Virus record (IMG/VR): IMGVR_UViG_3300020419_001178
Span: 62,001-126,000 of that record
DNA: 64,000 nucleotides
Source of the DNA: a virus
Strand: one strand, 5' to 3'
Every line of letters starts with the position of its first letter. Within the stretch, counting starts at the first letter, position 1. Of this stretch, positions 1-64,000 are shown in pieces. The notes beneath the pieces are model-generated. The model ran no database searches. It was not told the origin of the DNA and was given only the letters and a program-made list of their open reading frames with translations. The position numbers and the translations under genes are program-made.

Positions 1-112
1 AACTTGTTGTATTTCTACCGGGAATGTCCAAACTAGTCGTTTGGTTGATTGTACTATCCTCGATAGATATAGTACCTTTGTTAGTGTCCGAATAATTAAT
101 TGAGTATGCCAT
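1..112 (-). CDS. Virion structural protein, N-terminal fragment (cut by window edge)
   Basis: An open frame on the minus strand starts with ATG at 110-112 and runs off the left end. The visible 37 residues begin MAYSINYSDTNKGTISIEDS. The start overlaps the stop of the upstream gene by one base in a TAATG junction, the same translational-coupling arrangement seen at four other minus-strand junctions here, which supports the start choice. It lies at the downstream end of the baseplate/structural block, so a late virion role is likely. The fragment is too short for a family assignment. Confidence 0.7.
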   Translation of the reverse strand, partial: MAYSINYSDTNKGTISIEDSTINQTTSLDIPGRNTTS

Positions 113-723
113 TATTCATTAAATCCTGTCAAGCTCTGTACTCTGACTGTGTAGTCAATTTGTACTAATCTATTTAAACTTTTTTGTACTGGGTGGAAGA
201 CCACATGCGTAAGTAATCTACCTGTTCCTGATGCGTTGTAACTGACCAGTCCTAGTTCGTCAAATACATACAAACTATTACTATTCGTAGCATTATCAAC
301 AGCATCTTGTCCTGTTGGTTCACCATAGTCAAGTAAACATGTAACTAATATGTCTGTGTAGTTTGTTCCGCTAACATGTCTTGATTCTATCTTGTTTCTA
401 GCAGGATCAGTGTTATTAACACTTCTATCATCTACTACTTTAACAAAAGTTTGATTATAAAGACTAGCATTTGTACCTGTGGAATTTGGTGTAAGGTATG
501 TAATTATACCTGTTGGGTCAATGCTTGTACCACCATTTCCAAATGCCATCTGATATATGAACCCTTCGCCTGCGTTTCCTAAACTTTCAGCTAATGAAAT
601 ACTCATATTCTCATAATGGATAGCATTACGCTTATCAACAATAATCTCACCATTTGTTGGGTCAAATATCTTGATATGCCCTTGTAAAAGCACCCCGTTA
701 TTTTCTTTAAAATTGTCTATCAT
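112..723 (-). CDS. Putative late structural protein, 203 aa
   Basis: A 203-residue protein with no signal peptide, no membrane segment and no motif I can assign. It is rich in Asn, Thr, Ser and Gly with predicted short beta strands, as in small phage tail or fibre-associated proteins. The start has a good ribosome site (AGGA) about 8 bases upstream. A minus-strand AATAAATA box lies at 742-749, just before the gene, so it is probably a gp55-dependent late gene. It is the first gene after the giant virion protein and is coupled by TAATG to the next gene downstream. A tail or adhesin-accessory role is inferred only from location and composition. Confidence 0.75.
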   Translation of the reverse strand: MIDNFKENNGVLLQGHIKIFDPTNGEIIVDKRNAIHYENMSISLAESLGNAGEGFIYQMAFGNGGTSIDPTGIITYLTPNSTGTNASLYNQTFVKVVDDRSVNNTDPARNKIESRHVSGTNYTDILVTCLLDYGEPTGQDAVDNATNSNSLYVFDELGLVSYNASGTGRLLTHVVFHPVQKSLNRLVQIDYTVRVQSLTGFNE

Positions 724-741
724 ATCACTTTCCTACAACTG

Positions 742-749
742 TATTTATT
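742..749 (-). promoter_or_regulatory. Late promoter AATAAATA overlapping upstream stop codon
   Basis: Read on the minus strand this is AATAAATA, one base from the T4 late consensus TATAAATA. It sits about 20 bases before the start of the 203-residue gene. The TAA stop codon of the giant upstream gene (745-747) is contained in the box, so the same bases serve as stop and promoter. Confidence 0.55.
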
Positions 750-3700
750 TTGGTAGCTCCACCTTTTCCGCCTTAAAGAAACGTGCTACCAAACTTTCCG
801 CATCATTTAAGGATTGTCCGCTTTCTGTCCATAGTGTACCTGTACGCCTAATGACTTGTATTTTAGCTAAATTTGCCGGTGTAGTGGTCAAAGTAAGCTG
901 ATTTGTAGTGCCATCAACACTAAATTGAGCAGGTGATGTTATATCTGCTTCAGGTGAATCCTGATTTAGTGTAACATCGAACATCTGTATACTATTTTTT
1001 CTTAATCTTTTTCCAGCAACAAAAACTTCAAACTCATTTACTGAGCTAGGAATAAAGGATAATTCAAAAATACTTGTAGAACCGTCACCTACATAGTCTT
1101 CAGTCAATGTAGTATCTGCATATGGTGCTGTTTGCTGTAATCCTTGATTATATACGTCACTACCTGTAAGGTGTACCTCTGGCGCACCTGTTCCAAGTGT
1201 TGCTCTTTGAATTTGTTTCAATACATTACCTTGTTTAATTAAGAATGTTATTCTTTCTCCGTTAATGAATAAGATACCTGGTATTCCGCTATTTTTATCC
1301 GGAGCACTAATTGTAGTAGCATCAACTAGCAAGATTTGTTTATCTGTGACTTTTAAATCTTCAGCAAGTTTCAACGGAGCAACATCACCTAATCTTTTAT
1401 AGATATTTCTATTTAATATATCCTTAAATTGACTAAAGCCAAATTTAGGTGCTATAGGTCCATCTGAACTGTATTGTATTACTTCTACTACATCGTTGTC
1501 TGATAAAATACCTTCATACTTAACAAAGTTTTTATCATCTGTCAAGTAGTAGTCAACACTAGGAGTTTGTAGTTCTCCGTTAACAATAAACCAAATATAT
1601 TGAGCATCAATAGCAGGCTTACGTAATTGTACTAATCCTGCCTTTAAGTGATTGTATTGTATATGGTCTTCGCTTCCAACACTTAAGGTTGATCTTGCTA
1701 TGACATCAAAGTTTTGTCTTTCAAAATCCTGAATATCGTGTTTGCTATATGTAGTGATTTTTACTGTTTCTCCAATAGTAGGCGCAACATCTAGTTTCAG
1801 CACACCTGGTGTTTCTACCCAAGTATTTTGATTGTTAATTACTTCAACTGCTCCAAAAGCATATTCACCATCTGTTCTAATATACACTTCTAAAATATCG
1901 CCTGGTTGTCCTATTCCAGGTTCAAGTATAATACTACTATTAGCTGGACGTATATTAAATTCTGTAGCAATTTTTAATTCAGTTCCGTTTAATGTTGCTA
2001 ATACATTTGAGTTATCAAAACTTCCAATTGGTGTCTGCCAAATTTCTAAGAAATATTCTGACACACCAGTTTGTACTGTGTATTGCTGATTGTATCCAGC
2101 GTTAAGTATTTTATTACCTACTTGAACTACAACATTATGCGTATGAGGAATAGAAGAGTAAGGTGTTTTTTCTAATGTAAAGTTAACCGTACTTCCGTCT
2201 CCTGTAAATTCTTGTGTTTCTATTTTACTGTAGCTTTGTACCTTATCATATACAGCAAAATTAATAACGCTTCCGTCTCTAGGCGCTTGACCAAATACTA
2301 TCACTGCTTTTGTATCTTGTACTGAACTATCTTCACTTGCTACTAATACAGAATCTACTTCTTTTCCATTCACAGTAGCAATGTAATCTAATTTCGTAGT
2401 CCAATGAGCTTTTGTTCTAAACTGTGTTGTACATCCATCACCTATAAATTCATCGAACTCAACTACGCTTTCACCATTACCGCTTACACTAATTAAATTT
2501 ACAGCAGTACCGTTACTAGGAGCAGTGGTAAATCTTACTTTCTTATTTTTATAATCTACAGTATATGAAGTAGGAGATTGAATTACTTTATTCAATCTAA
2601 TATATAATCCATTTTCACTTTGTGGCTGTATTCCAAATCCAAATTCTGTCTGTATACCATCTGCGTTGTAACAATTACTACTTAATAAACTACCACCTTT
2701 ATCTGGTCTATGAAATACTTTGATGTCCACAGTATCAAGTACCTGTCCAGGAACTTGTTCTTCAGGTCCTTTTGAAGTTGTAGGAGTAACAAAACCGTCA
2801 CCATCAATTATTATTTCTTCCGGATTTATTCCTTTAGCTGTACTAAACTGTAAATCACCACCACTTAAAATTGTATCATAAGATCTAGGATCAGGTAAGA
2901 AAGATCCATCTGATGTTGTTTTTCTAAATACTACAACATCGTTAGCAACAAATTTTTGTATATCATTTGTAATTGTAATTGTTGTTTGTGTTCCGTCACC
3001 TGTGATACTCTGTAAAACAGCATTTACATTATTTTGTGACGCTGTGCCAAAATTAGGATCATCTATTCTTTTTCCATTTAGGTAAACATTATATACTGCT
3101 CCGTTTTCTAAAGGTTTACTTAAAGTAAATACCTCAGTGCTACCATCCATTTGAAATATCTCGTCATCAAATGTAGTATCAAATGTGTCATAGGTTGTTG
3201 TAAACCATCCATCTGAATCCCAACCTGTACCTGTTCCAAAACTATAACTGCTTACTTCTACTCCACCGTAGTCTACACCGTCTAAGATTTGCCCTAAATC
3301 ATTTCCATACATACCTGTTACAGGATTATAGTAAAAATTAATTCTATCTTGTGCTTGTAATAATTCTGCTGACTTGTTATATTTTATTACAACACTTTTA
3401 CTTGCTGTTTGAGGTTCAGTAAAGAATATTCTTCCATACTTTCTCAAATAACCTTTTGTACTATCTGATTTATTTTCAAATGTATATTCGCTTCTCAAAG
3501 CTTCTAGCCCATCAACTGTAACAATTATTTGTGTGTTTTTAAGTTGCATTGGCCATTTCAAATCAAATATCTGCTGATTAGATCCAGTTGTAAATGTTTC
3601 AGTAGTAGATAGTTGTGTAAACAAATATGTTCCTGTAACTCTATCAAATTTACATCTTAAATGAGTAGATCTAGCTTTACCTCCACCTAGTACAGGACTT

Positions 3701-6700
3701 AATCTAGCTACAGTCCCGCCATCTTGTAAAGATCCTTCTAAAGTAATTGTTGGTTGTGAAAGATACCCTGATCCAGTATTTGTTACTTTTACAGCATTAA
3801 TTTTTCCATCACCGCCTAAAAATGCTACAGCTTTAGCTCCACTTCCTCCGCCGCCGGTAATTTTGATTATAGGAGCATCTAAGTATCCTGATCCTGTATC
3901 TGCTATGTTAAGACTTTGTAATTCAAATCCTACATTTTCTGCCCAATGCTTACTAGGATACTTTGTAATTTCTGAAAATCCAGAAACAATCTCATCATTT
4001 ACTACCTGTACGGATTGAGGAGTAATCTTTCCATCAGCTTCGTTATAAACAGTTGGTAGATCAAAGTCTGTGACCACAGTTGAAGTCGGATCTGTTTTTT
4101 CATATGAACTTAAATATTCTCTTACTTTGGTTCTATAAGGCTTCACTTCATTTATATAAGATTCGTAACTTGGAAGACTATCATTTTTAAAAGTAATACG
4201 TTGCTCTAATTCTCCAACGTTGTGTTTTGCTTTTATAAAGCTAGTTTTAAAAGCCCAGTCTACTGCTGGTTGTTCAGCAAATACATAACGTAAAGAAGCA
4301 AAGAAACATTCATTCCAATTTTTTAATAAATCTGCTACGAATATTTTATTTTCTAGTATGCCAATTATTAATCGCATCTCAGCAACAGGTTCTGTGTCGT
4401 AAAATATTTTGTCAAAACCGCTTCCGTCATAAGCAATATTTTCATTTGACACATCGTACAATGAATTTTTAAATTCTATGGTTCCGTTTTGCCTACCTAT
4501 AGTTTTGTAGTTTACTGTATAATCTTCTGTATCTTGATCATCTTCTTTTTCTAGTAATAACCATCCACCGGTTCCTACATTGTTAATTTTTACAACATCA
4601 CCTATTTTATCTTCAAGTCCATATAATTGGTAACTACTTGAAATAGTATAATTTATAGGTGTAAAAATATTGTAATTAGTTTCGTACCAATCTATATACT
4701 GCCAATAAGCATTTACATCATATGCTTGTGTAAGTGTTCTTAACCATTCTGTTCCGTCCCAAGCAAATACAGCCCATTTACCGCCTACAGTTTCATCTGT
4801 CTTAACTAATACGCTAAACTTTCTTACTTCGATAGTAGGTGCTACGTAGTTTGTTCCTCCGTTAATAATGTTTACAGAAGCAATACTACCATCAGCTCCT
4901 AGAACAAAACGTAACTCTGCTCCTGTTCCTGTAGTATCTGTTACTTTATATGTTGGAGGATTTATGTACCCTTTTCCAGCATCATTTATAAGAACATTTA
5001 TAATAGTTCCGTTTTCAATTTCTAATGTAAGATTAGCTTGTTTGACGTTAGCAACACTAATAAAACCTAATTCCGCAAAAGTATCAGATGTAGTGTCGTA
5101 AGTTCCTGAAACATTAGATGGTCTTGGATCAATTTGTGTAAGTCCTGATAGATCTTTGTTATCAACGATAAGTTGTGATTTGAGTATTTTGTTTACTCTT
5201 TCAATGAACTGTTTTCTAGCTTCTGTTCTGTTTACAAACCAACTTTGTCTTGGATCGTTTAAGTTTCCATATCTCTGTCTAATAGGCAAATCAACATCTG
5301 GAACTGGTCTATCGTTAACGTCAAATCCGACCAAACTGTCAATCCATTTTTGTTTAATAGTGTTGTTAGGAATACTAGTTTCTAATCCATCGGAAATAAT
5401 TTGATATTCATTATGAACGTTTTGTTCTTGGTTATCAATTGTCCACCAATTAAATGTTATTCCTACATCTTTATCTTTTATAAGACTAGCACAATTATAT
5501 AAAGAAAATCTATTATTTCCTAAAGGTGCTACAAATCTCACACCCTGTTGTGCCGGACTAGATATTAATCTAGCAACATCGAATGCCGAAGCTTTTCTTG
5601 TTGTATCAGTTGGCAATGTTGCTTTGTCTTTTACCCAATAATAATATTTGTTAGAAAATGTTTGTGAAGCACTATCATATAACCTTCTAGAACTATATGC
5701 TGTATCTCCGTATTTTGTAGTGCCACTTATTCCATCTGTGAGTCCTGCTTCTGTACCTGTCTGTGCGTCCCATTCGCTTGGTAATAATGTGCTTTCTACC
5801 CATTCATATACGTCTACAGTAGTACCTGAGAATAGTGTGTTGAAATTAGCAGTAGATTCTAATATGTCTCCTTGATGATGATTGATAAATCTAGCACTTC
5901 CGATATCCCACCAAATTTTTCCAACCCATTTTTCTGCTGTATAATCCAACGTATCAAGCGAAGTTCCTGTTGCTGTGCTAACACTATATTTCGCAGGATC
6001 ATAAGAAACTTTGAAAGTAATTTCCTGTTCAGCTGTTCCGGCTATTTTTCCTTGTAATGGATCTATGTAATCTAAATAAGTTACTAAACTATTAGTTGTT
6101 TTGTCAAAAAGATTAATACCTTTGAGTTTGCTTACATCAATTGGAATAATTGGTTGTCTACCAACTGACCAAGAAGTAGCATTGACCGGTTTTCTATATT
6201 CAGCAACAAGTCCTTTATCAATAGTATTATTAGAAAGTATTTGTTGTTTAGGTAAACCTAAATATACATGATTATCCTTGACCACCATAATACTTCCAAA
6301 GTCTTGTGTATCTTTATCGTAAGCAAAATCCTGTCCATATAATAATGTATCGTTTACTGTTTCATAAATGCTTACTAATCCGCTGTCGTTATCAATAACT
6401 TTAAATGGTGTGTTGCCATTATCAAAAATTGTTGTGTCTTTATCTAACGTAGTAACTCTTTCAAGGTCCCCACCTCTTGAAGCTATAGCTAGTGTATTAC
6501 CATCAAAGTCAAGTTTGCTTCCAAATCTTGTGTTAGAAGTTCTATCAATAGGTCTTAGTGTTTGATTTAAAGCAAAGTTACCGTCTGTACCTTGAATGTA
6601 AATATAAACTGCTCCGCCTCTAATATCTCTTGTGCTATTTTCAGGAGCACCTACAGCAATCTTCTTTCCATCATTTGAAATTGCTATTGATTGTCCCCAA

Positions 6701-9700
6701 TTTTCAGTTATATCTTGTGTTTCTATAATTTGTGAATATTGATAATGGTCGCCGCTCTTTCTATACACAACAATTTTTCTGTTAGGAACACTACTATCAT
6801 CTGCGTTTAAATATCTTGCTGTTGATATTAATACATTTCCGTCGGTACTAACATCAAAGTCACGTCCAAATTCTTCTAAGAATTTTTGTTCTAGCGTACT
6901 TTCAGTTATACTAAAGTTTGTATCATTTGGAACGTATCCTAGTAAATCAACTCCACTATTAATTGTTTCCCATAAATTAAGATTAAATGCTCCAGGAACA
7001 GTATTAGTTTTAGCTTTGTAAATTGTTTCGCCTACTCTTACTAAATCGTTTGTAAAGTATGTAGAAGCTGTACTAAAAGTTCCTCTATAATCATTATCAT
7101 TGGATAAGACAAAATCATCTGTGGCGGACTTATCAAATATATAAATTCTACCTTCATTCAGTTCTGTTTTATCACCTGCGGCTGAAACAAATAATTTGTA
7201 TGTATCAGTGCCTGTTTTTGTAAATCTTATTTTGCTTCCAAGCCTTCTGTTTGGTGCTGAATTTGGAACAGTATAGTAACCCTTTAAAGAAAACGTTAAT
7301 TCTTTTCTTTCATATATAGCAAACGTTCCTTCGTTATCAAACGTTGAACTATATCCAGAAGTGCTTAATGGTATATTATAAACTCTATTCCAATCTAAGT
7401 TTAATGGTCCTGGAGGATTAGCAGAATCCTCAACTCCGTTCACTACTTTTGTATTATAGATCCAATATTCTCTATCCTGTAAAAATATAGCAGTTCCTAC
7501 TTGTATGTTTTCTGACTTGTCTACAACTAACATTACTCCAGCTGTAGTATTTTCTAAATGCGAACTACTAATAGGACCTATTGTTCTAACAGTACTATCA
7601 TTCTCAACAAAAGTCATGTTAGAAGATTCATTAAAATCTACACCTTTACTGAAAGTTCCGTTTCTATTTTTTAAATATATTCTTATTGTCGCAAATTCTC
7701 TTTGAATATATGCAACCTCAGCTGTACTTCCTGTTGTTGAGCAAGTTACAGTATCGCCTATTTGTGGTAAGAAAGGATCACCATTAAGATCAAAGTTAGT
7801 AAGTCTTACGATACAGAAACCATTCCATATATCAGACACAGTATGTTCAGTATTATTTAGGTAACTAAAACTTAAATTTAAAACTGGTTCAGGATCTTGC
7901 CTAGTTCCACTATTATATAAAGTGTTAGCCCACATTCTAAATTTGTCCCCAACTTGGTAAGTGGATCCATGTTGTAATTCTGTTCTCACAAACCATCTTG
8001 TGTCAATTACATTTGATGATGTTGCGCCATTATAATAACTCAAAATACCATAAAAAGAATTCCTAGCAGGCTCTGTAGTTAATTGCTGTGTGCTAATATC
8101 AAGTATATTTGTAAAAGGACTAGGTGTACTTGGAGCACCTTCTTCTGCTAAAGTTAAATCTTGTATTACTAAATTAGGATTGGTTTCTATAAGATTCGTT
8201 GTGCTAAAATTACTACCAACTGCTATTTGCCACCAACCTGTATGATAATCATCTCCGATATGATTTACAGTTGTAAATGAACCAACAGTTACATTGTTTC
8301 TAGTGACTGTTCCTGAAGTTTGTAATTCTCCGTTTACATTATTTAAATACAGAATCATCTTATTATCAGAATCTATAAATCTATATGCTACTGTTGCTCT
8401 AGCTGTTTCTGTTGTAATTTCATCTCCTACATCAGGCACATCAAGGGCACTAATAACTTCTATAACCATCTTAACCTTGTTTACAATGACATGATTTCCA
8501 TTTATAAATGTTTCGTTTATTACATTGTCATTGTTAAATGGACCTATACCAGCTAATGCTCCAGTTTTGTATCTATTCCATTTTAAAGTTAATATATCTC
8601 CAGGTTTCGAAGCTTCCCATTGTTGTGTTTCTGCTCTTACTAAAATATGGTCTGTACTAGCATCAGGCATACTATGGTTACCACGCATCATGTAAACCAC
8701 TGTTGGATATCCTTGTGTGTTTACATCGTAATCATTCTCAGCGGCCTGAGCATTAGAAGCATGACTTATACAACTTTGTATTGCCTGTGATTCTATTACT
8801 CTATCTGCTTGCCAAAGCTGTTCCTTGTATAGTACAACATCACCTTTAATGTAAGCAGTTTGATTATTGTAATCACCTTTCAATAAACTTTTAGTGTTAG
8901 ACGCTTCTGGTGAACCAACAGCTAACCATTTACCGTCTGGACTTAATGCGGCACTGGTTCCAAATCCGCCGTTTTGATCAAAGTAAAAGGCATCTTCATC
9001 TATCTGTTGTAAAAGATTATAATCAGTAGCTTCACTTGGTCTATTGTAAATGTATACACTTCCGTTTAGATCTTTAGGAGCTGTTATAGACATTAAATTA
9101 TTTTGATCATTTACGCTTATACTTGATCCAAAGTCTTTTTGGGTACTATCTAATAATCCTGCTGTGGTGTTAACAATATTAGGTTTTAATTCATAAACTT
9201 GTTTATAATTTAAGACAAGCCAGTTACCGTTATCATCGTCGTCTATCCATATTCTATCAGTATTAAGATTTTCACTACCTATTGAAAATGATCTTGAACC
9301 TTCACCTTTGATATTATTGTTAGCCTCACTTAATTTACTTAACCTAACGTTTTTAAATCTAGTAACAAATCCGTTTGCTGAAGCTGTAGCTGTTATATTC
9401 TTAGTAGATGGATGTTCTAAAGTAATTACGTTTAAAGATGTTGATTTTACTTTGTAATATCCGTCAGTATCTGTATCTATATCGTTTACAGCAATTATAT
9501 CTCCTGCTTCAAAATCAGTAGCTACGTTTAGAGTAATAGTAAAACTATTATCAGTAGTATCAGTTGTGCTTTTAATTTTATAATCTGTAGGAATGTATTT
9601 GTATACTCCCCAAGTTTTTTGTGACTTGTCTATCGCTGTCCAAACATAATCGCCACCTTTTAAATTTCCTAAAGTCTGTGTGCTTAGGTCTGTGTAATTT

Positions 9701-12700
9701 AATATTTGTAAATTAACATCTAATGGATTAACATATCCTGCGGATTTAACAAACATAGTTTCGTCTGAATAATATTTTGTAGGAAACGGCTTATGATCAT
9801 AATTTTTTGATTTAGCGTATACACCATTTCTGTTTAATCTATAAACTAAACTAGTGTCTTTTGGATTTACTTCATCAACCAATTCTACAGGTTGGGGTTC
9901 TAATCTATATTTCTCTTCATCAAAAAGTAATTCAAATTGATCGTTACCTTCTGTTGCTCCATAACGCCCAGTCCTGATTGCCCATTCTTCGTAATACTCA
10001 ATACTATCTTTGTTAGCACTACCTAATTTATCAAACAGTTTGTTAAGAACATTTCTGGTACCTTTGTCCTGTACCATTCCTTGATAGAATTTGTATTGAC
10101 TCACGTCATCTGGAATAATATTTTCTAAATATTTCCTCTTTTGATAACCAATCATATGTTGAGCAAGACGCTGTTGTTCAGAGTCAAAATTATCACTATC
10201 TAAATCGTAAAAATCTGCAAACTGTCTAGCTTTGTAATCAAGATTAGGAAGTAAAGTTTGTTCAGGTTTTTCATCTAACAAAACAAAATCTTTAGCATTA
10301 AACGTTTGTGTGCCTGACACATTAGACTTTGCTACATAATAAAATTCTTTGTGTTGTATTATGTCTCCTATCTTATAATCTTGATAGGAAGTCCATACAT
10401 TAACAAAAGCATCATCAAAAACAAATCCAGGAACATTTAACGATCCATTCCATTCATCTGATCGATAACCTTTTACTTTTAATCTTTCTTGTCTATATCC
10501 TTGTGGTCGGTTATAAATTACATCATTAAATACTGTAGAATTATCCAAAACTAATGCATGTTCTGTTTGAACTACAGGAACCTTTAGATGATATATTCCT
10601 TGGTCTGTGTTTTTGACATATATACCAAACTCATTTGTGTTATCTCTTTCTGTTGTTGCAAAGTCAGCAAGTAGTCTTTTGCCGTCTGCTTGTAACAAAC
10701 TGTAATCATAAAAGTTGTCATATATGTCATCTACTACTGTATAAGGTTTTTCAAAGTATACTTGTCTAGCCGAAGGACTTATAGTTAATACAGCACCATC
10801 TTCCCAATTTTGTGTTGACCAAAACATAAATTCTTTAGCACTTAACGCCCAGTTTTCTATTTCTTCTAAATCTTTGTTAAAAGTGTTAAACTTAAATCCA
10901 ACTGACATTAAATACTTTTCGTATCCTAGTATTAAATCTACTACGCCTTGGATGTCAGAATACACAGCACCATAATTAATTTTTTCTAGTGTTGTGTTAA
11001 AGGTTTTTGAGAAAAAGGCATCTGCTCCTCCTTCCGCAGGAAGTTTTTCTAATCTAGTAAAAAAGTCTAAATCAATTGCTCCGCCGGAAGTGTGACCAGT
11101 CTTAGTTCTAAAAAACACTCCAGCATTTTCTACAATTTGTCCGATACTATAAGTTTGTCCTGTATCAAATGTTACAAACTCTTCACTTATGCCTCCAACG
11201 TTTACTAAATTATCATTTTGTTTTCTAATTACTGGAAAAGTATTAAAGTAGGGTCTATCTTTATCATATCCCTTTACAATAAATCCTGATGGTATTTTTT
11301 CTATGACAATACCACTGTAAGAATATACCTCTAATGGTATACTTTTTGTAAGCACAAGATTATAGTTTTCTTCAGGAACAAATATATTTCCTTCATTATT
11401 CGGATTTCTACTATCAAGTATAAGTCTGAACTTATCTTTTTGTGTAAATCCTCCTATCTTGTGACCTAATTTATTTTCTAAATTAGCTAACCTACTTTTG
11501 TATGTTTTAAATGTAATATCTTCGTTACCTATCAAATAACCTTGCATATAGTTAACAAGTCCTGATGTAAACACTCTCGTTGTATCACTAGGTATGTTTG
11601 GAAATTTGATATCTGCTAAACTTATTCGTTTACTAGTTTCGGTATAAACTAATTGTCCTGCTAAATTTCTTGCTATTCTACTTCTATCAAACGCAACACC
11701 AAAAAGCTGTGCTGGTTGTCTTAGCATCCAAGCTCTTATAAATGCAAATGGATAGTGAGCACTTCTTCTCCACGCAGTTTCTACGGGACCTTCGTCACCG
11801 AACTTAAAATTGTCATCGTAATTACTAGCTATACCACCTCGTAAATATCCCGAAGATACAGGATCTAAAAGATTTCCTTGGCTGTCTACAGGAATATATT
11901 TTGTTAAATCTTGTATCTTAAATTTTCGTCTATATTCAATTTTTTTATTTGGTTCTCTTACTATACCTTTTTCTAAATCCTGCCAAAGTGAAAGGTTGTT
12001 ACTTGTATAAGGAGCAGGACCATATGTACTATCAAACCAAGCTGGCTTAATCTTTAAACCTAAACATTCCCAAGGATGTGTATGTGGTCTATCAGTATTA
12101 AGATAATCTTTATAAATTGCTCTCCAACTACCTGGCACAGTAATGTTATTAGGATCACCATGTTTGTAAAAATTAATACTAAAATTATTTCCTACTTTGT
12201 AGTAACTATTTGTAGTGTAATCTGGATTACCAACAGTTTCTAACCAACGGTTAAAATCAGCTATCATTACATCAGCTGTTTTAAATCTATCAAATGCTGT
12301 AGGTTGTGATTTGGTATTTAAAAAATCTTGTATATTGATTATTGATTCATCATACTCTATCTTAATATTATTGAAGATTCTTTTTTCAAGATCTAATAAA
12401 AGTTCGTCTCTATAATCTCCATAACAACGCCAAATTGATCCATCGTGTCCTTGTATTACAGGCTGTGCTGAAGGCCATTCTTCAAATTCATTTGGATCGT
12501 TAGTAGCATGGTTCATTGAATTTGACGGCATAAACCAAATTTTGTTGTCTCCAGCAAAGATATGTGTATGAGCTAACCCTGTTCCGCCATTAGCTTTATC
12601 ATATGCTTGGGCGGATACTTCGTCAGTAAATAAAGGAAAAAACCATCCTACTTTATTTTTATAAGACTTAGTTGTTGTTTCGTCTCTTCCATAAATTTTC

Positions 12701-15700
12701 CAAGGTCCTGTTGAATCAGGAATAGTAGAAACATAGGTTGTATCTAATGTTATTTCAGGAACATATTTTGGATATAAACCTAACTTGGTAGGTGTTGGTG
12801 ATATCCAACAACCATCTGTTGTTTCGTATTCGTAAATTTTTAAAACTTGATCAGCAACAACGGCAATTTTTAATTCTACAAAAGATTCAGTACTAATAGT
12901 ATAATCAATATCTTTAATTAATTGTTTATCATCCAGATATACTAAAATAGCCTTTTCATTCAAAGTACTAAAACTTACTGGTCTTGTAATTGGAAATATA
13001 GTTTGTGATGAATCTTCTATTTTAAATTCAGCTAAAGTATCTCCACCGAAGGGGACCATATCACTAAAATAGAAAGGATCTTGCTTTGTATTTGTTTCAA
13101 AAATTTTATCTAAAATTTTATCAACATGTATTTTTGTTTCCCCATTAAATCCTAATTCATTAGCGACTTTTAAAAACTCTCTTTTAAATTTTATGTATTC
13201 TAAACCAGCATAATTAACAGCTCTACTCATGTCATACTCTTTAGCAGTAAGATTAAACATAGGAAGATTAATAGGTCCTGAGTGTTGGACAAATTTCAAA
13301 CCATATTGTGATTGAGGTCCAAGGTCACGTAAGTTTCCTACTCCTGGATAAACTCCTGCGAAGTCGTTTACGTTGCTTACAATACTATCTACATGGTCAA
13401 TTACTTCTCCTAATGTAAATGTCACAACATTTTCGTTCATAGGATTTTTTTCTAAATTAATAGGAAATTTATAATGTCCTCTTTGATTCTTAGGAGCACT
13501 AGAATTTGCTTCTATAACTACTTTTTTATTATCGGCTAAATTTGTATAAAATCTTACATAGGCATAATTGTTTATTCTATCAATTGTATAGGTAATATTT
13601 TCTTTTTGTAAGGCATTATCAACAAAAACTTTAATTTTTAAATCATTAAGATTTCCACTGTTATCAAATACATCAACAATAAAATTATTGTTCCTAGGCC
13701 CTGTTGTATATTGTTTTACAACAGGTTGAGTTGAAAGAGCTTTTGCCTTTATCCAACCTGTTACATTAGTATATGCATCTATAGCTGAATACTTTCGTAA
13801 TATACCTGTATCTGTACTTGCTGTTATTACATCAGCTACCTGATCATAGTTGTAAGTATCACTTAATAAATTAAAGTCAAATGTAATATCGCCACTATTT
13901 TCTATTGTTCTGTATGATAAAGGAAATCCTAACTCTGTATCGTTTGTACCAGTACCTTGTTTATAGGAAAATAATTTGTTACCTCTAAATGTACTTCCTT
14001 CAAGTGTGCTTAATGCTGTACCTGTATCGTTATAAAGATCAAATAACGGAGTTTGATTAATTTCTGTTTTATTTTGTCCTAGTTTCCAAGTCGTCCCATT
14101 ATAATAATAAATTTTACCTTTGTTTTTGTCTCCTGACTTGACTAAAACTGTTTCATTTGTTATTGGAGCTGTGTCTGTAGTTTCAACCAAAGTAATCTGA
14201 TTATTTGAATTCTGACTAATAAACTTTACTTCATAAATTTTGCCGCTTACAAAACTATCTGGATCAGCTGTAAACAATACACGCATACCTTGAACAAGTT
14301 CTGTTCCATCAACAAAATAACCAGGACTTCCTTCTATATTTGAGAATACATCTATACTTACTGTATCAATTAAGTCAACTGATTTTTTAGCAAACGTTCC
14401 AAAATCATATAATTTTAATCCTGCGTCAAATTCAATAATAGGTCTAGTTGCTCTAAAGTTTTGATCCAGTGTAGTAGCTACTTCATTTATTTTAGCTGTA
14501 ATATCAATTACATCTTTGTGAGTCCACTTGTTGTACCGTGACCATTGATTCCTATCTTTTGATGCTCTATTGATTACGATATAATCTTTTTTGTCCGCAT
14601 ATGATACAGCATCATCAAAAGGAAAATCATCAAAGCCGCCTTCATCAAATTGTATATCTTGATCTTGTAGATATCCTGCTGTAATTAATATATCTGATTC
14701 TGATATAAGTTGAATGGAATCTCCAACTCCTTCTACGTACCAATAACCTTCTGCGTATTTTGACGGTGTAAGGTTACCATAAAATTTTAATTTCATTCCA
14801 TTTGACAAAGGATTACCGTTTGTCATTGTATATGTTTTTTTACCTACAATATCGTTATCTACATCTAAGAAAGTATTATCAATTATGTCTTTTATAATTA
14901 TTAGTCCGGATGCTTCTATATTATTAGAATCAACATAGTATAATATAGGAGGTGATTCTAAGTCTATCTTTAATTCTAAGACTCCGTCTTCTACTTTTTG
15001 TCCAGTAATGCCTTTTGTATATAAATTTGAATCAGAAGTAATATCCACTGACGTCCTAATTGAAAATGGCATATCGATAGTATCAACTTCAAATCTATAT
15101 GTTTGTCCTTTGTAAAGTGTTAGTGTAGGATTTCCTGTAGGATTATCTTGATTGAATACATAAGCATCGTTATCAAGGTTAACTTGTTTTGTAACTTTAT
15201 ATGTGCTTTGAACGTCTCTAAAAGACCCGTACACGGGAATAGCATCAGGACCACTTGGCAACCAATAGTATTCTCTAAAGTTTGTAAACTTGTCCCAATT
15301 TATATGCGGATTCCAAGCATAGTATTCTTGTGAAAACATTGAATCGTGATTGGAAGTATCCACACCACGTATTTTTATGCTATTATATAAATCTCTATAA
15401 TCTCTGTAAAATATATTATTTCCAGCTGAATCATTTATAACAGATACAGGTTCTAATTGATACTGATCTCTATCTAAACTTATTTCTGAAACATAGTTAT
15501 CACTGGCTTTAAATGCTTTGGCATCTTTCCTTCCAATGAATCCGTCAACTTTTTCTACAGAACCTGGTTGTACTAACTGATCAAGTGTGCTTGATAAAAA
15601 CTTTTTATTAGCAACTGTTCGATAATAACGAGGTAATAAATCGGAAGAATTTCTTTTATTCTTATCCGCATCATTTACTGGAATAGCATTTTCATCTTGA

Positions 15701-15705
15701 GCCAT
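745..15705 (-). CDS. Giant virion/baseplate-associated protein, 4986 aa
   Basis: One uninterrupted frame of 4986 codons directly after gp6, where T4 carries wedge genes 7 and 8. The soluble, aromatic-rich N-terminal part (about residues 1-180, with YYAWNPHINWDKF and EYYWLP) resembles the large structural proteins downstream of gp6 in marine T4-like phages. Residues about 2190-3140 hold FG-GAP/propeller-like repeats such as SPDGKWLAVGSPE and ISNDGKKIAVGAPE. Scattered modules pair a W or F with Y..GD.V and Y.A, like carbohydrate-binding repeats. The last about 750 residues repeat a GDGxTxxF motif (near residues 4238, 4422, 4505 and 4872). There is no enzymatic motif. The gene begins in a TAATG overlap with the gp6 stop. 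A wedge (gp7-like) plus receptor-facing function is inferred; homology to T4 gp7 cannot be proved by eye. Confidence 0.85.
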   Translation of the reverse strand: MAQDENAIPVNDADKNKRNSSDLLPRYYRTVANKKFLSSTLDQLVQPGSVEKVDGFIGRKDAKAFKASDNYVSEISLDRDQYQLEPVSVINDSAGNNIFYRDYRDLYNSIKIRGVDTSNHDSMFSQEYYAWNPHINWDKFTNFREYYWLPSGPDAIPVYGSFRDVQSTYKVTKQVNLDNDAYVFNQDNPTGNPTLTLYKGQTYRFEVDTIDMPFSIRTSVDITSDSNLYTKGITGQKVEDGVLELKIDLESPPILYYVDSNNIEASGLIIIKDIIDNTFLDVDNDIVGKKTYTMTNGNPLSNGMKLKFYGNLTPSKYAEGYWYVEGVGDSIQLISESDILITAGYLQDQDIQFDEGGFDDFPFDDAVSYADKKDYIVINRASKDRNQWSRYNKWTHKDVIDITAKINEVATTLDQNFRATRPIIEFDAGLKLYDFGTFAKKSVDLIDTVSIDVFSNIEGSPGYFVDGTELVQGMRVLFTADPDSFVSGKIYEVKFISQNSNNQITLVETTDTAPITNETVLVKSGDKNKGKIYYYNGTTWKLGQNKTEINQTPLFDLYNDTGTALSTLEGSTFRGNKLFSYKQGTGTNDTELGFPLSYRTIENSGDITFDFNLLSDTYNYDQVADVITASTDTGILRKYSAIDAYTNVTGWIKAKALSTQPVVKQYTTGPRNNNFIVDVFDNSGNLNDLKIKVFVDNALQKENITYTIDRINNYAYVRFYTNLADNKKVVIEANSSAPKNQRGHYKFPINLEKNPMNENVVTFTLGEVIDHVDSIVSNVNDFAGVYPGVGNLRDLGPQSQYGLKFVQHSGPINLPMFNLTAKEYDMSRAVNYAGLEYIKFKREFLKVANELGFNGETKIHVDKILDKIFETNTKQDPFYFSDMVPFGGDTLAEFKIEDSSQTIFPITRPVSFSTLNEKAILVYLDDKQLIKDIDYTISTESFVELKIAVVADQVLKIYEYETTDGCWISPTPTKLGLYPKYVPEITLDTTYVSTIPDSTGPWKIYGRDETTTKSYKNKVGWFFPLFTDEVSAQAYDKANGGTGLAHTHIFAGDNKIWFMPSNSMNHATNDPNEFEEWPSAQPVIQGHDGSIWRCYGDYRDELLLDLEKRIFNNIKIEYDESIINIQDFLNTKSQPTAFDRFKTADVMIADFNRWLETVGNPDYTTNSYYKVGNNFSINFYKHGDPNNITVPGSWRAIYKDYLNTDRPHTHPWECLGLKIKPAWFDSTYGPAPYTSNNLSLWQDLEKGIVREPNKKIEYRRKFKIQDLTKYIPVDSQGNLLDPVSSGYLRGGIASNYDDNFKFGDEGPVETAWRRSAHYPFAFIRAWMLRQPAQLFGVAFDRSRIARNLAGQLVYTETSKRISLADIKFPNIPSDTTRVFTSGLVNYMQGYLIGNEDITFKTYKSRLANLENKLGHKIGGFTQKDKFRLILDSRNPNNEGNIFVPEENYNLVLTKSIPLEVYSYSGIVIEKIPSGFIVKGYDKDRPYFNTFPVIRKQNDNLVNVGGISEEFVTFDTGQTYSIGQIVENAGVFFRTKTGHTSGGAIDLDFFTRLEKLPAEGGADAFFSKTFNTTLEKINYGAVYSDIQGVVDLILGYEKYLMSVGFKFNTFNKDLEEIENWALSAKEFMFWSTQNWEDGAVLTISPSARQVYFEKPYTVVDDIYDNFYDYSLLQADGKRLLADFATTERDNTNEFGIYVKNTDQGIYHLKVPVVQTEHALVLDNSTVFNDVIYNRPQGYRQERLKVKGYRSDEWNGSLNVPGFVFDDAFVNVWTSYQDYKIGDIIQHKEFYYVAKSNVSGTQTFNAKDFVLLDEKPEQTLLPNLDYKARQFADFYDLDSDNFDSEQQRLAQHMIGYQKRKYLENIIPDDVSQYKFYQGMVQDKGTRNVLNKLFDKLGSANKDSIEYYEEWAIRTGRYGATEGNDQFELLFDEEKYRLEPQPVELVDEVNPKDTSLVYRLNRNGVYAKSKNYDHKPFPTKYYSDETMFVKSAGYVNPLDVNLQILNYTDLSTQTLGNLKGGDYVWTAIDKSQKTWGVYKYIPTDYKIKSTTDTTDNSFTITLNVATDFEAGDIIAVNDIDTDTDGYYKVKSTSLNVITLEHPSTKNITATASANGFVTRFKNVRLSKLSEANNNIKGEGSRSFSIGSENLNTDRIWIDDDDNGNWLVLNYKQVYELKPNIVNTTAGLLDSTQKDFGSSISVNDQNNLMSITAPKDLNGSVYIYNRPSEATDYNLLQQIDEDAFYFDQNGGFGTSAALSPDGKWLAVGSPEASNTKSLLKGDYNNQTAYIKGDVVLYKEQLWQADRVIESQAIQSCISHASNAQAAENDYDVNTQGYPTVVYMMRGNHSMPDASTDHILVRAETQQWEASKPGDILTLKWNRYKTGALAGIGPFNNDNVINETFINGNHVIVNKVKMVIEVISALDVPDVGDEITTETARATVAYRFIDSDNKMILYLNNVNGELQTSGTVTRNNVTVGSFTTVNHIGDDYHTGWWQIAVGSNFSTTNLIETNPNLVIQDLTLAEEGAPSTPSPFTNILDISTQQLTTEPARNSFYGILSYYNGATSSNVIDTRWFVRTELQHGSTYQVGDKFRMWANTLYNSGTRQDPEPVLNLSFSYLNNTEHTVSDIWNGFCIVRLTNFDLNGDPFLPQIGDTVTCSTTGSTAEVAYIQREFATIRIYLKNRNGTFSKGVDFNESSNMTFVENDSTVRTIGPISSSHLENTTAGVMLVVDKSENIQVGTAIFLQDREYWIYNTKVVNGVEDSANPPGPLNLDWNRVYNIPLSTSGYSSTFDNEGTFAIYERKELTFSLKGYYTVPNSAPNRRLGSKIRFTKTGTDTYKLFVSAAGDKTELNEGRIYIFDKSATDDFVLSNDNDYRGTFSTASTYFTNDLVRVGETIYKAKTNTVPGAFNLNLWETINSGVDLLGYVPNDTNFSITESTLEQKFLEEFGRDFDVSTDGNVLISTARYLNADDSSVPNRKIVVYRKSGDHYQYSQIIETQDITENWGQSIAISNDGKKIAVGAPENSTRDIRGGAVYIYIQGTDGNFALNQTLRPIDRTSNTRFGSKLDFDGNTLAIASRGGDLERVTTLDKDTTIFDNGNTPFKVIDNDSGLVSIYETVNDTLLYGQDFAYDKDTQDFGSIMVVKDNHVYLGLPKQQILSNNTIDKGLVAEYRKPVNATSWSVGRQPIIPIDVSKLKGINLFDKTTNSLVTYLDYIDPLQGKIAGTAEQEITFKVSYDPAKYSVSTATGTSLDTLDYTAEKWVGKIWWDIGSARFINHHQGDILESTANFNTLFSGTTVDVYEWVESTLLPSEWDAQTGTEAGLTDGISGTTKYGDTAYSSRRLYDSASQTFSNKYYYWVKDKATLPTDTTRKASAFDVARLISSPAQQGVRFVAPLGNNRFSLYNCASLIKDKDVGITFNWWTIDNQEQNVHNEYQIISDGLETSIPNNTIKQKWIDSLVGFDVNDRPVPDVDLPIRQRYGNLNDPRQSWFVNRTEARKQFIERVNKILKSQLIVDNKDLSGLTQIDPRPSNVSGTYDTTSDTFAELGFISVANVKQANLTLEIENGTIINVLINDAGKGYINPPTYKVTDTTGTGAELRFVLGADGSIASVNIINGGTNYVAPTIEVRKFSVLVKTDETVGGKWAVFAWDGTEWLRTLTQAYDVNAYWQYIDWYETNYNIFTPINYTISSSYQLYGLEDKIGDVVKINNVGTGGWLLLEKEDDQDTEDYTVNYKTIGRQNGTIEFKNSLYDVSNENIAYDGSGFDKIFYDTEPVAEMRLIIGILENKIFVADLLKNWNECFFASLRYVFAEQPAVDWAFKTSFIKAKHNVGELEQRITFKNDSLPSYESYINEVKPYRTKVREYLSSYEKTDPTSTVVTDFDLPTVYNEADGKITPQSVQVVNDEIVSGFSEITKYPSKHWAENVGFELQSLNIADTGSGYLDAPIIKITGGGGSGAKAVAFLGGDGKINAVKVTNTGSGYLSQPTITLEGSLQDGGTVARLSPVLGGGKARSTHLRCKFDRVTGTYLFTQLSTTETFTTGSNQQIFDLKWPMQLKNTQIIVTVDGLEALRSEYTFENKSDSTKGYLRKYGRIFFTEPQTASKSVVIKYNKSAELLQAQDRINFYYNPVTGMYGNDLGQILDGVDYGGVEVSSYSFGTGTGWDSDGWFTTTYDTFDTTFDDEIFQMDGSTEVFTLSKPLENGAVYNVYLNGKRIDDPNFGTASQNNVNAVLQSITGDGTQTTITITNDIQKFVANDVVVFRKTTSDGSFLPDPRSYDTILSGGDLQFSTAKGINPEEIIIDGDGFVTPTTSKGPEEQVPGQVLDTVDIKVFHRPDKGGSLLSSNCYNADGIQTEFGFGIQPQSENGLYIRLNKVIQSPTSYTVDYKNKKVRFTTAPSNGTAVNLISVSGNGESVVEFDEFIGDGCTTQFRTKAHWTTKLDYIATVNGKEVDSVLVASEDSSVQDTKAVIVFGQAPRDGSVINFAVYDKVQSYSKIETQEFTGDGSTVNFTLEKTPYSSIPHTHNVVVQVGNKILNAGYNQQYTVQTGVSEYFLEIWQTPIGSFDNSNVLATLNGTELKIATEFNIRPANSSIILEPGIGQPGDILEVYIRTDGEYAFGAVEVINNQNTWVETPGVLKLDVAPTIGETVKITTYSKHDIQDFERQNFDVIARSTLSVGSEDHIQYNHLKAGLVQLRKPAIDAQYIWFIVNGELQTPSVDYYLTDDKNFVKYEGILSDNDVVEVIQYSSDGPIAPKFGFSQFKDILNRNIYKRLGDVAPLKLAEDLKVTDKQILLVDATTISAPDKNSGIPGILFINGERITFLIKQGNVLKQIQRATLGTGAPEVHLTGSDVYNQGLQQTAPYADTTLTEDYVGDGSTSIFELSFIPSSVNEFEVFVAGKRLRKNSIQMFDVTLNQDSPEADITSPAQFSVDGTTNQLTLTTTPANLAKIQVIRRTGTLWTESGQSLNDAESLVARFFKAEKVELPK

Positions 15706-18700
15706 TAGTATCCATAGCCTCCACCGCCGCCGGAGCTCCCGCCTCCGCCGCTTGAACCAGAACCGCTTGAGCTACTTGAGCTACTTGAGCTACTTGAGCT
15801 ACTACTTGTGGTTCCTGAACTTGCTGTTGTTGTCGTTGCTGTGCTTGTGGTGGTGCTAGTCAAAGCTGTACTTTGTATACCAGCATTAGTTGTACTGGTG
15901 CTTGTAGTTACTTTGCCTGACGCTTGAATTCTAGAAGCTGTGATAGAATCTATTATTTCAACGTCTTGAACAGTAGCATCACTTACAAATATTTCATCGT
16001 TTTCGCTTTTTATCTCAATCAGACTACCAAAAGCAAGTGTTCCTAATTTAGGTACAATTATTAAGTTGACCACGTCTGGTGCTAATTGGTTCATCACGTA
16101 AGTAGCTAACTCAGTAAAATGAAAAGTTTCTCCGAAGTCCCAATTTTGTAAAGAAAAATATCTATTAATTGCTGATATAATTCTAACTTTTACATCGTTA
16201 TCATTAATCACTGCTTCTGGATTTTTTACAACTTTGAAAATCGATTGTAGATTATCAACTGCTTTTGACCCAAATAGTATTTTATATTTTACTGGATGAT
16301 AAATGATTTCATCACTTATTGCTTTTACTTTATTAATATTAGTGCCATACTGTTGAAATAGCTCATCACTACTTGGCGGTAAAGGCATTGAACTTGTGTT
16401 ACCTGCTAGATATGATCTGAATTGTGTATCATAAGATCTTGTCAAAAGGTATATGTCTATGATATTTGAAGCACTAGGATCAATTCTATTACTATCGTTA
16501 GCACTATGTATGTAATGAAACTTAAGATCACTTCTACCTACGTATGCTTGGTAATCGCTTGATAGTGTTAACACATTATTATTAAGAACTTTAAAGTTTT
16601 TTTGATCAACTATGTAAAATACCTTACCGTCTGTATATTGAGAATAAGCACCTATTGCTGTTTCTGTAGCAACAATAGAAATGCTACTTCCTAAGGCATA
16701 ATAATTAAATTTACTAAACCCTTGATCGCTACTTGCTTTCTTTAAAAACACGTACTTGGTTGTTGGATTAACCAACGGATCTACAATCACATCAAAAATA
16801 TCAGGATCGTCTATAGACCCATCGTCATTAAGATCAAAAAATCCTACTTGTACTTTTTTATTATTTACATATCCGTCTTGGTTCCTGTAGTCTCCTACAA
16901 TTTCCCAATTGATGTCGTTGTTAAATTGTGTTAACGCATCAGGTTTAGTGTTAAAATTCATTACGGAAATTTTATCTTTTACTAATTGCCCTGTAGCAGA
17001 ATCATATATTTTATTTTGTCCATCATAATAGAAACTTAATTCTGTATCACTTTCGAAAATATATTTTAAGCCTCTATTTGTAACGGTATATTTTTCGCCA
17101 TCTGTTTCAAATAATACAAACCAACTACTGTCTAGTTGGTTACCGGTAACATCTCCAGTTTTACCATTACTAAATCCGTCACTTACATTTAAATTTTCCG
17201 CTATAATTACACGCCAAATTCTGTTTACTTGGTCATATCTCAAACCAAAAGTTTTGTAAGCAAAAACTTGATCTATAATTTGTGATCTTACATCAGCTGT
17301 GATATCTTTTACTAATTTAGGCTTTACTTCTTGTATTATACTATTAGCTGGTAATACAGCATTAACAGTAATTGGACCATCGCCGGTTGTAGTATCTTCT
17401 GCTGTACCTGATCCTGTTACACTTATTACTTTGACCCATTTGTAAGCCGTAGCACCTTTTTTTGTACTATCACTTGTTAGGTCTCCGTTACCTATAAAAT
17501 AAAACCCAGTAGGTGGAACAAATTTTAACAATGCGCCAGGTTCAACATATCTTAAAAATCCAGTAGTAAAAGATCCTACTTGGAAAGGTACGAGATTAAT
17601 ATTTTCTAATAATCCTGTTGAACTGTTAGACGCTTTAGTAGACTGTTTCCATGTAGCATTAAGATCACTTACAATAATTTTAGCAAAATTTCCTAGGTAA
17701 AAATTAGTTGTACTTCTTTTTTGTAAAATAGGAACAATTAAATTTTCAATATTTCCTTCTATATCTGTCTGATTATTAAAAGTGAATGATTGCTTTTCCT
17801 CAAATTGTTCTTTGTAAATTATTCCGTCGCTACCGTAAAGATTTGTGCTGGAATATTTTCCTGTCACATCCTTTAAATCAAAATATCTACTAATTCCGCT
17901 TGAAACTCTATTGGTTGATTTTACTTTAACTATTTCTTGATTAGTTGAAGAAGGATAAACGTTATAATCTTCTCCGGTAATCATTCTATTCTGCGTATAA
18001 TATGTTTGTGGAGCGTTTACTCTTATACTTGCGTCAGTCTCAGTAGGACTAGCATTTGTTACAGGTGTTTTTAATTCTAAACCTATAGTAAGAGTTTCTG
18101 TTGTACCTGATTTGCTCGTGTAATCTAAAGCTATTTGGACATCGGTAATCTCTTCTGGTCTTATTCTTAAACTTCTATTCACACTTGTTCTATAAAATAC
18201 TTGGAACTGTCCACTTGGTGCGTTTCCAAAAGTTCCATCAGCAAATACTAGACTAACTTGATCTTCTGCTCTAGTTTGTACTACATAAAAATCTCTGACT
18301 GCTTTGTTTATACTATTGTAGATAGCATTGTTTCCTTCTGTAGAATCAACTTTTGTCCAAATTTTATCAAGTGCTCCTGATGATGAAAGTTTTGTAAGCC
18401 AAACATCTGTGTCATTAATATTATCTGCTTCAATAGTGATTCTTTGGTTTGCTACAACATTAGCAATATCAAATACGCTGTTGTTTAAAGTACCTTGTCT
18501 AAAATGACAAAAGTATCCTGTATTAGAACTATTATTACCCCTACCATCTTCTCTATACATAAACTGTAAAGCATTTCCTGCTATAGGAGTTTCTTCAACT
18601 AAAGTTAAACTTGACTCGTCTATATCAGTAGAAACTATTTCAAATTGTGCCGGAATACCATTTACTGTTTTTGTAAATCCATACACAGGAACATTAGTAG

Positions 18701-19277
18701 TATTTTGATTTAATCTATATGCTTGGGTTAATACACCGTTTATTGTTTTTGTTTTTCTAGGTTTGCCTACTGTATTGTTGTTAGGTAAAGCAGAATTAAG
18801 CACTCTTCTAAACTGTTCAGCCCAGTTAGAGTTACTAGGATCGTTCCAAATAATAGTTTGATTTTGTAAGTTTGCTCCGTTGCTATCTACTACTGATTCA
18901 GTTGTGGAAATTGTATCAAATTTTAGTAAACCATTAGCGGCTCTGTTTCTTCTTGGATTATAAGAAAGTAATCTGGCTAGTCTTAATACAGATTCTCTTC
19001 TCTCAGCTAGTTCTAAAAAGTTTTCTCTTGCGTTAAGATCAACTCTGTAAGAAATATTTTGTCCTAAAAATGCTATAATATCAATTAAAGCTAAAAATTC
19101 TGAAGTTTCTATGTAATCATTAAAGTCCTCAGGATAATTATTTCTGAGGTATGTAATCATGACTCTTCTTAGAGAGTCAAAATCATAACTTTTAAATTCT
19201 GCGTTGCGAAAACTTTGGTAGACTTTGGTCCAATCTTCAGCAAGTAACAGTCTATTTTGTCTATCTGTAGACGACAT
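15705..19277 (-). CDS. 6: Baseplate wedge protein gp6
   Basis: A 1190-residue homologue of T4 gp6, the wedge protein that forms the inner ring of the baseplate. The N-terminal 120 residues carry the family signature (DFDSLRRVMITYLRNNYPEDF, then an EFLALIDIIAFLGQNISYR-type segment and LARLLSYNPRRNRAA). It is nearly twice the T4 length (about 660), as in marine relatives. The extra C-terminal part ends in an unusual tail of about 60 residues: Thr/Ser-rich, then a run of 14 Ser, then Gly-rich, ending GYGY. The tail is encoded partly by tandem 9-bp repeats. The start has an AAAGGA ribosome site, with an AATAAATA box at 19304-19311. gp25 lies just upstream, the conserved gp25-gp6 order. Confidence 0.93.
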   Translation of the reverse strand: MSSTDRQNRLLLAEDWTKVYQSFRNAEFKSYDFDSLRRVMITYLRNNYPEDFNDYIETSEFLALIDIIAFLGQNISYRVDLNARENFLELAERRESVLRLARLLSYNPRRNRAANGLLKFDTISTTESVVDSNGANLQNQTIIWNDPSNSNWAEQFRRVLNSALPNNNTVGKPRKTKTINGVLTQAYRLNQNTTNVPVYGFTKTVNGIPAQFEIVSTDIDESSLTLVEETPIAGNALQFMYREDGRGNNSSNTGYFCHFRQGTLNNSVFDIANVVANQRITIEADNINDTDVWLTKLSSSGALDKIWTKVDSTEGNNAIYNSINKAVRDFYVVQTRAEDQVSLVFADGTFGNAPSGQFQVFYRTSVNRSLRIRPEEITDVQIALDYTSKSGTTETLTIGLELKTPVTNASPTETDASIRVNAPQTYYTQNRMITGEDYNVYPSSTNQEIVKVKSTNRVSSGISRYFDLKDVTGKYSSTNLYGSDGIIYKEQFEEKQSFTFNNQTDIEGNIENLIVPILQKRSTTNFYLGNFAKIIVSDLNATWKQSTKASNSSTGLLENINLVPFQVGSFTTGFLRYVEPGALLKFVPPTGFYFIGNGDLTSDSTKKGATAYKWVKVISVTGSGTAEDTTTGDGPITVNAVLPANSIIQEVKPKLVKDITADVRSQIIDQVFAYKTFGLRYDQVNRIWRVIIAENLNVSDGFSNGKTGDVTGNQLDSSWFVLFETDGEKYTVTNRGLKYIFESDTELSFYYDGQNKIYDSATGQLVKDKISVMNFNTKPDALTQFNNDINWEIVGDYRNQDGYVNNKKVQVGFFDLNDDGSIDDPDIFDVIVDPLVNPTTKYVFLKKASSDQGFSKFNYYALGSSISIVATETAIGAYSQYTDGKVFYIVDQKNFKVLNNNVLTLSSDYQAYVGRSDLKFHYIHSANDSNRIDPSASNIIDIYLLTRSYDTQFRSYLAGNTSSMPLPPSSDELFQQYGTNINKVKAISDEIIYHPVKYKILFGSKAVDNLQSIFKVVKNPEAVINDNDVKVRIISAINRYFSLQNWDFGETFHFTELATYVMNQLAPDVVNLIIVPKLGTLAFGSLIEIKSENDEIFVSDATVQDVEIIDSITASRIQASGKVTTSTSTTNAGIQSTALTSTTTSTATTTTASSGTTSSSSSSSSSSSSSSGSGSSGGGGSSGGGGGYGY
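15767..15802. repeat. Tandem 9-bp repeat in gp6 serine tail
   Basis: Four perfect head-to-tail copies of TTGAGCTAC lie on the plus strand, read in the gene direction as serine codons (AGT AGC TCA). The unit is a multiple of three, so gain or loss of copies would change tail length without a frameshift. The repeats continue into imperfect Ser codons on one side and Gly codons on the other. Confidence 0.9.
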
Positions 19278-19303
19278 TTGGTTTCCTTTAATCCTTATAA
19301 ATG

Positions 19304-19311
19304 TATTTATT
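19304..19311 (-). promoter_or_regulatory. Late promoter AATAAATA before gp6
   Basis: On the minus strand the bases read AATAAATA, in the 62-base gap between gp25 and gp6, about 27 bases before the gp6 start. One mismatch to T4 late consensus. Its placement before a late baseplate gene matches the other boxes in this window. Confidence 0.55.
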
Positions 19312-19339
19312 ATATAGAATTAACCGACCACTTAATTCT

Positions 19340-19774
19340 CTAACTAGTAAGGCCGTTTAGCTTGTCAAATTGTAACCGAAGCTGTTCACTGATACTATAT
19401 GTGAGATATGTAAGAGTACATTCTATCTGTAATCCACTCTCAAATTCTGTCACTTGTACACCACTAGCACTAACTCTTGGATCATAATTAACTATATTTG
19501 TTACATTTTTTGTTATTGCGTCTTTCAATTCAATTGTAAGAGGTTCGTATAAGGCATCCCATATAATACATCCAAATGTTGGATCTGATATTTTTTCGCC
19601 CTGTCTTATATTGAAATGATTCAACAAATCTTGTTTAATTAAACTTAGATCATATTGCTGAAAACTTGTATTTTCTGGATTGACCGTACTAAATCCCCTA
19701 TAGGCTTTTTGCCTAACAGGTAATTTGGGTGCTTTTGCTGTTTTTATCTTTATTTCTTTATATAAGTCTGCCAT
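19340..19774 (-). CDS. 25: Baseplate wedge protein gp25
   Basis: A 144-residue member of the GPW/gp25 family, close in size to T4 gp25 (132). Typical segments are LIKQDLLNHFNIRQGE, a SDPTFGCIIWDALYEP block and YDPRVSASGVQV near residue 100. gp25 forms part of the conserved inner baseplate core with gp6 and gp53 and is shared by contractile injection systems. The start has no clear Shine-Dalgarno sequence. A late box at 19780-19787 lies a few bases upstream, which would give a very short leader, so it may be partly translated from the longer transcript of the upstream PAAR gene. Confidence 0.93.
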   Translation of the reverse strand: MADLYKEIKIKTAKAPKLPVRQKAYRGFSTVNPENTSFQQYDLSLIKQDLLNHFNIRQGEKISDPTFGCIIWDALYEPLTIELKDAITKNVTNIVNYDPRVSASGVQVTEFESGLQIECTLTYLTYSISEQLRLQFDKLNGLTS

Positions 19775-19779
19775 AATAA

Positions 19780-19787
19780 TATTTATT
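19780..19787 (-). promoter_or_regulatory. Late promoter AATAAATA overlapping PAAR stop
   Basis: Minus-strand AATAAATA immediately upstream of gp25. It includes the TAA stop (19783-19785) of the PAAR gene. If used, transcription would start at or very near the gp25 start codon, so it could equally be a chance product of the stop-codon context. Confidence 0.4.
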
Positions 19788-20094
19788 CGTTTGCGTATAC
19801 CGTGGTTTGCGTTGTACTTTTAATCTCAGCACTACAATCATAGGTATCCCCTATTCTGCCAACTTCTAAATCTTCAGCAAAAACATTTGGACTATGTGTT
19901 ACTAAAGGTGTGCCGTAAACAGGTGGACAATGTGTGTGTGGTTCATTGAGATCTGTCTTTCTATGTATACCGTGACCAGCAACAAATACTGTCGCACTAC
20001 CCGTGTCTGTAAGTATGTCTCCAGGCGCAACACAGATTGGGTGTACTGTGTTTACTATATCTCCTGATCCTACTTTTCTAGCTATCAATGGCAT
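19783..20094 (-). CDS. PAAR-domain spike-tip protein (T4 gp5.4-like)
   Basis: A 103-residue PAAR-type protein. It has the small beta-rich layout with spaced Pro/Gly and His/Cys residues (HPICVAPGD, VAGHGIHRKTD, HTHCPPVYG, THSPNV) that in the family bind a metal ion and form the sharp tip of the membrane-piercing spike. It lies directly between the gp5-like needle gene and gp25, as expected for the tip that caps the needle. Its ATG overlaps the stop of the needle gene by one base (TAATG), so the two proteins are probably made in coupled amounts. Confidence 0.88.
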   Translation of the reverse strand: MPLIARKVGSGDIVNTVHPICVAPGDILTDTGSATVFVAGHGIHRKTDLNEPHTHCPPVYGTPLVTHSPNVFAEDLEVGRIGDTYDCSAEIKSTTQTTVYANE

Positions 20095-22844
20095 TATTGT
20101 ACCTGCATCACTCCTCCGCCATGTGCTATCGGTGTTGGCGGTGTTACGGAAGCTAACGGAGTCAACTCCCCTTTCTTAATACTTAACCAATAGCTTTGTC
20201 CTGATTCAATTCTTACTTGAGTTTTAGTCTTACCTTTATCTCTTCCTTCTTTTATTGTTGAATTGACATATCCAATAGCATTTAAAAATTGATTACCTAA
20301 TGAAGTAAAATTAGTAGTCGTCCAAGTAATGAATCCGGCCTTTTCTCCTTTTGTCAAATACGCTACTGCTAACTTACAAGCAACAGCTGGATCATTTGCC
20401 AATTCAGGATTGTTGTAAATGTCCACCCCTATCATTCCACCGTATGCTTTATAGTTGTCTGTGCCTGTCAATTGTATCAAACCTCTTCCTCGATATGTCC
20501 AACCATCGCCCGTTTCCGGACCACCGTTACCCATTCTATTTCCATATACCACACTTGCTATTTGAACAGGTTTTCTAGATAACTGTTGTGCTAATGCTGT
20601 TCCTCCTGGCTTTTTAAACATTTTAAATGTGTCAATTAATCCTTGAGCATTATAGTTCATGTTTTCACTCTTAGGTATAAAACTGCTTTCAGCAAATATA
20701 TTAGCACAGGCCATTGCTATGGCTTCGCCGGCTCCTCCAGGAGTAGCTCCACTATTAAGTGCTTTGGCTGGATCAAGTCCTAATCCTTTAATAAGTTCAC
20801 TTATAAAAAATCTTGTACTCTCTTCATAGTTGACAGGATCGTTTGGTTGTGTACCCTTGGTTCCATCATTATTATTTTGGAATATTTTTCCAGTATCTAT
20901 ACTTTCAGGTTCAGCATCTCCTGCCCTGAATACTCCTGATGTACTGTTTCGTTCTGGCATATCAGATTCTTTTGTTAATGGAGAATTTTGTGTTCGTACT
21001 TCAGGTGCTGGTGAATTTATACTGTCTGTTTCTCCTGGTGTATGAGCAGAAGGATTAAAACTTTCATGTGAGTTCCACGGCTCATGTTGCGGAGTTCTTC
21101 TTGGTAGTAATGCTATAGCGGCGTCTGATGCTCTTGAAGCATCTGCTGTAACCCTTAAAGGGCTTCCAGAAGAGTCATTTATAATAACTCCGTCTTTATC
21201 TAAAACTTGATCATCATCGTCAACTACTTGATTTGTAGCAGGTTTAGTAAATGTATCACCTATAGAGTCTGATGTATCTGAAGGATCTGGAACTTGTGCC
21301 GGACTGTTCATGTGTATTTGTAAAGCCTGCTCTCGGTGTACATCAACTGATAAAATTTGCGTTTTACCTCCAGCGTCTAATTTATTATCAGTAGCACTTT
21401 TAATTTGTGTATTAGCGCCACTTGTAAATTTATTATCGCCTACAGTATTTAAATTAAACGCCCCATTGACCGTCTGTCTGTAATCGCCAACAACCTTTGA
21501 ATGGAAGTTTTGATTAATTGCTATATGTCCATCTAATGTAACCTGTAGATTATAGTCGCCCGTAATTGTAGTCCTATGTGTTCCTTCTATTTGGACATCT
21601 TCATCAATACCAATTGCTTTTGCTCTATTACCACCAATTTTTAAATCTTGATCAATAGCAACATATTTTGTATCATTTTGTAAAATTCTCACATCATTGT
21701 TCTGTGCTACCTTAACTTTTTTATCACGCAAAGCTGTAAGGTTAAAATCTCTTCCAGCAAGTATATTGATATCTCTGTCAGCAGTAATGTTTAAGTCTGT
21801 TTCTGTTCTTATGTTTATACTATCACTTGCGTAGATATCAATTTTTCCATTAGAGGTCATTTCTAACCAAGCACTACCTGTTGCGTTTCCTATATAGATT
21901 ATGTCTTCAGAATTATGTAAAAGTATCTGATGGCCTGTTCTAGTTCTCAAACGCACATGGTCATTAAACGGTATAGTCTGATCACCCTTTGACACATTCT
22001 CTGGAATTGCTTCTATGTCATAGTATTTTGCTCCTGTATTTCCTGCTTGACCTGCTCTAATTATTGAAGGATCTCCGTCGTCCATAACAAAACTAGAACC
22101 ACCTAGTCTACTTCTAAAAAATTCAATAGACTGACCTTTTTCTCCGTAACTTCCTTTAGGTGCTCCGTCCCTCTTATCTAATGGTCCTGGAGTATTCCAA
22201 CCGTATACAGTATTAGGAGTATCTCGTCTAGCACTAGAAGTAGTTTGACCTCTAATTGGATCTTTTAACAAACCTTGTGTAGAAAGAGCTCCTGCGAATA
22301 ACGGATTATGGGGTCTTTTAAAACGATCAGGATCATAACCTTTATGTGTTTGTTTTTTATTATATTCGCCTGTAGGAAGTCTTCTACCTTTTAAATCATT
22401 TGTTAGGCCGTCCTGGTAAATTAAATCCGCAGACGACGTTGGATTACTCCCCGGAACCATGCTATTCATATATTGGTCTTGAACACATCCTATCCAAAAA
22501 CATTGATTAGGTTTGTTTTCAACAAACATAACCAAAACCTTAGTACCCGGATCAGGTGGTACTGCCCAGAAGCCATAACTTTGTTGTGTGCCAGCATATT
22601 GTTCATTACGTGTATTTGACTGTGCGTCATTTACTCCGTAAAAAGGCATACAATAATGTGCTGTAAATTGTTGTCCTGCGGGAAACTGTTCTTGCCCACT
22701 TGGATTAGCAAATGATAAAAGTTCAACTCTCAGTGATCCCATTCGGTGTGAATCAAGATGATTCACAACTCTTGCTAGAAAGGGCCCACTTGTAAAATTC
22801 TTTTCGGGTTTTGCTCCCTCACTTCTTTTTATTTCCCCTGCCAT
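20094..22844 (-). CDS. 5: gp5-like baseplate hub/needle protein with GH19-type lysozyme domain
   Basis: A 916-residue spike protein. Residues about 15-130 form an OB-fold-like gp5 N-terminal domain (GPFLARVVNHLDSHRMGSLR, with FWAVPPDPGTKVLVMF). Residues about 300-500 are short repeated beta segments (DINILAGRDFNL, DLKIGGN, TITGDYNLQV) expected for the triangular beta-helix needle. A Pro/Ser/Thr-rich linker follows. From about residue 679 there is a glycoside hydrolase 19/chitinase-like domain: NIFAESSF with putative catalytic Glu719, SENMNYNAQGL, and YRGRGLIQLTGTDNY at 784-798. T4 gp5 instead has a T4-lysozyme domain in the middle. The role is local peptidoglycan cleavage during injection. 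Coupled by TAATG to the PAAR tip gene and to the hub gene. Confidence 0.88.
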   Translation of the reverse strand: MAGEIKRSEGAKPEKNFTSGPFLARVVNHLDSHRMGSLRVELLSFANPSGQEQFPAGQQFTAHYCMPFYGVNDAQSNTRNEQYAGTQQSYGFWAVPPDPGTKVLVMFVENKPNQCFWIGCVQDQYMNSMVPGSNPTSSADLIYQDGLTNDLKGRRLPTGEYNKKQTHKGYDPDRFKRPHNPLFAGALSTQGLLKDPIRGQTTSSARRDTPNTVYGWNTPGPLDKRDGAPKGSYGEKGQSIEFFRSRLGGSSFVMDDGDPSIIRAGQAGNTGAKYYDIEAIPENVSKGDQTIPFNDHVRLRTRTGHQILLHNSEDIIYIGNATGSAWLEMTSNGKIDIYASDSINIRTETDLNITADRDINILAGRDFNLTALRDKKVKVAQNNDVRILQNDTKYVAIDQDLKIGGNRAKAIGIDEDVQIEGTHRTTITGDYNLQVTLDGHIAINQNFHSKVVGDYRQTVNGAFNLNTVGDNKFTSGANTQIKSATDNKLDAGGKTQILSVDVHREQALQIHMNSPAQVPDPSDTSDSIGDTFTKPATNQVVDDDDQVLDKDGVIINDSSGSPLRVTADASRASDAAIALLPRRTPQHEPWNSHESFNPSAHTPGETDSINSPAPEVRTQNSPLTKESDMPERNSTSGVFRAGDAEPESIDTGKIFQNNNDGTKGTQPNDPVNYEESTRFFISELIKGLGLDPAKALNSGATPGGAGEAIAMACANIFAESSFIPKSENMNYNAQGLIDTFKMFKKPGGTALAQQLSRKPVQIASVVYGNRMGNGGPETGDGWTYRGRGLIQLTGTDNYKAYGGMIGVDIYNNPELANDPAVACKLAVAYLTKGEKAGFITWTTTNFTSLGNQFLNAIGYVNSTIKEGRDKGKTKTQVRIESGQSYWLSIKKGELTPLASVTPPTPIAHGGGVMQVQ

Positions 22845-25636
22845 TACAATCCGCCTCGTATTCTACCAGCTTGATCAACATCATCTAATTTTTTCTTTAC
22901 TGCGTAATCTGCCTTACGCATTTCAAATTGGGCAAGATCAGCTTTTGTATTTTGTAGATACTTTTCATAAGCCTGCGTTTCTGTACCAGCATTCAATTTA
23001 CCATCTTCGTTAAAATCAGCTAATGCTCTTGCTAATTCATCAGCATTTCCTGACGCTATGGCAGTATCAATTCTGGCTTGTCTTGCGTCTCTTTGGTTGA
23101 ATATTTGCTCTTTTATTTTCTCAGCATTGTCGTATGATTCTTTAGCATATTGATTAAGTCTTCTTACAAGAGTCAATTCGTTGGTATATGTATTTCCTCT
23201 GAAACTGTTAGTGACAGTAATCACTTTGTATAAACCACTAAATTGAGCAACATCCTCTAATCCTTTTGCTGTTGGACTACCTTCACCTATGTCAACTGGT
23301 GTCTTAAAGTTAATTATTATATCAACCTCTCCGTTTTGGTGATTCATGGTTCCGTCAGCATTTATGTTTATAAAAGGTGTGGGTGCTGAAAAATAGTTTC
23401 CTAGTCCGCTGTCCGACATGAAATACAGATCTCCAAGGATAGTCAAATCCGCTGATATAAGATCAGCAGGACTGTTTATTAAAGAATCTTGGAAAGCTCT
23501 AGCTACTCTCACAGAAGGTGTCTCAGCTACAGCACCATTTGTCTGTTCATCTTGTTGGGTTTCATTTAATGAAGCAACGATATCTGCTGTTTTTAAAATA
23601 TTATTGTTTCTTGTTCCTGATGCCGCTTTCATATCTGTAGCTGGGTCTTGGTTGTCACGACCACTACTGGATAAATCATTGCTTGTGGAACTATTCATAA
23701 AATCTTTAGCAATAGCTGTAAAAAATGCTGTTCGGAAATTAATATCAAAGCTAAGAACATCCGTATTTTTTCCAGTATAGATATAATTGTAATGTTTTAC
23801 TGCTTGTTGTTTAAGAAATCCATAACCTACAGGAGGATCATTTGGCATCATGAATACTGAACAATGTACCTTAGCTGGCACTACGTTGTATACAAAAATT
23901 TTAGGAAACTTATTAAACTTTCCTTTATTTACAGGAGCATCAAGCACATAGGTTTGTACTTCAATTCTAAACCAATCAACGAATCCTGTATTTGAGTCAG
24001 TTACCAGTTGTCCTTTCTTTAAAAGTCCTTTTCCCCAATCACTAATTAAAACCAATTCTTCTATAATTCTTTGAATTTTTGTGCCTTGTTTAAATTGAAT
24101 ATTTTTACTGGTTGGATTAATTGTTGTTCCGTTCCTATGAACTACTTTAGCCTTTGGATCGTAAACAAAATTTGGATATCCAAAATTACTTGAGCCAGGA
24201 TCTAAACTTCCATCTGTAAACATTTGTGTAGAACCAATTTTATTAGTAAAATTACTAGCAGTGAATTCGTTTTTAATTTTTTCACTTAGATTGTTTCTTT
24301 TAATACTGTATCCTAGTTTATTATCAACAAAAGTTTTTACCTGACTTTCTATCGAACCTCCAAATTGAGGTCTTGGATCTATAAAGTCTACACCAACAGC
24401 AGATCCTAGCACTTCCTCTTGATCATATTCTCTTTTATCTTTTGTAAAATCACCAAATAATGCTGTGTTGTCTACATCAGCAAGTGTATCTTTCATTATA
24501 TTCTGTGCCATGTCTGTAGGAAATAAGATTATTATTTCATCCGGCTCATGTGGTTGTTTTCCTTTTGTAGCTGTTGTAAGTTTGCTACTATTCACTGCGG
24601 TAGCTAAACTATTCACTCCTGTTTGTAAAATTTCCTGTATTGTTCTACCACTTATAGATACGTTATCAGGTATGCTTTGATTTTGGTCTGTCAACGCATT
24701 TTCATTGAACGGGGTTGCTTTTACTGTATATCTAGATCCTCCGCCGTTAACGTCAAATTCAACACTGAAAATCTTGACACACATTTGTCGTTTAGGTTCT
24801 CTAGCAGGGAAAAGTTTATGTAAGTCTCCCTCGACGTCTTTGTATCCTACAACATCTAATTGAAGTAGATATGGGCATTCTAGATAATTAGAATATCCAG
24901 CTTTCATCGCACATAATTGTAAATGTTGTAAAAACTGTCCCATACTATAAGGTTCAGTGACTTCAAATTCTATAGCAAAAGCCGTGGTCACTCTAGTTTT
25001 TTTGTTAGGAGCAACTACAGATTTAATGGAAACATTATCTATATAATATTCTGTGTTAGGTATTTTTTGTTTCTTTTCTAGCTCAGTCATAGGTCTAGCA
25101 GGCATTGGGCCTGCCGCTGAAACTGATCCCGGAAAGCCACCCATCTTAATTACAGTCTGCTGAGCCTTTGGACCTTTCAATCTATAAGTCTTATGGGGGA
25201 AATTACACTCATCGTTACTTAAAGCGGCTAATGTCCAAAGATAATTCTTGCTGGCATACGCATCTAAGCTGTTTGGTTTTCTTGCTGATCCAAAATGGAA
25301 ATTCCTAAAAGTATCCATTGTGTCTTGACTAATAGCTGATCTTTCGGCGGCCATTTCTTCTTCTTCAGATATTTCACCTAAATCCGTGCTATATCCATTA
25401 GCTACAAATTTAGGAGCATTAGGATCAGCATCTCCTACTGTAGCAGATTCTGATTTTGCTCCTGAAGTATCTTTCTTAATATTATTATTGTCAGGTTTTA
25501 CTTTATTTTCTTTTTTTCTTTCAGCTACTTCAAGGTCTTCATCGGTTTGTTCGCCTACAAGTTTTTCACCTTCGGGTGTAAAAAACTTTTTTTTACCTAC
25601 TACTATATCAGCGTAGGTATAAGGTTGTTCAGCCAT
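22844..25636 (-). CDS. Baseplate hub protein (gp27-like position), 930 aa
   Basis: A 930-residue protein with a charged N-terminal region (about residues 1-100, KKENKVKPDNNN) and a beta-rich body. It includes a segment of the hub type (EFEVTEPYSMGQFLQHLQL, LDVVGYKD, VKIFSVEFDVNGGGSRYTV). The C-terminal part (GDLYFMSDSGLGNYF, then KVITVTNSFRGNTYTNEL) looks like the late domain of tail hub proteins, followed by about 80 charged helical residues. It lies immediately before the gp5-like needle gene, with which it overlaps by one base (TAATG). In T4 the hub trimer gp27 carries gp5, so the partner assignment follows from position. It is more than twice the T4 gp27 length. A GGAG ribosome site precedes the ATG. 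Confidence 0.68.
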   Translation of the reverse strand: MAEQPYTYADIVVGKKKFFTPEGEKLVGEQTDEDLEVAERKKENKVKPDNNNIKKDTSGAKSESATVGDADPNAPKFVANGYSTDLGEISEEEEMAAERSAISQDTMDTFRNFHFGSARKPNSLDAYASKNYLWTLAALSNDECNFPHKTYRLKGPKAQQTVIKMGGFPGSVSAAGPMPARPMTELEKKQKIPNTEYYIDNVSIKSVVAPNKKTRVTTAFAIEFEVTEPYSMGQFLQHLQLCAMKAGYSNYLECPYLLQLDVVGYKDVEGDLHKLFPAREPKRQMCVKIFSVEFDVNGGGSRYTVKATPFNENALTDQNQSIPDNVSISGRTIQEILQTGVNSLATAVNSSKLTTATKGKQPHEPDEIIILFPTDMAQNIMKDTLADVDNTALFGDFTKDKREYDQEEVLGSAVGVDFIDPRPQFGGSIESQVKTFVDNKLGYSIKRNNLSEKIKNEFTASNFTNKIGSTQMFTDGSLDPGSSNFGYPNFVYDPKAKVVHRNGTTINPTSKNIQFKQGTKIQRIIEELVLISDWGKGLLKKGQLVTDSNTGFVDWFRIEVQTYVLDAPVNKGKFNKFPKIFVYNVVPAKVHCSVFMMPNDPPVGYGFLKQQAVKHYNYIYTGKNTDVLSFDINFRTAFFTAIAKDFMNSSTSNDLSSSGRDNQDPATDMKAASGTRNNNILKTADIVASLNETQQDEQTNGAVAETPSVRVARAFQDSLINSPADLISADLTILGDLYFMSDSGLGNYFSAPTPFININADGTMNHQNGEVDIIINFKTPVDIGEGSPTAKGLEDVAQFSGLYKVITVTNSFRGNTYTNELTLVRRLNQYAKESYDNAEKIKEQIFNQRDARQARIDTAIASGNADELARALADFNEDGKLNAGTETQAYEKYLQNTKADLAQFEMRKADYAVKKKLDDVDQAGRIRGGL

Positions 25637-25639
25637 GTA

Positions 25640-25924
25640 TTACTCCAATGCGTCACGAACCCTAGTAGGGTTTGGTAAAAAGATAGAAGTACCTGTAGTG
25701 ATATCATATACAAAATCTTCTATTACATCTAAATTTCTTTGACCAAATATCCACCATAGATCCTTATTACCATAATAATCATATGCTAGTAAATCGGGTC
25801 TATGATTGTACTGTGGTTCTATTGTATACAATTTGTCATCAGTGAAAGAAGGAATAGGTCGTATTGTCAAAAGATCTAACGTTCCGTTTCCTTTTAAATC
25901 TGTATTTTTATATGGACTACTCAT
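25640..25924 (-). CDS. 53: Baseplate wedge gp53-like LysM-fold protein
   Basis: A 94-residue protein with the gp53/LysM-like pattern: HRPDLLAYDYYGNKDLWWIF, then NLDVIEDFVYDITTGTSIFLP. This repeats the logic of LysM domains (order of helix, tyrosine, tryptophan pair, then a final beta strand with a Pro). T4 gp53 is about 196 residues, so this is a short version. gp53 joins gp6 and gp25 in the wedge core. It is located between the tube-cap protein and the hub protein and starts in a TAATG overlap with the preceding gene. Confidence 0.72.
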   Translation of the reverse strand: MSSPYKNTDLKGNGTLDLLTIRPIPSFTDDKLYTIEPQYNHRPDLLAYDYYGNKDLWWIFGQRNLDVIEDFVYDITTGTSIFLPNPTRVRDALE

Positions 25925-26859
25925 TAAATGTATCCTTTGCCTATATTATCTCCATTAACAAAGTCACTGTAACTAAATTTAGATACTTTAGCTCTGCTGT
26001 AGATCGGTTGTACTGTTACTGTAAATTGTGATTCCGCAGGTGCCCACGCAACTGACATTCTATCAGCTTGAGATTTTATAGAACCTCCAAAGTCTGAAAA
26101 ATCAATAGGATCAAAACCTGTGGCTATGTAATCAACTTCATTAGGCATGTCAACAGTAAAGTTAACAATTACACAAGGTACGTTGTTAAAAACATAATCA
26201 CCGTAACCATTTAAATTAATTACGGGAGGTGGATTACCTCTTCCGGTGTCGTCAACGCCATGTTGCATTTTTGTTACTGTTCTTAAATAATGTAAACATC
26301 CTATCCAATATTTTGCTTCAAGACCATTTTGATTATAAAACTGTCCTGTAATAACTAGTTGATCCACTTGTGAATTCTGATACGCAAAGAACGGATAATT
26401 ATTATGTATAGGAGCCACTTGGTTATAATTTGCTGAGTGACTTAATATAATAGTAGGAGTATAAGGAAACATCATTCCTCCTGTGTTAACCAAAGGCGAA
26501 ATAATCGGTGAATTTTCAAAATTTGTTGGCAAGCTCAATTTGACTCTCCAATCTCTATCTTCGACTGTAGACTGTCCCCAATATGCTTGTGACTTGGTAG
26601 TTCCTAGTTCAGAATCTCCACCTTTCAAACCTTTGGATCGCATGTTGCTTGCAAAGTTTTCAGCACCACCTGAAACACCATCATATATATCTTGTGCGGT
26701 ATTTTTCATTCCTTGGTACATTGGTGATTCTGTCAACCAACTTGGAGCATTGCCTCCCGCTGTGTTTTGTCCTTCACTAGCAAAAGCTGTTTTAGATTTA
26801 TCTACTGCTTGGCTTACGCCGTTTTTGCTAATTACGCCGTTTTTGAAATATGATGTCAT
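25924..26859 (-). CDS. Baseplate tail-tube cap/initiator protein (gp48/gp54-like)
   Basis: A 311-residue protein, first gene of the minus-strand baseplate block. After a flexible Ser/Gly/Ala-rich N-terminus, residues about 100-290 form a beta-rich domain (DWRVKLSLPTNF, GGMMFPYTPTIILSHSANY, DQLVITGQFYNQN, VPCVIVNFTVDMPNEVDYI). The pattern resembles tube-like proteins that sit at the baseplate-tube junction (T4 gp48 and gp54). An AAGGAG site lies 8 bases before the ATG. A weak late-like box (ACTAAATA, minus strand, 26879-26886) is upstream. Which of gp48 or gp54 it represents cannot be decided by eye. Confidence 0.55.
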   Translation of the reverse strand: MTSYFKNGVISKNGVSQAVDKSKTAFASEGQNTAGGNAPSWLTESPMYQGMKNTAQDIYDGVSGGAENFASNMRSKGLKGGDSELGTTKSQAYWGQSTVEDRDWRVKLSLPTNFENSPIISPLVNTGGMMFPYTPTIILSHSANYNQVAPIHNNYPFFAYQNSQVDQLVITGQFYNQNGLEAKYWIGCLHYLRTVTKMQHGVDDTGRGNPPPVINLNGYGDYVFNNVPCVIVNFTVDMPNEVDYIATGFDPIDFSDFGGSIKSQADRMSVAWAPAESQFTVTVQPIYSRAKVSKFSYSDFVNGDNIGKGYI

Positions 26860-26885
26860 TTGGTAAACTCCTTACTATTATTTAG

Positions 26886-26914
26886 TTGACAAAATTAACA
26901 GAGTATATTATAAT
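26886..26914 (+). promoter_or_regulatory. Consensus sigma-70 promoter for gp55
   Basis: TTGACA at 26886-26891 and TATAAT at 26909-26914 with exactly 17 bases between them, a perfect bacterial housekeeping promoter. The gp55 start codon is 23 bases after the -10 box, with GGAGAA as ribosome site. It lies in the 78-base divergent region between the baseplate block and gp55. Confidence 0.9.
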
Positions 26915-26937
26915 GTGGTATAAACCTTGGAGAAAAG

Positions 26938-27777
26938 ATGAAAAGAATCAATTATTTAAACAACAAAGACATACTATCAGAGATACACAAGTCTAAGTCG
27001 TCGTTTTGTAGCTTTACAGACAATGATTTTGCTGACTTTGATATAATCTTACCTAGTATAGCTAAAATAAATGTCCGAACAGTGGCAGAAGCAAAAAGGA
27101 ACAAGGCAAAAAAATTACAGCAAAGAGCATTCGAAAAGGCAAAAGAAAGTGGAAAGAGAGTTAAATTAGCAGAATTTGCTATTGATTACAGAAAAATTGA
27201 GAAAACAGACGTAATATTTAGAATTATGATGTATGATCATATTCCTGAGGAACCTGGCAGGAAAAAGAATCCAAAGACTATAGCAGACACAAAAACAAAA
27301 GTAAATTTTCCTCCATTCCAACACTTTAAATACAATGACCAAGGTGATCTAATTATTGTAGGGAAAAGTCATTGGGAAGGCGGTATGGAAAATGGTAATT
27401 TTACCAAAGAAGGCGGTAAGGTAACAAACAAACTGGCTTTAATGTGGATGAAACTTTGTGATAGATATGCTACTAGAGGTAATGTTAGAGGCTACACATA
27501 TAATGACGAAATGCGTGGACAAGCTATATTACAGTTATCACAAATTGGATTACAGTTTGACGAGTCAAAATCTAATAATCCGTTTGCTTATTATACTGCG
27601 GCAGTAACCAATTCATTTGTAAGAGTAATTAACATAGAAAAACGTAATCAAAACATACGTGATGATATTTTAGAAATGAATCACATGAACCCTAGTTACA
27701 CAAGACAAGCTAAAGGTGAATGGGAAAGACAACAGCGTGATCATGTGGCTAGCCAAAAAACCACAAAAAGTGATTGA
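26938..27777 (+). CDS. 55: Late-transcription sigma factor gp55
   Basis: A 279-residue homologue of T4 gp55, the sigma factor that directs host RNA polymerase to late promoters (TATAAATA). Recognised segments are the NYLNNKDILSEI start, DRYATRGNVRGYTYNDEMRG and NPFAYYTAAVTNSF in the sigma-2-like region, and IRDDILEMNHMNPSYTRQ near the C-terminus. It is longer than T4 gp55 (185), as in marine relatives. It has its own consensus host promoter, consistent with expression before the late phase. The NATAAATA boxes across the window are its expected targets. Its stop codon overlaps the -35 box of the next promoter. Confidence 0.93.
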   Translation: MKRINYLNNKDILSEIHKSKSSFCSFTDNDFADFDIILPSIAKINVRTVAEAKRNKAKKLQQRAFEKAKESGKRVKLAEFAIDYRKIEKTDVIFRIMMYDHIPEEPGRKKNPKTIADTKTKVNFPPFQHFKYNDQGDLIIVGKSHWEGGMENGNFTKEGGKVTNKLALMWMKLCDRYATRGNVRGYTYNDEMRGQAILQLSQIGLQFDESKSNNPFAYYTAAVTNSFVRVINIEKRNQNIRDDILEMNHMNPSYTRQAKGEWERQQRDHVASQKTTKSD

Positions 27778-27802
27778 CAAACTGTAGATTTTCTATTATA
27801 AT
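27774..27802 (+). promoter_or_regulatory. Consensus sigma-70 promoter for gp47-gp46 operon
   Basis: TTGACA (27774-27779), a 17-base spacer and TATAAT (27797-27802): a second perfect consensus. The -35 box contains the TGA stop codon of gp55 (27775-27777). Downstream are a GAGGAAGG ribosome site and the TTG start of gp47, so the leader is only about 15 bases long. Confidence 0.9.
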
Positions 27803-27822
27803 ACTAGAGGAAGGATTGTAAT

Positions 27823-28833
27823 TTGTTTAAAAAAGCGGCTGTCTTTACTGATATCCACCTTGGATTAAAGTCTAACAGTAAAGTACACTTACAAGATTGC
27901 GAAGAGTTCGTAGATTGGTTTATTGAACAGGCAAAAGCCAACGGTTGTGAAACCGGAATCTTCTGCGGTGACTGGCATCATAATCGAAATACTATCAACG
28001 TACAAACATTAGACACAACAACAAGATGTTTAGAAAAATTAGGTGCGGCATTTGAAAAGTTTTATTTCTTTGCTGGTAACCACGACTTATACTACAAAGA
28101 TAAACGTGATGTGTATAGTGTTGAATTTGGTAAGCATATCCCTGGTATCACTTATGTTGACGATATACTAGTTGAAGATGATGTAGCACTAATTCCTTGG
28201 TTGGTTGGAGAGGAATGGAAAAAGATTTCTAGTATAAAGACAAAGTATATGTTTGGTCATTTTGAACTTCCAAACTTTTACATGAATGCTATGGTACAGA
28301 TGCCTGACACTGGTGAACTTAAAGCTGAACATTTTAAACATCAAGAATATGTTTTTTCAGGACACTTTCATAAAAGACAGATTCAAGGAAGAATACATTA
28401 CTTAGGAAATGCTTTTCCACACAACTACGCAGACGCATGGGACGACAAGCGTGGTATGATGATACTTGACAAAGAAAATAACAAAGAACCACATTACATT
28501 GACTGGGACGATTGTCCAAAATATAGAACAGTTAAACTTTCACAACTGTTGGACGAAAAAGACAAATTATTAAAAAGTAAAATGTACTTAAGAGTAACAC
28601 TTGACTTACCTATTTCATACGAAGAAGCAAGTTTTATTAAAGAAACATTTGTAAACGATTATGACTGTAGAGAAATAACACTTATTCCAAGTCAAAAAGA
28701 TGAAGAAATTCATACAGATATAGATATCAGTACCTTTGAAAGTGTAGATCAAATTGTTACTAAAGAGATTACTGCTATTGATACTGAACAGTACGATAAA
28801 AATACATTGTTAAGGATATATGACGAACTATGA
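27823..28833 (+). CDS. 47: Recombination endonuclease subunit gp47 (Mre11-like)
   Basis: A 336-residue calcineurin-like phosphoesterase of the Mre11/SbcD family. It contains the metal-binding motifs in order: DIHLG (residues 10-14), GDWHHN (about 49), GNHD (about 84), GHFE (about 146) and GHFHKRQ (about 176). With gp46 it forms the nuclease/ATPase that resects DNA ends for recombination-dependent replication. The start is TTG at 27823 with a strong GAGGAAGG site 6-12 bases before it. No ATG alternative precedes the conserved N-terminal strand. The stop overlaps the gp46 ATG by four bases (ATGA). Confidence 0.95.
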   Translation: MFKKAAVFTDIHLGLKSNSKVHLQDCEEFVDWFIEQAKANGCETGIFCGDWHHNRNTINVQTLDTTTRCLEKLGAAFEKFYFFAGNHDLYYKDKRDVYSVEFGKHIPGITYVDDILVEDDVALIPWLVGEEWKKISSIKTKYMFGHFELPNFYMNAMVQMPDTGELKAEHFKHQEYVFSGHFHKRQIQGRIHYLGNAFPHNYADAWDDKRGMMILDKENNKEPHYIDWDDCPKYRTVKLSQLLDEKDKLLKSKMYLRVTLDLPISYEEASFIKETFVNDYDCREITLIPSQKDEEIHTDIDISTFESVDQIVTKEITAIDTEQYDKNTLLRIYDEL

Positions 28834-30608
28834 TTAAGATAAAAAGCCTTACAGTAAAAAACTTTATGAGTGTGGGTAATCAAACCCAAGCAGTTGACTT
28901 TGATAAACAACAATTAACACTAGTTCTAGGAGAGAATCTTGATCAGGGTGGTGATGACATGGGATCAAGGAACGGCACTGGTAAGACAACTATTATAAAT
29001 GCCTTAAGCTATGCTCTATACGGACTAGCACTCACTAATATAAGAAGAAACAATCTAATCAATAAGACTAATAATAAAGGAATGTTGGTTACATTAACTT
29101 TTGAGAAAGATGGCACTAGCTATAAAGTAGAAAGAGGACGTGGTCCTAACTTATTGAAGTTTTTTATCAATGACCAAGAACAAGAATTAGTAGATGAAAG
29201 CCAAGGTGACAGTAGAAAAACACAAGAAACAATAAATGAATTGTTAGGCATGAGTCATAATATGTTTAAGCACATACTTGCTTTAAACACATATACAGAG
29301 CCTTTTTTAAGTATGAAGGTAAATGATCAAAAAGATATAATTGAACAACTTCTTGGTATTACTATTCTATCTGAAAAAGCAGAAACACTGAAAGAGAAAA
29401 TAAAACAAACAAGAGATTCGATTACTGAAGAAAACGCAAATATAAATGCTAGACAACAAAGCAATGACAGAATAAAAGAAACCATCGACAGTCTTAAAAT
29501 AAAACAAAGTGCCTGGGAGAGTAATAAAAAGACAAATCTTAAAAAACTTGAAAAAGGTATATCTGAATTAGAACATCTTGATGTAGATAGCGAACTTGAT
29601 AAACATGAAAAATTACAATCGTGGGAAGAATTAAATACAAAAATTACTACATTGAGAAAAGAAACAGCAACTCTTGATTCGACACTCTTAAGGGCAAATA
29701 AGTCTGTAGACAAAGTTAAAAAGGATATAGAAGAACTTGACAATGCTGTTTGTTATGCGTGTGGTCAGGAGCTACAGGAAGATAAAGTCAAAGAGATTGA
29801 AAACAAAAAAGCCAAAGAGCTTGAAGATGCTGAGACATATCAAAAAGAAATAAATGATAAACTAATTGAAGTTAATACAGAGTTGACAAATATCGGAGAT
29901 ATAAACGGTAGGCCGGATACGTTTTATGAAACGATAAAAGAAGTATATGATCACAAACAAAATGTAGCACAATTAAAACAGGCATTAGAAAATAGTAATA
30001 ACGAAACTGATCCTTATCAGGAACAAATAGAAGATCTAACTAAAACTGGAATCCAAGAAGTTGATTGGACTACAATCAACGCACTCAATGATCTAAAAGA
30101 ACATCAAGAGTTCTTACTAAAACTGTTAACAAACAAAGATAGTTTTATACGTAAAAAGATCATAGATCAAAACTTGGCATACTTGAACAACAGGCTCACT
30201 CATTATCTTGATAAGCTAGGACTTCCACATCAGGTTGTATTTCAAAATGACTTGAATGTTGAAATTACACAGCTTGGACAAGATCTTGATTTCGACAATC
30301 TTTCCAGAGGCGAGCGTAATAGATTAATACTTGGTATGAGTTTTGCTTTCAGAGATGTCTGGGAGAGCTTGTATCAAAATATTAACCTACTGTTCATCGA
30401 CGAGCTTGTTGATTCAGGTATGGATACTAGTGGTGTAGAGAATAGTTTAGCAATACTTAAAAAGATGGGTAGAGAACGTCATAAAAACGTTTATCTAATA
30501 TCGCACAAAGACGAACTTGTTGGTAGAGTTACACACGTATTAAAAGTAATTAAGGAAAACGGCTTTACATCATATGAAAATGACGTGGAAATATTTAATG
30601 AAAGATGA
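28830..30608 (+). CDS. 46: Recombination endonuclease subunit gp46 (Rad50/SMC-like ATPase)
   Basis: A 592-residue SMC-type ATPase. Walker A is GSRNGTGKTT near residues 45-54. Long coiled coils follow (about 180-300 and 315-440), split by a zinc-hook motif CYAC with Cys308 and Cys311. The ABC signature LSRGERNR is near 490, and Walker B (LLFIDEL) near 520. The architecture matches T4 gp46 (560) and Rad50. It partners gp47 for DNA end processing. It is translationally coupled by ATGA overlaps to gp47 upstream and to the SufE-like gene downstream, so all three are probably on one transcript from the promoter at 27774. Confidence 0.95.
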   Translation: MIKIKSLTVKNFMSVGNQTQAVDFDKQQLTLVLGENLDQGGDDMGSRNGTGKTTIINALSYALYGLALTNIRRNNLINKTNNKGMLVTLTFEKDGTSYKVERGRGPNLLKFFINDQEQELVDESQGDSRKTQETINELLGMSHNMFKHILALNTYTEPFLSMKVNDQKDIIEQLLGITILSEKAETLKEKIKQTRDSITEENANINARQQSNDRIKETIDSLKIKQSAWESNKKTNLKKLEKGISELEHLDVDSELDKHEKLQSWEELNTKITTLRKETATLDSTLLRANKSVDKVKKDIEELDNAVCYACGQELQEDKVKEIENKKAKELEDAETYQKEINDKLIEVNTELTNIGDINGRPDTFYETIKEVYDHKQNVAQLKQALENSNNETDPYQEQIEDLTKTGIQEVDWTTINALNDLKEHQEFLLKLLTNKDSFIRKKIIDQNLAYLNNRLTHYLDKLGLPHQVVFQNDLNVEITQLGQDLDFDNLSRGERNRLILGMSFAFRDVWESLYQNINLLFIDELVDSGMDTSGVENSLAILKKMGRERHKNVYLISHKDELVGRVTHVLKVIKENGFTSYENDVEIFNER

Positions 30609-31009
30609 TATTAGACAAGATTAAAAATCGTGGTGAAGAAATGGCTCCATTAGAAGGGCATGATAGATTACAGTATCTTATTGATATTGCTAGAGAAGTT
30701 CCTCCTTTAGGAGATGAAGATAAAATAGATGAAAATAAAATCAGAGGTTGTGCTAGTAATCTTTGGGTGCTAGGTAAAGTTAATAAAGATGGAACAATGT
30801 CATACAAACATGACGCAGATTCGTGGATAACAAAAGGAACTGCTAAAGTTTTAGTTGATTTGCTAGACGGTGAACATCGTAACGAAATAGCACAATTGAC
30901 TTTACAAAGTTTTGAAGGGTTAGGAATTAGAAATCTTTTAACAATGCAGAGACAAGTTGGTTTTGGCAGTTTAGTAGAACGTATGATAGGAATAGCAAAG
31001 AATGAATGA
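30605..31009 (+). CDS. SufE-like Fe-S cluster assembly protein
   Basis: A 134-residue protein with the full SufE/CsdE layout: RLQYLIDIAREVPPL (residues 21-35), ENKIRGCASNLWV with the sulfur-accepting Cys49, DSWITKGTAKVLVDLL in the middle and LGIRNLLTMQRQVGF near the end, close to cellular SufE (about 138). SufE takes persulfide sulfur from the desulfurase SufS and passes it to the SufBCD scaffold. Its place behind gp46 with an ATGA overlap makes it part of the replication/recombination transcript rather than a stray cargo gene. It probably acts as an auxiliary metabolic gene that supports host Fe-S assembly during infection; that role is inferred. Confidence 0.88.
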   Translation: MILDKIKNRGEEMAPLEGHDRLQYLIDIAREVPPLGDEDKIDENKIRGCASNLWVLGKVNKDGTMSYKHDADSWITKGTAKVLVDLLDGEHRNEIAQLTLQSFEGLGIRNLLTMQRQVGFGSLVERMIGIAKNE

Positions 31010-31202
31010 TGACATACATGACAAGCTAACCAAGGCCTATATGGCGTATTTTAAGGCTAATGAGGCATTTGAAGCAAGAAATTCAGTACGTACCCATAGA
31101 GAAACTAGAAAGTGGCTCCGTGAGATTCGATCTTTAGCAAAACAACGTATGGATGAAGTACATTATAAGCATAATTCCAAGAACGAGACACCAGAAGAAT
31201 AG
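31002..31202 (+). CDS. Small conserved phage protein, 66 aa
   Basis: A 66-residue, strongly charged, mostly helical protein (AYFKANEAFEARNSV, RETRKWLREIRSLAKQRMDEV). Its start lies inside the end of the SufE-like gene (8-base overlap), so it belongs to the gp47-gp46-SufE operon. The basic helix with repeated Arg/Lys suggests nucleic-acid or protein binding, but no function is known to me. The in-frame length, overlap and helical pattern support a real gene. Confidence 0.75.
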   Translation: MNDDIHDKLTKAYMAYFKANEAFEARNSVRTHRETRKWLREIRSLAKQRMDEVHYKHNSKNETPEE

Positions 31203-31220
31203 GCCAGGGTAAGTATCCAT

Positions 31221-31652
31221 ATGCTGTGGACTTATCAAGGTAAAGAAATTACAAAACTGCCAGAAGATATAGAAGGATTTGTATATCTAATTACAAATAA
31301 GACTAACAACAAAAAATATATAGGCAAAAAACTAGCCAAATTTAAGAAAACACGCCCACCACTCAAAGGCAAGAAGAACAAAAGACGAAGCAAAGTTGAA
31401 AGCGATTGGAAAGATTACTGGGGTTCCTCAGATCATCTTATCGCAGACGTACAACAACTAGGTGAAGAAAATTTTACTAGAGAAATATTATATCTATGTC
31501 AAACAAGAGGCTTAATGAGCTATTTAGAGGCTAAGGAACAATTTGACCGCAAAGTTCTGGAAACAGACGAATACTATAATGGTATTATCAATGTGCGGGT
31601 AGGTGGTTCAAAAATTCTTAAAGAACATTTATCAAAACTTAAGGCAATATAA
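31221..31652 (+). CDS. GIY-YIG family nuclease, 143 aa
   Basis: A single-domain GIY-YIG endonuclease. The first strand is GFVYLITNKT with KKYIGKK (residues about 20-37), a basic insertion follows (KKTRPPLKGKKNKRRSK) and the catalytic-type Glu lies in LMSYLEAKEQF (about 105). Members cut DNA and include homing enzymes (T4 Seg) as well as repair-like nucleases. There is no separate DNA-binding domain. It is the last gene of the plus-strand operon, and its stop codon directly abuts the structured segment starting at 31653. That leaves open whether it acts on, or mobilises with, that segment. Confidence 0.82.
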   Translation: MLWTYQGKEITKLPEDIEGFVYLITNKTNNKKYIGKKLAKFKKTRPPLKGKKNKRRSKVESDWKDYWGSSDHLIADVQQLGEENFTREILYLCQTRGLMSYLEAKEQFDRKVLETDEYYNGIINVRVGGSKILKEHLSKLKAI

Positions 31653-32063
31653 GGACGCTGTTTGATCGGGAAAGCTCGATCCGCTTTGAGGACATGGACA
31701 CCCATGTTCAGAATCTAGCGAGTCCACTAAACTGTTGCTCCAGAAAACTCCACGCAAAGGAACGAAGCGGGAGATAGCGGAGAATCCGCGAAGCGGTTGC
31801 GTTAGCAAAACCGGTTACGCAGATTTTACGTGATGTCGACGTAGGTTGGGAAAGGTCAGAGCCCATGGAGCAAGTCAAATACCTACTTCCGATCTCGGCT
31901 GTGCGAACTCACATGAAGCTTGGGATGATGGGACCTCGTGTAAGGTTCCGTCTGACTGAAACAATCTACATGAAACGTAAGTGCTTCGCACTTAATTCAA
32001 GTAAAATAACAGGTGTTTGAGCGAAAGCGATAACACGAATGATCGTTAGATCATTCCAATCCA
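31653..32063 (+). ncRNA. Candidate structured non-coding RNA, about 410 nt, no family recognised
   Basis: No convincing gene lies here. The segment is about 50-57% G+C while flanking genes are about one third G+C. Helices that can be read directly: GGACGCT (31653-31659) with AGC-ga-GTCC (31717-31725) enclosing two hairpins; 31690-31697 with 31702-31709 (8 bp including a G-U); CGGA/TCCG near 31780; 31930-31936 with 31943-31949 (7 bp including a G-U); long-range GTCAGA 31855-31860 with TCTGAC 31951-31956; a stem closed by GAAA at 32013-32036; and AATGATC-GTTA-GATCATT at 32038-32055. The G-U pairs favour the plus strand. There is no promoter of its own, so it would be the 3' part of the GIY-YIG transcript. 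Group I and II intron cores, RNase P and tmRNA signatures were looked for and not found. Confidence 0.6.
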
Positions 32064-32106
32064 ATGAGTACAATCATCACAGGGATCGTCACAAATGCCA
32101 AGACTG

Positions 32107-32292
32107 TTAATGAAGGTCAGGATCACGGCCAAATCCAGGTTTCACGCTACTAACTTCTACGGGAATGACTTTGAATTCAAAATGTGGTTCTGTATCACGT
32201 TTTGTGTTTATGTAGTAGTTGACTTCTTCCTGTGAATTAAGTTCCTCAATAACGTTACCCGCAGGGTCAACTATCTGATATCTAGTAATCAT
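32107..32292 (-). CDS. Small conserved phage protein, 61 aa
   Basis: A 61-residue acidic protein (ITRYQIVDPAGNVIEEL, then FKVIPVEVSSVKPGFGRDPDLH). The composition is balanced and protein-like. The C-terminal GFGRDPDLH type ending is, to my memory, recurrent among small proteins of marine T4-like phages; this should be checked. The gene is convergent with the GIY-YIG gene and the structured segment, and divergent from the gene at 32356. No strong ribosome site is visible. Function unknown. Confidence 0.65.
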   Translation of the reverse strand: MITRYQIVDPAGNVIEELNSQEEVNYYINTKRDTEPHFEFKVIPVEVSSVKPGFGRDPDLH

Positions 32293-32327
32293 ATAGATTA
32301 TTTAATAAGTAATTATGTCTTCAAATG

Positions 32328-32335
32328 TATAAATA
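32328..32335 (+). promoter_or_regulatory. Late promoter TATAAATA (perfect consensus)
   Basis: Exact T4 late consensus TATAAATA, 20 bases before the start codon of the 232-residue gene. It is the best late box in the window and identifies that gene as late. Confidence 0.8.
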
Positions 32336-32355
32336 TAATGGAATAGGAGTTATTG

Positions 32356-33054
32356 ATGAAGGTTTTAGACGTTTTAACAGAGTCCAAAAAAGTTAATGAA
32401 GGACCATTACGGTTCTTAAAGCGTACATTGGGTAAAAACACAGCTATGGGCAAGTCCGCACAGCTGGATGTAGAAATTGACAAAGAAGTAAAAAACATAT
32501 ACAAGGACTATGTCGCAGTAAGTAAACAAGATCCTAAGAAACAAGGAATGACTGTTGACAGTTTAAGTAGGTTTTTAGCGGCCAAAGGTTTTGTAAATAG
32601 TCCTAAAGAAGTAGTTGCCTTTATCAAACAAGACACAAGCCTAGCTAAAAAATTAGGCAGAGGTGCTGTAGCAGGCGGTAAAAAAACTATTGATGCTACC
32701 AAGAAAGGCGCAACTGCAGTAATAGATGCTGGTAAGAAAATCAAGCAGAAGATGGCTAGCAAGTCTACAGGGCTAACACCTGATCAACCTAATCTTCCAG
32801 GCATTGAATCCATGAGTGAATCAGTGTTGTTGGAACAGTCCATGTCAGGCTCGGAAGTAAAGAAAGTTATCAAACGTTTCGTACAGCAAGGCTTTCAAAA
32901 GCAACTGGGCGGAAGAGTACGTAAGAGTGCCTACGCAACTGACACGGGTGATAACATGATGCCAACTGATGACATCCAAACTGCTCTTGATACTTTGAGA
33001 AACGCTGGCTTTACAATAGACGACGAAAAGAAAAAGATCAAAGCCCCAGCTTAG
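32356..33054 (+). CDS. Putative late virion protein, 232 aa
   Basis: I chose ATG at 32356 rather than the in-frame TTG one codon earlier, because AGGAG at 32346-32350 is then correctly spaced. The protein starts MKVLDVLTESKK, has a middle region rich in Ala, Gly and Lys (GKKTIDATKKGATAVIDAG, about residues 112-130) and a C-terminal domain (EVKKVIKRFVQQGF, TDDIQTALDTLRNAGF). It is basic, with no membrane segment and no known motif. The perfect late promoter in front suggests an internal or DNA-associated head protein, but this is inference. Its stop overlaps the stop of the convergent gene at 33051. Confidence 0.75.
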   Translation: MKVLDVLTESKKVNEGPLRFLKRTLGKNTAMGKSAQLDVEIDKEVKNIYKDYVAVSKQDPKKQGMTVDSLSRFLAAKGFVNSPKEVVAFIKQDTSLAKKLGRGAVAGGKKTIDATKKGATAVIDAGKKIKQKMASKSTGLTPDQPNLPGIESMSESVLLEQSMSGSEVKKVIKRFVQQGFQKQLGGRVRKSAYATDTGDNMMPTDDIQTALDTLRNAGFTIDDEKKKIKAPA

Positions 33055-33272
33055 AAAAAAGGCTGTCCGGATTTTTTAGCAGTTTCTATATTTTCTTTAA
33101 TTAAATCATTTAACAGTTCTATGTCTTCTTTTGATAAGTCATAACTGTCTTCTACAGACAAGGATCCTCTCATCCACCAACACAGTCTATATAGACTGGC
33201 TTTAATTTGCTTTACCTCGCCTTCGAGGACCTTAACCTCGTTTTGGATTTTATCGAGTGACCATGTTAAGAT
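33051..33272 (-). CDS. Small conserved protein downstream of gp26, start codon uncertain
   Basis: An open minus-strand frame of about 70 codons encodes WSLDKIQNEVKVLEGE, YRLCWWMRGSLSV and LLNDLIKENIETAKKSGQPFF. The coiled-coil-like N-terminus and the CWWMRG motif look genuine. The oddity is the start: between the preceding in-frame TGA and the W codon (33263) there is no ATG, GTG or TTG. An ATG at 33264 is one frame off and meets TAA after four codons. The choices are a non-standard start near 33272, a +1 shift at the early stop, an indel error, or a start at the internal ATG at 33173 giving about 40 residues. It follows gp26 and is probably a baseplate-related accessory. Confidence 0.6.
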   Translation of the reverse strand: MLTWSLDKIQNEVKVLEGEVKQIKASLYRLCWWMRGSLSVEDSYDLSKEDIELLNDLIKENIETAKKSGQPFF

Positions 33273-34186
33273 CCGGAGCCGAAAAAATTGCTCTGATCAA
33301 ATGTAATCGGAACTTCGAAAGTTTCTGGAGCACCTGCTTTTATTTCATCTTCATCTGCCTGTATTGTTACAGGTTTAATATCAAAATTTGTTTTTTGTGC
33401 TTTGATACGATCAGATATTTGATTGAAAACAACTGCTTCACAGTTTTCCAAGAAGTCTTTCAAGTATGCTGGATTTGTTACAGCTTCGGTTTCACCATCG
33501 GGTTGTATAGATACAACGCTGTCAATTAAAACATTGATATTGATCTCAGTCAATTTTGTAAATGCTTTTTGGAATCTTGCTAACTTTACTCCTTGATCTA
33601 TATCATCGTTGTCTATTATCGAAAACACTCTCTGTTCTTCAAATGCTTTTACAGCTTGTTCAGTCTGTGTCTTGTAACTGATAGGTTTAATACCTACTGT
33701 GAAACCATCTATCTTATGTGAAGTTTCAAAATGTGCTGATTGAAGATGATCGTATATAGTTTGTAAACTATAAGCAAAATCTCTTACAATCTTTGTATTC
33801 GGAACAGTTGCTGAAATTTCAATAGTCTCGCCATATGTTGCCATTCTGATAGCAACTAGTAAAGTATCAAGATCAATTGAAGGACATTGCCAAGCATTTT
33901 TTATGTTTGGGACACAACTTTGTATTACATCAACTGTAGCTTGTCCATTCAATAACGCATCAGGTGTCTTGAACGTAATTTCATCCCTGGCTGTCATCGC
34001 ATAAACAGGAAGTTCCCCAGACTCTGGCATTTCAATACTGCCCTGTGGCCAGTAAGTTCCTTTGCTAGGCAGTTTAATGTAGATTTTTGGTTGTCGTAGG
34101 TGTTTCTTTAATGGGTTAACCTGAGGTTGCCCCATAGGAACACCAGTACCGCCGGGTGTCATTGGCGGAATAGTATTATCTACCAT
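33266..34186 (-). CDS. 26: Baseplate hub protein gp26-like
   Basis: A 306-residue protein. After a Pro/Gly-rich N-terminus it has the gp26-like core: KIYIKLPSKGTYWPQGSIE, GELPVYAMTARDEITFKTPD, ALLNGQATVDVIQSCVPNIK, and a helical middle. The family is a baseplate hub/assembly component of T4-like phages, larger here than T4 gp26 (208). AGGAG sits 8 bases before the ATG, and a CATAAATA late box is at 34227-34234. It is separated from the main baseplate block and placed divergently from the tape-measure gene. Confidence 0.78.
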   Translation of the reverse strand: MVDNTIPPMTPGGTGVPMGQPQVNPLKKHLRQPKIYIKLPSKGTYWPQGSIEMPESGELPVYAMTARDEITFKTPDALLNGQATVDVIQSCVPNIKNAWQCPSIDLDTLLVAIRMATYGETIEISATVPNTKIVRDFAYSLQTIYDHLQSAHFETSHKIDGFTVGIKPISYKTQTEQAVKAFEEQRVFSIIDNDDIDQGVKLARFQKAFTKLTEININVLIDSVVSIQPDGETEAVTNPAYLKDFLENCEAVVFNQISDRIKAQKTNFDIKPVTIQADEDEIKAGAPETFEVPITFDQSNFFGSGS

Positions 34187-34226
34187 GTTTATTTCTCCTG
34201 CTAAATAGTATGTAAGTCATACAGTA

Positions 34227-34234
34227 TATTTATG
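34227..34234 (-). promoter_or_regulatory. Late promoter CATAAATA before gp26
   Basis: Minus-strand CATAAATA, one base from consensus, 41 bases before the gp26 start, in the 75-base divergent region shared with the tape-measure gene. Confidence 0.6.
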
Positions 34235-34261
34235 GCTATTAATAATGTGAGTATATAATTC

Positions 34262-36553
34262 ATGGCAATGGTAACAGTTGAAATACCCGGAATAGGCGAA
34301 GTTGAAGCAAAAAATGCCGCTTCTGAGCAGACTTTAAAGGAAATTTTAAAGGCTGTAGGAGGTAGACGCATAGGAGCAGGAGCTGGAGGCTCTGCGGGTG
34401 GTGGTTTAGATAGCAGATTATCAGATAAAGATGTCAAAAACGTAAAAGCTCTTGGAGATGCTTCTGAGTACGCAAGTGGAGAAGTAACTTCTTTTGGTAA
34501 ACGATTAAAAGGCGTAGCTGGTAGTATCCTAAATCTACTTAACGCAACAATAAGTGGTACAATAGGAGCCGCAGTAAATCTTACATCAGAACTGATATCA
34601 GGTGGAAATCAATTAACAGATTTCAGTAAACACTTACCTATTCCAGGACTACAACAGTTTACAGGACTGATAGACAATCAAATAGAGCTGTTTAGAGATT
34701 TATCTCAAACAGGTGCGACCTTTGGTAACAACATGTTTGAAATTGTTCGTGTAGCAGGAAACGCAAGTATTCCGCTACAGGACTTTGCTACGTTGTTAGG
34801 ATCCAATGCTACACAGCTTAGACTATTCGGACCGTCAGTAGAAAGTGGTGCGAGGTCATTTGCTTCTCTTTCAAAAGAACTTAGACAAGGACAGCTTGGA
34901 CAGAGATTGTTAGCAATGGGCTTTACAACACAAGAACTGAACGAAGGCTTACTTTCTTTTAATGAAATAGTACATGTAACAGGTAGAGGACAGCGTATGT
35001 CCCAAGCTGATTTAATAAAAGGTACCGCGGCATATAGCATGGAACTTGATAAGATAGCAAAACTTACAGGTCAAAGTAGAAAAGAAATGATGAACGAGGC
35101 TCAAGCAAGAAGGAGAGATGTTAATGTACAAAATGCTCTTAGAAGATTGGGACCAGAATTTGAAAATGTTTTAAATCAGGCGTCAGCAGGTAGTAAAGGA
35201 CTTGCGGCGGCCTTGGTTGATTATTCTACAGGTACAGGACAAGATCCGTTGACACAGGGTTTGATGGCTCTTAGTGATACGTTTAGAAACGAAGGTAAAA
35301 ATATACAAAATATGACAGCTGAACAAAGACAGAATTTTGCTGTTGCTGTTGGAAAAGAAATTGAAGAAATGGAAAATACAGTAGGTCCGAGTGGTGTTAA
35401 AGCTCTAACTATGCAAGGCGAACTGATAGGCGAAGCATTGAATGTTGGCGCAGAACTTAGATTCCTTAAACAAACTACTGAAGGAGCCTCTAGTGCTGTG
35501 GATAAGGAACAGAAAGCAGTGGACATGGCAACTGAGAAAGTAGCTCAGTTTGGGGAAGTAGTTAACAATGTAAGAGGCAGATTACAGGTTGAGCTGTTAG
35601 ACAGTAATATTTTCCAAGACTTGAAAAATGGATTAGCAAGTATGTTACCCAATGTAGAAGAATCCAATGATCTATATGATAAAGCCAAAAAAGCTCTGTT
35701 GCCTTTTATCGATGAACTGAATAATGTTTGGACATGGTTAAAGACAGAGGGATACGACATGATGGAAAATGCGTTTAAAAAGACTTGGGACTGGATGTCA
35801 GGACCTGGATTACAGATGGTTAAAGATTATTCTAAAATGGCTTATGATTGGTTTAGTGGAATTGATTTTGAAGGAATTAAAAACGACTTTTTAGCTGGAT
35901 GGGAAAAAGTTAAGAAATTCTTCGCAGGGTTTGATCTTGATGCTATAAAATTAAAGTTCGATAATGCCATGAAGAAGCTCGAGAACATGATGCCTGATAT
36001 TCCGTCCATAGACGAAATAAAAACATCAATGAAAGCGGCACTTAAAAAATTAACCGATGCTATCCCAGGACCGCAAGATATTAAAGACGCATTGACTGAC
36101 CTTAAAAATGAGTTTGTACAGGATATGAAAGAGCTAATTGATTATCTGTTTACTCAATTAAGGAAAGTGGTAGACGAGTATCTTGTAAATCCAGCCAAAG
36201 CAGTAATCGAAAAAGGCGAAGAAATAGTCCAAGACACCAAAGACCTAGCAATAGAAACTAAAGATAAAGTAGTTTCAGGAGTCGGGGCTTTAAAAGACAA
36301 AGCAGGAGAAACGTACCAAAATACCAAAAACGCAGTTAAAAACTTTTTAGGTTTTGGAGATAAAGATCCTGTTGTACCACCACCTACAGGTATGTCTCCA
36401 GGAGCAATGGGCGGAAAAGTCAATACGACGCCGGACGATGGTGCACTTCAGTTAAATATAACGATGGAGAAACAACTAAAAGTACTAACAGATATTGACA
36501 GACACGTCAAAGAAAATGGAAGATATGGTAATCTTTTGGATGGTATAAATTAA
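34262..36553 (+). CDS. Tail tape-measure protein (gp29-like)
   Basis: A 763-residue, mainly helical protein. A Gly-rich stretch (AGAGGSAGGGL) near residue 45 is followed by a hydrophobic helix region (about 75-120, GSILNLLNATISGTIGAAVNL) typical of tape measures, then long helices and a coiled-coil C-terminal half (about 430-720, many DWxxx and K/E-rich repeats). Tape measures set tail length and leave the tube at injection. It is longer than T4 gp29 (590). It sits immediately before the portal gene. There is no clear Shine-Dalgarno sequence before ATG 34262, and a second ATG is two codons later. The assignment rests on fold pattern and context. Confidence 0.6.
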   Translation: MAMVTVEIPGIGEVEAKNAASEQTLKEILKAVGGRRIGAGAGGSAGGGLDSRLSDKDVKNVKALGDASEYASGEVTSFGKRLKGVAGSILNLLNATISGTIGAAVNLTSELISGGNQLTDFSKHLPIPGLQQFTGLIDNQIELFRDLSQTGATFGNNMFEIVRVAGNASIPLQDFATLLGSNATQLRLFGPSVESGARSFASLSKELRQGQLGQRLLAMGFTTQELNEGLLSFNEIVHVTGRGQRMSQADLIKGTAAYSMELDKIAKLTGQSRKEMMNEAQARRRDVNVQNALRRLGPEFENVLNQASAGSKGLAAALVDYSTGTGQDPLTQGLMALSDTFRNEGKNIQNMTAEQRQNFAVAVGKEIEEMENTVGPSGVKALTMQGELIGEALNVGAELRFLKQTTEGASSAVDKEQKAVDMATEKVAQFGEVVNNVRGRLQVELLDSNIFQDLKNGLASMLPNVEESNDLYDKAKKALLPFIDELNNVWTWLKTEGYDMMENAFKKTWDWMSGPGLQMVKDYSKMAYDWFSGIDFEGIKNDFLAGWEKVKKFFAGFDLDAIKLKFDNAMKKLENMMPDIPSIDEIKTSMKAALKKLTDAIPGPQDIKDALTDLKNEFVQDMKELIDYLFTQLRKVVDEYLVNPAKAVIEKGEEIVQDTKDLAIETKDKVVSGVGALKDKAGETYQNTKNAVKNFLGFGDKDPVVPPPTGMSPGAMGGKVNTTPDDGALQLNITMEKQLKVLTDIDRHVKENGRYGNLLDGIN

Positions 36554-36562
36554 GGATTTAAT

Positions 36563-38287
36563 ATGAGCTGGAAAAGATATTTTAACACGTTGGATGCTGA
36601 TGGATCAAATAGTCCATTAAGTGTAGCCGGAAACCAACCAGGTCCAGCAAGAACCAATTATTCAAGTTTTTTACCTGACGTGTATACAGGAGCACCTAAC
36701 AGGGTAGAACGTTACGGACAATATAATGTAATGGATCAAGATTCTGAGGTAAATGGTGCTTTGGACATACTAGCAGAATTCTGTACGCAACTTAATACAC
36801 AAAACAAAACCTCATTTACAATAGATTTTAAACAAACAGCTACCGGTTCTGAAATAAAGATCATTGAACAATATTTACAGCAGTGGCATAGACAACAAAA
36901 TTTTGAAACTAGAATGTTCAAAATTGTTAGAAACGTATTTAAATTTGGAGATTCTTTTTTCATAAGAGATCCCGAAACAAAAACTTGGTACCATGTTGAT
37001 CCAGCAAAAGTTTCAAGCATAATTGTAAACGAGTCTGAAGGCAAAAAGCCTGAGCAGTATATTATTAGAGACATTAATCTAAACTTTGTTGATAAGGTTG
37101 CTACAACTCCTTACACTACAAACGGTAATGTTACAGGTGGTGGTGACGGTTACTTAACCGGCGGTGTTAGAGGTATGGTTGGTAACACACAAACTTCAGG
37201 ATCAAGTGCGGGTAGATTTGGTCACGACAAAACAAAAGAAATTGCTGTCAACGCTGAACACATGATACATTTAAGTTTGAGTGAAGGACTAGACAACAAC
37301 GCACCATTTGGAAACAGTTTATTAGAAGGTATATTTAAAGTATACAAACAAAAAGAATTACTTGAAGATGCTATTATTATTTACAGAACACAGAGAGCGC
37401 CGGAAAGAAGAGTCTTTTATGTTGATGTAGGTAACATGCCAAGTCACTTGGCAATGCAGTTCGTAGAACGTGTGAAAACGGAAATCCATCAAAGACGTAT
37501 ACCGTCAAAATCAGGTGGAGGCACAAGTGTAATCGATAGTGCTTATAATCCACTTTCAACAAATGAAGATTACTTCTTTCCGCAAACAGCAGAAGGACGT
37601 GGATCTAAAGTTGAAACATTACCAGGTGGTACTAACCTAGGTGAGATTGATGATCTAAAATACTTTACTAACAAACTTGTTAGAGGTTTACGTATTCCAA
37701 GTTCATACTTACCAGCCGCGGCACAGGATGAAGGACAAAGTTCATTTAACGATGGTAGAGTTGGTACAGCTTTTATTCAAGAACTAAGATTTAACAAATA
37801 CTGTGAGCGTTTACAAAACTTGCTAGTAGAAGTTTTTAACCAAGAATTTAAAAGATATCTAATGGAAAAGGGCATTAATATAGATTTAGCTATGTTTGAT
37901 ATTATGTTCCAACCTCCACAAAACTTTGCTAGTTACAGACAAAGTGAATTAGACAATCAACGTATTGGAACATTCACACAGATACAAGCTATTCCTTTTA
38001 TGAGTAATAGATATGCTATGAAACGTTTCCTAGGAATGTCAGAATCAGAACTTGCTGAAAATGAAAGACTATGGAAAGAAGAAAATGATGAAAATATTAC
38101 AACTCCAACTAATGCGAGTGGAGAAATGAGAGGCGCAGGTATAAGTGGCGCAGGAATAGAGGCCGATCTTGGAGGAGCAGAAGACACAGTTCCAGAAGAG
38201 GGAGGAGAGGACATAACAGTAGGTCAAGGAGACACAGCGGCTCCTGATCCAGCAACAGCAGGGGCACCGGATACACCTCCGGCATAA
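36563..38287 (+). CDS. 20: Portal vertex protein gp20
   Basis: A 574-residue portal, near the T4 length (524). Characteristic segments: YGQYNVMDQDSEVNGALDIL (residues about 50-70), MFKIVRNVFKFGDSFF (about 113), IYRTQRAPERRVFYVDVGNM (about 273-292), QRRIPSKSGG, DYFFPQTAEGRGSKVETLPGG and IDDLKYFTNKLVRGLRIPSSY. Portals form the dodecameric ring through which DNA is packaged and ejected. The C-terminal about 60 residues are acidic and Gly/Ala/Pro-rich, probably flexible. Its TAA stop is inside a CATAAATA late box for the next gene. Confidence 0.97.
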   Translation: MSWKRYFNTLDADGSNSPLSVAGNQPGPARTNYSSFLPDVYTGAPNRVERYGQYNVMDQDSEVNGALDILAEFCTQLNTQNKTSFTIDFKQTATGSEIKIIEQYLQQWHRQQNFETRMFKIVRNVFKFGDSFFIRDPETKTWYHVDPAKVSSIIVNESEGKKPEQYIIRDINLNFVDKVATTPYTTNGNVTGGGDGYLTGGVRGMVGNTQTSGSSAGRFGHDKTKEIAVNAEHMIHLSLSEGLDNNAPFGNSLLEGIFKVYKQKELLEDAIIIYRTQRAPERRVFYVDVGNMPSHLAMQFVERVKTEIHQRRIPSKSGGGTSVIDSAYNPLSTNEDYFFPQTAEGRGSKVETLPGGTNLGEIDDLKYFTNKLVRGLRIPSSYLPAAAQDEGQSSFNDGRVGTAFIQELRFNKYCERLQNLLVEVFNQEFKRYLMEKGINIDLAMFDIMFQPPQNFASYRQSELDNQRIGTFTQIQAIPFMSNRYAMKRFLGMSESELAENERLWKEENDENITTPTNASGEMRGAGISGAGIEADLGGAEDTVPEEGGEDITVGQGDTAAPDPATAGAPDTPPA

Positions 38288-38290
38288 ATA
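38283..38290 (+). promoter_or_regulatory. Late promoter CATAAATA overlapping gp20 stop
   Basis: CATAAATA includes the TAA stop of gp20 (38285-38287) and lies 6 bases before the next ATG at 38296. The short distance means a leader of almost no length, or use for the following genes only. Confidence 0.4.
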
Positions 38291-38295
38291 GTTAC

Positions 38296-38538
38296 ATGAT
38301 ACTACGAGAATTTTTTTATTTTGATAAACAAACATTTGAACCTGTTGAAGACAAGTCCTATGATGCCGTTGATGACGAAAGTATTGTCAAACGTGACGAC
38401 ACGAGAAAAACTAGACTTTCATTAAAACAAATTAATAAAGCTCGTAAAGCGTCAGAATTCCATCAAGAAGAAAAAGATAAGGAACTAGACTTTATACGTC
38501 AGATGTACGGAATACAGGCACAACCAGAAGCCCTTTAG
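38296..38538 (+). CDS. Small protein between portal and prohead genes, 80 aa
   Basis: An 80-residue charged protein (LREFFYFDKQTFEP, then TRLSLKQINKARKASEFHQEE, ending DFIRQMYGI). Its size and place, directly after gp20, match T4 gp67 (80 residues, prohead core), but I cannot confirm sequence homology. The last 40 residues form a charged helix. The following gene starts 10 bases downstream, with its ribosome site (AGGAG) overlapping this stop codon. Confidence 0.75.
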   Translation: MILREFFYFDKQTFEPVEDKSYDAVDDESIVKRDDTRKTRLSLKQINKARKASEFHQEEKDKELDFIRQMYGIQAQPEAL

Positions 38539-38547
38539 GAGTGTTTC

Positions 38548-39147
38548 ATGACCGTAGCTTTCGTGATAGGCAATGGCGAAAGTCGTAAAGACTTAGACTT
38601 ACATCCACTTAGAAATTACGGCAAAGTATATGCTTGTAATGCAGTTTTCCGACACTATCAACCCGATTATCTAGTAGCAGTAGACGTAAAAATGATACTG
38701 GAAATAAATCAACACAAATGGCAAATGGAAAACGAGGTATGGACTAACCCTAATAAACAGTACCACGGATTTCAAGGATTCAATTTTTTTCAACCTAGCA
38801 AGGGTTGGAGTAGTGGCCCTACAGCATTATGGTTGGCAAGCACCCATAAACATGATACAATTTACATATTAGGTTTTGATTTTCATGGTAAGGCTGACGA
38901 CAAAGGACAGCGTACTAAGGTAAATAATTTGTACGCAGGAACACACAATTACAAAAGATCAGGTGAACCAGCTACGTATTTTGGCAACTGGGAAAGGCAA
39001 ACTGCTTCTACTTGTGAAGCACACGCAGGAACTAAATACATTAGGATAGTTGAAGACGGTGACGATTTTGTACCTAAGCAATTGAAGAAAGTAAGTAATT
39101 TATCTCATATCACATTAAGTGAATTTAAGAGATATTATGATTTTTGA
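38548..39147 (+). CDS. Putative MptE/DUF115-like or glycosyltransferase-like protein
   Basis: A 199-residue protein with an N-terminal nucleotide-binding-like turn, VAFVIGNGESRKDLDL, then YACNAVFRHYQPDYLVAVD (residues about 30-48), WSSGPTALWLA (about 90-100) and TIYILGFDFHG (about 108-118). The GNGxSR turn with a following xxCNAxxxxxxPDYLVAVD block is like proteins of the DUF115/MptE-like or sialyltransferase-like type, which act on nucleotide-linked substrates. It is unusual for a gene of this kind to sit between portal and scaffold genes. An AGGAG ribosome site is 8 bases before ATG. The substrate is unknown and the family call tentative. Confidence 0.6.
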   Translation: MTVAFVIGNGESRKDLDLHPLRNYGKVYACNAVFRHYQPDYLVAVDVKMILEINQHKWQMENEVWTNPNKQYHGFQGFNFFQPSKGWSSGPTALWLASTHKHDTIYILGFDFHGKADDKGQRTKVNNLYAGTHNYKRSGEPATYFGNWERQTASTCEAHAGTKYIRIVEDGDDFVPKQLKKVSNLSHITLSEFKRYYDF

Positions 39148-39155
39148 TACCAAGA

Positions 39156-39178
39156 TGTCAAAAAACCCCGTTTTGACA
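39156..39178. promoter_or_regulatory. Inverted repeat overlapping a -35 box
   Basis: TGTCAAAA (39156-39163) and TTTTGACA (39171-39178) are perfect 8-bp arms with a 7-base loop, AACCCCG. The right arm supplies the TTGACA -35 box of the promoter at 39173-39201. It could be an operator for a dyad-binding repressor, the stem of a weak terminator for the upstream operon, or both. Confidence 0.6.
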
Positions 39179-39201
39179 CCATTTTCCACGTATTTTATAA
39201 T
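39173..39201 (+). promoter_or_regulatory. Consensus sigma-70 promoter for prohead-core gene
   Basis: TTGACA (39173-39178), 17 bases, TATAAT (39196-39201). The third perfect host-type promoter. The ATG of the acidic core protein lies 55 bases after the -10 box, preceded by AGGAG. A host-type promoter directly before head genes is unexpected if those are purely late. Confidence 0.88.
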
Positions 39202-39255
39202 AAAAGTGTAAATATTACTGACAGCCTTACACCATTAACATGACAGGAGAAACAA

Positions 39256-40242
39256 ATGGCAGATCAATCAAAACTAGAGCAAATGCTCGAAAAATTAGTT
39301 AACAATGATCGCGATGGCGCGGATTCATTGTTTCACGAGTTTGTAATCGAAAAATCACGTGGCATTTATGAAAAAATGCTAGAAGATGATCTTAAAGATC
39401 TTGAAGTAGACGAAGCATCTAAGAAAAAAGATGACGAAAAAGATCACGATAAAAAAGACAAAAAAATGAAAGAAGAGTCAGACGAAGAAGTTGACGAAGC
39501 TTCAGATGATGAAGAAGTTGACGAAGCTTCAAATGATGACGAAGAAGTAGACGAAGCATCAGACGAAGAAACTGACGAAAATATGGAAATTACACCAGAA
39601 GCTGACCCAATGGGCGGCGATGCCTCTGACGATATGATGAAAGATATCGAAGCAGACGGCGATGATGGTGATATGGACGGCGACATGGGCGGCGATGAAG
39701 AAGAAATCGAAGACCGTGTAGTTGATCTAGAAGATGCTCTTGATGACCTAAAAGCTGAATTTGAAAAAATGATGGCTGATAAAGGTGGCGAAGACGACAT
39801 GGATGACATGGACGATGATGCCGCTGATATGGATATGGGTGATAAAGAGAAGGAAGATGAAGCATTTATGCCAACTTCCGAACTTAGCGGTGAAGAACTT
39901 CCAGTAGAAGACATGGAGCCAGCATACGAAGGCAAAAAGTCACAACAGGAAGTAATGCGTGAATATGTTAATAAAGTTGCTATGCCTAAAGGCGAAGACA
40001 ACAAAGCTAAAAGCCCAGTAGCAGGTGCTAATAATATGGGTGGAACAGCAAGTAACATAGCACAAGGCGGCGAAGGTGATACAAAAGGTTCAGGACAAAC
40101 TCCTAAAATTGAAGACATGGGGAATGTTAACAAACCAGGTAACACTAAAGCTCCAAGCATGAACAAAGCTAATGGCCACGGTGCTGAGAAAAAAGGCGCA
40201 GGCGAAACAGGTACTGATACTAAATCACCTATCGGTAGCTAA
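39256..40242 (+). CDS. Acidic prohead-core/scaffold-associated protein, 328 aa
   Basis: Residues 1-45 form a helical domain (LEQMLEKLVNNDRDGADSLF, then HEFVIEKSRGIYEKML) of the kind seen at the start of prohead core proteins of marine T4-like phages. Residues about 55-220 are extremely Asp/Glu-rich with repeats of DEEVDEAS and GDDGDMDGDMGG. The C-terminal about 80 residues are Gly/Asn/Lys-rich. Low-complexity acidic stretches are typical of internal scaffold components that are later cleaved. Placed before the protease gp21 and scaffold gp22, it is probably the counterpart of T4 gp67/gp68. The unusually long antisense open frame here is a by-product of this composition. Confidence 0.72.
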   Translation: MADQSKLEQMLEKLVNNDRDGADSLFHEFVIEKSRGIYEKMLEDDLKDLEVDEASKKKDDEKDHDKKDKKMKEESDEEVDEASDDEEVDEASNDDEEVDEASDEETDENMEITPEADPMGGDASDDMMKDIEADGDDGDMDGDMGGDEEEIEDRVVDLEDALDDLKAEFEKMMADKGGEDDMDDMDDDAADMDMGDKEKEDEAFMPTSELSGEELPVEDMEPAYEGKKSQQEVMREYVNKVAMPKGEDNKAKSPVAGANNMGGTASNIAQGGEGDTKGSGQTPKIEDMGNVNKPGNTKAPSMNKANGHGAEKKGAGETGTDTKSPIGS

Positions 40243-40260
40243 TTGAGGACTAAAGGGTAG

Positions 40261-40899
40261 ATGTTAAACTTAACTGAAACGCTATCATTCGACCAAGCAA
40301 AAATGGTCGTGGAGCAAACCGAAAATAAAGATACGGGTGGTAAGGACTTGTATCTTAAAGGTATTTGCATCCAAGGTGGTGTACGTAATGCTAATCAAAG
40401 AGTATATCCTGTGAATGAAATCGGTAGAGCTGTCAACACGCTCAACGATCAAATACAAGGCGGATATAGTGTACTTGGTGAAGTAGATCATCCAGACGGA
40501 CTCAACATTAACCTGGATCGTGTATCACACATGATAACTGAAATGTGGATGGACGGACCAAATGGTTACGGAAAACTTAAAGTAATTCCTACCCCGATGG
40601 GACAACTAGTAAAAACAATGCTGGAAAGCGGAGTTAAAATAGGTGTTTCATCTAGGGGTTCAGGAAATGTAAGTGAAGACGGAAGCGGAGAAGTTAGCGA
40701 GTTTGAAATTATAACTGTTGACTGTGTCGCACAACCAAGTGCTCCGGGAGCATATCCAACTCCCATTTATGAGCATTTGATGAATACAAAACATGGCTAC
40801 AAGGCATTCAATATGGCTCGTGAGTTAAAACACGATGAAAAGGCACAAAAGTATCTAAAGGACTCGTTGGTAAACATTATCAGCGGGCTCAGCAATTAG
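40261..40899 (+). CDS. 21: Prohead core protease gp21
   Basis: A 212-residue protein, same length class as T4 gp21 (212). It has the fold and catalytic elements of the T4/herpesvirus-type prohead protease: GEVDHPDG with His77, IGVSSRGSG with the nucleophile Ser130 or Ser131, and the upstream NQRVYPVNEI segment. It cleaves scaffold and capsid proteins after L/I-x-E sites during head maturation. It lies in the conserved order core protein, gp21, gp22, gp23, with short gaps and good ribosome sites for the next genes. Confidence 0.95.
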   Translation: MLNLTETLSFDQAKMVVEQTENKDTGGKDLYLKGICIQGGVRNANQRVYPVNEIGRAVNTLNDQIQGGYSVLGEVDHPDGLNINLDRVSHMITEMWMDGPNGYGKLKVIPTPMGQLVKTMLESGVKIGVSSRGSGNVSEDGSGEVSEFEIITVDCVAQPSAPGAYPTPIYEHLMNTKHGYKAFNMARELKHDEKAQKYLKDSLVNIISGLSN

Positions 40900-40909
40900 G
40901 AGAAACAAA

Positions 40910-42010
40910 ATGTTAGATGCACTGAAAAATCTCTTCGAAAACAACGCTATTTCAGAAGAAATCAGAGCAGAAATCGAAAAGGCTTGGAACGATAGGGTAA
41001 ATGAAAACCGATTACAGGCGACAGCAGAGCTACGTGAAGAGTTTGCTCAAAAGTATGAGCATGACAAGCAGACAATGGTGGAAGCTATTGATAAAATGCT
41101 TGAAGACAGACTAGGCGCGGAGATTACTGAGTTTGCGGACGATCGTCATAAACTAGCTGAAGCAAGAGCAAAGTATGCAGTAGCAATGCGTGAAAACGCA
41201 GATCTATTGAAGAACTTTGTTGTTGGCCAACTAGGTAAAGAAGTAGGCGAATTGCACGAAGACCAGAAGGCTATGGCAGGTAAGTTCCAAAAACTTGAAG
41301 ATTTCATTGTTGATTCTTTATCAAAAGAAATCGCAGAGTTCTACGAAGATAAAAGAGATTTGGCAGAAACAAAAGTACGTTTAGTACGTGAAGCCAAAAA
41401 TCATCTAGCTAAAGTTAAAGGCAAATTCATCAAGGATGCGACTACAGTTGTAGCAGAAACAGTTGAAAAAGGTCTAAAGAAAGAGATCGGACAACTTAAA
41501 GAAGATATAGATTCAGCTCGTAAGAATGACTTTGGTAGAAAGATTTTCGAATCTTTTGCTAATGAATACTCACAGAGCTATCTAAATGAGAAGTCAGAAA
41601 CTGCTAAACTACTTAAAGTTGTAGACTTGAAGGACAAGCAATTAGCAGAAGCTAAAGTTAAAGCTAGTGAACAGAAAGCACTAGTTGAATCTAAACAGCA
41701 AGAAATTGCTAAAGTAACTGATTCAGCTAAGAGAGCAGAAGTCATTGGCGAACTTATTGCTCCTTTGAATAAGAAGCAAAAAGAAATCATGACAGATTTG
41801 CTGGAATCTGTACAGACAGTTAAACTAAAGTCACAGTTTGACAAGTACATACCAAGCGTAATAGCAGGTGATAAACCAGCGAAGGACACCAAGGCGACGT
41901 TAACAGAAGGCACAGAAGTTACAGGCAATAAAGAAAATAATGACATAGATGCAGGTTCGTCTAACACAGATAATGTGATAGACATTAGAAGACTTGCAGG
42001 ATTAAACTAA
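40910..42010 (+). CDS. 22: Prohead scaffold protein gp22
   Basis: A 366-residue, almost entirely helical and charged protein (repeated KLAEARAKYA, LVREAKNHLAKV and similar heptad-like segments). It starts LDALKNLFENNAISEEI, similar to gp22 of other T4-like phages. gp22 is the major core scaffold around which the capsid assembles and is destroyed by gp21. The Asn/Ser-rich C-terminus ends before a RRLAGLN tail. AGGAG precedes the ATG by 8 bases. Length is somewhat above T4 gp22 (269). Confidence 0.9.
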   Translation: MLDALKNLFENNAISEEIRAEIEKAWNDRVNENRLQATAELREEFAQKYEHDKQTMVEAIDKMLEDRLGAEITEFADDRHKLAEARAKYAVAMRENADLLKNFVVGQLGKEVGELHEDQKAMAGKFQKLEDFIVDSLSKEIAEFYEDKRDLAETKVRLVREAKNHLAKVKGKFIKDATTVVAETVEKGLKKEIGQLKEDIDSARKNDFGRKIFESFANEYSQSYLNEKSETAKLLKVVDLKDKQLAEAKVKASEQKALVESKQQEIAKVTDSAKRAEVIGELIAPLNKKQKEIMTDLLESVQTVKLKSQFDKYIPSVIAGDKPAKDTKATLTEGTEVTGNKENNDIDAGSSNTDNVIDIRRLAGLN

Positions 42011-42020
42011 GGAGAAAAAC

Positions 42021-43208
42021 ATGTCAGAACTACTAGAAAGTCGCTGGCAGGATACGAAAACTGCACTTCTAGAAGGCCTCGAAGGCAATAAAAAGTCAGT
42101 TATGGGTGTTACATTAGAAAACACTCGTAAGTACTTGGCTGAGGCCGCAACAGCAGGTGCATCTAGTGCAGGCAACGTTGCTACACTAAACAGAGTGATC
42201 CTTCCAGTAATAAGAAGGGTTATGCCTACGGTTATCGCTAACGAATTAGTTGGTGTACAACCTATGACAGGCCCTGTGGGACAAATCCACACACTAAGAG
42301 TAAGATATGCTGACAGTATGGCATCATCTGCAACAGCTACTACAGCAGGCGAAGAGGCATTAAGCCCATTCAAAATTGCTGAGGGCTATTCAGGTGCTGG
42401 CGATGCGGCTACTTACAACGACAAAACAGCTAACACAACAGCTTCTTTAGAAGGTGTAGCTGGTAAGAGATTGTCAATTCAGATCTTAAAGCAAACAGTC
42501 GAAGCAAAAACCAGAAAGCTATCAGCTAGATGGACTTTTGAAGCGGCTCAAGATGCTCAAGCTCAACAAGGTATTGATATCGAAGCAGAAATTATGGCGG
42601 CATTGGCGCAAGAAATTACTGCTGAAATTGACCAAGAGATTCTTTCATCTCTACGTACTTTGGCTGGAACAGTCGAAACTTACGATCAGGCGGCGGTAAG
42701 CGGTACAGCAACTTTCGTTGGTGACGAACATGCGGCATTAGCTGTTCAAATCAACAGAGTGGCAAACTTAATTGCGGCTAGAACAAGACGTGGTGCTGGT
42801 AACTACGCAGTGGTATCACCATTTGCGTTAACATTACTACAGTCTGCTACAACTTCAGCGTTTGCAAGAACAACTGAAGGTACTTTTGAAGCTCCAACTA
42901 ACACTAAAATGGTTGGTACACTTAACGGTGCGATGAAAGTATACGTAGACGCTTATGCGGCGGATAGTACAGAAGTATTGATTGGATACAAAGGTTCAAG
43001 TGAATCTGATGCTCCAGCATTCTACTGTCCATACATTCCGTTAATGTCAAGTGGCGTTGTATTAGATCCAAGCACATTTGAACCAGTAGTGTCATTTATG
43101 ACAAGATATGGTTACATTGAGCTATCTAATGTGGCATCATCACTTGGTAACGCGGCTGATTACCTTGGCGCAGTAGCAATTACTAACGGCAACGTATCAT
43201 TTAGCTAA
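42021..43208 (+). CDS. 23: Major capsid protein gp23
   Basis: A 395-residue HK97-fold capsid protein of the gp23 family. Recognised segments are ARKxx-type helix ILPVIRRVMPTVIANELVGV, QPMTGPVGQIHTLRVRY (residues about 75-95), VEAKTRKLSARWTFEAAQD (about 157-175) and YIELSNVASSLG near the end. It is well short of T4 gp23 (521). A likely gp21 cleavage site is LAE after residue 41 (YLAE followed by AATAG), fitting L/I-x-E. It has a strong AAGGAG site and is followed by an intrinsic terminator at 43230, so high expression and defined transcript end are likely. Confidence 0.96.
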   Translation: MSELLESRWQDTKTALLEGLEGNKKSVMGVTLENTRKYLAEAATAGASSAGNVATLNRVILPVIRRVMPTVIANELVGVQPMTGPVGQIHTLRVRYADSMASSATATTAGEEALSPFKIAEGYSGAGDAATYNDKTANTTASLEGVAGKRLSIQILKQTVEAKTRKLSARWTFEAAQDAQAQQGIDIEAEIMAALAQEITAEIDQEILSSLRTLAGTVETYDQAAVSGTATFVGDEHAALAVQINRVANLIAARTRRGAGNYAVVSPFALTLLQSATTSAFARTTEGTFEAPTNTKMVGTLNGAMKVYVDAYAADSTEVLIGYKGSSESDAPAFYCPYIPLMSSGVVLDPSTFEPVVSFMTRYGYIELSNVASSLGNAADYLGAVAITNGNVSFS

Positions 43209-43229
43209 TACCTAAACGACGACAAATTT

Positions 43230-43258
43230 AAAAGGGCGGCTTATGTCGCCCTTTTTTT
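43230..43258 (+). terminator. Intrinsic terminator after gp23
   Basis: AAAGGGCG pairs with CGCCCTTT, extended by A30-T55 and by an inner G-U and C-G pair that leave a TTAT loop, followed by a run of seven T. It begins 22 bases after the gp23 stop. A clear Rho-independent terminator. Confidence 0.92.
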
Positions 43259-43291
43259 ATGGATTTTGGTAAACAAAATACAAAAAAAGTG

Positions 43292-43320
43292 TTGACAAAT
43301 GCTTTTTTCTCTGTTATATT
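43292..43320 (+). promoter_or_regulatory. Sigma-70 promoter for the structured RNA
   Basis: TTGACA (43292-43297), 17 bases, TATATT (43315-43320), five of six in the -10 box. It lies directly after the gp23 terminator, so it must drive a separate transcript starting near 43327. Confidence 0.85.
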
Positions 43321-43326
43321 GTATAC

Positions 43327-43583
43327 ATAAGCTAGAAACTTGTAGCTAGAGTTTTTAAATAGTGCAAGGAAGAGGCGTTTACCAGAGCGTCGAACTTGAC
43401 TAGTTAGGGGTGGTACCCAGGCTTGGTAGTAGAAATACGCTGAGTCACATCGCTCTCCCGAGCGGAACTAGGTTCCCTGGTTATCAGAATGGCATCTGTG
43501 GCGAGGGGTTGTAGGTATAACCGAGTCCTACCTATTATTGCTTATTTTAAAAGGTGTGCAAGGAAACTTGTATACCTTTTTCC
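43327..43583 (+). ncRNA. Independent structured small RNA, about 257 nt, family unknown
   Basis: Between a consensus-like promoter and an excellent intrinsic terminator there is no open frame of note, and base composition is about 50% G+C, well above flanking genes. Hairpins seen directly: AGCTA/TAGCT near 43330-43348; GGCG/CGTC near 43374-43391; CGCTC-TCCC-GAGCG near 43451-43464; GGAAC-TAG-GTTCC near 43464-43476; GTAGG/CCTAC near 43511-43531. Two 10-base sequences occur twice: GAAACTTGTA at 43335 and 43563, and GTGCAAGGAA at 43362 and 43556, so the 5' end contains copies of both terminator arms. No tRNA, tmRNA, 6S or RNase P signature was found. A regulatory or host-targeting role is possible; function is unknown. 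Confidence 0.8.
43549..43583 (+). terminator. Strong intrinsic terminator of the structured RNA
   Basis: A 14-bp stem including two G-U pairs (AAAAGGTGTGCAAG with CTTGTATACCTTTT), closed by a GAAA tetraloop and followed by more T. The two G-U pairs fix the direction as plus strand. Confidence 0.92.
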
Positions 43584-43589
43584 TTTTGT

Positions 43590-43597
43590 GATAAATA
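43590..43597 (+). promoter_or_regulatory. Late promoter GATAAATA
   Basis: GATAAATA, one mismatch to consensus, directly after the RNA terminator and 89 bases before the next gene. It is the likely late start for the structural gene at 43686. Confidence 0.65.
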
Positions 43598-43631
43598 CAA
43601 TGTCTAAGAGAGAACCTCTAAGATGAGGACT

Positions 43632-43669
43632 TATGCTGTTTAACCCACAGCGTAGACCTAGAACGTCTA
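43632..43669 (+). promoter_or_regulatory. Structured leader of the 43686 gene
   Basis: TATGCTGT (43632-43639) pairs with ACAGCGTA (43647-43654), eight pairs including one G-U. An overlapping alternative stem is TAGAC (43653-43657) with GTCTA (43665-43669). The two share two bases, so they may exclude each other. The AAGGAG ribosome site (43674) follows just after. Confidence 0.5.
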
Positions 43670-43685
43670 ACATAAGGAGAAAAAA

Positions 43686-44303
43686 ATGGGAAGACCTATT
43701 AATAAAAAGCACATTGGTGATGGAGCAGGTAAAATCCAAGTAACTGCGGTTAAATTCGCGGCTGGTGGAGAAATTACTACTGAGTCACATATTGTGTCAC
43801 AACGATCAACAAGAAAATTCATCGTTACTGATGGAACTAAAACAGAAACTTGTACACTTGTTAACAAATCAATCGGCGGCTTAGGTGCTAGTGAATTCTG
43901 CATCAACGTAACTGACAGTGATGGTGTTACAAAACAAGTTACCAAGTTAATGAACAGAAAAATGCAACTTGAAGGTGCTTCTAACCATAAATGGGCTAGA
44001 TCATCAACAGGTACATCTGAAGCAATTGAAAAAGTTATTTCAGGTGCTACAGCGGCAAATCCATGTGTTATTACAGCAACTGGACACGGCTTCAGCAACG
44101 GAGATAAAGTATCTATCCGTGGCGTAGTTGGAATGGTTGAGCTAAACACTGAAACTGCTTACACAGTAGCTGGTAAGACAACTAACAACTTCCAATTATC
44201 GGGTGTTAATAGTTCAGGCTTTACAGCATACGGTTCAGGTGGTGTAGTTACTAAAGCGGCGGCTGAAAGCGGCGGCATTGTAGTTGACGCACAGGCATCG
44301 TAA
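43686..44303 (+). CDS. Structural protein with E1-FCCH-like domain, 205 aa
   Basis: The N-terminal about 110 residues form a beta-rich domain with many Lys/Thr (MGRPINKKHIGDGAGKIQVT, KLMNRKMQLEG). Residues about 120-195 match the small domain known from ubiquitin-activating enzymes and often found in phage virion proteins: NPCVITATGHGFSNGDKVSI, VVGMVELNTETAYTV, NNFQLSGVNSSGFTAY. It has a strong AAGGAG site and follows gp23 and the RNA locus, so it could be an abundant capsid or tail surface protein. The domain assignment is by pattern; the function is not known. Confidence 0.75.
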   Translation: MGRPINKKHIGDGAGKIQVTAVKFAAGGEITTESHIVSQRSTRKFIVTDGTKTETCTLVNKSIGGLGASEFCINVTDSDGVTKQVTKLMNRKMQLEGASNHKWARSSTGTSEAIEKVISGATAANPCVITATGHGFSNGDKVSIRGVVGMVELNTETAYTVAGKTTNNFQLSGVNSSGFTAYGSGGVVTKAAAESGGIVVDAQAS

Positions 44304-44310
44304 GATAAGA

Positions 44311-44318
44311 TATAAATG
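44311..44318 (+). promoter_or_regulatory. Late promoter-like TATAAATG
   Basis: TATAAATG matches seven of eight positions of the late consensus and lies 42 bases before the next start codon, overlapping the beginning of the leader hairpin at 44317. Confidence 0.5.
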
Positions 44319-44343
44319 TTGTGGGGGCAAGTTCCCCACAACA
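44317..44343 (+). promoter_or_regulatory. Perfect 10-bp leader hairpin
   Basis: TGTTGTGGGG (44317-44326), a seven-base loop GCAAGTT, and CCCCACAACA (44334-44343). It is followed by ATTTAAGG, not a T run, so it is not a standard terminator. Position just after a late box suggests a stable 5' hairpin on the next mRNA, or processing/attenuation. Confidence 0.65.
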
Positions 44344-44359
44344 ATTTAAGGAATTATAA

Positions 44360-45310
44360 ATGTCAAAGAATTTAAATGTAAACAGCGGTAATTATACCAT
44401 AAGAGTAGCAGACGGTAACACTATTACATTAGATACCGGAACTACTGGTACTACTACCCTAACCGGTAACTTGACTGTTTCTGGTACCACTACTACAGTA
44501 AATTCTTCTAATCTAGCACTAAAAGATAATATCATAAAAATTAATGATGGCGAAACAGGAAGTGGAATAACATTAAACACAGCTGGATTACAATTTGATA
44601 GAGGAACACAACAAGATGCGTTGTTCTTATTTGATGAACAAACATCACATAACGATCCTGTAACACAAACTGTAAGAGCAGGTACTTTTACGTTTAAAGA
44701 TAACGCAGGTGCCATTAGAGGAATACTTACAAACAGTATAACAACTGGCGGCGGAGATTTATATCTCATAAACAGCGGTACTGGAGTAATCAATGTTAGT
44801 GGAACAAACAATTACGAAACACAAGTAACAGCAGATGATGATATTCCAAACAAGAAATATGTAGATGATGCTATTACAACAGGTATTCAAACTATCCAAA
44901 TTACATCTGTAGCTAGAGGAAACACAGCAGTAAATCTTTTTGATGATAGTTTAGATGACAGCATTAGTGCTATTAGATTTACAGTAGACGGAAACGAAAG
45001 AGTCTTAATTAAAAATGATTCTACAGAAATTGAAAATGTTAGTTTTCAAGATAATTTAATTACAACAACATCTAGTGGAGCAGATCTTACTTTGAGTAGT
45101 AATGGTAGTCCATTTGTTAAAATTGACGGCTTACTTAGGTTACCTATACAAGACGATAGTTCAGCGGTAACTTATTCACCAACTCATGTTGCTGTATATG
45201 CTAAAGATCCTGATAAAGGAAAGACAGGAGTTTGGTACAAAAACAAGTACGATCATGAGGATGAATTGATAAGTACTAATAGATCACTACTTTATAGTAT
45301 GTTATTTTAA
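44360..45310 (+). CDS. Putative tail-fibre/structural protein, 316 aa
   Basis: A Thr/Gly/Asn-rich beta protein. The N-terminus has short repeats (GTTGTTTLTGNLTVSGTTTT, residues about 27-46) as in trimeric fibre shafts, then LKDNIIKINDGETGSGI and later a KYVDDAI segment. The last part (VYAKDPDKGKTGVWYKNK) looks like a fibre C-terminal domain. It belongs to the same structural block as the large fibre proteins and carries an AAGGA ribosome site. Confidence 0.72.
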   Translation: MSKNLNVNSGNYTIRVADGNTITLDTGTTGTTTLTGNLTVSGTTTTVNSSNLALKDNIIKINDGETGSGITLNTAGLQFDRGTQQDALFLFDEQTSHNDPVTQTVRAGTFTFKDNAGAIRGILTNSITTGGGDLYLINSGTGVINVSGTNNYETQVTADDDIPNKKYVDDAITTGIQTIQITSVARGNTAVNLFDDSLDDSISAIRFTVDGNERVLIKNDSTEIENVSFQDNLITTTSSGADLTLSSNGSPFVKIDGLLRLPIQDDSSAVTYSPTHVAVYAKDPDKGKTGVWYKNKYDHEDELISTNRSLLYSMLF

Positions 45311-45319
45311 GGAAAGAAT

Positions 45320-45664
45320 ATGGCGATTGTAAATAAACAAATAGGTTTAACAGATACAATAATTCATACAGTACCTAATGGAAGCAGACACGCAATTACT
45401 ACTTTGCTTATCTGTAATAAGGCGGCGGTAGATACAGGAGGATCAAATGATACTTCTGTGGACCTACATCTTATACCAAACGGACAAGCAAAAGGTAATG
45501 CTGACCCAAACGCTAACCAAATTTTGAATGATTTGGTAATAGCAGGAGCAGACACTTTTACTTTTGATACTGAAAAAATTGTTCTTGAAGGAGGAGATAA
45601 AATTGTTGCTGTAAGTCAATCTCCGGCTAACCTAATTGCTACAGTAAGTTATTTGGAAGTGTAA
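45320..45664 (+). CDS. Small structural protein, 114 aa
   Basis: A beta-rich small protein (DTIIHTVPNGSRHAITTLLI, then VDLHLIPNGQ and a final LIATVSYLEV strand). The pattern resembles small sandwich proteins in phage tails and is shared loosely with the 109-residue protein at 53320, also located beside a fibre gene. AAGGAAAG precedes the ATG, and its stop overlaps the next start (TAATG). Confidence 0.7.
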   Translation: MAIVNKQIGLTDTIIHTVPNGSRHAITTLLICNKAAVDTGGSNDTSVDLHLIPNGQAKGNADPNANQILNDLVIAGADTFTFDTEKIVLEGGDKIVAVSQSPANLIATVSYLEV

Positions 45665-46182
45665 TGAGATTTATTAAAGCACAAAGAACATCTCGAGGAA
45701 TCAATGCCGATACAAAAGGCTTCAATATTGATGCTTTAGGATTGGCCACAGTTAATACTGACAAAGCAATTATTCCACCCAAAGGTGATCAAAATTCTAG
45801 ACCTTTTACACCTGTAGAAGGAATGTTAAGATATAACACTGATGTTACAAATTTTGAAGTATATCAAAATAGTGCTTGGAAACCTATTAGATTCAAAGAA
45901 CCTATTACTATTACACAACAAAACCTAGGTAACGGTAACGGAACAGAAACAACATTTGGCCCGTTAAATTCAGGAGATAGTTTTTATCCTGTACCTATTT
46001 CAGAAAATAATATACTAGTTACTATTGAAAACGTTTTTCAATTAGCAACAACAAACTACACTCTAGTACAAAATCCATCTTCAGGACCAGGTGCTCCATA
46101 TGCCGCAGGTTGGTACCTTGTGTTTGGTACTCCTGTACCTACAGGAAAGCCAGTACAAGTGCTACATAACTTCGACAAGTAA
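45664..46182 (+). CDS. Structural protein with fibre-type segment, 172 aa
   Basis: Residues about 38-78 contain PPKGDQNSRPFTPVEGMLRY, NTDVTNFEVYQNSAWKPIRF, the same type of segment found near the C-termini of the large fibre proteins here (PKGTTAQRPGSAITGMIRYN). The remainder is beta-rich. It starts in a TAATG overlap and is coupled to the upstream small protein. It is probably a fibre-associated or attachment component. Confidence 0.7.
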   Translation: MRFIKAQRTSRGINADTKGFNIDALGLATVNTDKAIIPPKGDQNSRPFTPVEGMLRYNTDVTNFEVYQNSAWKPIRFKEPITITQQNLGNGNGTETTFGPLNSGDSFYPVPISENNILVTIENVFQLATTNYTLVQNPSSGPGAPYAAGWYLVFGTPVPTGKPVQVLHNFDK

Positions 46183-46185
46183 TAC

Positions 46186-46193
46186 AATAAATA
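46186..46193 (+). promoter_or_regulatory. Late promoter AATAAATA
   Basis: AATAAATA, one mismatch, in the 36-base gap before the 1076-residue fibre gene, 25 bases ahead of its ATG. Confidence 0.6.
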
Positions 46194-46218
46194 CACTTGT
46201 TAATTCGAGGGAAATAAT

Positions 46219-49200
46219 ATGGTACAAGTAGCCCGTATAGCTGGTCAGCTTTTACAAGACAACTTACAACGTGAACTTGCCGATTTGGCATTTGACACTG
46301 ATCTATTGGTTGTAAAAAGAGATAATACTCTTGGAATTAATACAACAACAACTCCTAGAAATTTAACAATTAACGGTACAATGCGTACAGCATCCGGAAC
46401 ATCGGATCCAGATATTATATTTGGTAACAGTTTAAGTGTAGGAAATTTAACATTAGCTACTACGGGTATATCAACACCAAGTGGCAATGTAGAACTAAAA
46501 TCAACGCATCCATCAGGATATATTAAAACAAACGGAATAGGTAGTTATAACTTTGCTGTTAGAGATGACGGAATTAAAGCATTACAAACCAATGGTGGTG
46601 TAGGATTAAGATCAGAAGTTTATGACGGACAAACAGCAGTATGGAATGCCAATGGCAATTATGGAAACTATTGGTACCCAGGTCCAATTAATTCTGCTAG
46701 TTCACTACCAAACGATGGCACAAGGTTATACGATATCGCAGACTCTATTAGATTAAGAGGAGCTCCATTTACAGCAGAAGAACTTGAAGTATTTGACTGG
46801 GACAATGACGGAGATATTCAAGCTGATGATGTTTTAAAAACTGGCACATTAAATACAGCATATTCTAGTGGAACAGCATTTCCTGCTTCAAGAACACTTG
46901 CCGACCATCCTAGACCTGACAAATTAAAAGCATATATAGAATCTGTATTACCTAGAAGTGCTCCTAGAAAATTACAACTTACAACTGGTGGAACACTTAC
47001 AGTAACAGGTAACGTACATGCTACTGGCAATATTACATACGGTGGTACAAGTATTACTATTGGTGATGATTCAACAGATACAGCTAAATTTTTTAGTGAC
47101 TTTCATAATGATATAGAACCAGATCAAGATAATGTTTTTCATATAGGAAAAGATGATGACAGTACTGGTGGAGCAAAGAGATTTAGAATTAATGTTAATA
47201 CGTTGGTTGCTGACACAGTACAAGCGAACGGATTGATTTATCAAGGAATTGAAGTTTCTAAAAACGTTGGACTTATTTTTGTATCTAATGGTAATGGTAA
47301 AGATACCAATGAAGGAACAAGTCCAGGAGGACCTTTTGCTACAATCACTAAAGCGTTAAGCATAGCAAATGAAAATTCAATAATTTATATCTATCCTGGA
47401 ACGTACCAAGAAGCATTTCCAATGACAGTTCCAAGAGGAGTAACGATCCAAGGTGATAATATTAAAAATGTAGAAATTATTCCTACATCTGCTACACAAA
47501 GCAATGACTGTTTTAAACTCAATGCTGATGCTACAATAGAAAATATTACAATAAAAGATTTTTATTATGATTCAGGAAATGATAAAGGATACGCTTTTAG
47601 ACTAGCAGACAATTATACAATAGGTATTATTAATCAAGAAATAGGTAGATCTCCTTACATTAGAAATTGTACAGTGATTACAAAAGGTACTACAACATCC
47701 GCATCAGATCCTAGAGGATATGCTAGTGGTGACGCTGGTAGAGGAGCAATGATAGACGGTGGAGTTGTACAACAAACAAGTAGGTCAGCTAGTATGTTAT
47801 TCCACGCTGTAACCTTTATTACGCCAGGAGTTACAGGACTTGTAGCTAAAAGTGGAGTAAGAGTTGAATGGTTAAACAGCTTTACATATTTTGCTGAAAC
47901 AGGACTAAAATTAGAACAAGGCTCAGGAAGACTACAAGCTGATAATACAACTGCTTATGGTTGTGAACTTAGAAGTATTGCTAGTGCTAACGTATATGGT
48001 AACAAAGGATTAGTAGCAGACGGTGCCGCTAATCTTGCGTATTTGATAAATCATAATTTTGCGTACATAGGAGCAGGAAAAAATGTCACTAATGATAATA
48101 CACTTACTATACAAGCTAATGAGGTTATTACGACAAATAATGCTAAAGCGTATTACACAACACAAGATCAAAGAGGAAATTATAGAGTAGGAAATAACTT
48201 TTTAGTTGACTTAGAAAATGGTAGAACAAGTTTTGATATTGAAAGTATATTTGCTTCTAATTCTACAGTAAGAATAAAAGACGATAACGGAACAGTAACA
48301 TTGTCACCAGGTCAGATAGCAATGGATAATATATACATCCAAGGAAACACAATCGAAGCTACAAGGTCAGCTTTAGATTTTAATAGTACTGGTACAATTC
48401 AATTTCAAGACAATGTAACAATGCCGAGTACTACTATGACAGGTAATTTTACTATAGGTGGATCTTTAAATACAATTGGTAATTCACCAAGCGATACAGT
48501 TGACTTTAATACTCCTATTAGCCAAGCATTTATACCAGGAGATACCGAAGGTCAAAAATTAGGTACACCTACAAATAGATGGGCCGAATCAAACACGGTA
48601 TCTGCTAATATAAACACTATAACAATTGGAACAGGACAGATTAGCACAAATGAAACTAATGCTGATTTAAATTTACAAAGCACAGGTACAGGAAAAATTA
48701 AATTTGATAATGTTAGATTCAAAAGCAATATAGTTGATTCAAGCACAGGTGATCTTGTTTTTAAACCAACCACTGAATTAAAGATTGATGCTACAGGTGA
48801 ACTTAGATTACCAAAAGGAGAAACAGCCCAACGTCCTTCCACACAAGGTGGAGTAAGATTTAACACAAATTTCAACGGCTTTGAAGGAACATCCGTAAGC
48901 GGATCTGTTAGCTTACAAGGTATATATGATTCAGACAGAGATACTTATTTAGACTTGTCAAACAATCAATTTAATTTTGTAACAGCAGGACAAACTAATC
49001 ATACTCTTAACGGAACGTTACTTGAAAGTAAAGGATTTAGTTCAGATCATAAATTATCTATAGATGGAAATGTTGTGTCTACTGATCAACAAGATGGAAC
49101 ATTCCAACTTAAATCTAACGGCACAGGTAAAACAGTTATTGGCGATTTACAATTTCAAGAAAGTAATTTGTTTAACGATTCAAACAGTAATTTTATTTTT

Positions 49201-49449
49201 AATTTAACAAATAATAACAATCAAGCATATCTAAAATTTGATAATGTTAACGGATTAATTCCTCCATCAGGAAATACTGCCCAACGTCCAACAAGTCCAG
49301 AAGTTGGTAATACTAGATATAATCTACAACTAGAAAGAGTAGAAACTTGGAACGGAACTAGCTGGATAAATGCCGCAGGAGAGGTTGAAAGTATACTTTC
49401 CGGTGACGTTGAAGAATTAGCCTATTTATTCAACCTTATCTTAGATTAA
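46219..49449 (+). CDS. Large tail-fibre protein with pectate-lyase-like beta-helix, 1076 aa
   Basis: The N-terminal about 45 residues (ARIAGQLLQDNLQRELADLA, FDTDLLVVKRDNTLGI) form an attachment-type motif shared with the gene at 49586. Residues about 355-620 hold a right-handed beta-helix (GTSPGGPFATITKALSIA, IYIYPGTYQEAFPMTVPRGV). After it come the family segment QANEV...YYTTQDQRGNYRVGN (about 633-660), Thr/Asn-rich shaft repeats and a C-terminal LPKGETAQRPSTQGGVRFN motif seen twice. No catalytic residues are evident. Likely a trimeric receptor-binding or side fibre. Confidence 0.82.
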   Translation: MVQVARIAGQLLQDNLQRELADLAFDTDLLVVKRDNTLGINTTTTPRNLTINGTMRTASGTSDPDIIFGNSLSVGNLTLATTGISTPSGNVELKSTHPSGYIKTNGIGSYNFAVRDDGIKALQTNGGVGLRSEVYDGQTAVWNANGNYGNYWYPGPINSASSLPNDGTRLYDIADSIRLRGAPFTAEELEVFDWDNDGDIQADDVLKTGTLNTAYSSGTAFPASRTLADHPRPDKLKAYIESVLPRSAPRKLQLTTGGTLTVTGNVHATGNITYGGTSITIGDDSTDTAKFFSDFHNDIEPDQDNVFHIGKDDDSTGGAKRFRINVNTLVADTVQANGLIYQGIEVSKNVGLIFVSNGNGKDTNEGTSPGGPFATITKALSIANENSIIYIYPGTYQEAFPMTVPRGVTIQGDNIKNVEIIPTSATQSNDCFKLNADATIENITIKDFYYDSGNDKGYAFRLADNYTIGIINQEIGRSPYIRNCTVITKGTTTSASDPRGYASGDAGRGAMIDGGVVQQTSRSASMLFHAVTFITPGVTGLVAKSGVRVEWLNSFTYFAETGLKLEQGSGRLQADNTTAYGCELRSIASANVYGNKGLVADGAANLAYLINHNFAYIGAGKNVTNDNTLTIQANEVITTNNAKAYYTTQDQRGNYRVGNNFLVDLENGRTSFDIESIFASNSTVRIKDDNGTVTLSPGQIAMDNIYIQGNTIEATRSALDFNSTGTIQFQDNVTMPSTTMTGNFTIGGSLNTIGNSPSDTVDFNTPISQAFIPGDTEGQKLGTPTNRWAESNTVSANINTITIGTGQISTNETNADLNLQSTGTGKIKFDNVRFKSNIVDSSTGDLVFKPTTELKIDATGELRLPKGETAQRPSTQGGVRFNTNFNGFEGTSVSGSVSLQGIYDSDRDTYLDLSNNQFNFVTAGQTNHTLNGTLLESKGFSSDHKLSIDGNVVSTDQQDGTFQLKSNGTGKTVIGDLQFQESNLFNDSNSNFIFNLTNNNNQAYLKFDNVNGLIPPSGNTAQRPTSPEVGNTRYNLQLERVETWNGTSWINAAGEVESILSGDVEELAYLFNLILD

Positions 49450-49461
49450 TTACATAATTCA

Positions 49462-49469
49462 CATAAATA
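49462..49469 (+). promoter_or_regulatory. Late promoter CATAAATA followed by TATAAT
   Basis: CATAAATA, with GTATAAT two bases after it. The same combination occurs before the gene at 59615. It starts a leader of about 115 bases. Confidence 0.6.
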
Positions 49470-49477
49470 AGTATAAT

Positions 49478-49568
49478 GCAACAATAGCAGGCCAAGCTGT
49501 TGCAGTACAAACTGTGGTTAGCCGGCAAAGAGCAAATGCTGAGAATCGGGCTAGTGGGACAGGATCCC
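49478..49568 (+). promoter_or_regulatory. Three-hairpin leader of the 1240-aa fibre gene
   Basis: GCAAC (49478-49482) with GTTGC (49499-49503) plus inner AGC/GCT; TAGCC (49519-49523) with GGCTA (49549-49553) around AGCA/TGCT (49531-49540); GGGA (49556-49559) with TCCC (49565-49568). The GAGGAG ribosome site follows at 49575. It is more G+C-rich than the adjoining genes. No known riboswitch class is recognised. Confidence 0.5.
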
Positions 49569-49585
49569 CGTATTGAGGAGTAGAC

Positions 49586-52500
49586 ATGGCAATCGGTCGC
49601 ATATCCGGTCAGCTCTTGAAGTCAAATCTAACGCGAAATGGCGTAGATTTAGCTTTTGAGACAGACCTTTTATACTTAGATGTAACAAATCGCAGGATCG
49701 GCGTAAAGACAACATCACCTCAATATCCATTAGACATTCAAGGCGTAGCAAGAGTTACAGATCTTGAAATTACAAATAACACATTCCAAGTAGGTAATAT
49801 TACACTTGACGGTTCGTCAAACACAATTTCTACTTCGGCACAAGAATTTAACATCGCAACAGCTGATAATACTATTGTAGGAAATAGAGTATTAGTTGGT
49901 GACTTAGAAATTAATAACAACTTCATTGAAAATACAAACACAAACAGCGACTTGTTTATTAGAGCTAACGGTACAGGTACTGTTAATATAATTGGTAATA
50001 CACAAGTAAATGGTAATTTACATGCTACTGGAAATATTTCAGCAGATGGAAATATTACACTTGGAGATGCTGATACAGATAGTATTTTCCTTAACGCAGA
50101 TATTGCTAGTGATATTATGCCTGATGCTGACAACACTTATGATATAGGTAAAGCTGGTAAACGTTGGGCAACTGGTAGATTTGCTAACGTGACTACTAAC
50201 ACATTAACAACAAACGATCTTGACTTTGGAAGTATAGACTTAATTTCTGTACCAGGAAATATAATTTATGTTGCGGCAAATGGTAGTGATACTGCTACAG
50301 GAACTCATCCGCAAGATCCTGTTTTAACAATTTCGAAAGCATTACAACTTGCTTCACTAGGTGATACAGTATACATTTACCCTGGACAGTTCCAAGAAGC
50401 ATTTCCTTTAAACGTTCCTTTAGGAGTAACTGTAAGAGGACATAGTTTAAGATCAGTAGAAGTATCTCCTACAAGCGGAACGCAAAGTAATGATGCTTTT
50501 GTATTACAAGGTGATTCAGCTGTTGAAGATTTAACGATAAAAGATTTTTATTATAATTCAGGAAATGATACAGGTTACGGTTTTAAATTTGCTAGTAATT
50601 TTAGAGTATATTTAAGATCTCCTTATGTGAGAAACGTAACTGTAATTACAAAAGGTACAACTACTTCAAATACAGATCCAAGAGGATTTGCCGCAGGTGA
50701 CGCAGGAAGAGGTGCGTTAGTAGATGGTAGCGTAGCCAATGCTGATTCAAGAGAAGCTTCTATGTTGTTTCATGCTGTGACTTTTATTACTCCAGGGCAA
50801 ACAGGATTAAAAATTACAAACGGCTCAAGAGTAGAATGGTTAAACTGTTTTACATACTTTGCTGACAAAGGTATACATATTGTAGACGGTGCGGCAGGGT
50901 TAAAAGGTGATGGAAAAACAAAAATAAAATATAGTGGAATAAGTGGATCGGCTCCAGGAGCAGGTAACACTATTACTTTATTCAATGCGGCTGGTACACA
51001 GTTAGCAACAGCTACTATAGAATCTGTATCAACTAATGAAGTGATTATCGATGGCAAGCCTACTGGATTTATTACACCTCTAAGTAGAGCAAAGAAAACT
51101 ATAACAGCAATTGGAAATGCTCAAATAGTTACAACAGGTGCTATTAAGTTTGGCACAGGTATGGGATTACTAGACGGTACTGGAGATAGATTTAGCATTA
51201 CAACTTCGTCAGACTTTGGGTTTGGAACTGGAGACTTTGATGTTGAATCATGGATTTACATTTCAGATGATACAGGAACAGAAACATTATTCGACTTTAG
51301 AGCAGGAAGTGATACAGATAACGGACTACATGTTTACTTTGTTGATAGAAAACCAAAAGTATATATTGGTAACACAGAGATATTAGCACCAAATGTAACT
51401 CTTACAAACACAACTTTTTATCATGTAAGTGTAACAAGAGTTGGTACAACAATAAGTTTATTCATAGATGGATTATTACAACAAAATACTACTAACAGTA
51501 CAGACTTAGGAACTACAAAACCTTTAATTATTGGATCTAAGTTTGATGGTAGCTCAAGTGATTGGCAAGGTAGAGTCGACGATATAAGAATTAGAAAAGG
51601 CACAGGGGTAAGTTCAGCGCCTGGCTCAGCTCCAACTGCGGCAAAAGTTGTTGATCAATATACAGTTTTAAAACTAGACTTTGACGGAGATAACGGTAGC
51701 CAGTCTATTGTAGATAATGATACATTTATTCAAGATATAAGATTTAATAATGGTGCTACAGCAACAGCATTAACTTTAATTGATCAGTCCGACTTTGGAG
51801 GAGAAATTAGATCAATTGCTAGTGCAAGTGTTTACGGAAATTATGGACTATATGGTGACGGACCAGGATGTATTGTTTATGCGATTGGAATGAATTTAGC
51901 TTACATTGGTACAGGTAAAGACGTAACAAATGATACAACACAGGTCATACAAGCTAACGAAGTTACAGCATTAAACGGAGCAAACATTTATTTTAGTACA
52001 GTTGATCACAAAGGTGACTTTAGAGTTGGAGATTTATTTAGAGTCAATCAGTCAACAGGTGAAGTTACATTTACAAACGCAGAATTTTTATTTAATAATA
52101 ACCAAGGTATTACTTTTACTGACGGAGTAAACACTACAATTATTGACGGAACTAAAGTAGAATCTGGTGCTATAAGAATTACTGGCAATACAATATCAAG
52201 TACAAGTGGTGACATAAATTTAAACAGTTCGTCAGGAACTATCAACTTATTAGACAATGTTGCTATAACAGGAAATTTAGATGTTACTGGAAATGTTTCC
52301 GTTGGTGGAAACATAACATTAGGTGACGAAGCTACTGATACAATAGATATCCAAGCTAGAATAGCTAGTGATATTGTACCAAGTGTAGATAATACTTACA
52401 AATTAGGAACTAACTTATTAGCTTGGTCCGAATTAAATGTAGGTAAAGTTGTTGTTGACGATATTACAATAGATAACGACACAATCCAATCTACAGGAAG

Positions 52501-53308
52501 TGATGGAAGTATTAATCTTGTTCCAAACGGATCAGGAAAAGTTGTTATTGATAATTTAAAATTTGATTCTAATATTATTTCTAATGATGGCGGAGATATT
52601 GTTTTAGATCCTAGCAGTGAATCTGTACAGATTGACAGTACAGGAGCACTGGTTTTACCTAAAGGAACAACAGCTCAAAGACCAGGATCTGCTATTACTG
52701 GAATGATAAGATACAATACAGACACAAACGTCTTTGAAGCATATGACGGACAGTGGACTGAACTAGGTGGTGTATATGACGATGATAGAGATACTTATAT
52801 TACACCAGAATTAACACCTGGTGCTGATGACGATACAATACGCTTTTATGCTGGTGGATCTGTTGTAGCAGACGTAACAGCTAATAGATTTGATATTAAA
52901 AAATTAGAAGTAGATGATATATCTGTCTCAGGAAATACTCTACAAACTATTACAACCAATCAAAACTTGGTTCTGACAGCCAATGGTGGGGGTTATGTAT
53001 CCATAGAAAACTTCAGTTTTAATGGAAATCAGATAACTAATACTATAGACGGTGCTGTTACTACACTGAAACAGACAGGTACTGGATATTTTAAAATTGA
53101 CGGTACTGGTGGATTTGTGATACCTGTAGGCACAAACGCTAATAGACATCCAACTCCTGTAACAGGAATGATGAGATATAATAGTGTTGCTGACAGAGTT
53201 GAAATATATGACATCGGTGGTAACTGGGTATCAGTTGCTGGTTCAACTGGTGCTGTTTCGTTTAATGATGCGGAGGAAATAGCTATCAAACTTGCTTTGA
53301 CAATTTAG
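49586..53308 (+). CDS. Large tail-fibre protein with LamG-like insertion in the beta-helix, 1240 aa
   Basis: A paralogue of the 46219 protein: same N-terminal motif (GRISGQLLKSNLTRNGVDLA), same beta-helix (VYIYPGQFQEAFPLNVPLGV) and same QANEV...DHKGDFRVGD segment. Compared with that protein, about 295 residues (about 440-735) are inserted inside the helix. They contain a laminin-G/concanavalin-like domain (about 525-675): FGTGDFDVESWIYI, TTFYHVSVTRVGTTISLFIDG, GRVDDIRIRKGTG. Such domains commonly bind sugars. The C-terminus repeats the PKGTTAQRPGS...RYN motif twice. Likely a receptor-binding fibre. A GAGGAG ribosome site precedes the ATG. Confidence 0.85.
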   Translation: MAIGRISGQLLKSNLTRNGVDLAFETDLLYLDVTNRRIGVKTTSPQYPLDIQGVARVTDLEITNNTFQVGNITLDGSSNTISTSAQEFNIATADNTIVGNRVLVGDLEINNNFIENTNTNSDLFIRANGTGTVNIIGNTQVNGNLHATGNISADGNITLGDADTDSIFLNADIASDIMPDADNTYDIGKAGKRWATGRFANVTTNTLTTNDLDFGSIDLISVPGNIIYVAANGSDTATGTHPQDPVLTISKALQLASLGDTVYIYPGQFQEAFPLNVPLGVTVRGHSLRSVEVSPTSGTQSNDAFVLQGDSAVEDLTIKDFYYNSGNDTGYGFKFASNFRVYLRSPYVRNVTVITKGTTTSNTDPRGFAAGDAGRGALVDGSVANADSREASMLFHAVTFITPGQTGLKITNGSRVEWLNCFTYFADKGIHIVDGAAGLKGDGKTKIKYSGISGSAPGAGNTITLFNAAGTQLATATIESVSTNEVIIDGKPTGFITPLSRAKKTITAIGNAQIVTTGAIKFGTGMGLLDGTGDRFSITTSSDFGFGTGDFDVESWIYISDDTGTETLFDFRAGSDTDNGLHVYFVDRKPKVYIGNTEILAPNVTLTNTTFYHVSVTRVGTTISLFIDGLLQQNTTNSTDLGTTKPLIIGSKFDGSSSDWQGRVDDIRIRKGTGVSSAPGSAPTAAKVVDQYTVLKLDFDGDNGSQSIVDNDTFIQDIRFNNGATATALTLIDQSDFGGEIRSIASASVYGNYGLYGDGPGCIVYAIGMNLAYIGTGKDVTNDTTQVIQANEVTALNGANIYFSTVDHKGDFRVGDLFRVNQSTGEVTFTNAEFLFNNNQGITFTDGVNTTIIDGTKVESGAIRITGNTISSTSGDINLNSSSGTINLLDNVAITGNLDVTGNVSVGGNITLGDEATDTIDIQARIASDIVPSVDNTYKLGTNLLAWSELNVGKVVVDDITIDNDTIQSTGSDGSINLVPNGSGKVVIDNLKFDSNIISNDGGDIVLDPSSESVQIDSTGALVLPKGTTAQRPGSAITGMIRYNTDTNVFEAYDGQWTELGGVYDDDRDTYITPELTPGADDDTIRFYAGGSVVADVTANRFDIKKLEVDDISVSGNTLQTITTNQNLVLTANGGGYVSIENFSFNGNQITNTIDGAVTTLKQTGTGYFKIDGTGGFVIPVGTNANRHPTPVTGMMRYNSVADRVEIYDIGGNWVSVAGSTGAVSFNDAEEIAIKLALTI

Positions 53309-53319
53309 GATAAAAAGAT

Positions 53320-53649
53320 ATGGCAACAAATTTTAGAAATATAGTAGGAAAAGAAATAGGAACGCAGAGGGTAGCGGTATATACTACACCTTCAGCGACT
53401 AGTACTACAATTATAGGAATGAATATAGCAAACTTAACTGATTCAATGGTAAGTTGTACACTTGAATTAGGTGATGAAGCAAGTTCAATAGGAACATTAA
53501 TAAGGAATATGCCCATAGCACCAAACACGGCAATGAAACCAATAGGCAAAGGTGAAAAAATTGTTATGGACGCAAATAATGTTTTATATGTAACCGCTGA
53601 TCAGACAGCATCAATTGATGTTATCCTCAGCATAGTGGAGATAGTGTAA
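53320..53649 (+). CDS. Small structural protein, 109 aa
   Basis: A beta-rich protein (KEIGTQRVAVYTTPSATSTT, IIGMNIANLTDSMVSC, then MDANNVLYVTADQTASIDVI). It looks like the 114-residue protein at 45320 in length, strand pattern and place beside a fibre gene, so the two may be diverged copies. It overlaps the next gene by one base (TAATG). The role is unknown; a fibre connector or chaperone-like role is possible. Confidence 0.7.
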   Translation: MATNFRNIVGKEIGTQRVAVYTTPSATSTTIIGMNIANLTDSMVSCTLELGDEASSIGTLIRNMPIAPNTAMKPIGKGEKIVMDANNVLYVTADQTASIDVILSIVEIV

Positions 53650-54008
53650 TGGCTGATACATTTTTAGGACAAAGCATTACTGATATGGTTGCCCAACTAG
53701 ATCAGAGATATTTTTATGGATTAAGAAGGACTGCTGACGGAGAATTATTTATTGCCAAAGTTGATCAACTTCAAGCAAACGACAGTATTACTATTAACAA
53801 AGAAGGTGATCCGGCACAAAATTATGAGGATTTCGAACAAGGGCAAGATTTTTACGAAGGAAAAAATGTAAATCATGAAGTGGTATACACAAATCTAAAT
53901 TATGAACAATTTAGATGGGATAACAGAAATATTAATTATTACGTAGACGATGGTGGTAATCTTGTTGCTAGAATTAACGAAGGGTATACTTACCCTACAG
54001 GAGTATAA
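53649..54008 (+). CDS. Small conserved structural protein, 119 aa
   Basis: Residues 1-35 (LGQSITDMVAQLDQRYFYGL, RRTADGELFIAKVDQ) and a Tyr/Asn-rich second half (YTNLNYEQFRWDNRNINYYV). Acidic, no membrane segment and no recognised family. Located between small and very large fibre genes, with coupled translation from the previous gene. The TAA stop overlaps a late box at 54007-54014. Confidence 0.68.
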   Translation: MADTFLGQSITDMVAQLDQRYFYGLRRTADGELFIAKVDQLQANDSITINKEGDPAQNYEDFEQGQDFYEGKNVNHEVVYTNLNYEQFRWDNRNINYYVDDGGNLVARINEGYTYPTGV

Positions 54009-54014
54009 TAAATA
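54007..54014 (+). promoter_or_regulatory. Late promoter AATAAATA overlapping a stop codon
   Basis: AATAAATA shares two bases with the TAA stop of the preceding gene and lies 17 bases before the ATG of the 1848-residue protein. Confidence 0.55.
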
Positions 54015-54031
54015 CATAAAAGGTTGAGAAA

Positions 54032-57000
54032 ATGGCAGATTTTAAGTTAAGTAGAATTAGATTTAATTGGAAGGGTAACTGGTCCGGCGGTGCTGATTAT
54101 ATCGTAGATGATATGATCCATTACAATGGATATACCTATGTAGCACTAAGAACACATACTTCAGCAGATTTTTATAATGATCTAGCAGGAACAGATAAAA
54201 CACCCGCTCAACCAAAATGGAAAAAACAATCAGAAGGCGTCAGCTGGAAAAAAGATTGGAGTACAAGTACACTTTACTCTGTAGGAAATATTGTAAAATA
54301 CGGTGCGTCAGTTTATCAATGTACTGAATCACATACTTCATCTGGTACACTAGCATCAGGTACAGACGGACTTGTTGCTGATATAACAAAATGGACATTA
54401 GTTGCTGTTTCGTCAGCTGATTGGAAATACAACTGGACAGTAAGCACACTATATAGAATTAATGACCTTGTTAGATACAACGGTAAAGTTTACAAATGTA
54501 CAGCCCAGCACGTATCTGCTGTAACTATATTACTAGGACTAGAAGCAGACCAAGCTAAATGGACAGTATTATCAGACTCGGATACTTGGAGAGCAACTTG
54601 GGCAATTGGAACAAGATATAAAGTTAATGATATTGTTAAGTATGGTGGTATTGTATATAAATGTATCACAGGACATACTTCAGCAGACAATACTGCTTTA
54701 GGCCTAGAAGAAGATCAAGCTAAATGGGAAATACAAATTTCCGGAATTGAATACAAAAGTTTATGGACCGGCGAAGTACGTTATAAAGTAAATGACATAG
54801 TCAAGCGTGGCGGAAACTTAATGAAATGTATTGTTGGTCATACAGCAACTGCAGGTGATAACGGATTTCAAACAGATTATGCTACAAGTAAGTGGAGCAT
54901 ATATCTTCCAGGAACTGAATACGATAGTGTTTGGGATAATGGTGTTTATTATCAGTCAGGTGACCTAGTTCTTTATGGCGGATATATTTACAAAGCAGTA
55001 ACTTTTAACACAAATAAACCACCAAGCCAATACACTGGTGACTGGAACTTAACTTTTGAAGGATACAAATTTAGAGGTGACTGGAACCTAGCAGGATCAG
55101 AAGATAGTGCTGATATTAATTACTTAACTGGTGATATTGTTAGACTTACAGGTACTTTATATATTGCTATTCAAGACAGCACAAACTTACAACCAGACCA
55201 GTGGCCAACATATTGGGAAAAACTTGTAGATGGTAGAAACTTTAGAAACTTCTGGGAAGATAACACAGAATATTATCAAGGCGATATTGTAACTTGGGCT
55301 GGTACAGCGTATGTTTCACTCAAATATCATCGTTCAACTGAATCAGCATCTAGACCAGATCTTGATGTAGAACAACCAGATAACGATTACTGGAAGTTAA
55401 TGATTCTAGGTAATAGAACAAACAAACTTGCGAGAAAAGGTGATCTTAAGACATTTGAAGATCAAGATTCTACAGCAATTGACACACAAAGATTAGCTAT
55501 TGGGCAAGACGGTGCCGCTTTAATTTCAACAGGTACAATGCCTGCTTGGGACTTAATTGATTTAGCAAACAATGTTTATTATGTATCTACTGATGGAATA
55601 GATGATCCAGATAGAGGTGGAACATTAAACGCACCATTTAGAACAGTGAGATACGCTACACAATATCTATTTTTAGACGAAGTGAATAGAGTAGGCACTG
55701 GAGCAACTATATCAGTTGCGGCAGGAGATTACAAAGAAGTACTGCCAATTAGCTTACCAGCAAAGGTAGCGTTAGTTGGAGCAGAACTAAGATCAACAAG
55801 TATTAGTCCAGCCCTTAACGGAATAGATGTTGTTTTAGGACCAAGAAATGCTAAAGGCGAACAGACAGCTTTAACAATTCCTACATTGAACGAAAGAAAC
55901 GATATGTTCTATGTAAGAAATAGTTGTGGTATAAGAAGACTTACTTTAAGAGGATTGACTGGCGTATTAAGTGTAGCAAATACTTACGGAACAAAACGCC
56001 CATCAGGTGGAGCATTTGTTTCTTTAGATCCAGGTACAGGTTCTTCAGATACTGATGTTTGGATTGCTAGTAAGTCAAAAGCATACTATACACCTTCTAC
56101 TGCTACATACAATCCAGCAGACGGTGTGTTTACAATGACATTACCTACACAACAATATACTGTTACAGATGCTACATATGATCCAAAGTCAGGAGTAATG
56201 GTAGCTACAATAGGAAATCACACACTAGACGTAGGAGAAACAATTAGAATAGCTACAGAAAGTGTTTCATTTACATGTTCTAAAGACAATTATACTTCAG
56301 TTCATGCTTATCCAAGAATAAGTGATCCAGCGGCTGGAGCAGACATAAGAATATTTGATAAATCTGCTACAACTATTTCAGTAAATGTTGGTAAGAGTAA
56401 AGATACAGATCAATATACACATAAATTTTCAAGTGCTACTAACAACGGTATAACTTGGAATCATAATTTAAAAGTTGGTAATTCAATAGCGATTGCCGGC
56501 AATGCTTTTACTTTTACTTGTACAATGGACGGAAACACAGCACAGAAAACATATCCAAGAGTAACAGACCCTGCTTACAATCAAAAATTAGCAATTACAG
56601 CGGTAACAACTACATCGTTCACAGTGAATGTAGGAAAGTCTAGTGCTAGTGATCAATATGCTCATACTTTTGTATCAGTTAATCCAGAATCAGTTAGCTT
56701 TGAAAGAATATCTGCGGGACGTTCACCTTACATTCAAGGTGTAACAACTATTGGAGATAATTGTGTTGGAATGAAAATTGACGGAGCATTACATAACGGC
56801 GGAAACAGATCAATCGTTGCTAACGACTTTACACAGGTATTAAGTGATGGAATTGGATACTGGGCAACAAATCTAGGACGTTCAGAGCTAGTGTCTGTGT
56901 TTACATATTACGCACACATAGGTTACCTTGCTGAAAACGGCGGAATAATGAGAGCTACAAACGGAAACAACTCTTACGGAGACTTTGGTTCAGTAGCAGA

Positions 57001-59578
57001 AGGATTTGATGCTAACGAAACACCACAAACTGCGACAGTAAACAACAGGGCAACGGAAGCACAAGTTGATAATATCTTTACAGATGGTTCACAAGTACTT
57101 GCCTTAGAATATACTAACGCAGGAGAAACATATAGCAACGCAACAGCGGCATTTACACAAGTTGCTGGAACAGGATTATCTGTATATTGGGAAGAATTTA
57201 GACAAGGAGCTGTTAACAAGATTGAATTAGAACTACCTGATGATAGTACAAACATTGGTGGTAGAGGATTTCAATTTGCTACAAACAATGCCCAAGCAGG
57301 AGATTTAACAAGTATTACATTATCTGCTTCAGAGTCAAGAACAGCATCGCAAATAAACGGTTCAAGAATAGTTATTACAGAAGGTCCAGGAGGCGGACAA
57401 TATGGTTATATTGTAAATTATAATGCGTCAACAAAAGTAGCACAGGTTTATAAAGACAGTACAGGTACACCAGGATTTGATAATTTACTTGCTGGTAAAG
57501 TTAATGCTACAGCATTAGGAGCAACAACAGTATATGCTATAGAACCAAGAGTGACTGTGTCAGCACCAACATTTACTGTTTCAAACAACAGTATTCAAGC
57601 AGGTGCTCCAGACGTAGGTTACAGTGATACTTTAGGACTTTGGTATTACGGAATAACTGGTACTGATGATTTTTATACATCAGCAGATGGAAGTGTTTGG
57701 ACACAAAGACCAACATCGGGTAGTAATATTACAGCAAAAAATTACACAGCATTTTCTAAGTCAGGTCCAATATTAGCGGCCGTGGCAAATGCTACCAATC
57801 AATTAGTATTTTCAAATGATGGAGCAACATTTGATACTTCAACATTACCAGCAACAAACAATTGGTCAAGAGTACAAATAGGCGGACTTAATGATGATGT
57901 AATTATGGCGACTGGAAATAACAATTCAGATATTTACGTTGGATCATTAGTTACAGCAAGTGATAGTACTGTCGTAACAGGAACTTGGTCAACCAAAGCA
58001 CTTGGAACAGGAAATAAAAATTGGGTAGGATTGGCTTACGGAGCAGGCAAATGGATTGCTATTGCTACTGACGGAACAACAGTTACATCAGCTGATAACG
58101 GAGTATCATGGAGTTCAGGAACAGCAGTAACACCAGGTGGATCAGAAGAATATACTGATTTAGTTTTTGGTAATAATGCTTGGGTAGCATCTATGAAAAA
58201 TTCAGATAGAGTTATATACAGCGCCGACGGATCAAACTGGTACGATGCGGCATTACTAGGAGACTCTACAGCTAACGCATGGAAAGTTGGTTACACTCAA
58301 GGAGCTTTTGTTTGTGTAAATGAAAATGGAAATGCTTTAGAATCAGGTGACGCACATAACTGGAATGTCATTACAACAGTAAACAATTTGACAGCTATAG
58401 TAGGTGGCGTTGCTTCTAATACTCCGACTTGGATAGGTGTAAGACAAAGCACAGGCACAGGAAATATTATTACGGGTGGTAAGAAAGCATTCGCAAGAGC
58501 TGTAGTTGCTACAAATAAAATTAGTCAGTTCTTACTATATGAAGTAGGTAGTGGATATGATACTTCAAGTCCTCCTACAGTAACAGTTTATGATCCAGAA
58601 GAAACAGGAGAACCTTATTATACAGTTACAGTAAGAAATGGCGTTATAGGACAACCTACTTTTTACAATAGAGGAACTGGATATGCGACAGCAGTTATAG
58701 CAATCACTGGTAACGGTTATGCTGAAGCAAAACAAACAGGAAATTCAATGGTAATTACTGGAATAGATCTTGTTCCAGGACCAGGAGCAAACGTTGTGTT
58801 TACAGGAGATGCGACAGTTTACAGATTAGTTAAAGTAACTAAGACAGAAGGATCTGCTCCTAATAGACAAATTACATTCCAAATATCTCCAATACTTACA
58901 AGAGCAACAGCACCATTACATGGTGTAACAGCTACTATAAGAGAAAGATATTCACAATGTAGATTAACAGGACACGACTTCCTAGATATTGGTACAGGTA
59001 ACTTTGCTAATACAAATTATCCAGCACTTTATATCGCTGGACAAACCAGTGTAAACGAAACTGAACAAGCAAATGAAGTACGTGAAGCCAATGGTGGTAG
59101 GGTGTTCTACACAAGTACAGACCAAGATGGTAACTATAGGGTAGGTGAACTATTTAAAGTTTCACAGGCACAAGGTGGTGTGACTCTAAGTGCTGACTTC
59201 TTTAACTTGGAAGGTTTAGACGAAATTAGATTAGGTGGTATTAGTGTAGGTGGTACACAAGCTGTTATTAGAGAATTTTCTACAGAAACTACTTTTGTAG
59301 CAAATAGTAACAATATTATACCAACAGAAAAAGCACTGAAATCATATATTGAGAATAGATTTACAGGAGGTGGATCTAATCTGTTTACAAACGCACTTAC
59401 AGCGGGACAGATTAAGCTAGAATCAAGGACTATATCCAACACAGCTGGATCAAATAATCCAAATGCGATGGCAACAATTTCACCTAACTTTGAAATTAGG
59501 GGGTCGTTAGGCGGAGGACTAGCGGCACTTAATATGTTCTTTTCATCAAGAACTGAAAGAGATGACTTTAACGGATAA
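54032..59578 (+). CDS. Very large tail-fibre/adhesin with eight N-terminal binding-like repeats, 1848 aa
   Basis: Residues about 1-460 are eight tandem repeats of about 50-60 residues with the pattern W...W....Y..ND.V.Y.G..Y.C...HT (for example RYKVNDIVKYGGIVYKC), similar to CBM5/12-type carbohydrate-binding modules. A beta-helix follows (YYVSTDGIDDPDRGGTLNAP, DYKEVLPISLPAKVALVGAE), then paired FTCSKDNYTS and FTCTMDGNTAQ repeats, a propeller-like region (about 1210-1470, SADGSVWTQRP, NDGATFDTS) and a conserved end: RLTGHDFLDIGTGNF, QANEV and DQDGNYRVGELF. No protease or lyase residues are evident. Likely host-surface binding. Confidence 0.83.
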   Translation: MADFKLSRIRFNWKGNWSGGADYIVDDMIHYNGYTYVALRTHTSADFYNDLAGTDKTPAQPKWKKQSEGVSWKKDWSTSTLYSVGNIVKYGASVYQCTESHTSSGTLASGTDGLVADITKWTLVAVSSADWKYNWTVSTLYRINDLVRYNGKVYKCTAQHVSAVTILLGLEADQAKWTVLSDSDTWRATWAIGTRYKVNDIVKYGGIVYKCITGHTSADNTALGLEEDQAKWEIQISGIEYKSLWTGEVRYKVNDIVKRGGNLMKCIVGHTATAGDNGFQTDYATSKWSIYLPGTEYDSVWDNGVYYQSGDLVLYGGYIYKAVTFNTNKPPSQYTGDWNLTFEGYKFRGDWNLAGSEDSADINYLTGDIVRLTGTLYIAIQDSTNLQPDQWPTYWEKLVDGRNFRNFWEDNTEYYQGDIVTWAGTAYVSLKYHRSTESASRPDLDVEQPDNDYWKLMILGNRTNKLARKGDLKTFEDQDSTAIDTQRLAIGQDGAALISTGTMPAWDLIDLANNVYYVSTDGIDDPDRGGTLNAPFRTVRYATQYLFLDEVNRVGTGATISVAAGDYKEVLPISLPAKVALVGAELRSTSISPALNGIDVVLGPRNAKGEQTALTIPTLNERNDMFYVRNSCGIRRLTLRGLTGVLSVANTYGTKRPSGGAFVSLDPGTGSSDTDVWIASKSKAYYTPSTATYNPADGVFTMTLPTQQYTVTDATYDPKSGVMVATIGNHTLDVGETIRIATESVSFTCSKDNYTSVHAYPRISDPAAGADIRIFDKSATTISVNVGKSKDTDQYTHKFSSATNNGITWNHNLKVGNSIAIAGNAFTFTCTMDGNTAQKTYPRVTDPAYNQKLAITAVTTTSFTVNVGKSSASDQYAHTFVSVNPESVSFERISAGRSPYIQGVTTIGDNCVGMKIDGALHNGGNRSIVANDFTQVLSDGIGYWATNLGRSELVSVFTYYAHIGYLAENGGIMRATNGNNSYGDFGSVAEGFDANETPQTATVNNRATEAQVDNIFTDGSQVLALEYTNAGETYSNATAAFTQVAGTGLSVYWEEFRQGAVNKIELELPDDSTNIGGRGFQFATNNAQAGDLTSITLSASESRTASQINGSRIVITEGPGGGQYGYIVNYNASTKVAQVYKDSTGTPGFDNLLAGKVNATALGATTVYAIEPRVTVSAPTFTVSNNSIQAGAPDVGYSDTLGLWYYGITGTDDFYTSADGSVWTQRPTSGSNITAKNYTAFSKSGPILAAVANATNQLVFSNDGATFDTSTLPATNNWSRVQIGGLNDDVIMATGNNNSDIYVGSLVTASDSTVVTGTWSTKALGTGNKNWVGLAYGAGKWIAIATDGTTVTSADNGVSWSSGTAVTPGGSEEYTDLVFGNNAWVASMKNSDRVIYSADGSNWYDAALLGDSTANAWKVGYTQGAFVCVNENGNALESGDAHNWNVITTVNNLTAIVGGVASNTPTWIGVRQSTGTGNIITGGKKAFARAVVATNKISQFLLYEVGSGYDTSSPPTVTVYDPEETGEPYYTVTVRNGVIGQPTFYNRGTGYATAVIAITGNGYAEAKQTGNSMVITGIDLVPGPGANVVFTGDATVYRLVKVTKTEGSAPNRQITFQISPILTRATAPLHGVTATIRERYSQCRLTGHDFLDIGTGNFANTNYPALYIAGQTSVNETEQANEVREANGGRVFYTSTDQDGNYRVGELFKVSQAQGGVTLSADFFNLEGLDEIRLGGISVGGTQAVIREFSTETTFVANSNNIIPTEKALKSYIENRFTGGGSNLFTNALTAGQIKLESRTISNTAGSNNPNAMATISPNFEIRGSLGGGLAALNMFFSSRTERDDFNG

Positions 59579-59579
59579 T

Positions 59580-59587
59580 GATAAATA
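59580..59587 (+). promoter_or_regulatory. Late promoter GATAAATA followed by TATAAT
   Basis: GATAAATA then TGTATAAT, in the 36-base gap before the last gene. Same two-part layout as at 49462. Confidence 0.58.
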
Positions 59588-59614
59588 TGTATAATACCAA
59601 GAACGGAGCAAAAA

Positions 59615-62600
59615 ATGGCAGAATTTAAACTAGGTAGAATTAGATTTATCTGGAAAGACAACTGGGTAGCTTCTACTGCATATCTAAAAGATGACGTAAT
59701 TAGATATGGTGGAAGAACTTATGTTTGTGTTACTGGACATACAGCAGGTTCTAATTTCTACACTGATATATCAAACTGGAACAATTTCAGTGACGGTACT
59801 CAATGGAAAAGTGATTGGAGTGCGGCAACATTTTACAAAATTAATGACATCGTAAGATACGGTGGTATCATTTACATTTGTAACAGTGGACACACAGCAC
59901 AATCAACACTAGAAGCTGATCAATCAAAATGGGATCAGTTTGCTACATCAATTGACTGGAAAGATAATTGGGTAGCTGGAACAGTTTATAAAGCAAACGA
60001 CTTGGTAAAATATGGTGGAAACATTTACATTTGTAACACTGGTCATACTGCCGCGGCCACTAATGCACTTGGACTTGAAGCTGATATTTTAAAATGGGAC
60101 CTATTCTCCGAAGGTCAAGATTGGAAACAGAACTGGGCTATAAACACAAGATATAAAATTAACGATATTGTAAAATATGGTGGAACTTTATATGTTTGTA
60201 ATACAGGACATACTTCAAATGCATCTGCGGCAAGCGGACTTGAAGCCGATCAAGCAAAATGGGATTATTTAAATAAAGGAATTGAATATTTAGGTGAGTG
60301 GGCAAATAGTTATAGATACAAAATTAATGATGTTGTATTATATGGTGCTACTCTTTGGATTTGTACAACACAACATACTTCAGTTGTTACAAATGCAGAT
60401 TCACAACTAGGTACACTTCAAGCAGATATTACAAACTGGGAAAAATTTGTTCCTGGATTGGAATTTGAAAATACATGGCAAGGTGATGAAAGATATCAAC
60501 CAGGTGACTTTGTAACTTATGGTGGTAATCAATACGTAGCAAATCAAAATGTATACGGTGATGTTCCTCCAGCAAGTGCTAAATGGGATCTTGTAACATC
60601 AGGATTTAATTTAAGAGGCGACTGGGGAGATGACTCAACAAACCAAGAATACAAAGTTGGTGATGTTGTAAGACTAGGTGGTTATACTTATCTTGCTACA
60701 GCTAACAGTACAGGACAACGTCCACCCAACGCAACTTATTGGTCAAGATTAAACCAAGGTATTGAGTGGAAAAATACTTGGACTACAGCTACATTATATG
60801 ATTTAGGTGATGCTGTCCGTTACGGATTAATCAGTTATGTTTGTGTACAAGCACATACTTCTGATACAGCAAAAAGACCAGACAACGACTCAGCAGGTGC
60901 TTTTTGGAATAACCTAGCGTCAGGTGCTGAGGAAAGCACAATTACAACACAAGGTGACTTATTATACTTTGGTGGATCAGGTCCAACTAGATTACCAATT
61001 GGAGCAGACGGTCAAGTATTAAGTGTATCAAGCGGTGGCATTCCAGAGTGGAAAGACTTTGGTGCTGTACCAGATGTATTTTATGTTTCAACAGGAGTTG
61101 GTACAGATAATCCTACTCCAACAAACGGAACTACATTAGATAGACCTTGGAAAACAATTAGATACGCATGTGATCAAATTGAAAAAGGTGCTAAGAATCC
61201 TAATGCTGTAGGATTGCTAGAAAAGAATAGAATGTTTATAGCATACGAAACTGCTAAATGGGCTAAGAGACAAATTATTACTCAAACAAGTCCGTTCTTT
61301 ATTGGATTTGCTTTTGATGAAGCCAAGTTCCAAAGACTAGCAGGATTTGCTTTAGATGCGATAACAGTTGATTTAAGAAGAGGCGGAAACGTAGAAACAC
61401 GTAGAGCCGGACAGGCAATGAAAGACAACATAAGTGGCGATTTCTTTGATACAGGATCAGAAACACAAAACGTTGCGGCATTGAATCATGTTATTTCTTT
61501 ATGTAGTGATGTTATTACAAGTGCTACACCATCCGCTGATTATCAAGCATTAGATGGAATAGCAGAAGCTGATAGATATTTACAAACAAAAGATGCTACA
61601 TTGACTGCAGAGTCAACTGCTTTATCTACATTAACAACAAATATGGCAGTAATTACTAGTTCTATTACACTTGGAGCAGGTTATGCTCTTCCAACGGAAG
61701 TAAAACTACACAAAGTATTACTTGTAAAAACAGGTACTTACAAAGAAGTTCTTCCAATTAGGGTTCCAGAAAGAGTTGCTATAGTTGGAGACGAATTACG
61801 TTCAACTAGAGTAGAACCAGCAGGACAATTAACTAATTCGGGTGATACTACGTATTCATTAGCTGGTATTCTTCATATGAAGAGTATACTAGATGATATC
61901 ATTGAAGGTACTGCTATTACACGTCAAACAGGAAATACACTTACACAAGATGTATCAAAACCAAATAGTACTTCAGCTGTATCAGCTATTGTAACAGAAT
62001 TATCACAAGAATTATATGATAAAATTGATTATGAAGTAAACGGTGCGTCAGGTGATTCTACTGCTCCTACTATTAGAGGATCAAATACAAGAGTAGATGA
62101 CCAAGATAAATTTGCTGGTGTAAGAGCTATAATGATGAATAAAGATTTTATAGCAAGAGATGTTACAAAATATATTGCTGTAAACTATCCTTCATATACT
62201 TTTGATACTGCTCAATGTGAGTCAGATGTTAAAAACTACTTGGATGGATTTATATTTGATTTAACATTTAGTTACAGCGAAGCTTCAAACTACGCTACAA
62301 TCTATAACGGATTATATTATGGAAACAGCGTAAATGGATCTTTATTGGAAAACATGTATCTATTAAGAGATGCTACAGGTATTAGAAACCAAACACTAGG
62401 TGGATTAAGCGGAACATTAGGATCAGCAAACGCATATGGAACTAAACGTCCAACAGCAGGAGCATATTGTTCATTAGATCCAGGATGGGGACCAGACGAT
62501 ACAAGAGTTTGGATTCAAACAAGATCTCCATATGTACAAGGTGTAACAAACTTTGGTACAGCATGTATTGGATTAAAGATTGATGGTGATTTACATAATG

Positions 62601-64000
62601 GTGGTAACGATTCAATTGTTGCTAACGACTTTACACAGGTGTTAAGTGATGGTATCGGAGCTTGGGTTACAAACTTAGGTAGAGCAGAACTTGTTTCTGT
62701 GTTCTCATACTATGGACACATTGGTTATCTATCAGAAAACGGCGGTAAGATACGTGGTACTAACGGAAACTGTTCATACGGTGACTTTGGTGCTGTATCA
62801 GAAGGCGTTGACGGAAGTGAAACTCCAATTACAGGTGGTGTGAATAATAGAAGACTTGAAGCACAAGTTGGTAGAGCTTTAACTGATGGAAGTGCTATTA
62901 TACATTTTGAATACACTAACGCAGGTAACAACTATACCAATGCTACTTACACAATCAGTGGTGCTGGATATGGTGCTGTTATAGCAAATGCTAACGCTGT
63001 AAACAATGGTATATTTGAAGTCAGACTTAGAAATCCAGACGATGGATCTACTTATAATACAACAGATGTTGATAACGACGGTTCATTAAATGATCCGGAT
63101 GTTATTGGTGGTAGAGGTTATGTATCAAGTGAGAATACAGCACAGGGCGGTAACGCAACAACTATTATCCTTTCAAACACTGAAACAGCTAACACATCTA
63201 AATATGTTGGCATGAGAGTTGTAATTACAGCGGGAACTGGTGCTGGACAATACGCACAAATTACTGCATACAATCCAGGAACGAAAGTTGCCAACGTTGC
63301 TAAAGAATCAGATGGAACAGCTGGATGGGATACATGGCACTATTCAAATGGTATTCAATCTACTTTAGATGCTACAACAACTTATTCAATAGAGCCAAGA
63401 TGTATAATTTCCGGCGGTGGAGGAACTGGAGCTCAGGTTAGAGCACAAGTTTCCAACGGTAGAATTACACAGTTTTATATTGTAAATCCAGGAAGCGGAT
63501 ATACAAGTGGTCCATCAATGTTAATTGTTGATAACAATGAAACTATTGAAGCACCATTTGAAATTAGAATTGGTAACGGAGTATTAACACAACCTACATG
63601 GACTAGTAGAGGTATTGACTTTGAAACAGCAGGTGCTACCTTAGTAGGTGACGGTTATGGAGATATATTCCAATCCAAGAACTTCTTAAATGTATACGGA
63701 ATGACTGATCAACCAGAAGAAGGTTCAAATCTTGTGTTAGACGGAGATAGCAGATTCTTCAAGGTAGTGTTTGTAAGAGAACTTACTGGAAGTGCTGGAA
63801 ACTACTCCGCAAACTTACAAGTTTCACCAAACTTAGGTGTAGAAAAAGCACCTATACATGGCACAAACATCAGTATAAGAAAACGTTTTAGTCAGGTTAG
63901 ATTAACAGGACACGACTTCCTAGACATTGGTACAGGTAACTTTGCTAGTACCAACTATCCAGGAACACCTGCTACGCCTAATGACGCAAACGACGAAGTT
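59615..64000 (+). CDS. Very large tail-fibre/adhesin, paralogue of the 54032 gene (3' end outside window)
   Basis: The open frame runs 1462 codons from ATG 59615 to the window end without a stop. It again begins with eight tandem W/Y-rich repeats (FIWKDNWVASTAYLKDDVIR, then RYKINDIVKYGGTLYVC and so on, to about residue 440). A beta-helix region follows (FYVSTGVGTDNPTPTNG, TYKEVLPIRVPERVAIVGDE), interrupted by an added helical stretch (about residues 525-700). The last visible part is RLTGHDFLDIGTGNF, the same motif seen about 200 residues before the end of the 54032 protein, so perhaps 200-250 residues are missing. GAACGGAGC supplies the ribosome site. Confidence 0.85.
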   Translation, partial: MAEFKLGRIRFIWKDNWVASTAYLKDDVIRYGGRTYVCVTGHTAGSNFYTDISNWNNFSDGTQWKSDWSAATFYKINDIVRYGGIIYICNSGHTAQSTLEADQSKWDQFATSIDWKDNWVAGTVYKANDLVKYGGNIYICNTGHTAAATNALGLEADILKWDLFSEGQDWKQNWAINTRYKINDIVKYGGTLYVCNTGHTSNASAASGLEADQAKWDYLNKGIEYLGEWANSYRYKINDVVLYGATLWICTTQHTSVVTNADSQLGTLQADITNWEKFVPGLEFENTWQGDERYQPGDFVTYGGNQYVANQNVYGDVPPASAKWDLVTSGFNLRGDWGDDSTNQEYKVGDVVRLGGYTYLATANSTGQRPPNATYWSRLNQGIEWKNTWTTATLYDLGDAVRYGLISYVCVQAHTSDTAKRPDNDSAGAFWNNLASGAEESTITTQGDLLYFGGSGPTRLPIGADGQVLSVSSGGIPEWKDFGAVPDVFYVSTGVGTDNPTPTNGTTLDRPWKTIRYACDQIEKGAKNPNAVGLLEKNRMFIAYETAKWAKRQIITQTSPFFIGFAFDEAKFQRLAGFALDAITVDLRRGGNVETRRAGQAMKDNISGDFFDTGSETQNVAALNHVISLCSDVITSATPSADYQALDGIAEADRYLQTKDATLTAESTALSTLTTNMAVITSSITLGAGYALPTEVKLHKVLLVKTGTYKEVLPIRVPERVAIVGDELRSTRVEPAGQLTNSGDTTYSLAGILHMKSILDDIIEGTAITRQTGNTLTQDVSKPNSTSAVSAIVTELSQELYDKIDYEVNGASGDSTAPTIRGSNTRVDDQDKFAGVRAIMMNKDFIARDVTKYIAVNYPSYTFDTAQCESDVKNYLDGFIFDLTFSYSEASNYATIYNGLYYGNSVNGSLLENMYLLRDATGIRNQTLGGLSGTLGSANAYGTKRPTAGAYCSLDPGWGPDDTRVWIQTRSPYVQGVTNFGTACIGLKIDGDLHNGGNDSIVANDFTQVLSDGIGAWVTNLGRAELVSVFSYYGHIGYLSENGGKIRGTNGNCSYGDFGAVSEGVDGSETPITGGVNNRRLEAQVGRALTDGSAIIHFEYTNAGNNYTNATYTISGAGYGAVIANANAVNNGIFEVRLRNPDDGSTYNTTDVDNDGSLNDPDVIGGRGYVSSENTAQGGNATTIILSNTETANTSKYVGMRVVITAGTGAGQYAQITAYNPGTKVANVAKESDGTAGWDTWHYSNGIQSTLDATTTYSIEPRCIISGGGGTGAQVRAQVSNGRITQFYIVNPGSGYTSGPSMLIVDNNETIEAPFEIRIGNGVLTQPTWTSRGIDFETAGATLVGDGYGDIFQSKNFLNVYGMTDQPEEGSNLVLDGDSRFFKVVFVRELTGSAGNYSANLQVSPNLGVEKAPIHGTNISIRKRFSQVRLTGHDFLDIGTGNFASTNYPGTPATPNDANDEV

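Follow-up and report, generated by a model that had tools for sequence, protein, structure and literature searches.

manA RNAs were described by Weinberg et al. in 2010, with examples from marine metagenomes, T4-like cyanophages and two gammaproteobacteria; their status as RNA and their cis-regulatory action were rated certain, and a riboswitch function probable (PMC2864571). The same work marked a pseudoknot in their structure as uncertain (PMC2864571), and the structure was corrected in Rfam 14 (PMC7779021). The Rfam entry, RF01745, is typed Cis-reg, and the cis-regulatory label has been repeated in later publications (PMC9964418, PMC10665884, PMC7657543). A survey of pelagimyophages, made with a different tool, reported no riboswitches in such phages (PMC7029224). 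In the literature that we searched, which covered manA, cyanophage transcriptomes and freshwater-2, we found no functional study of manA.

We analysed a window of 64,000 nucleotides, the whole stretch of DNA considered here, taken from a 145,741-base virus record of a marine T4-like phage that contains one manA copy. The presence of a manA-family RNA in this window is close to certain from its full-length model match and its covariation: RF01745 matches 43334-43541 across the full model (1-192) with 60.3 bits, against a cut-off of 55.2, and an E-value of 7e-13. Other Rfam families gave only chance-level matches to the RNA. An earlier, sequence-only reading of this DNA had described an autonomous structured small RNA consisting of a promoter, a structured segment and a terminator at 43292-43583, and all three are present. 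It did not recognise the RNA, which proves to belong to a known family, albeit to a divergent branch of it. The features of the locus, in window positions, are as follows.

42021-43208, plus strand: gp23 major capsid gene (395 aa), the upstream neighbour; open reading frame, PHROG 138 major head protein, E 4e-97.
About 43230-43258, plus strand: intrinsic terminator of gp23, AAAAGGGCGGC-TTAT-GTCGCCCTTTT then TTT; read from the sequence.
43292-43320, plus strand: sigma70-type promoter with extended -10, TTGACA-17-TATATT; promoter scan and conservation.
43327-43545, plus strand: manA-family RNA body, P0 to P8; RF01745 match and model R1 (below).
43328-43332, plus strand: 5′ strand of P0, pairing with 43540-43544 and extendable by 43327/43545; 4/5 pairs change on both sides.
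43333-43357, plus strand: P1, the 5′ hairpin; 7/8 pairs covary.
43359-43362, plus strand: 5′ strand of P2, the core-closing helix, pairing with 43532-43535; 100% of cells paired.
43365-43398, plus strand: P3 helix with inner stem; covariation alignment, helices 4 and 5.
43400-43471, plus strand: P4, 43400-43405 with 43466-43471; 6/6 pairs covary, 99% of cells paired.
43407-43418, 43420-43446 and 43450-43465, plus strand: P4a, P5 and P6, inside P4; covariation alignment.
43410-43415, plus strand: P4a loop, GUGGUA, with a predicted kissing contact to the P6 loop (43456-43459); loop complementarity.
43475-43508, plus strand: P7 hairpin; 4/4 pairs covary.
43511-43531, plus strand: P8 hairpin, GUAGG-...-CCUAC; 100% of cells paired, 2/5 pairs covary.
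43540-43544, plus strand: 3′ strand of P0; covariation.
43549-43580, plus strand: intrinsic terminator with 14-bp stem, GAAA loop and T-rich tail to about 43587; terminator scan.
43590-43597, plus strand: T4-late-promoter-like GATAAATA, one of three [GT]ATAAATA in the window.
43614-43688, plus strand: freshwater-2 (RF02980)-like leader belonging to the next gene and distinct from the manA RNA; 47.4 bits, cut-off 49.9.
43686-44303, plus strand: next gene, encoding a 205-aa protein beginning MGRPINKK; open reading frame, weak PHROG 584 (tail) match.

Relatives of this RNA were gathered by pattern scans of viral contigs and fall into two branches, with 169 distinct loci comprising 81 of the window type and 88 of the cyanophage type. 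The cyanophage branch scores up to 196 bits with RF01745, while the window's branch mostly scores 36 to 61 bits and is often under the cut-off or missed entirely. We therefore built a covariance model, R1, from 33 window-type RNAs with no cyanophage manA among them. R1 scores the window RNA at 235 bits, the window being part of its training set, and picks up window-type RNAs that the Rfam model misses. It also recovers cyanophage manA RNAs at E-values of 7e-15 to 6e-8, and because these were unseen in training, the two branches can be regarded as one family. On these model matches, we class the window RNA as a divergent branch of RF01745 and not as a new family. The Rfam cut-off misses most of this non-cyanophage branch.

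Among cultured phages, the nearest match by DNA was pelagiphage Mosig EXVC030M, whose own manA copy scores 64.0 bits. The window RNA is 97.3% identical to that of locus L157, where gp23 is 77% identical and the flanks about 65%, which strong selection could explain, as could modular transfer of the RNA. A search of GTDB genomes, using the strict window-type pattern only, found two contigs only, both of them phage gp23 regions within a single Neomarinimicrobiota MAG. These contigs (L329 and L330; 153 kb and 335 kb; Neomarinimicrobiota MAG) hold T4-like gp23 regions with a manA RNA and the same gp23 protein, and are likely to be binned or chimeric phage sequence. One 4,756-base contig (L029, record G027) carries two manA copies, at 119-315 and 3636-3836, and is the sole such record seen. 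Small hypothetical proteins overlap the manA RNA in the deposited annotations of P-HM1 (L316, for example PHM1_121), P-SSM4 (L319, PSSM4_169.1), P-HM2 (L325, PHM2_011/012) and S-SSM5 (L326, SSSM5_127); these are probably not genes.

The structured segment is well supported by both folding and comparison. With its terminator included, the window RNA has a minimum free energy of -90.2 kcal/mol, against -69.9 ± 4.8 for shuffled sequences (z -4.26; 0 of 200 shuffles). For an alignment of 33 window-type sequences (A1), RNAalifold predicted 55 pairs, 42 of which show changes on both sides. After the addition of six pairs by hand, 95.7% of cells are paired and both sides change in 45 of 61 pairs, giving a covariation score of 0.51 against 0.17 when shuffled and at most 0.11 with partners slid; the six pairs were picked on the same 33 sequences and are somewhat favoured by the test. 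The conserved structure that the sequence-only reading had expected of relatives is therefore evident. Its description of the segment as lacking a gene also stands, since no open reading frame is kept in position or length over the 33 relatives (the longest varies from 5 to 65 codons), and a peptide gene was rejected. A tRNA or tmRNA was likewise rejected, ARAGORN finding none in the window.

The fold is compact and closed. P0, which lies outside the Rfam manA model, joins the 5′ and 3′ ends of the RNA and covaries, reading UAAGC/GCUUA in the window and AAUGC/GCAUU or AUAGC/GCUAU elsewhere, with 95.8% of cells paired over the 33 sequences. The outer pair of P2 occurs as AU, UA, CG, GC and GU. 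Further, the P4a and P6 loops can form at least three contiguous Watson-Crick pairs in 30 of the 33 sequences. Of 12 distinct P4a/P6 loop pairs, 11 fit; random reassignment of the loops gives 5.3 ± 1.3, and 0 of 10,000 shuffles reach 11. The window is among the three exceptions, with a predicted contact of only 2 bp (loop UCCC). In the cyanophage branch (alignment A2), helix order is identical and P0 is absent.

The host-type promoter has TTGACA at 43292-43297, a 17-nt spacer and TATATT at 43315-43320, thus matching 11 of 12 consensus positions, with a TG one base ahead of the -10 hexamer. There are seven sites with at least 11/12 matches in the 64 kb, and an extended -10 is found only at this one. 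A lone promoter match is weak evidence, since sites with at least 9/12 matches occur at the expected number (13 observed against 13.1 expected in a scanned 5 kb). Perfect 12/12 promoters of this type occur on the plus strand at 26886, 27774 and 39173, each shortly 5′ of an ordinary-looking reading frame. Conservation is more informative. Counting a promoter as at least 10/12 matches within 110 nt upstream, one is present in 75 of 81 window-type loci (93%, against 2.7% of random positions) and in 74 of 88 cyanophage-type loci (84%, against 5.4%); these rates, like those for terminators below, are per locus, and many loci are related to one another. The -10 ends 39-43 nt ahead of the core GUG in 70 of the 75 window-type promoters, and this near-fixed distance places the transcription start at P0. 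In the window, the predicted start at 43327 is 7 nt past the -10 and is the first base of the end-to-end helix; the predicted transcript spans about 43327-43585.

Its length, some 257 nt, agrees with that first proposed, as do the 14-bp GAAA-capped terminator and the insulation from gp23 by a separate hairpin and T run. A hairpin and T run 3′ of gp23 also occur in L157, L020, L329, L330 and other relatives. Terminators occur no more than 90 nt from the 3′ end of the RNA in 53 of 81 window-type loci (65%, against 1.2% of random positions) and in 13 of 88 cyanophage-type loci (15%, against 1.4%). Of the 28 window-type loci lacking one, 23 carry a motif resembling a late promoter ahead of the next gene, and two are followed by a gene on the opposite strand. 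The RNA is thereby set apart from the next gene by a terminator, a late-type motif or strand in 78 of 81 window-type loci, while three could be plain leaders. TAAATA occurs within 150 nt past the terminator in 40 of the 53 loci that have one. The terminators after the RNA are of 31 distinct kinds, and since they vary so freely, we judged a resemblance between the window terminator's loop region and part of the RNA to be coincidence. In the window, GATAAATA, a putative late promoter by analogy with T4, apparently serves the next gene. The freshwater-2-like leader adds another structured RNA to this gap, ahead of the next structural gene, and RF02980 is above its cut-off in 10 relatives. Taken together, the conserved promoters and terminators make it likely that the RNA is its own transcription unit in the window's branch, and with the covariation they support the sequence-only reading's view of an autonomous structured small RNA.

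These arrangements bear on the published interpretation, by which the RNA would be a cis-regulatory leader, probably a riboswitch, controlling the next gene through the terminator at 43549-43580. Besides the Rfam type and the rating of Weinberg et al. (PMC2864571), that interpretation can draw on the cyanophage-type RNAs, often found a few tens of nucleotides ahead of a gene such as gp32 or transaldolase, and on pelagiphage Mosig, where the manA RNA precedes a rubrerythrin gene with no terminator between. However, a riboswitch with an attenuator was rejected: terminator 5′ arms showed as much pairing with the RNA of a different locus (5.94) as with the one they follow (5.87), so there is no antiterminator coupling, and the 31 kinds of terminator are unrelated. 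Nor does the window RNA appear to occupy the 5′ UTR of the next gene, as it has its own promoter and terminator, and the next gene has a separate late-promoter-like motif and a leader of another family. The downstream gene is of no consistent class, falling into 49 protein clusters over 160 loci of both branches, on the opposite strand in nine loci and replaced by a tRNA gene 18-60 nt downstream in six cyanophage-type loci. We consider a leader role in the window unlikely. It is the only role against which these data argue at this locus; those suggested in the sequence-only reading were a regulator of host or phage mRNAs, a protein sponge, a host-defence decoy and a packaged RNA. At some cyanophage-type loci the RNA may act as a leader, because terminators are rarer there and it often lies near the next gene.

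The tRNA gene (Gly, Asn or Tyr) comes immediately after the manA RNA, at 18-22 nt in L011, L033, L041, L075 and L106, and at 60 nt in L025, which suggests that the two may share a stable-RNA transcript. Glutamine riboswitches (glnA, RF01739) lie upstream of the manA RNA at L123:5234-5281, L140:5666-5713 and L221:5003-5050, and also in L043, L061, L218, L232, L253, L268 and L310. Wherever the locus includes gp23, both RNAs share the gap after it; the window has no RF01739 match. Structured RNAs appear to cluster in the DNA that follows gp23, making it a likely hot spot.

A base-pairing sRNA, using an exposed seed to act on mRNAs of host or phage, would also have its own promoter and terminator, a length of about 250 nt and a place in a phage genome, and the RNA does contain conserved unpaired stretches such as GUGCAAGGAAGAG. 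Known sRNAs have one open seed, whereas conservation here extends over the many helices of a compact fold that includes a contact between loops, and few mRNAs are common to hosts ranging from cyanobacteria to SAR11. This explanation is about as improbable as a leader.

More doubtful still is the idea that the RNA serves structurally, is packaged or maintains the genome, its position behind gp23 then reflecting head assembly or packaging. Its appeal lies in gp23 being the commonest upstream gene in both branches, including the cultured cyanophages P-HM1, MED4-213, P-RSM4 and S-SSM5; in metaG-MbCM1 the RNA follows a gene annotated as gp24 precursor. Many loci lie elsewhere, however, with cyanophage RNAs after pstS, regA or a ferredoxin gene, before gp32 or transaldolase, or near talC, and the promoter is of the early and not the late type. 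Of 55 close relatives of gp23 whose flanks extend for 700 nt or more, 18 have the RNA directly after gp23; some lack it there, so not every T4-like phage needs it. That the sequence is non-functional or selfish, with promoter, hairpins and terminator arising by chance, is extremely improbable: a lone promoter or terminator match is near chance level, but covariation over 33 sequences refutes chance, promoter and terminator are conserved, the RNA is 97% identical to that of L157 where gp23 is 77%, and a purely selfish element would have to spread without a phenotype.

We consider it probable that the window encodes a divergent manA-family RNA with its own transcript of some 257 nt, which acts in trans, most likely by binding protein. 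Host RNA polymerase would start at 43327 from the sigma70-type promoter, presumably early in infection, and stop at the terminator at 43549-43587. The RNA would then fold into a closed, compact body in which the ends pair as P0 and two inner loops kiss. We infer a discrete transcript, early timing and action in trans from sequence comparison; early expression is a reasonable inference from a host-type promoter, and trans action follows from the evidence for a separate unit. The RNA would thus not serve as a leader, the next gene having its own putative late-type promoter and leader. Protein binding is our guess, prompted by how compact and closed the fold is and by its retention in phages whose hosts are unrelated. 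The fold is kept in cyanobacterial and SAR11 phages while neighbouring genes change, which makes a protein the most likely partner, perhaps one of T4-like phages themselves or a host machine that cyanobacteria and SAR11 have in common.

We speculate, tentatively and in the knowledge that it may well not hold, that the whole manA family, in T4-like marine phages of cyanobacteria, SAR11 and other hosts, comprises early, host-polymerase-made, trans-acting RNAs that bind and redirect a conserved host or phage machine, which would make it a new class of phage takeover RNA. The family would then not be a riboswitch, and its occasional placement ahead of genes would be incidental. Should the manA RNAs of at least this branch, and perhaps of the whole family, be discrete and trans-acting, a search for a ligand is aimed at the wrong thing. 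A non-coding RNA widespread among abundant phages of the ocean would also become directly testable in cultured systems such as P-HM1 on MED4 and Mosig on HTCC1062.

Several known RNAs offer comparisons. T4 itself has stable RNAs C and D, which are likewise discrete, stable and of unknown function in a T4-like phage; they differ in lying among clustered tRNA genes and in being processed from a tRNA precursor. GOLLD, ROOL and similar ornate RNAs are independently transcribed, highly structured, phage-associated RNAs of unknown function, but are much larger and belong to other families, none of which has an Rfam match in the window. The wcaG, PhotoRC-II and glnA RNAs of cyanophages are also structured RNAs of T4-like marine phages; they form other Rfam families, typed cis-regulatory, with no match in the window. 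The closest likeness is to RF01745 manA itself. The models of the two branches match in both directions, the hairpin order is the same (P1, the core-closing helix, P3, P4 with P4a/P5/P6, P7 and P8), and both occur in T4-like phages, manA in cyanophages. Unlike RF01745 manA, the window's branch has P0, closes its core by UAG/CUA instead of GGGAG/CUCCC, and usually has a separate terminator, and its RNAs would stand alone instead of serving as leaders.
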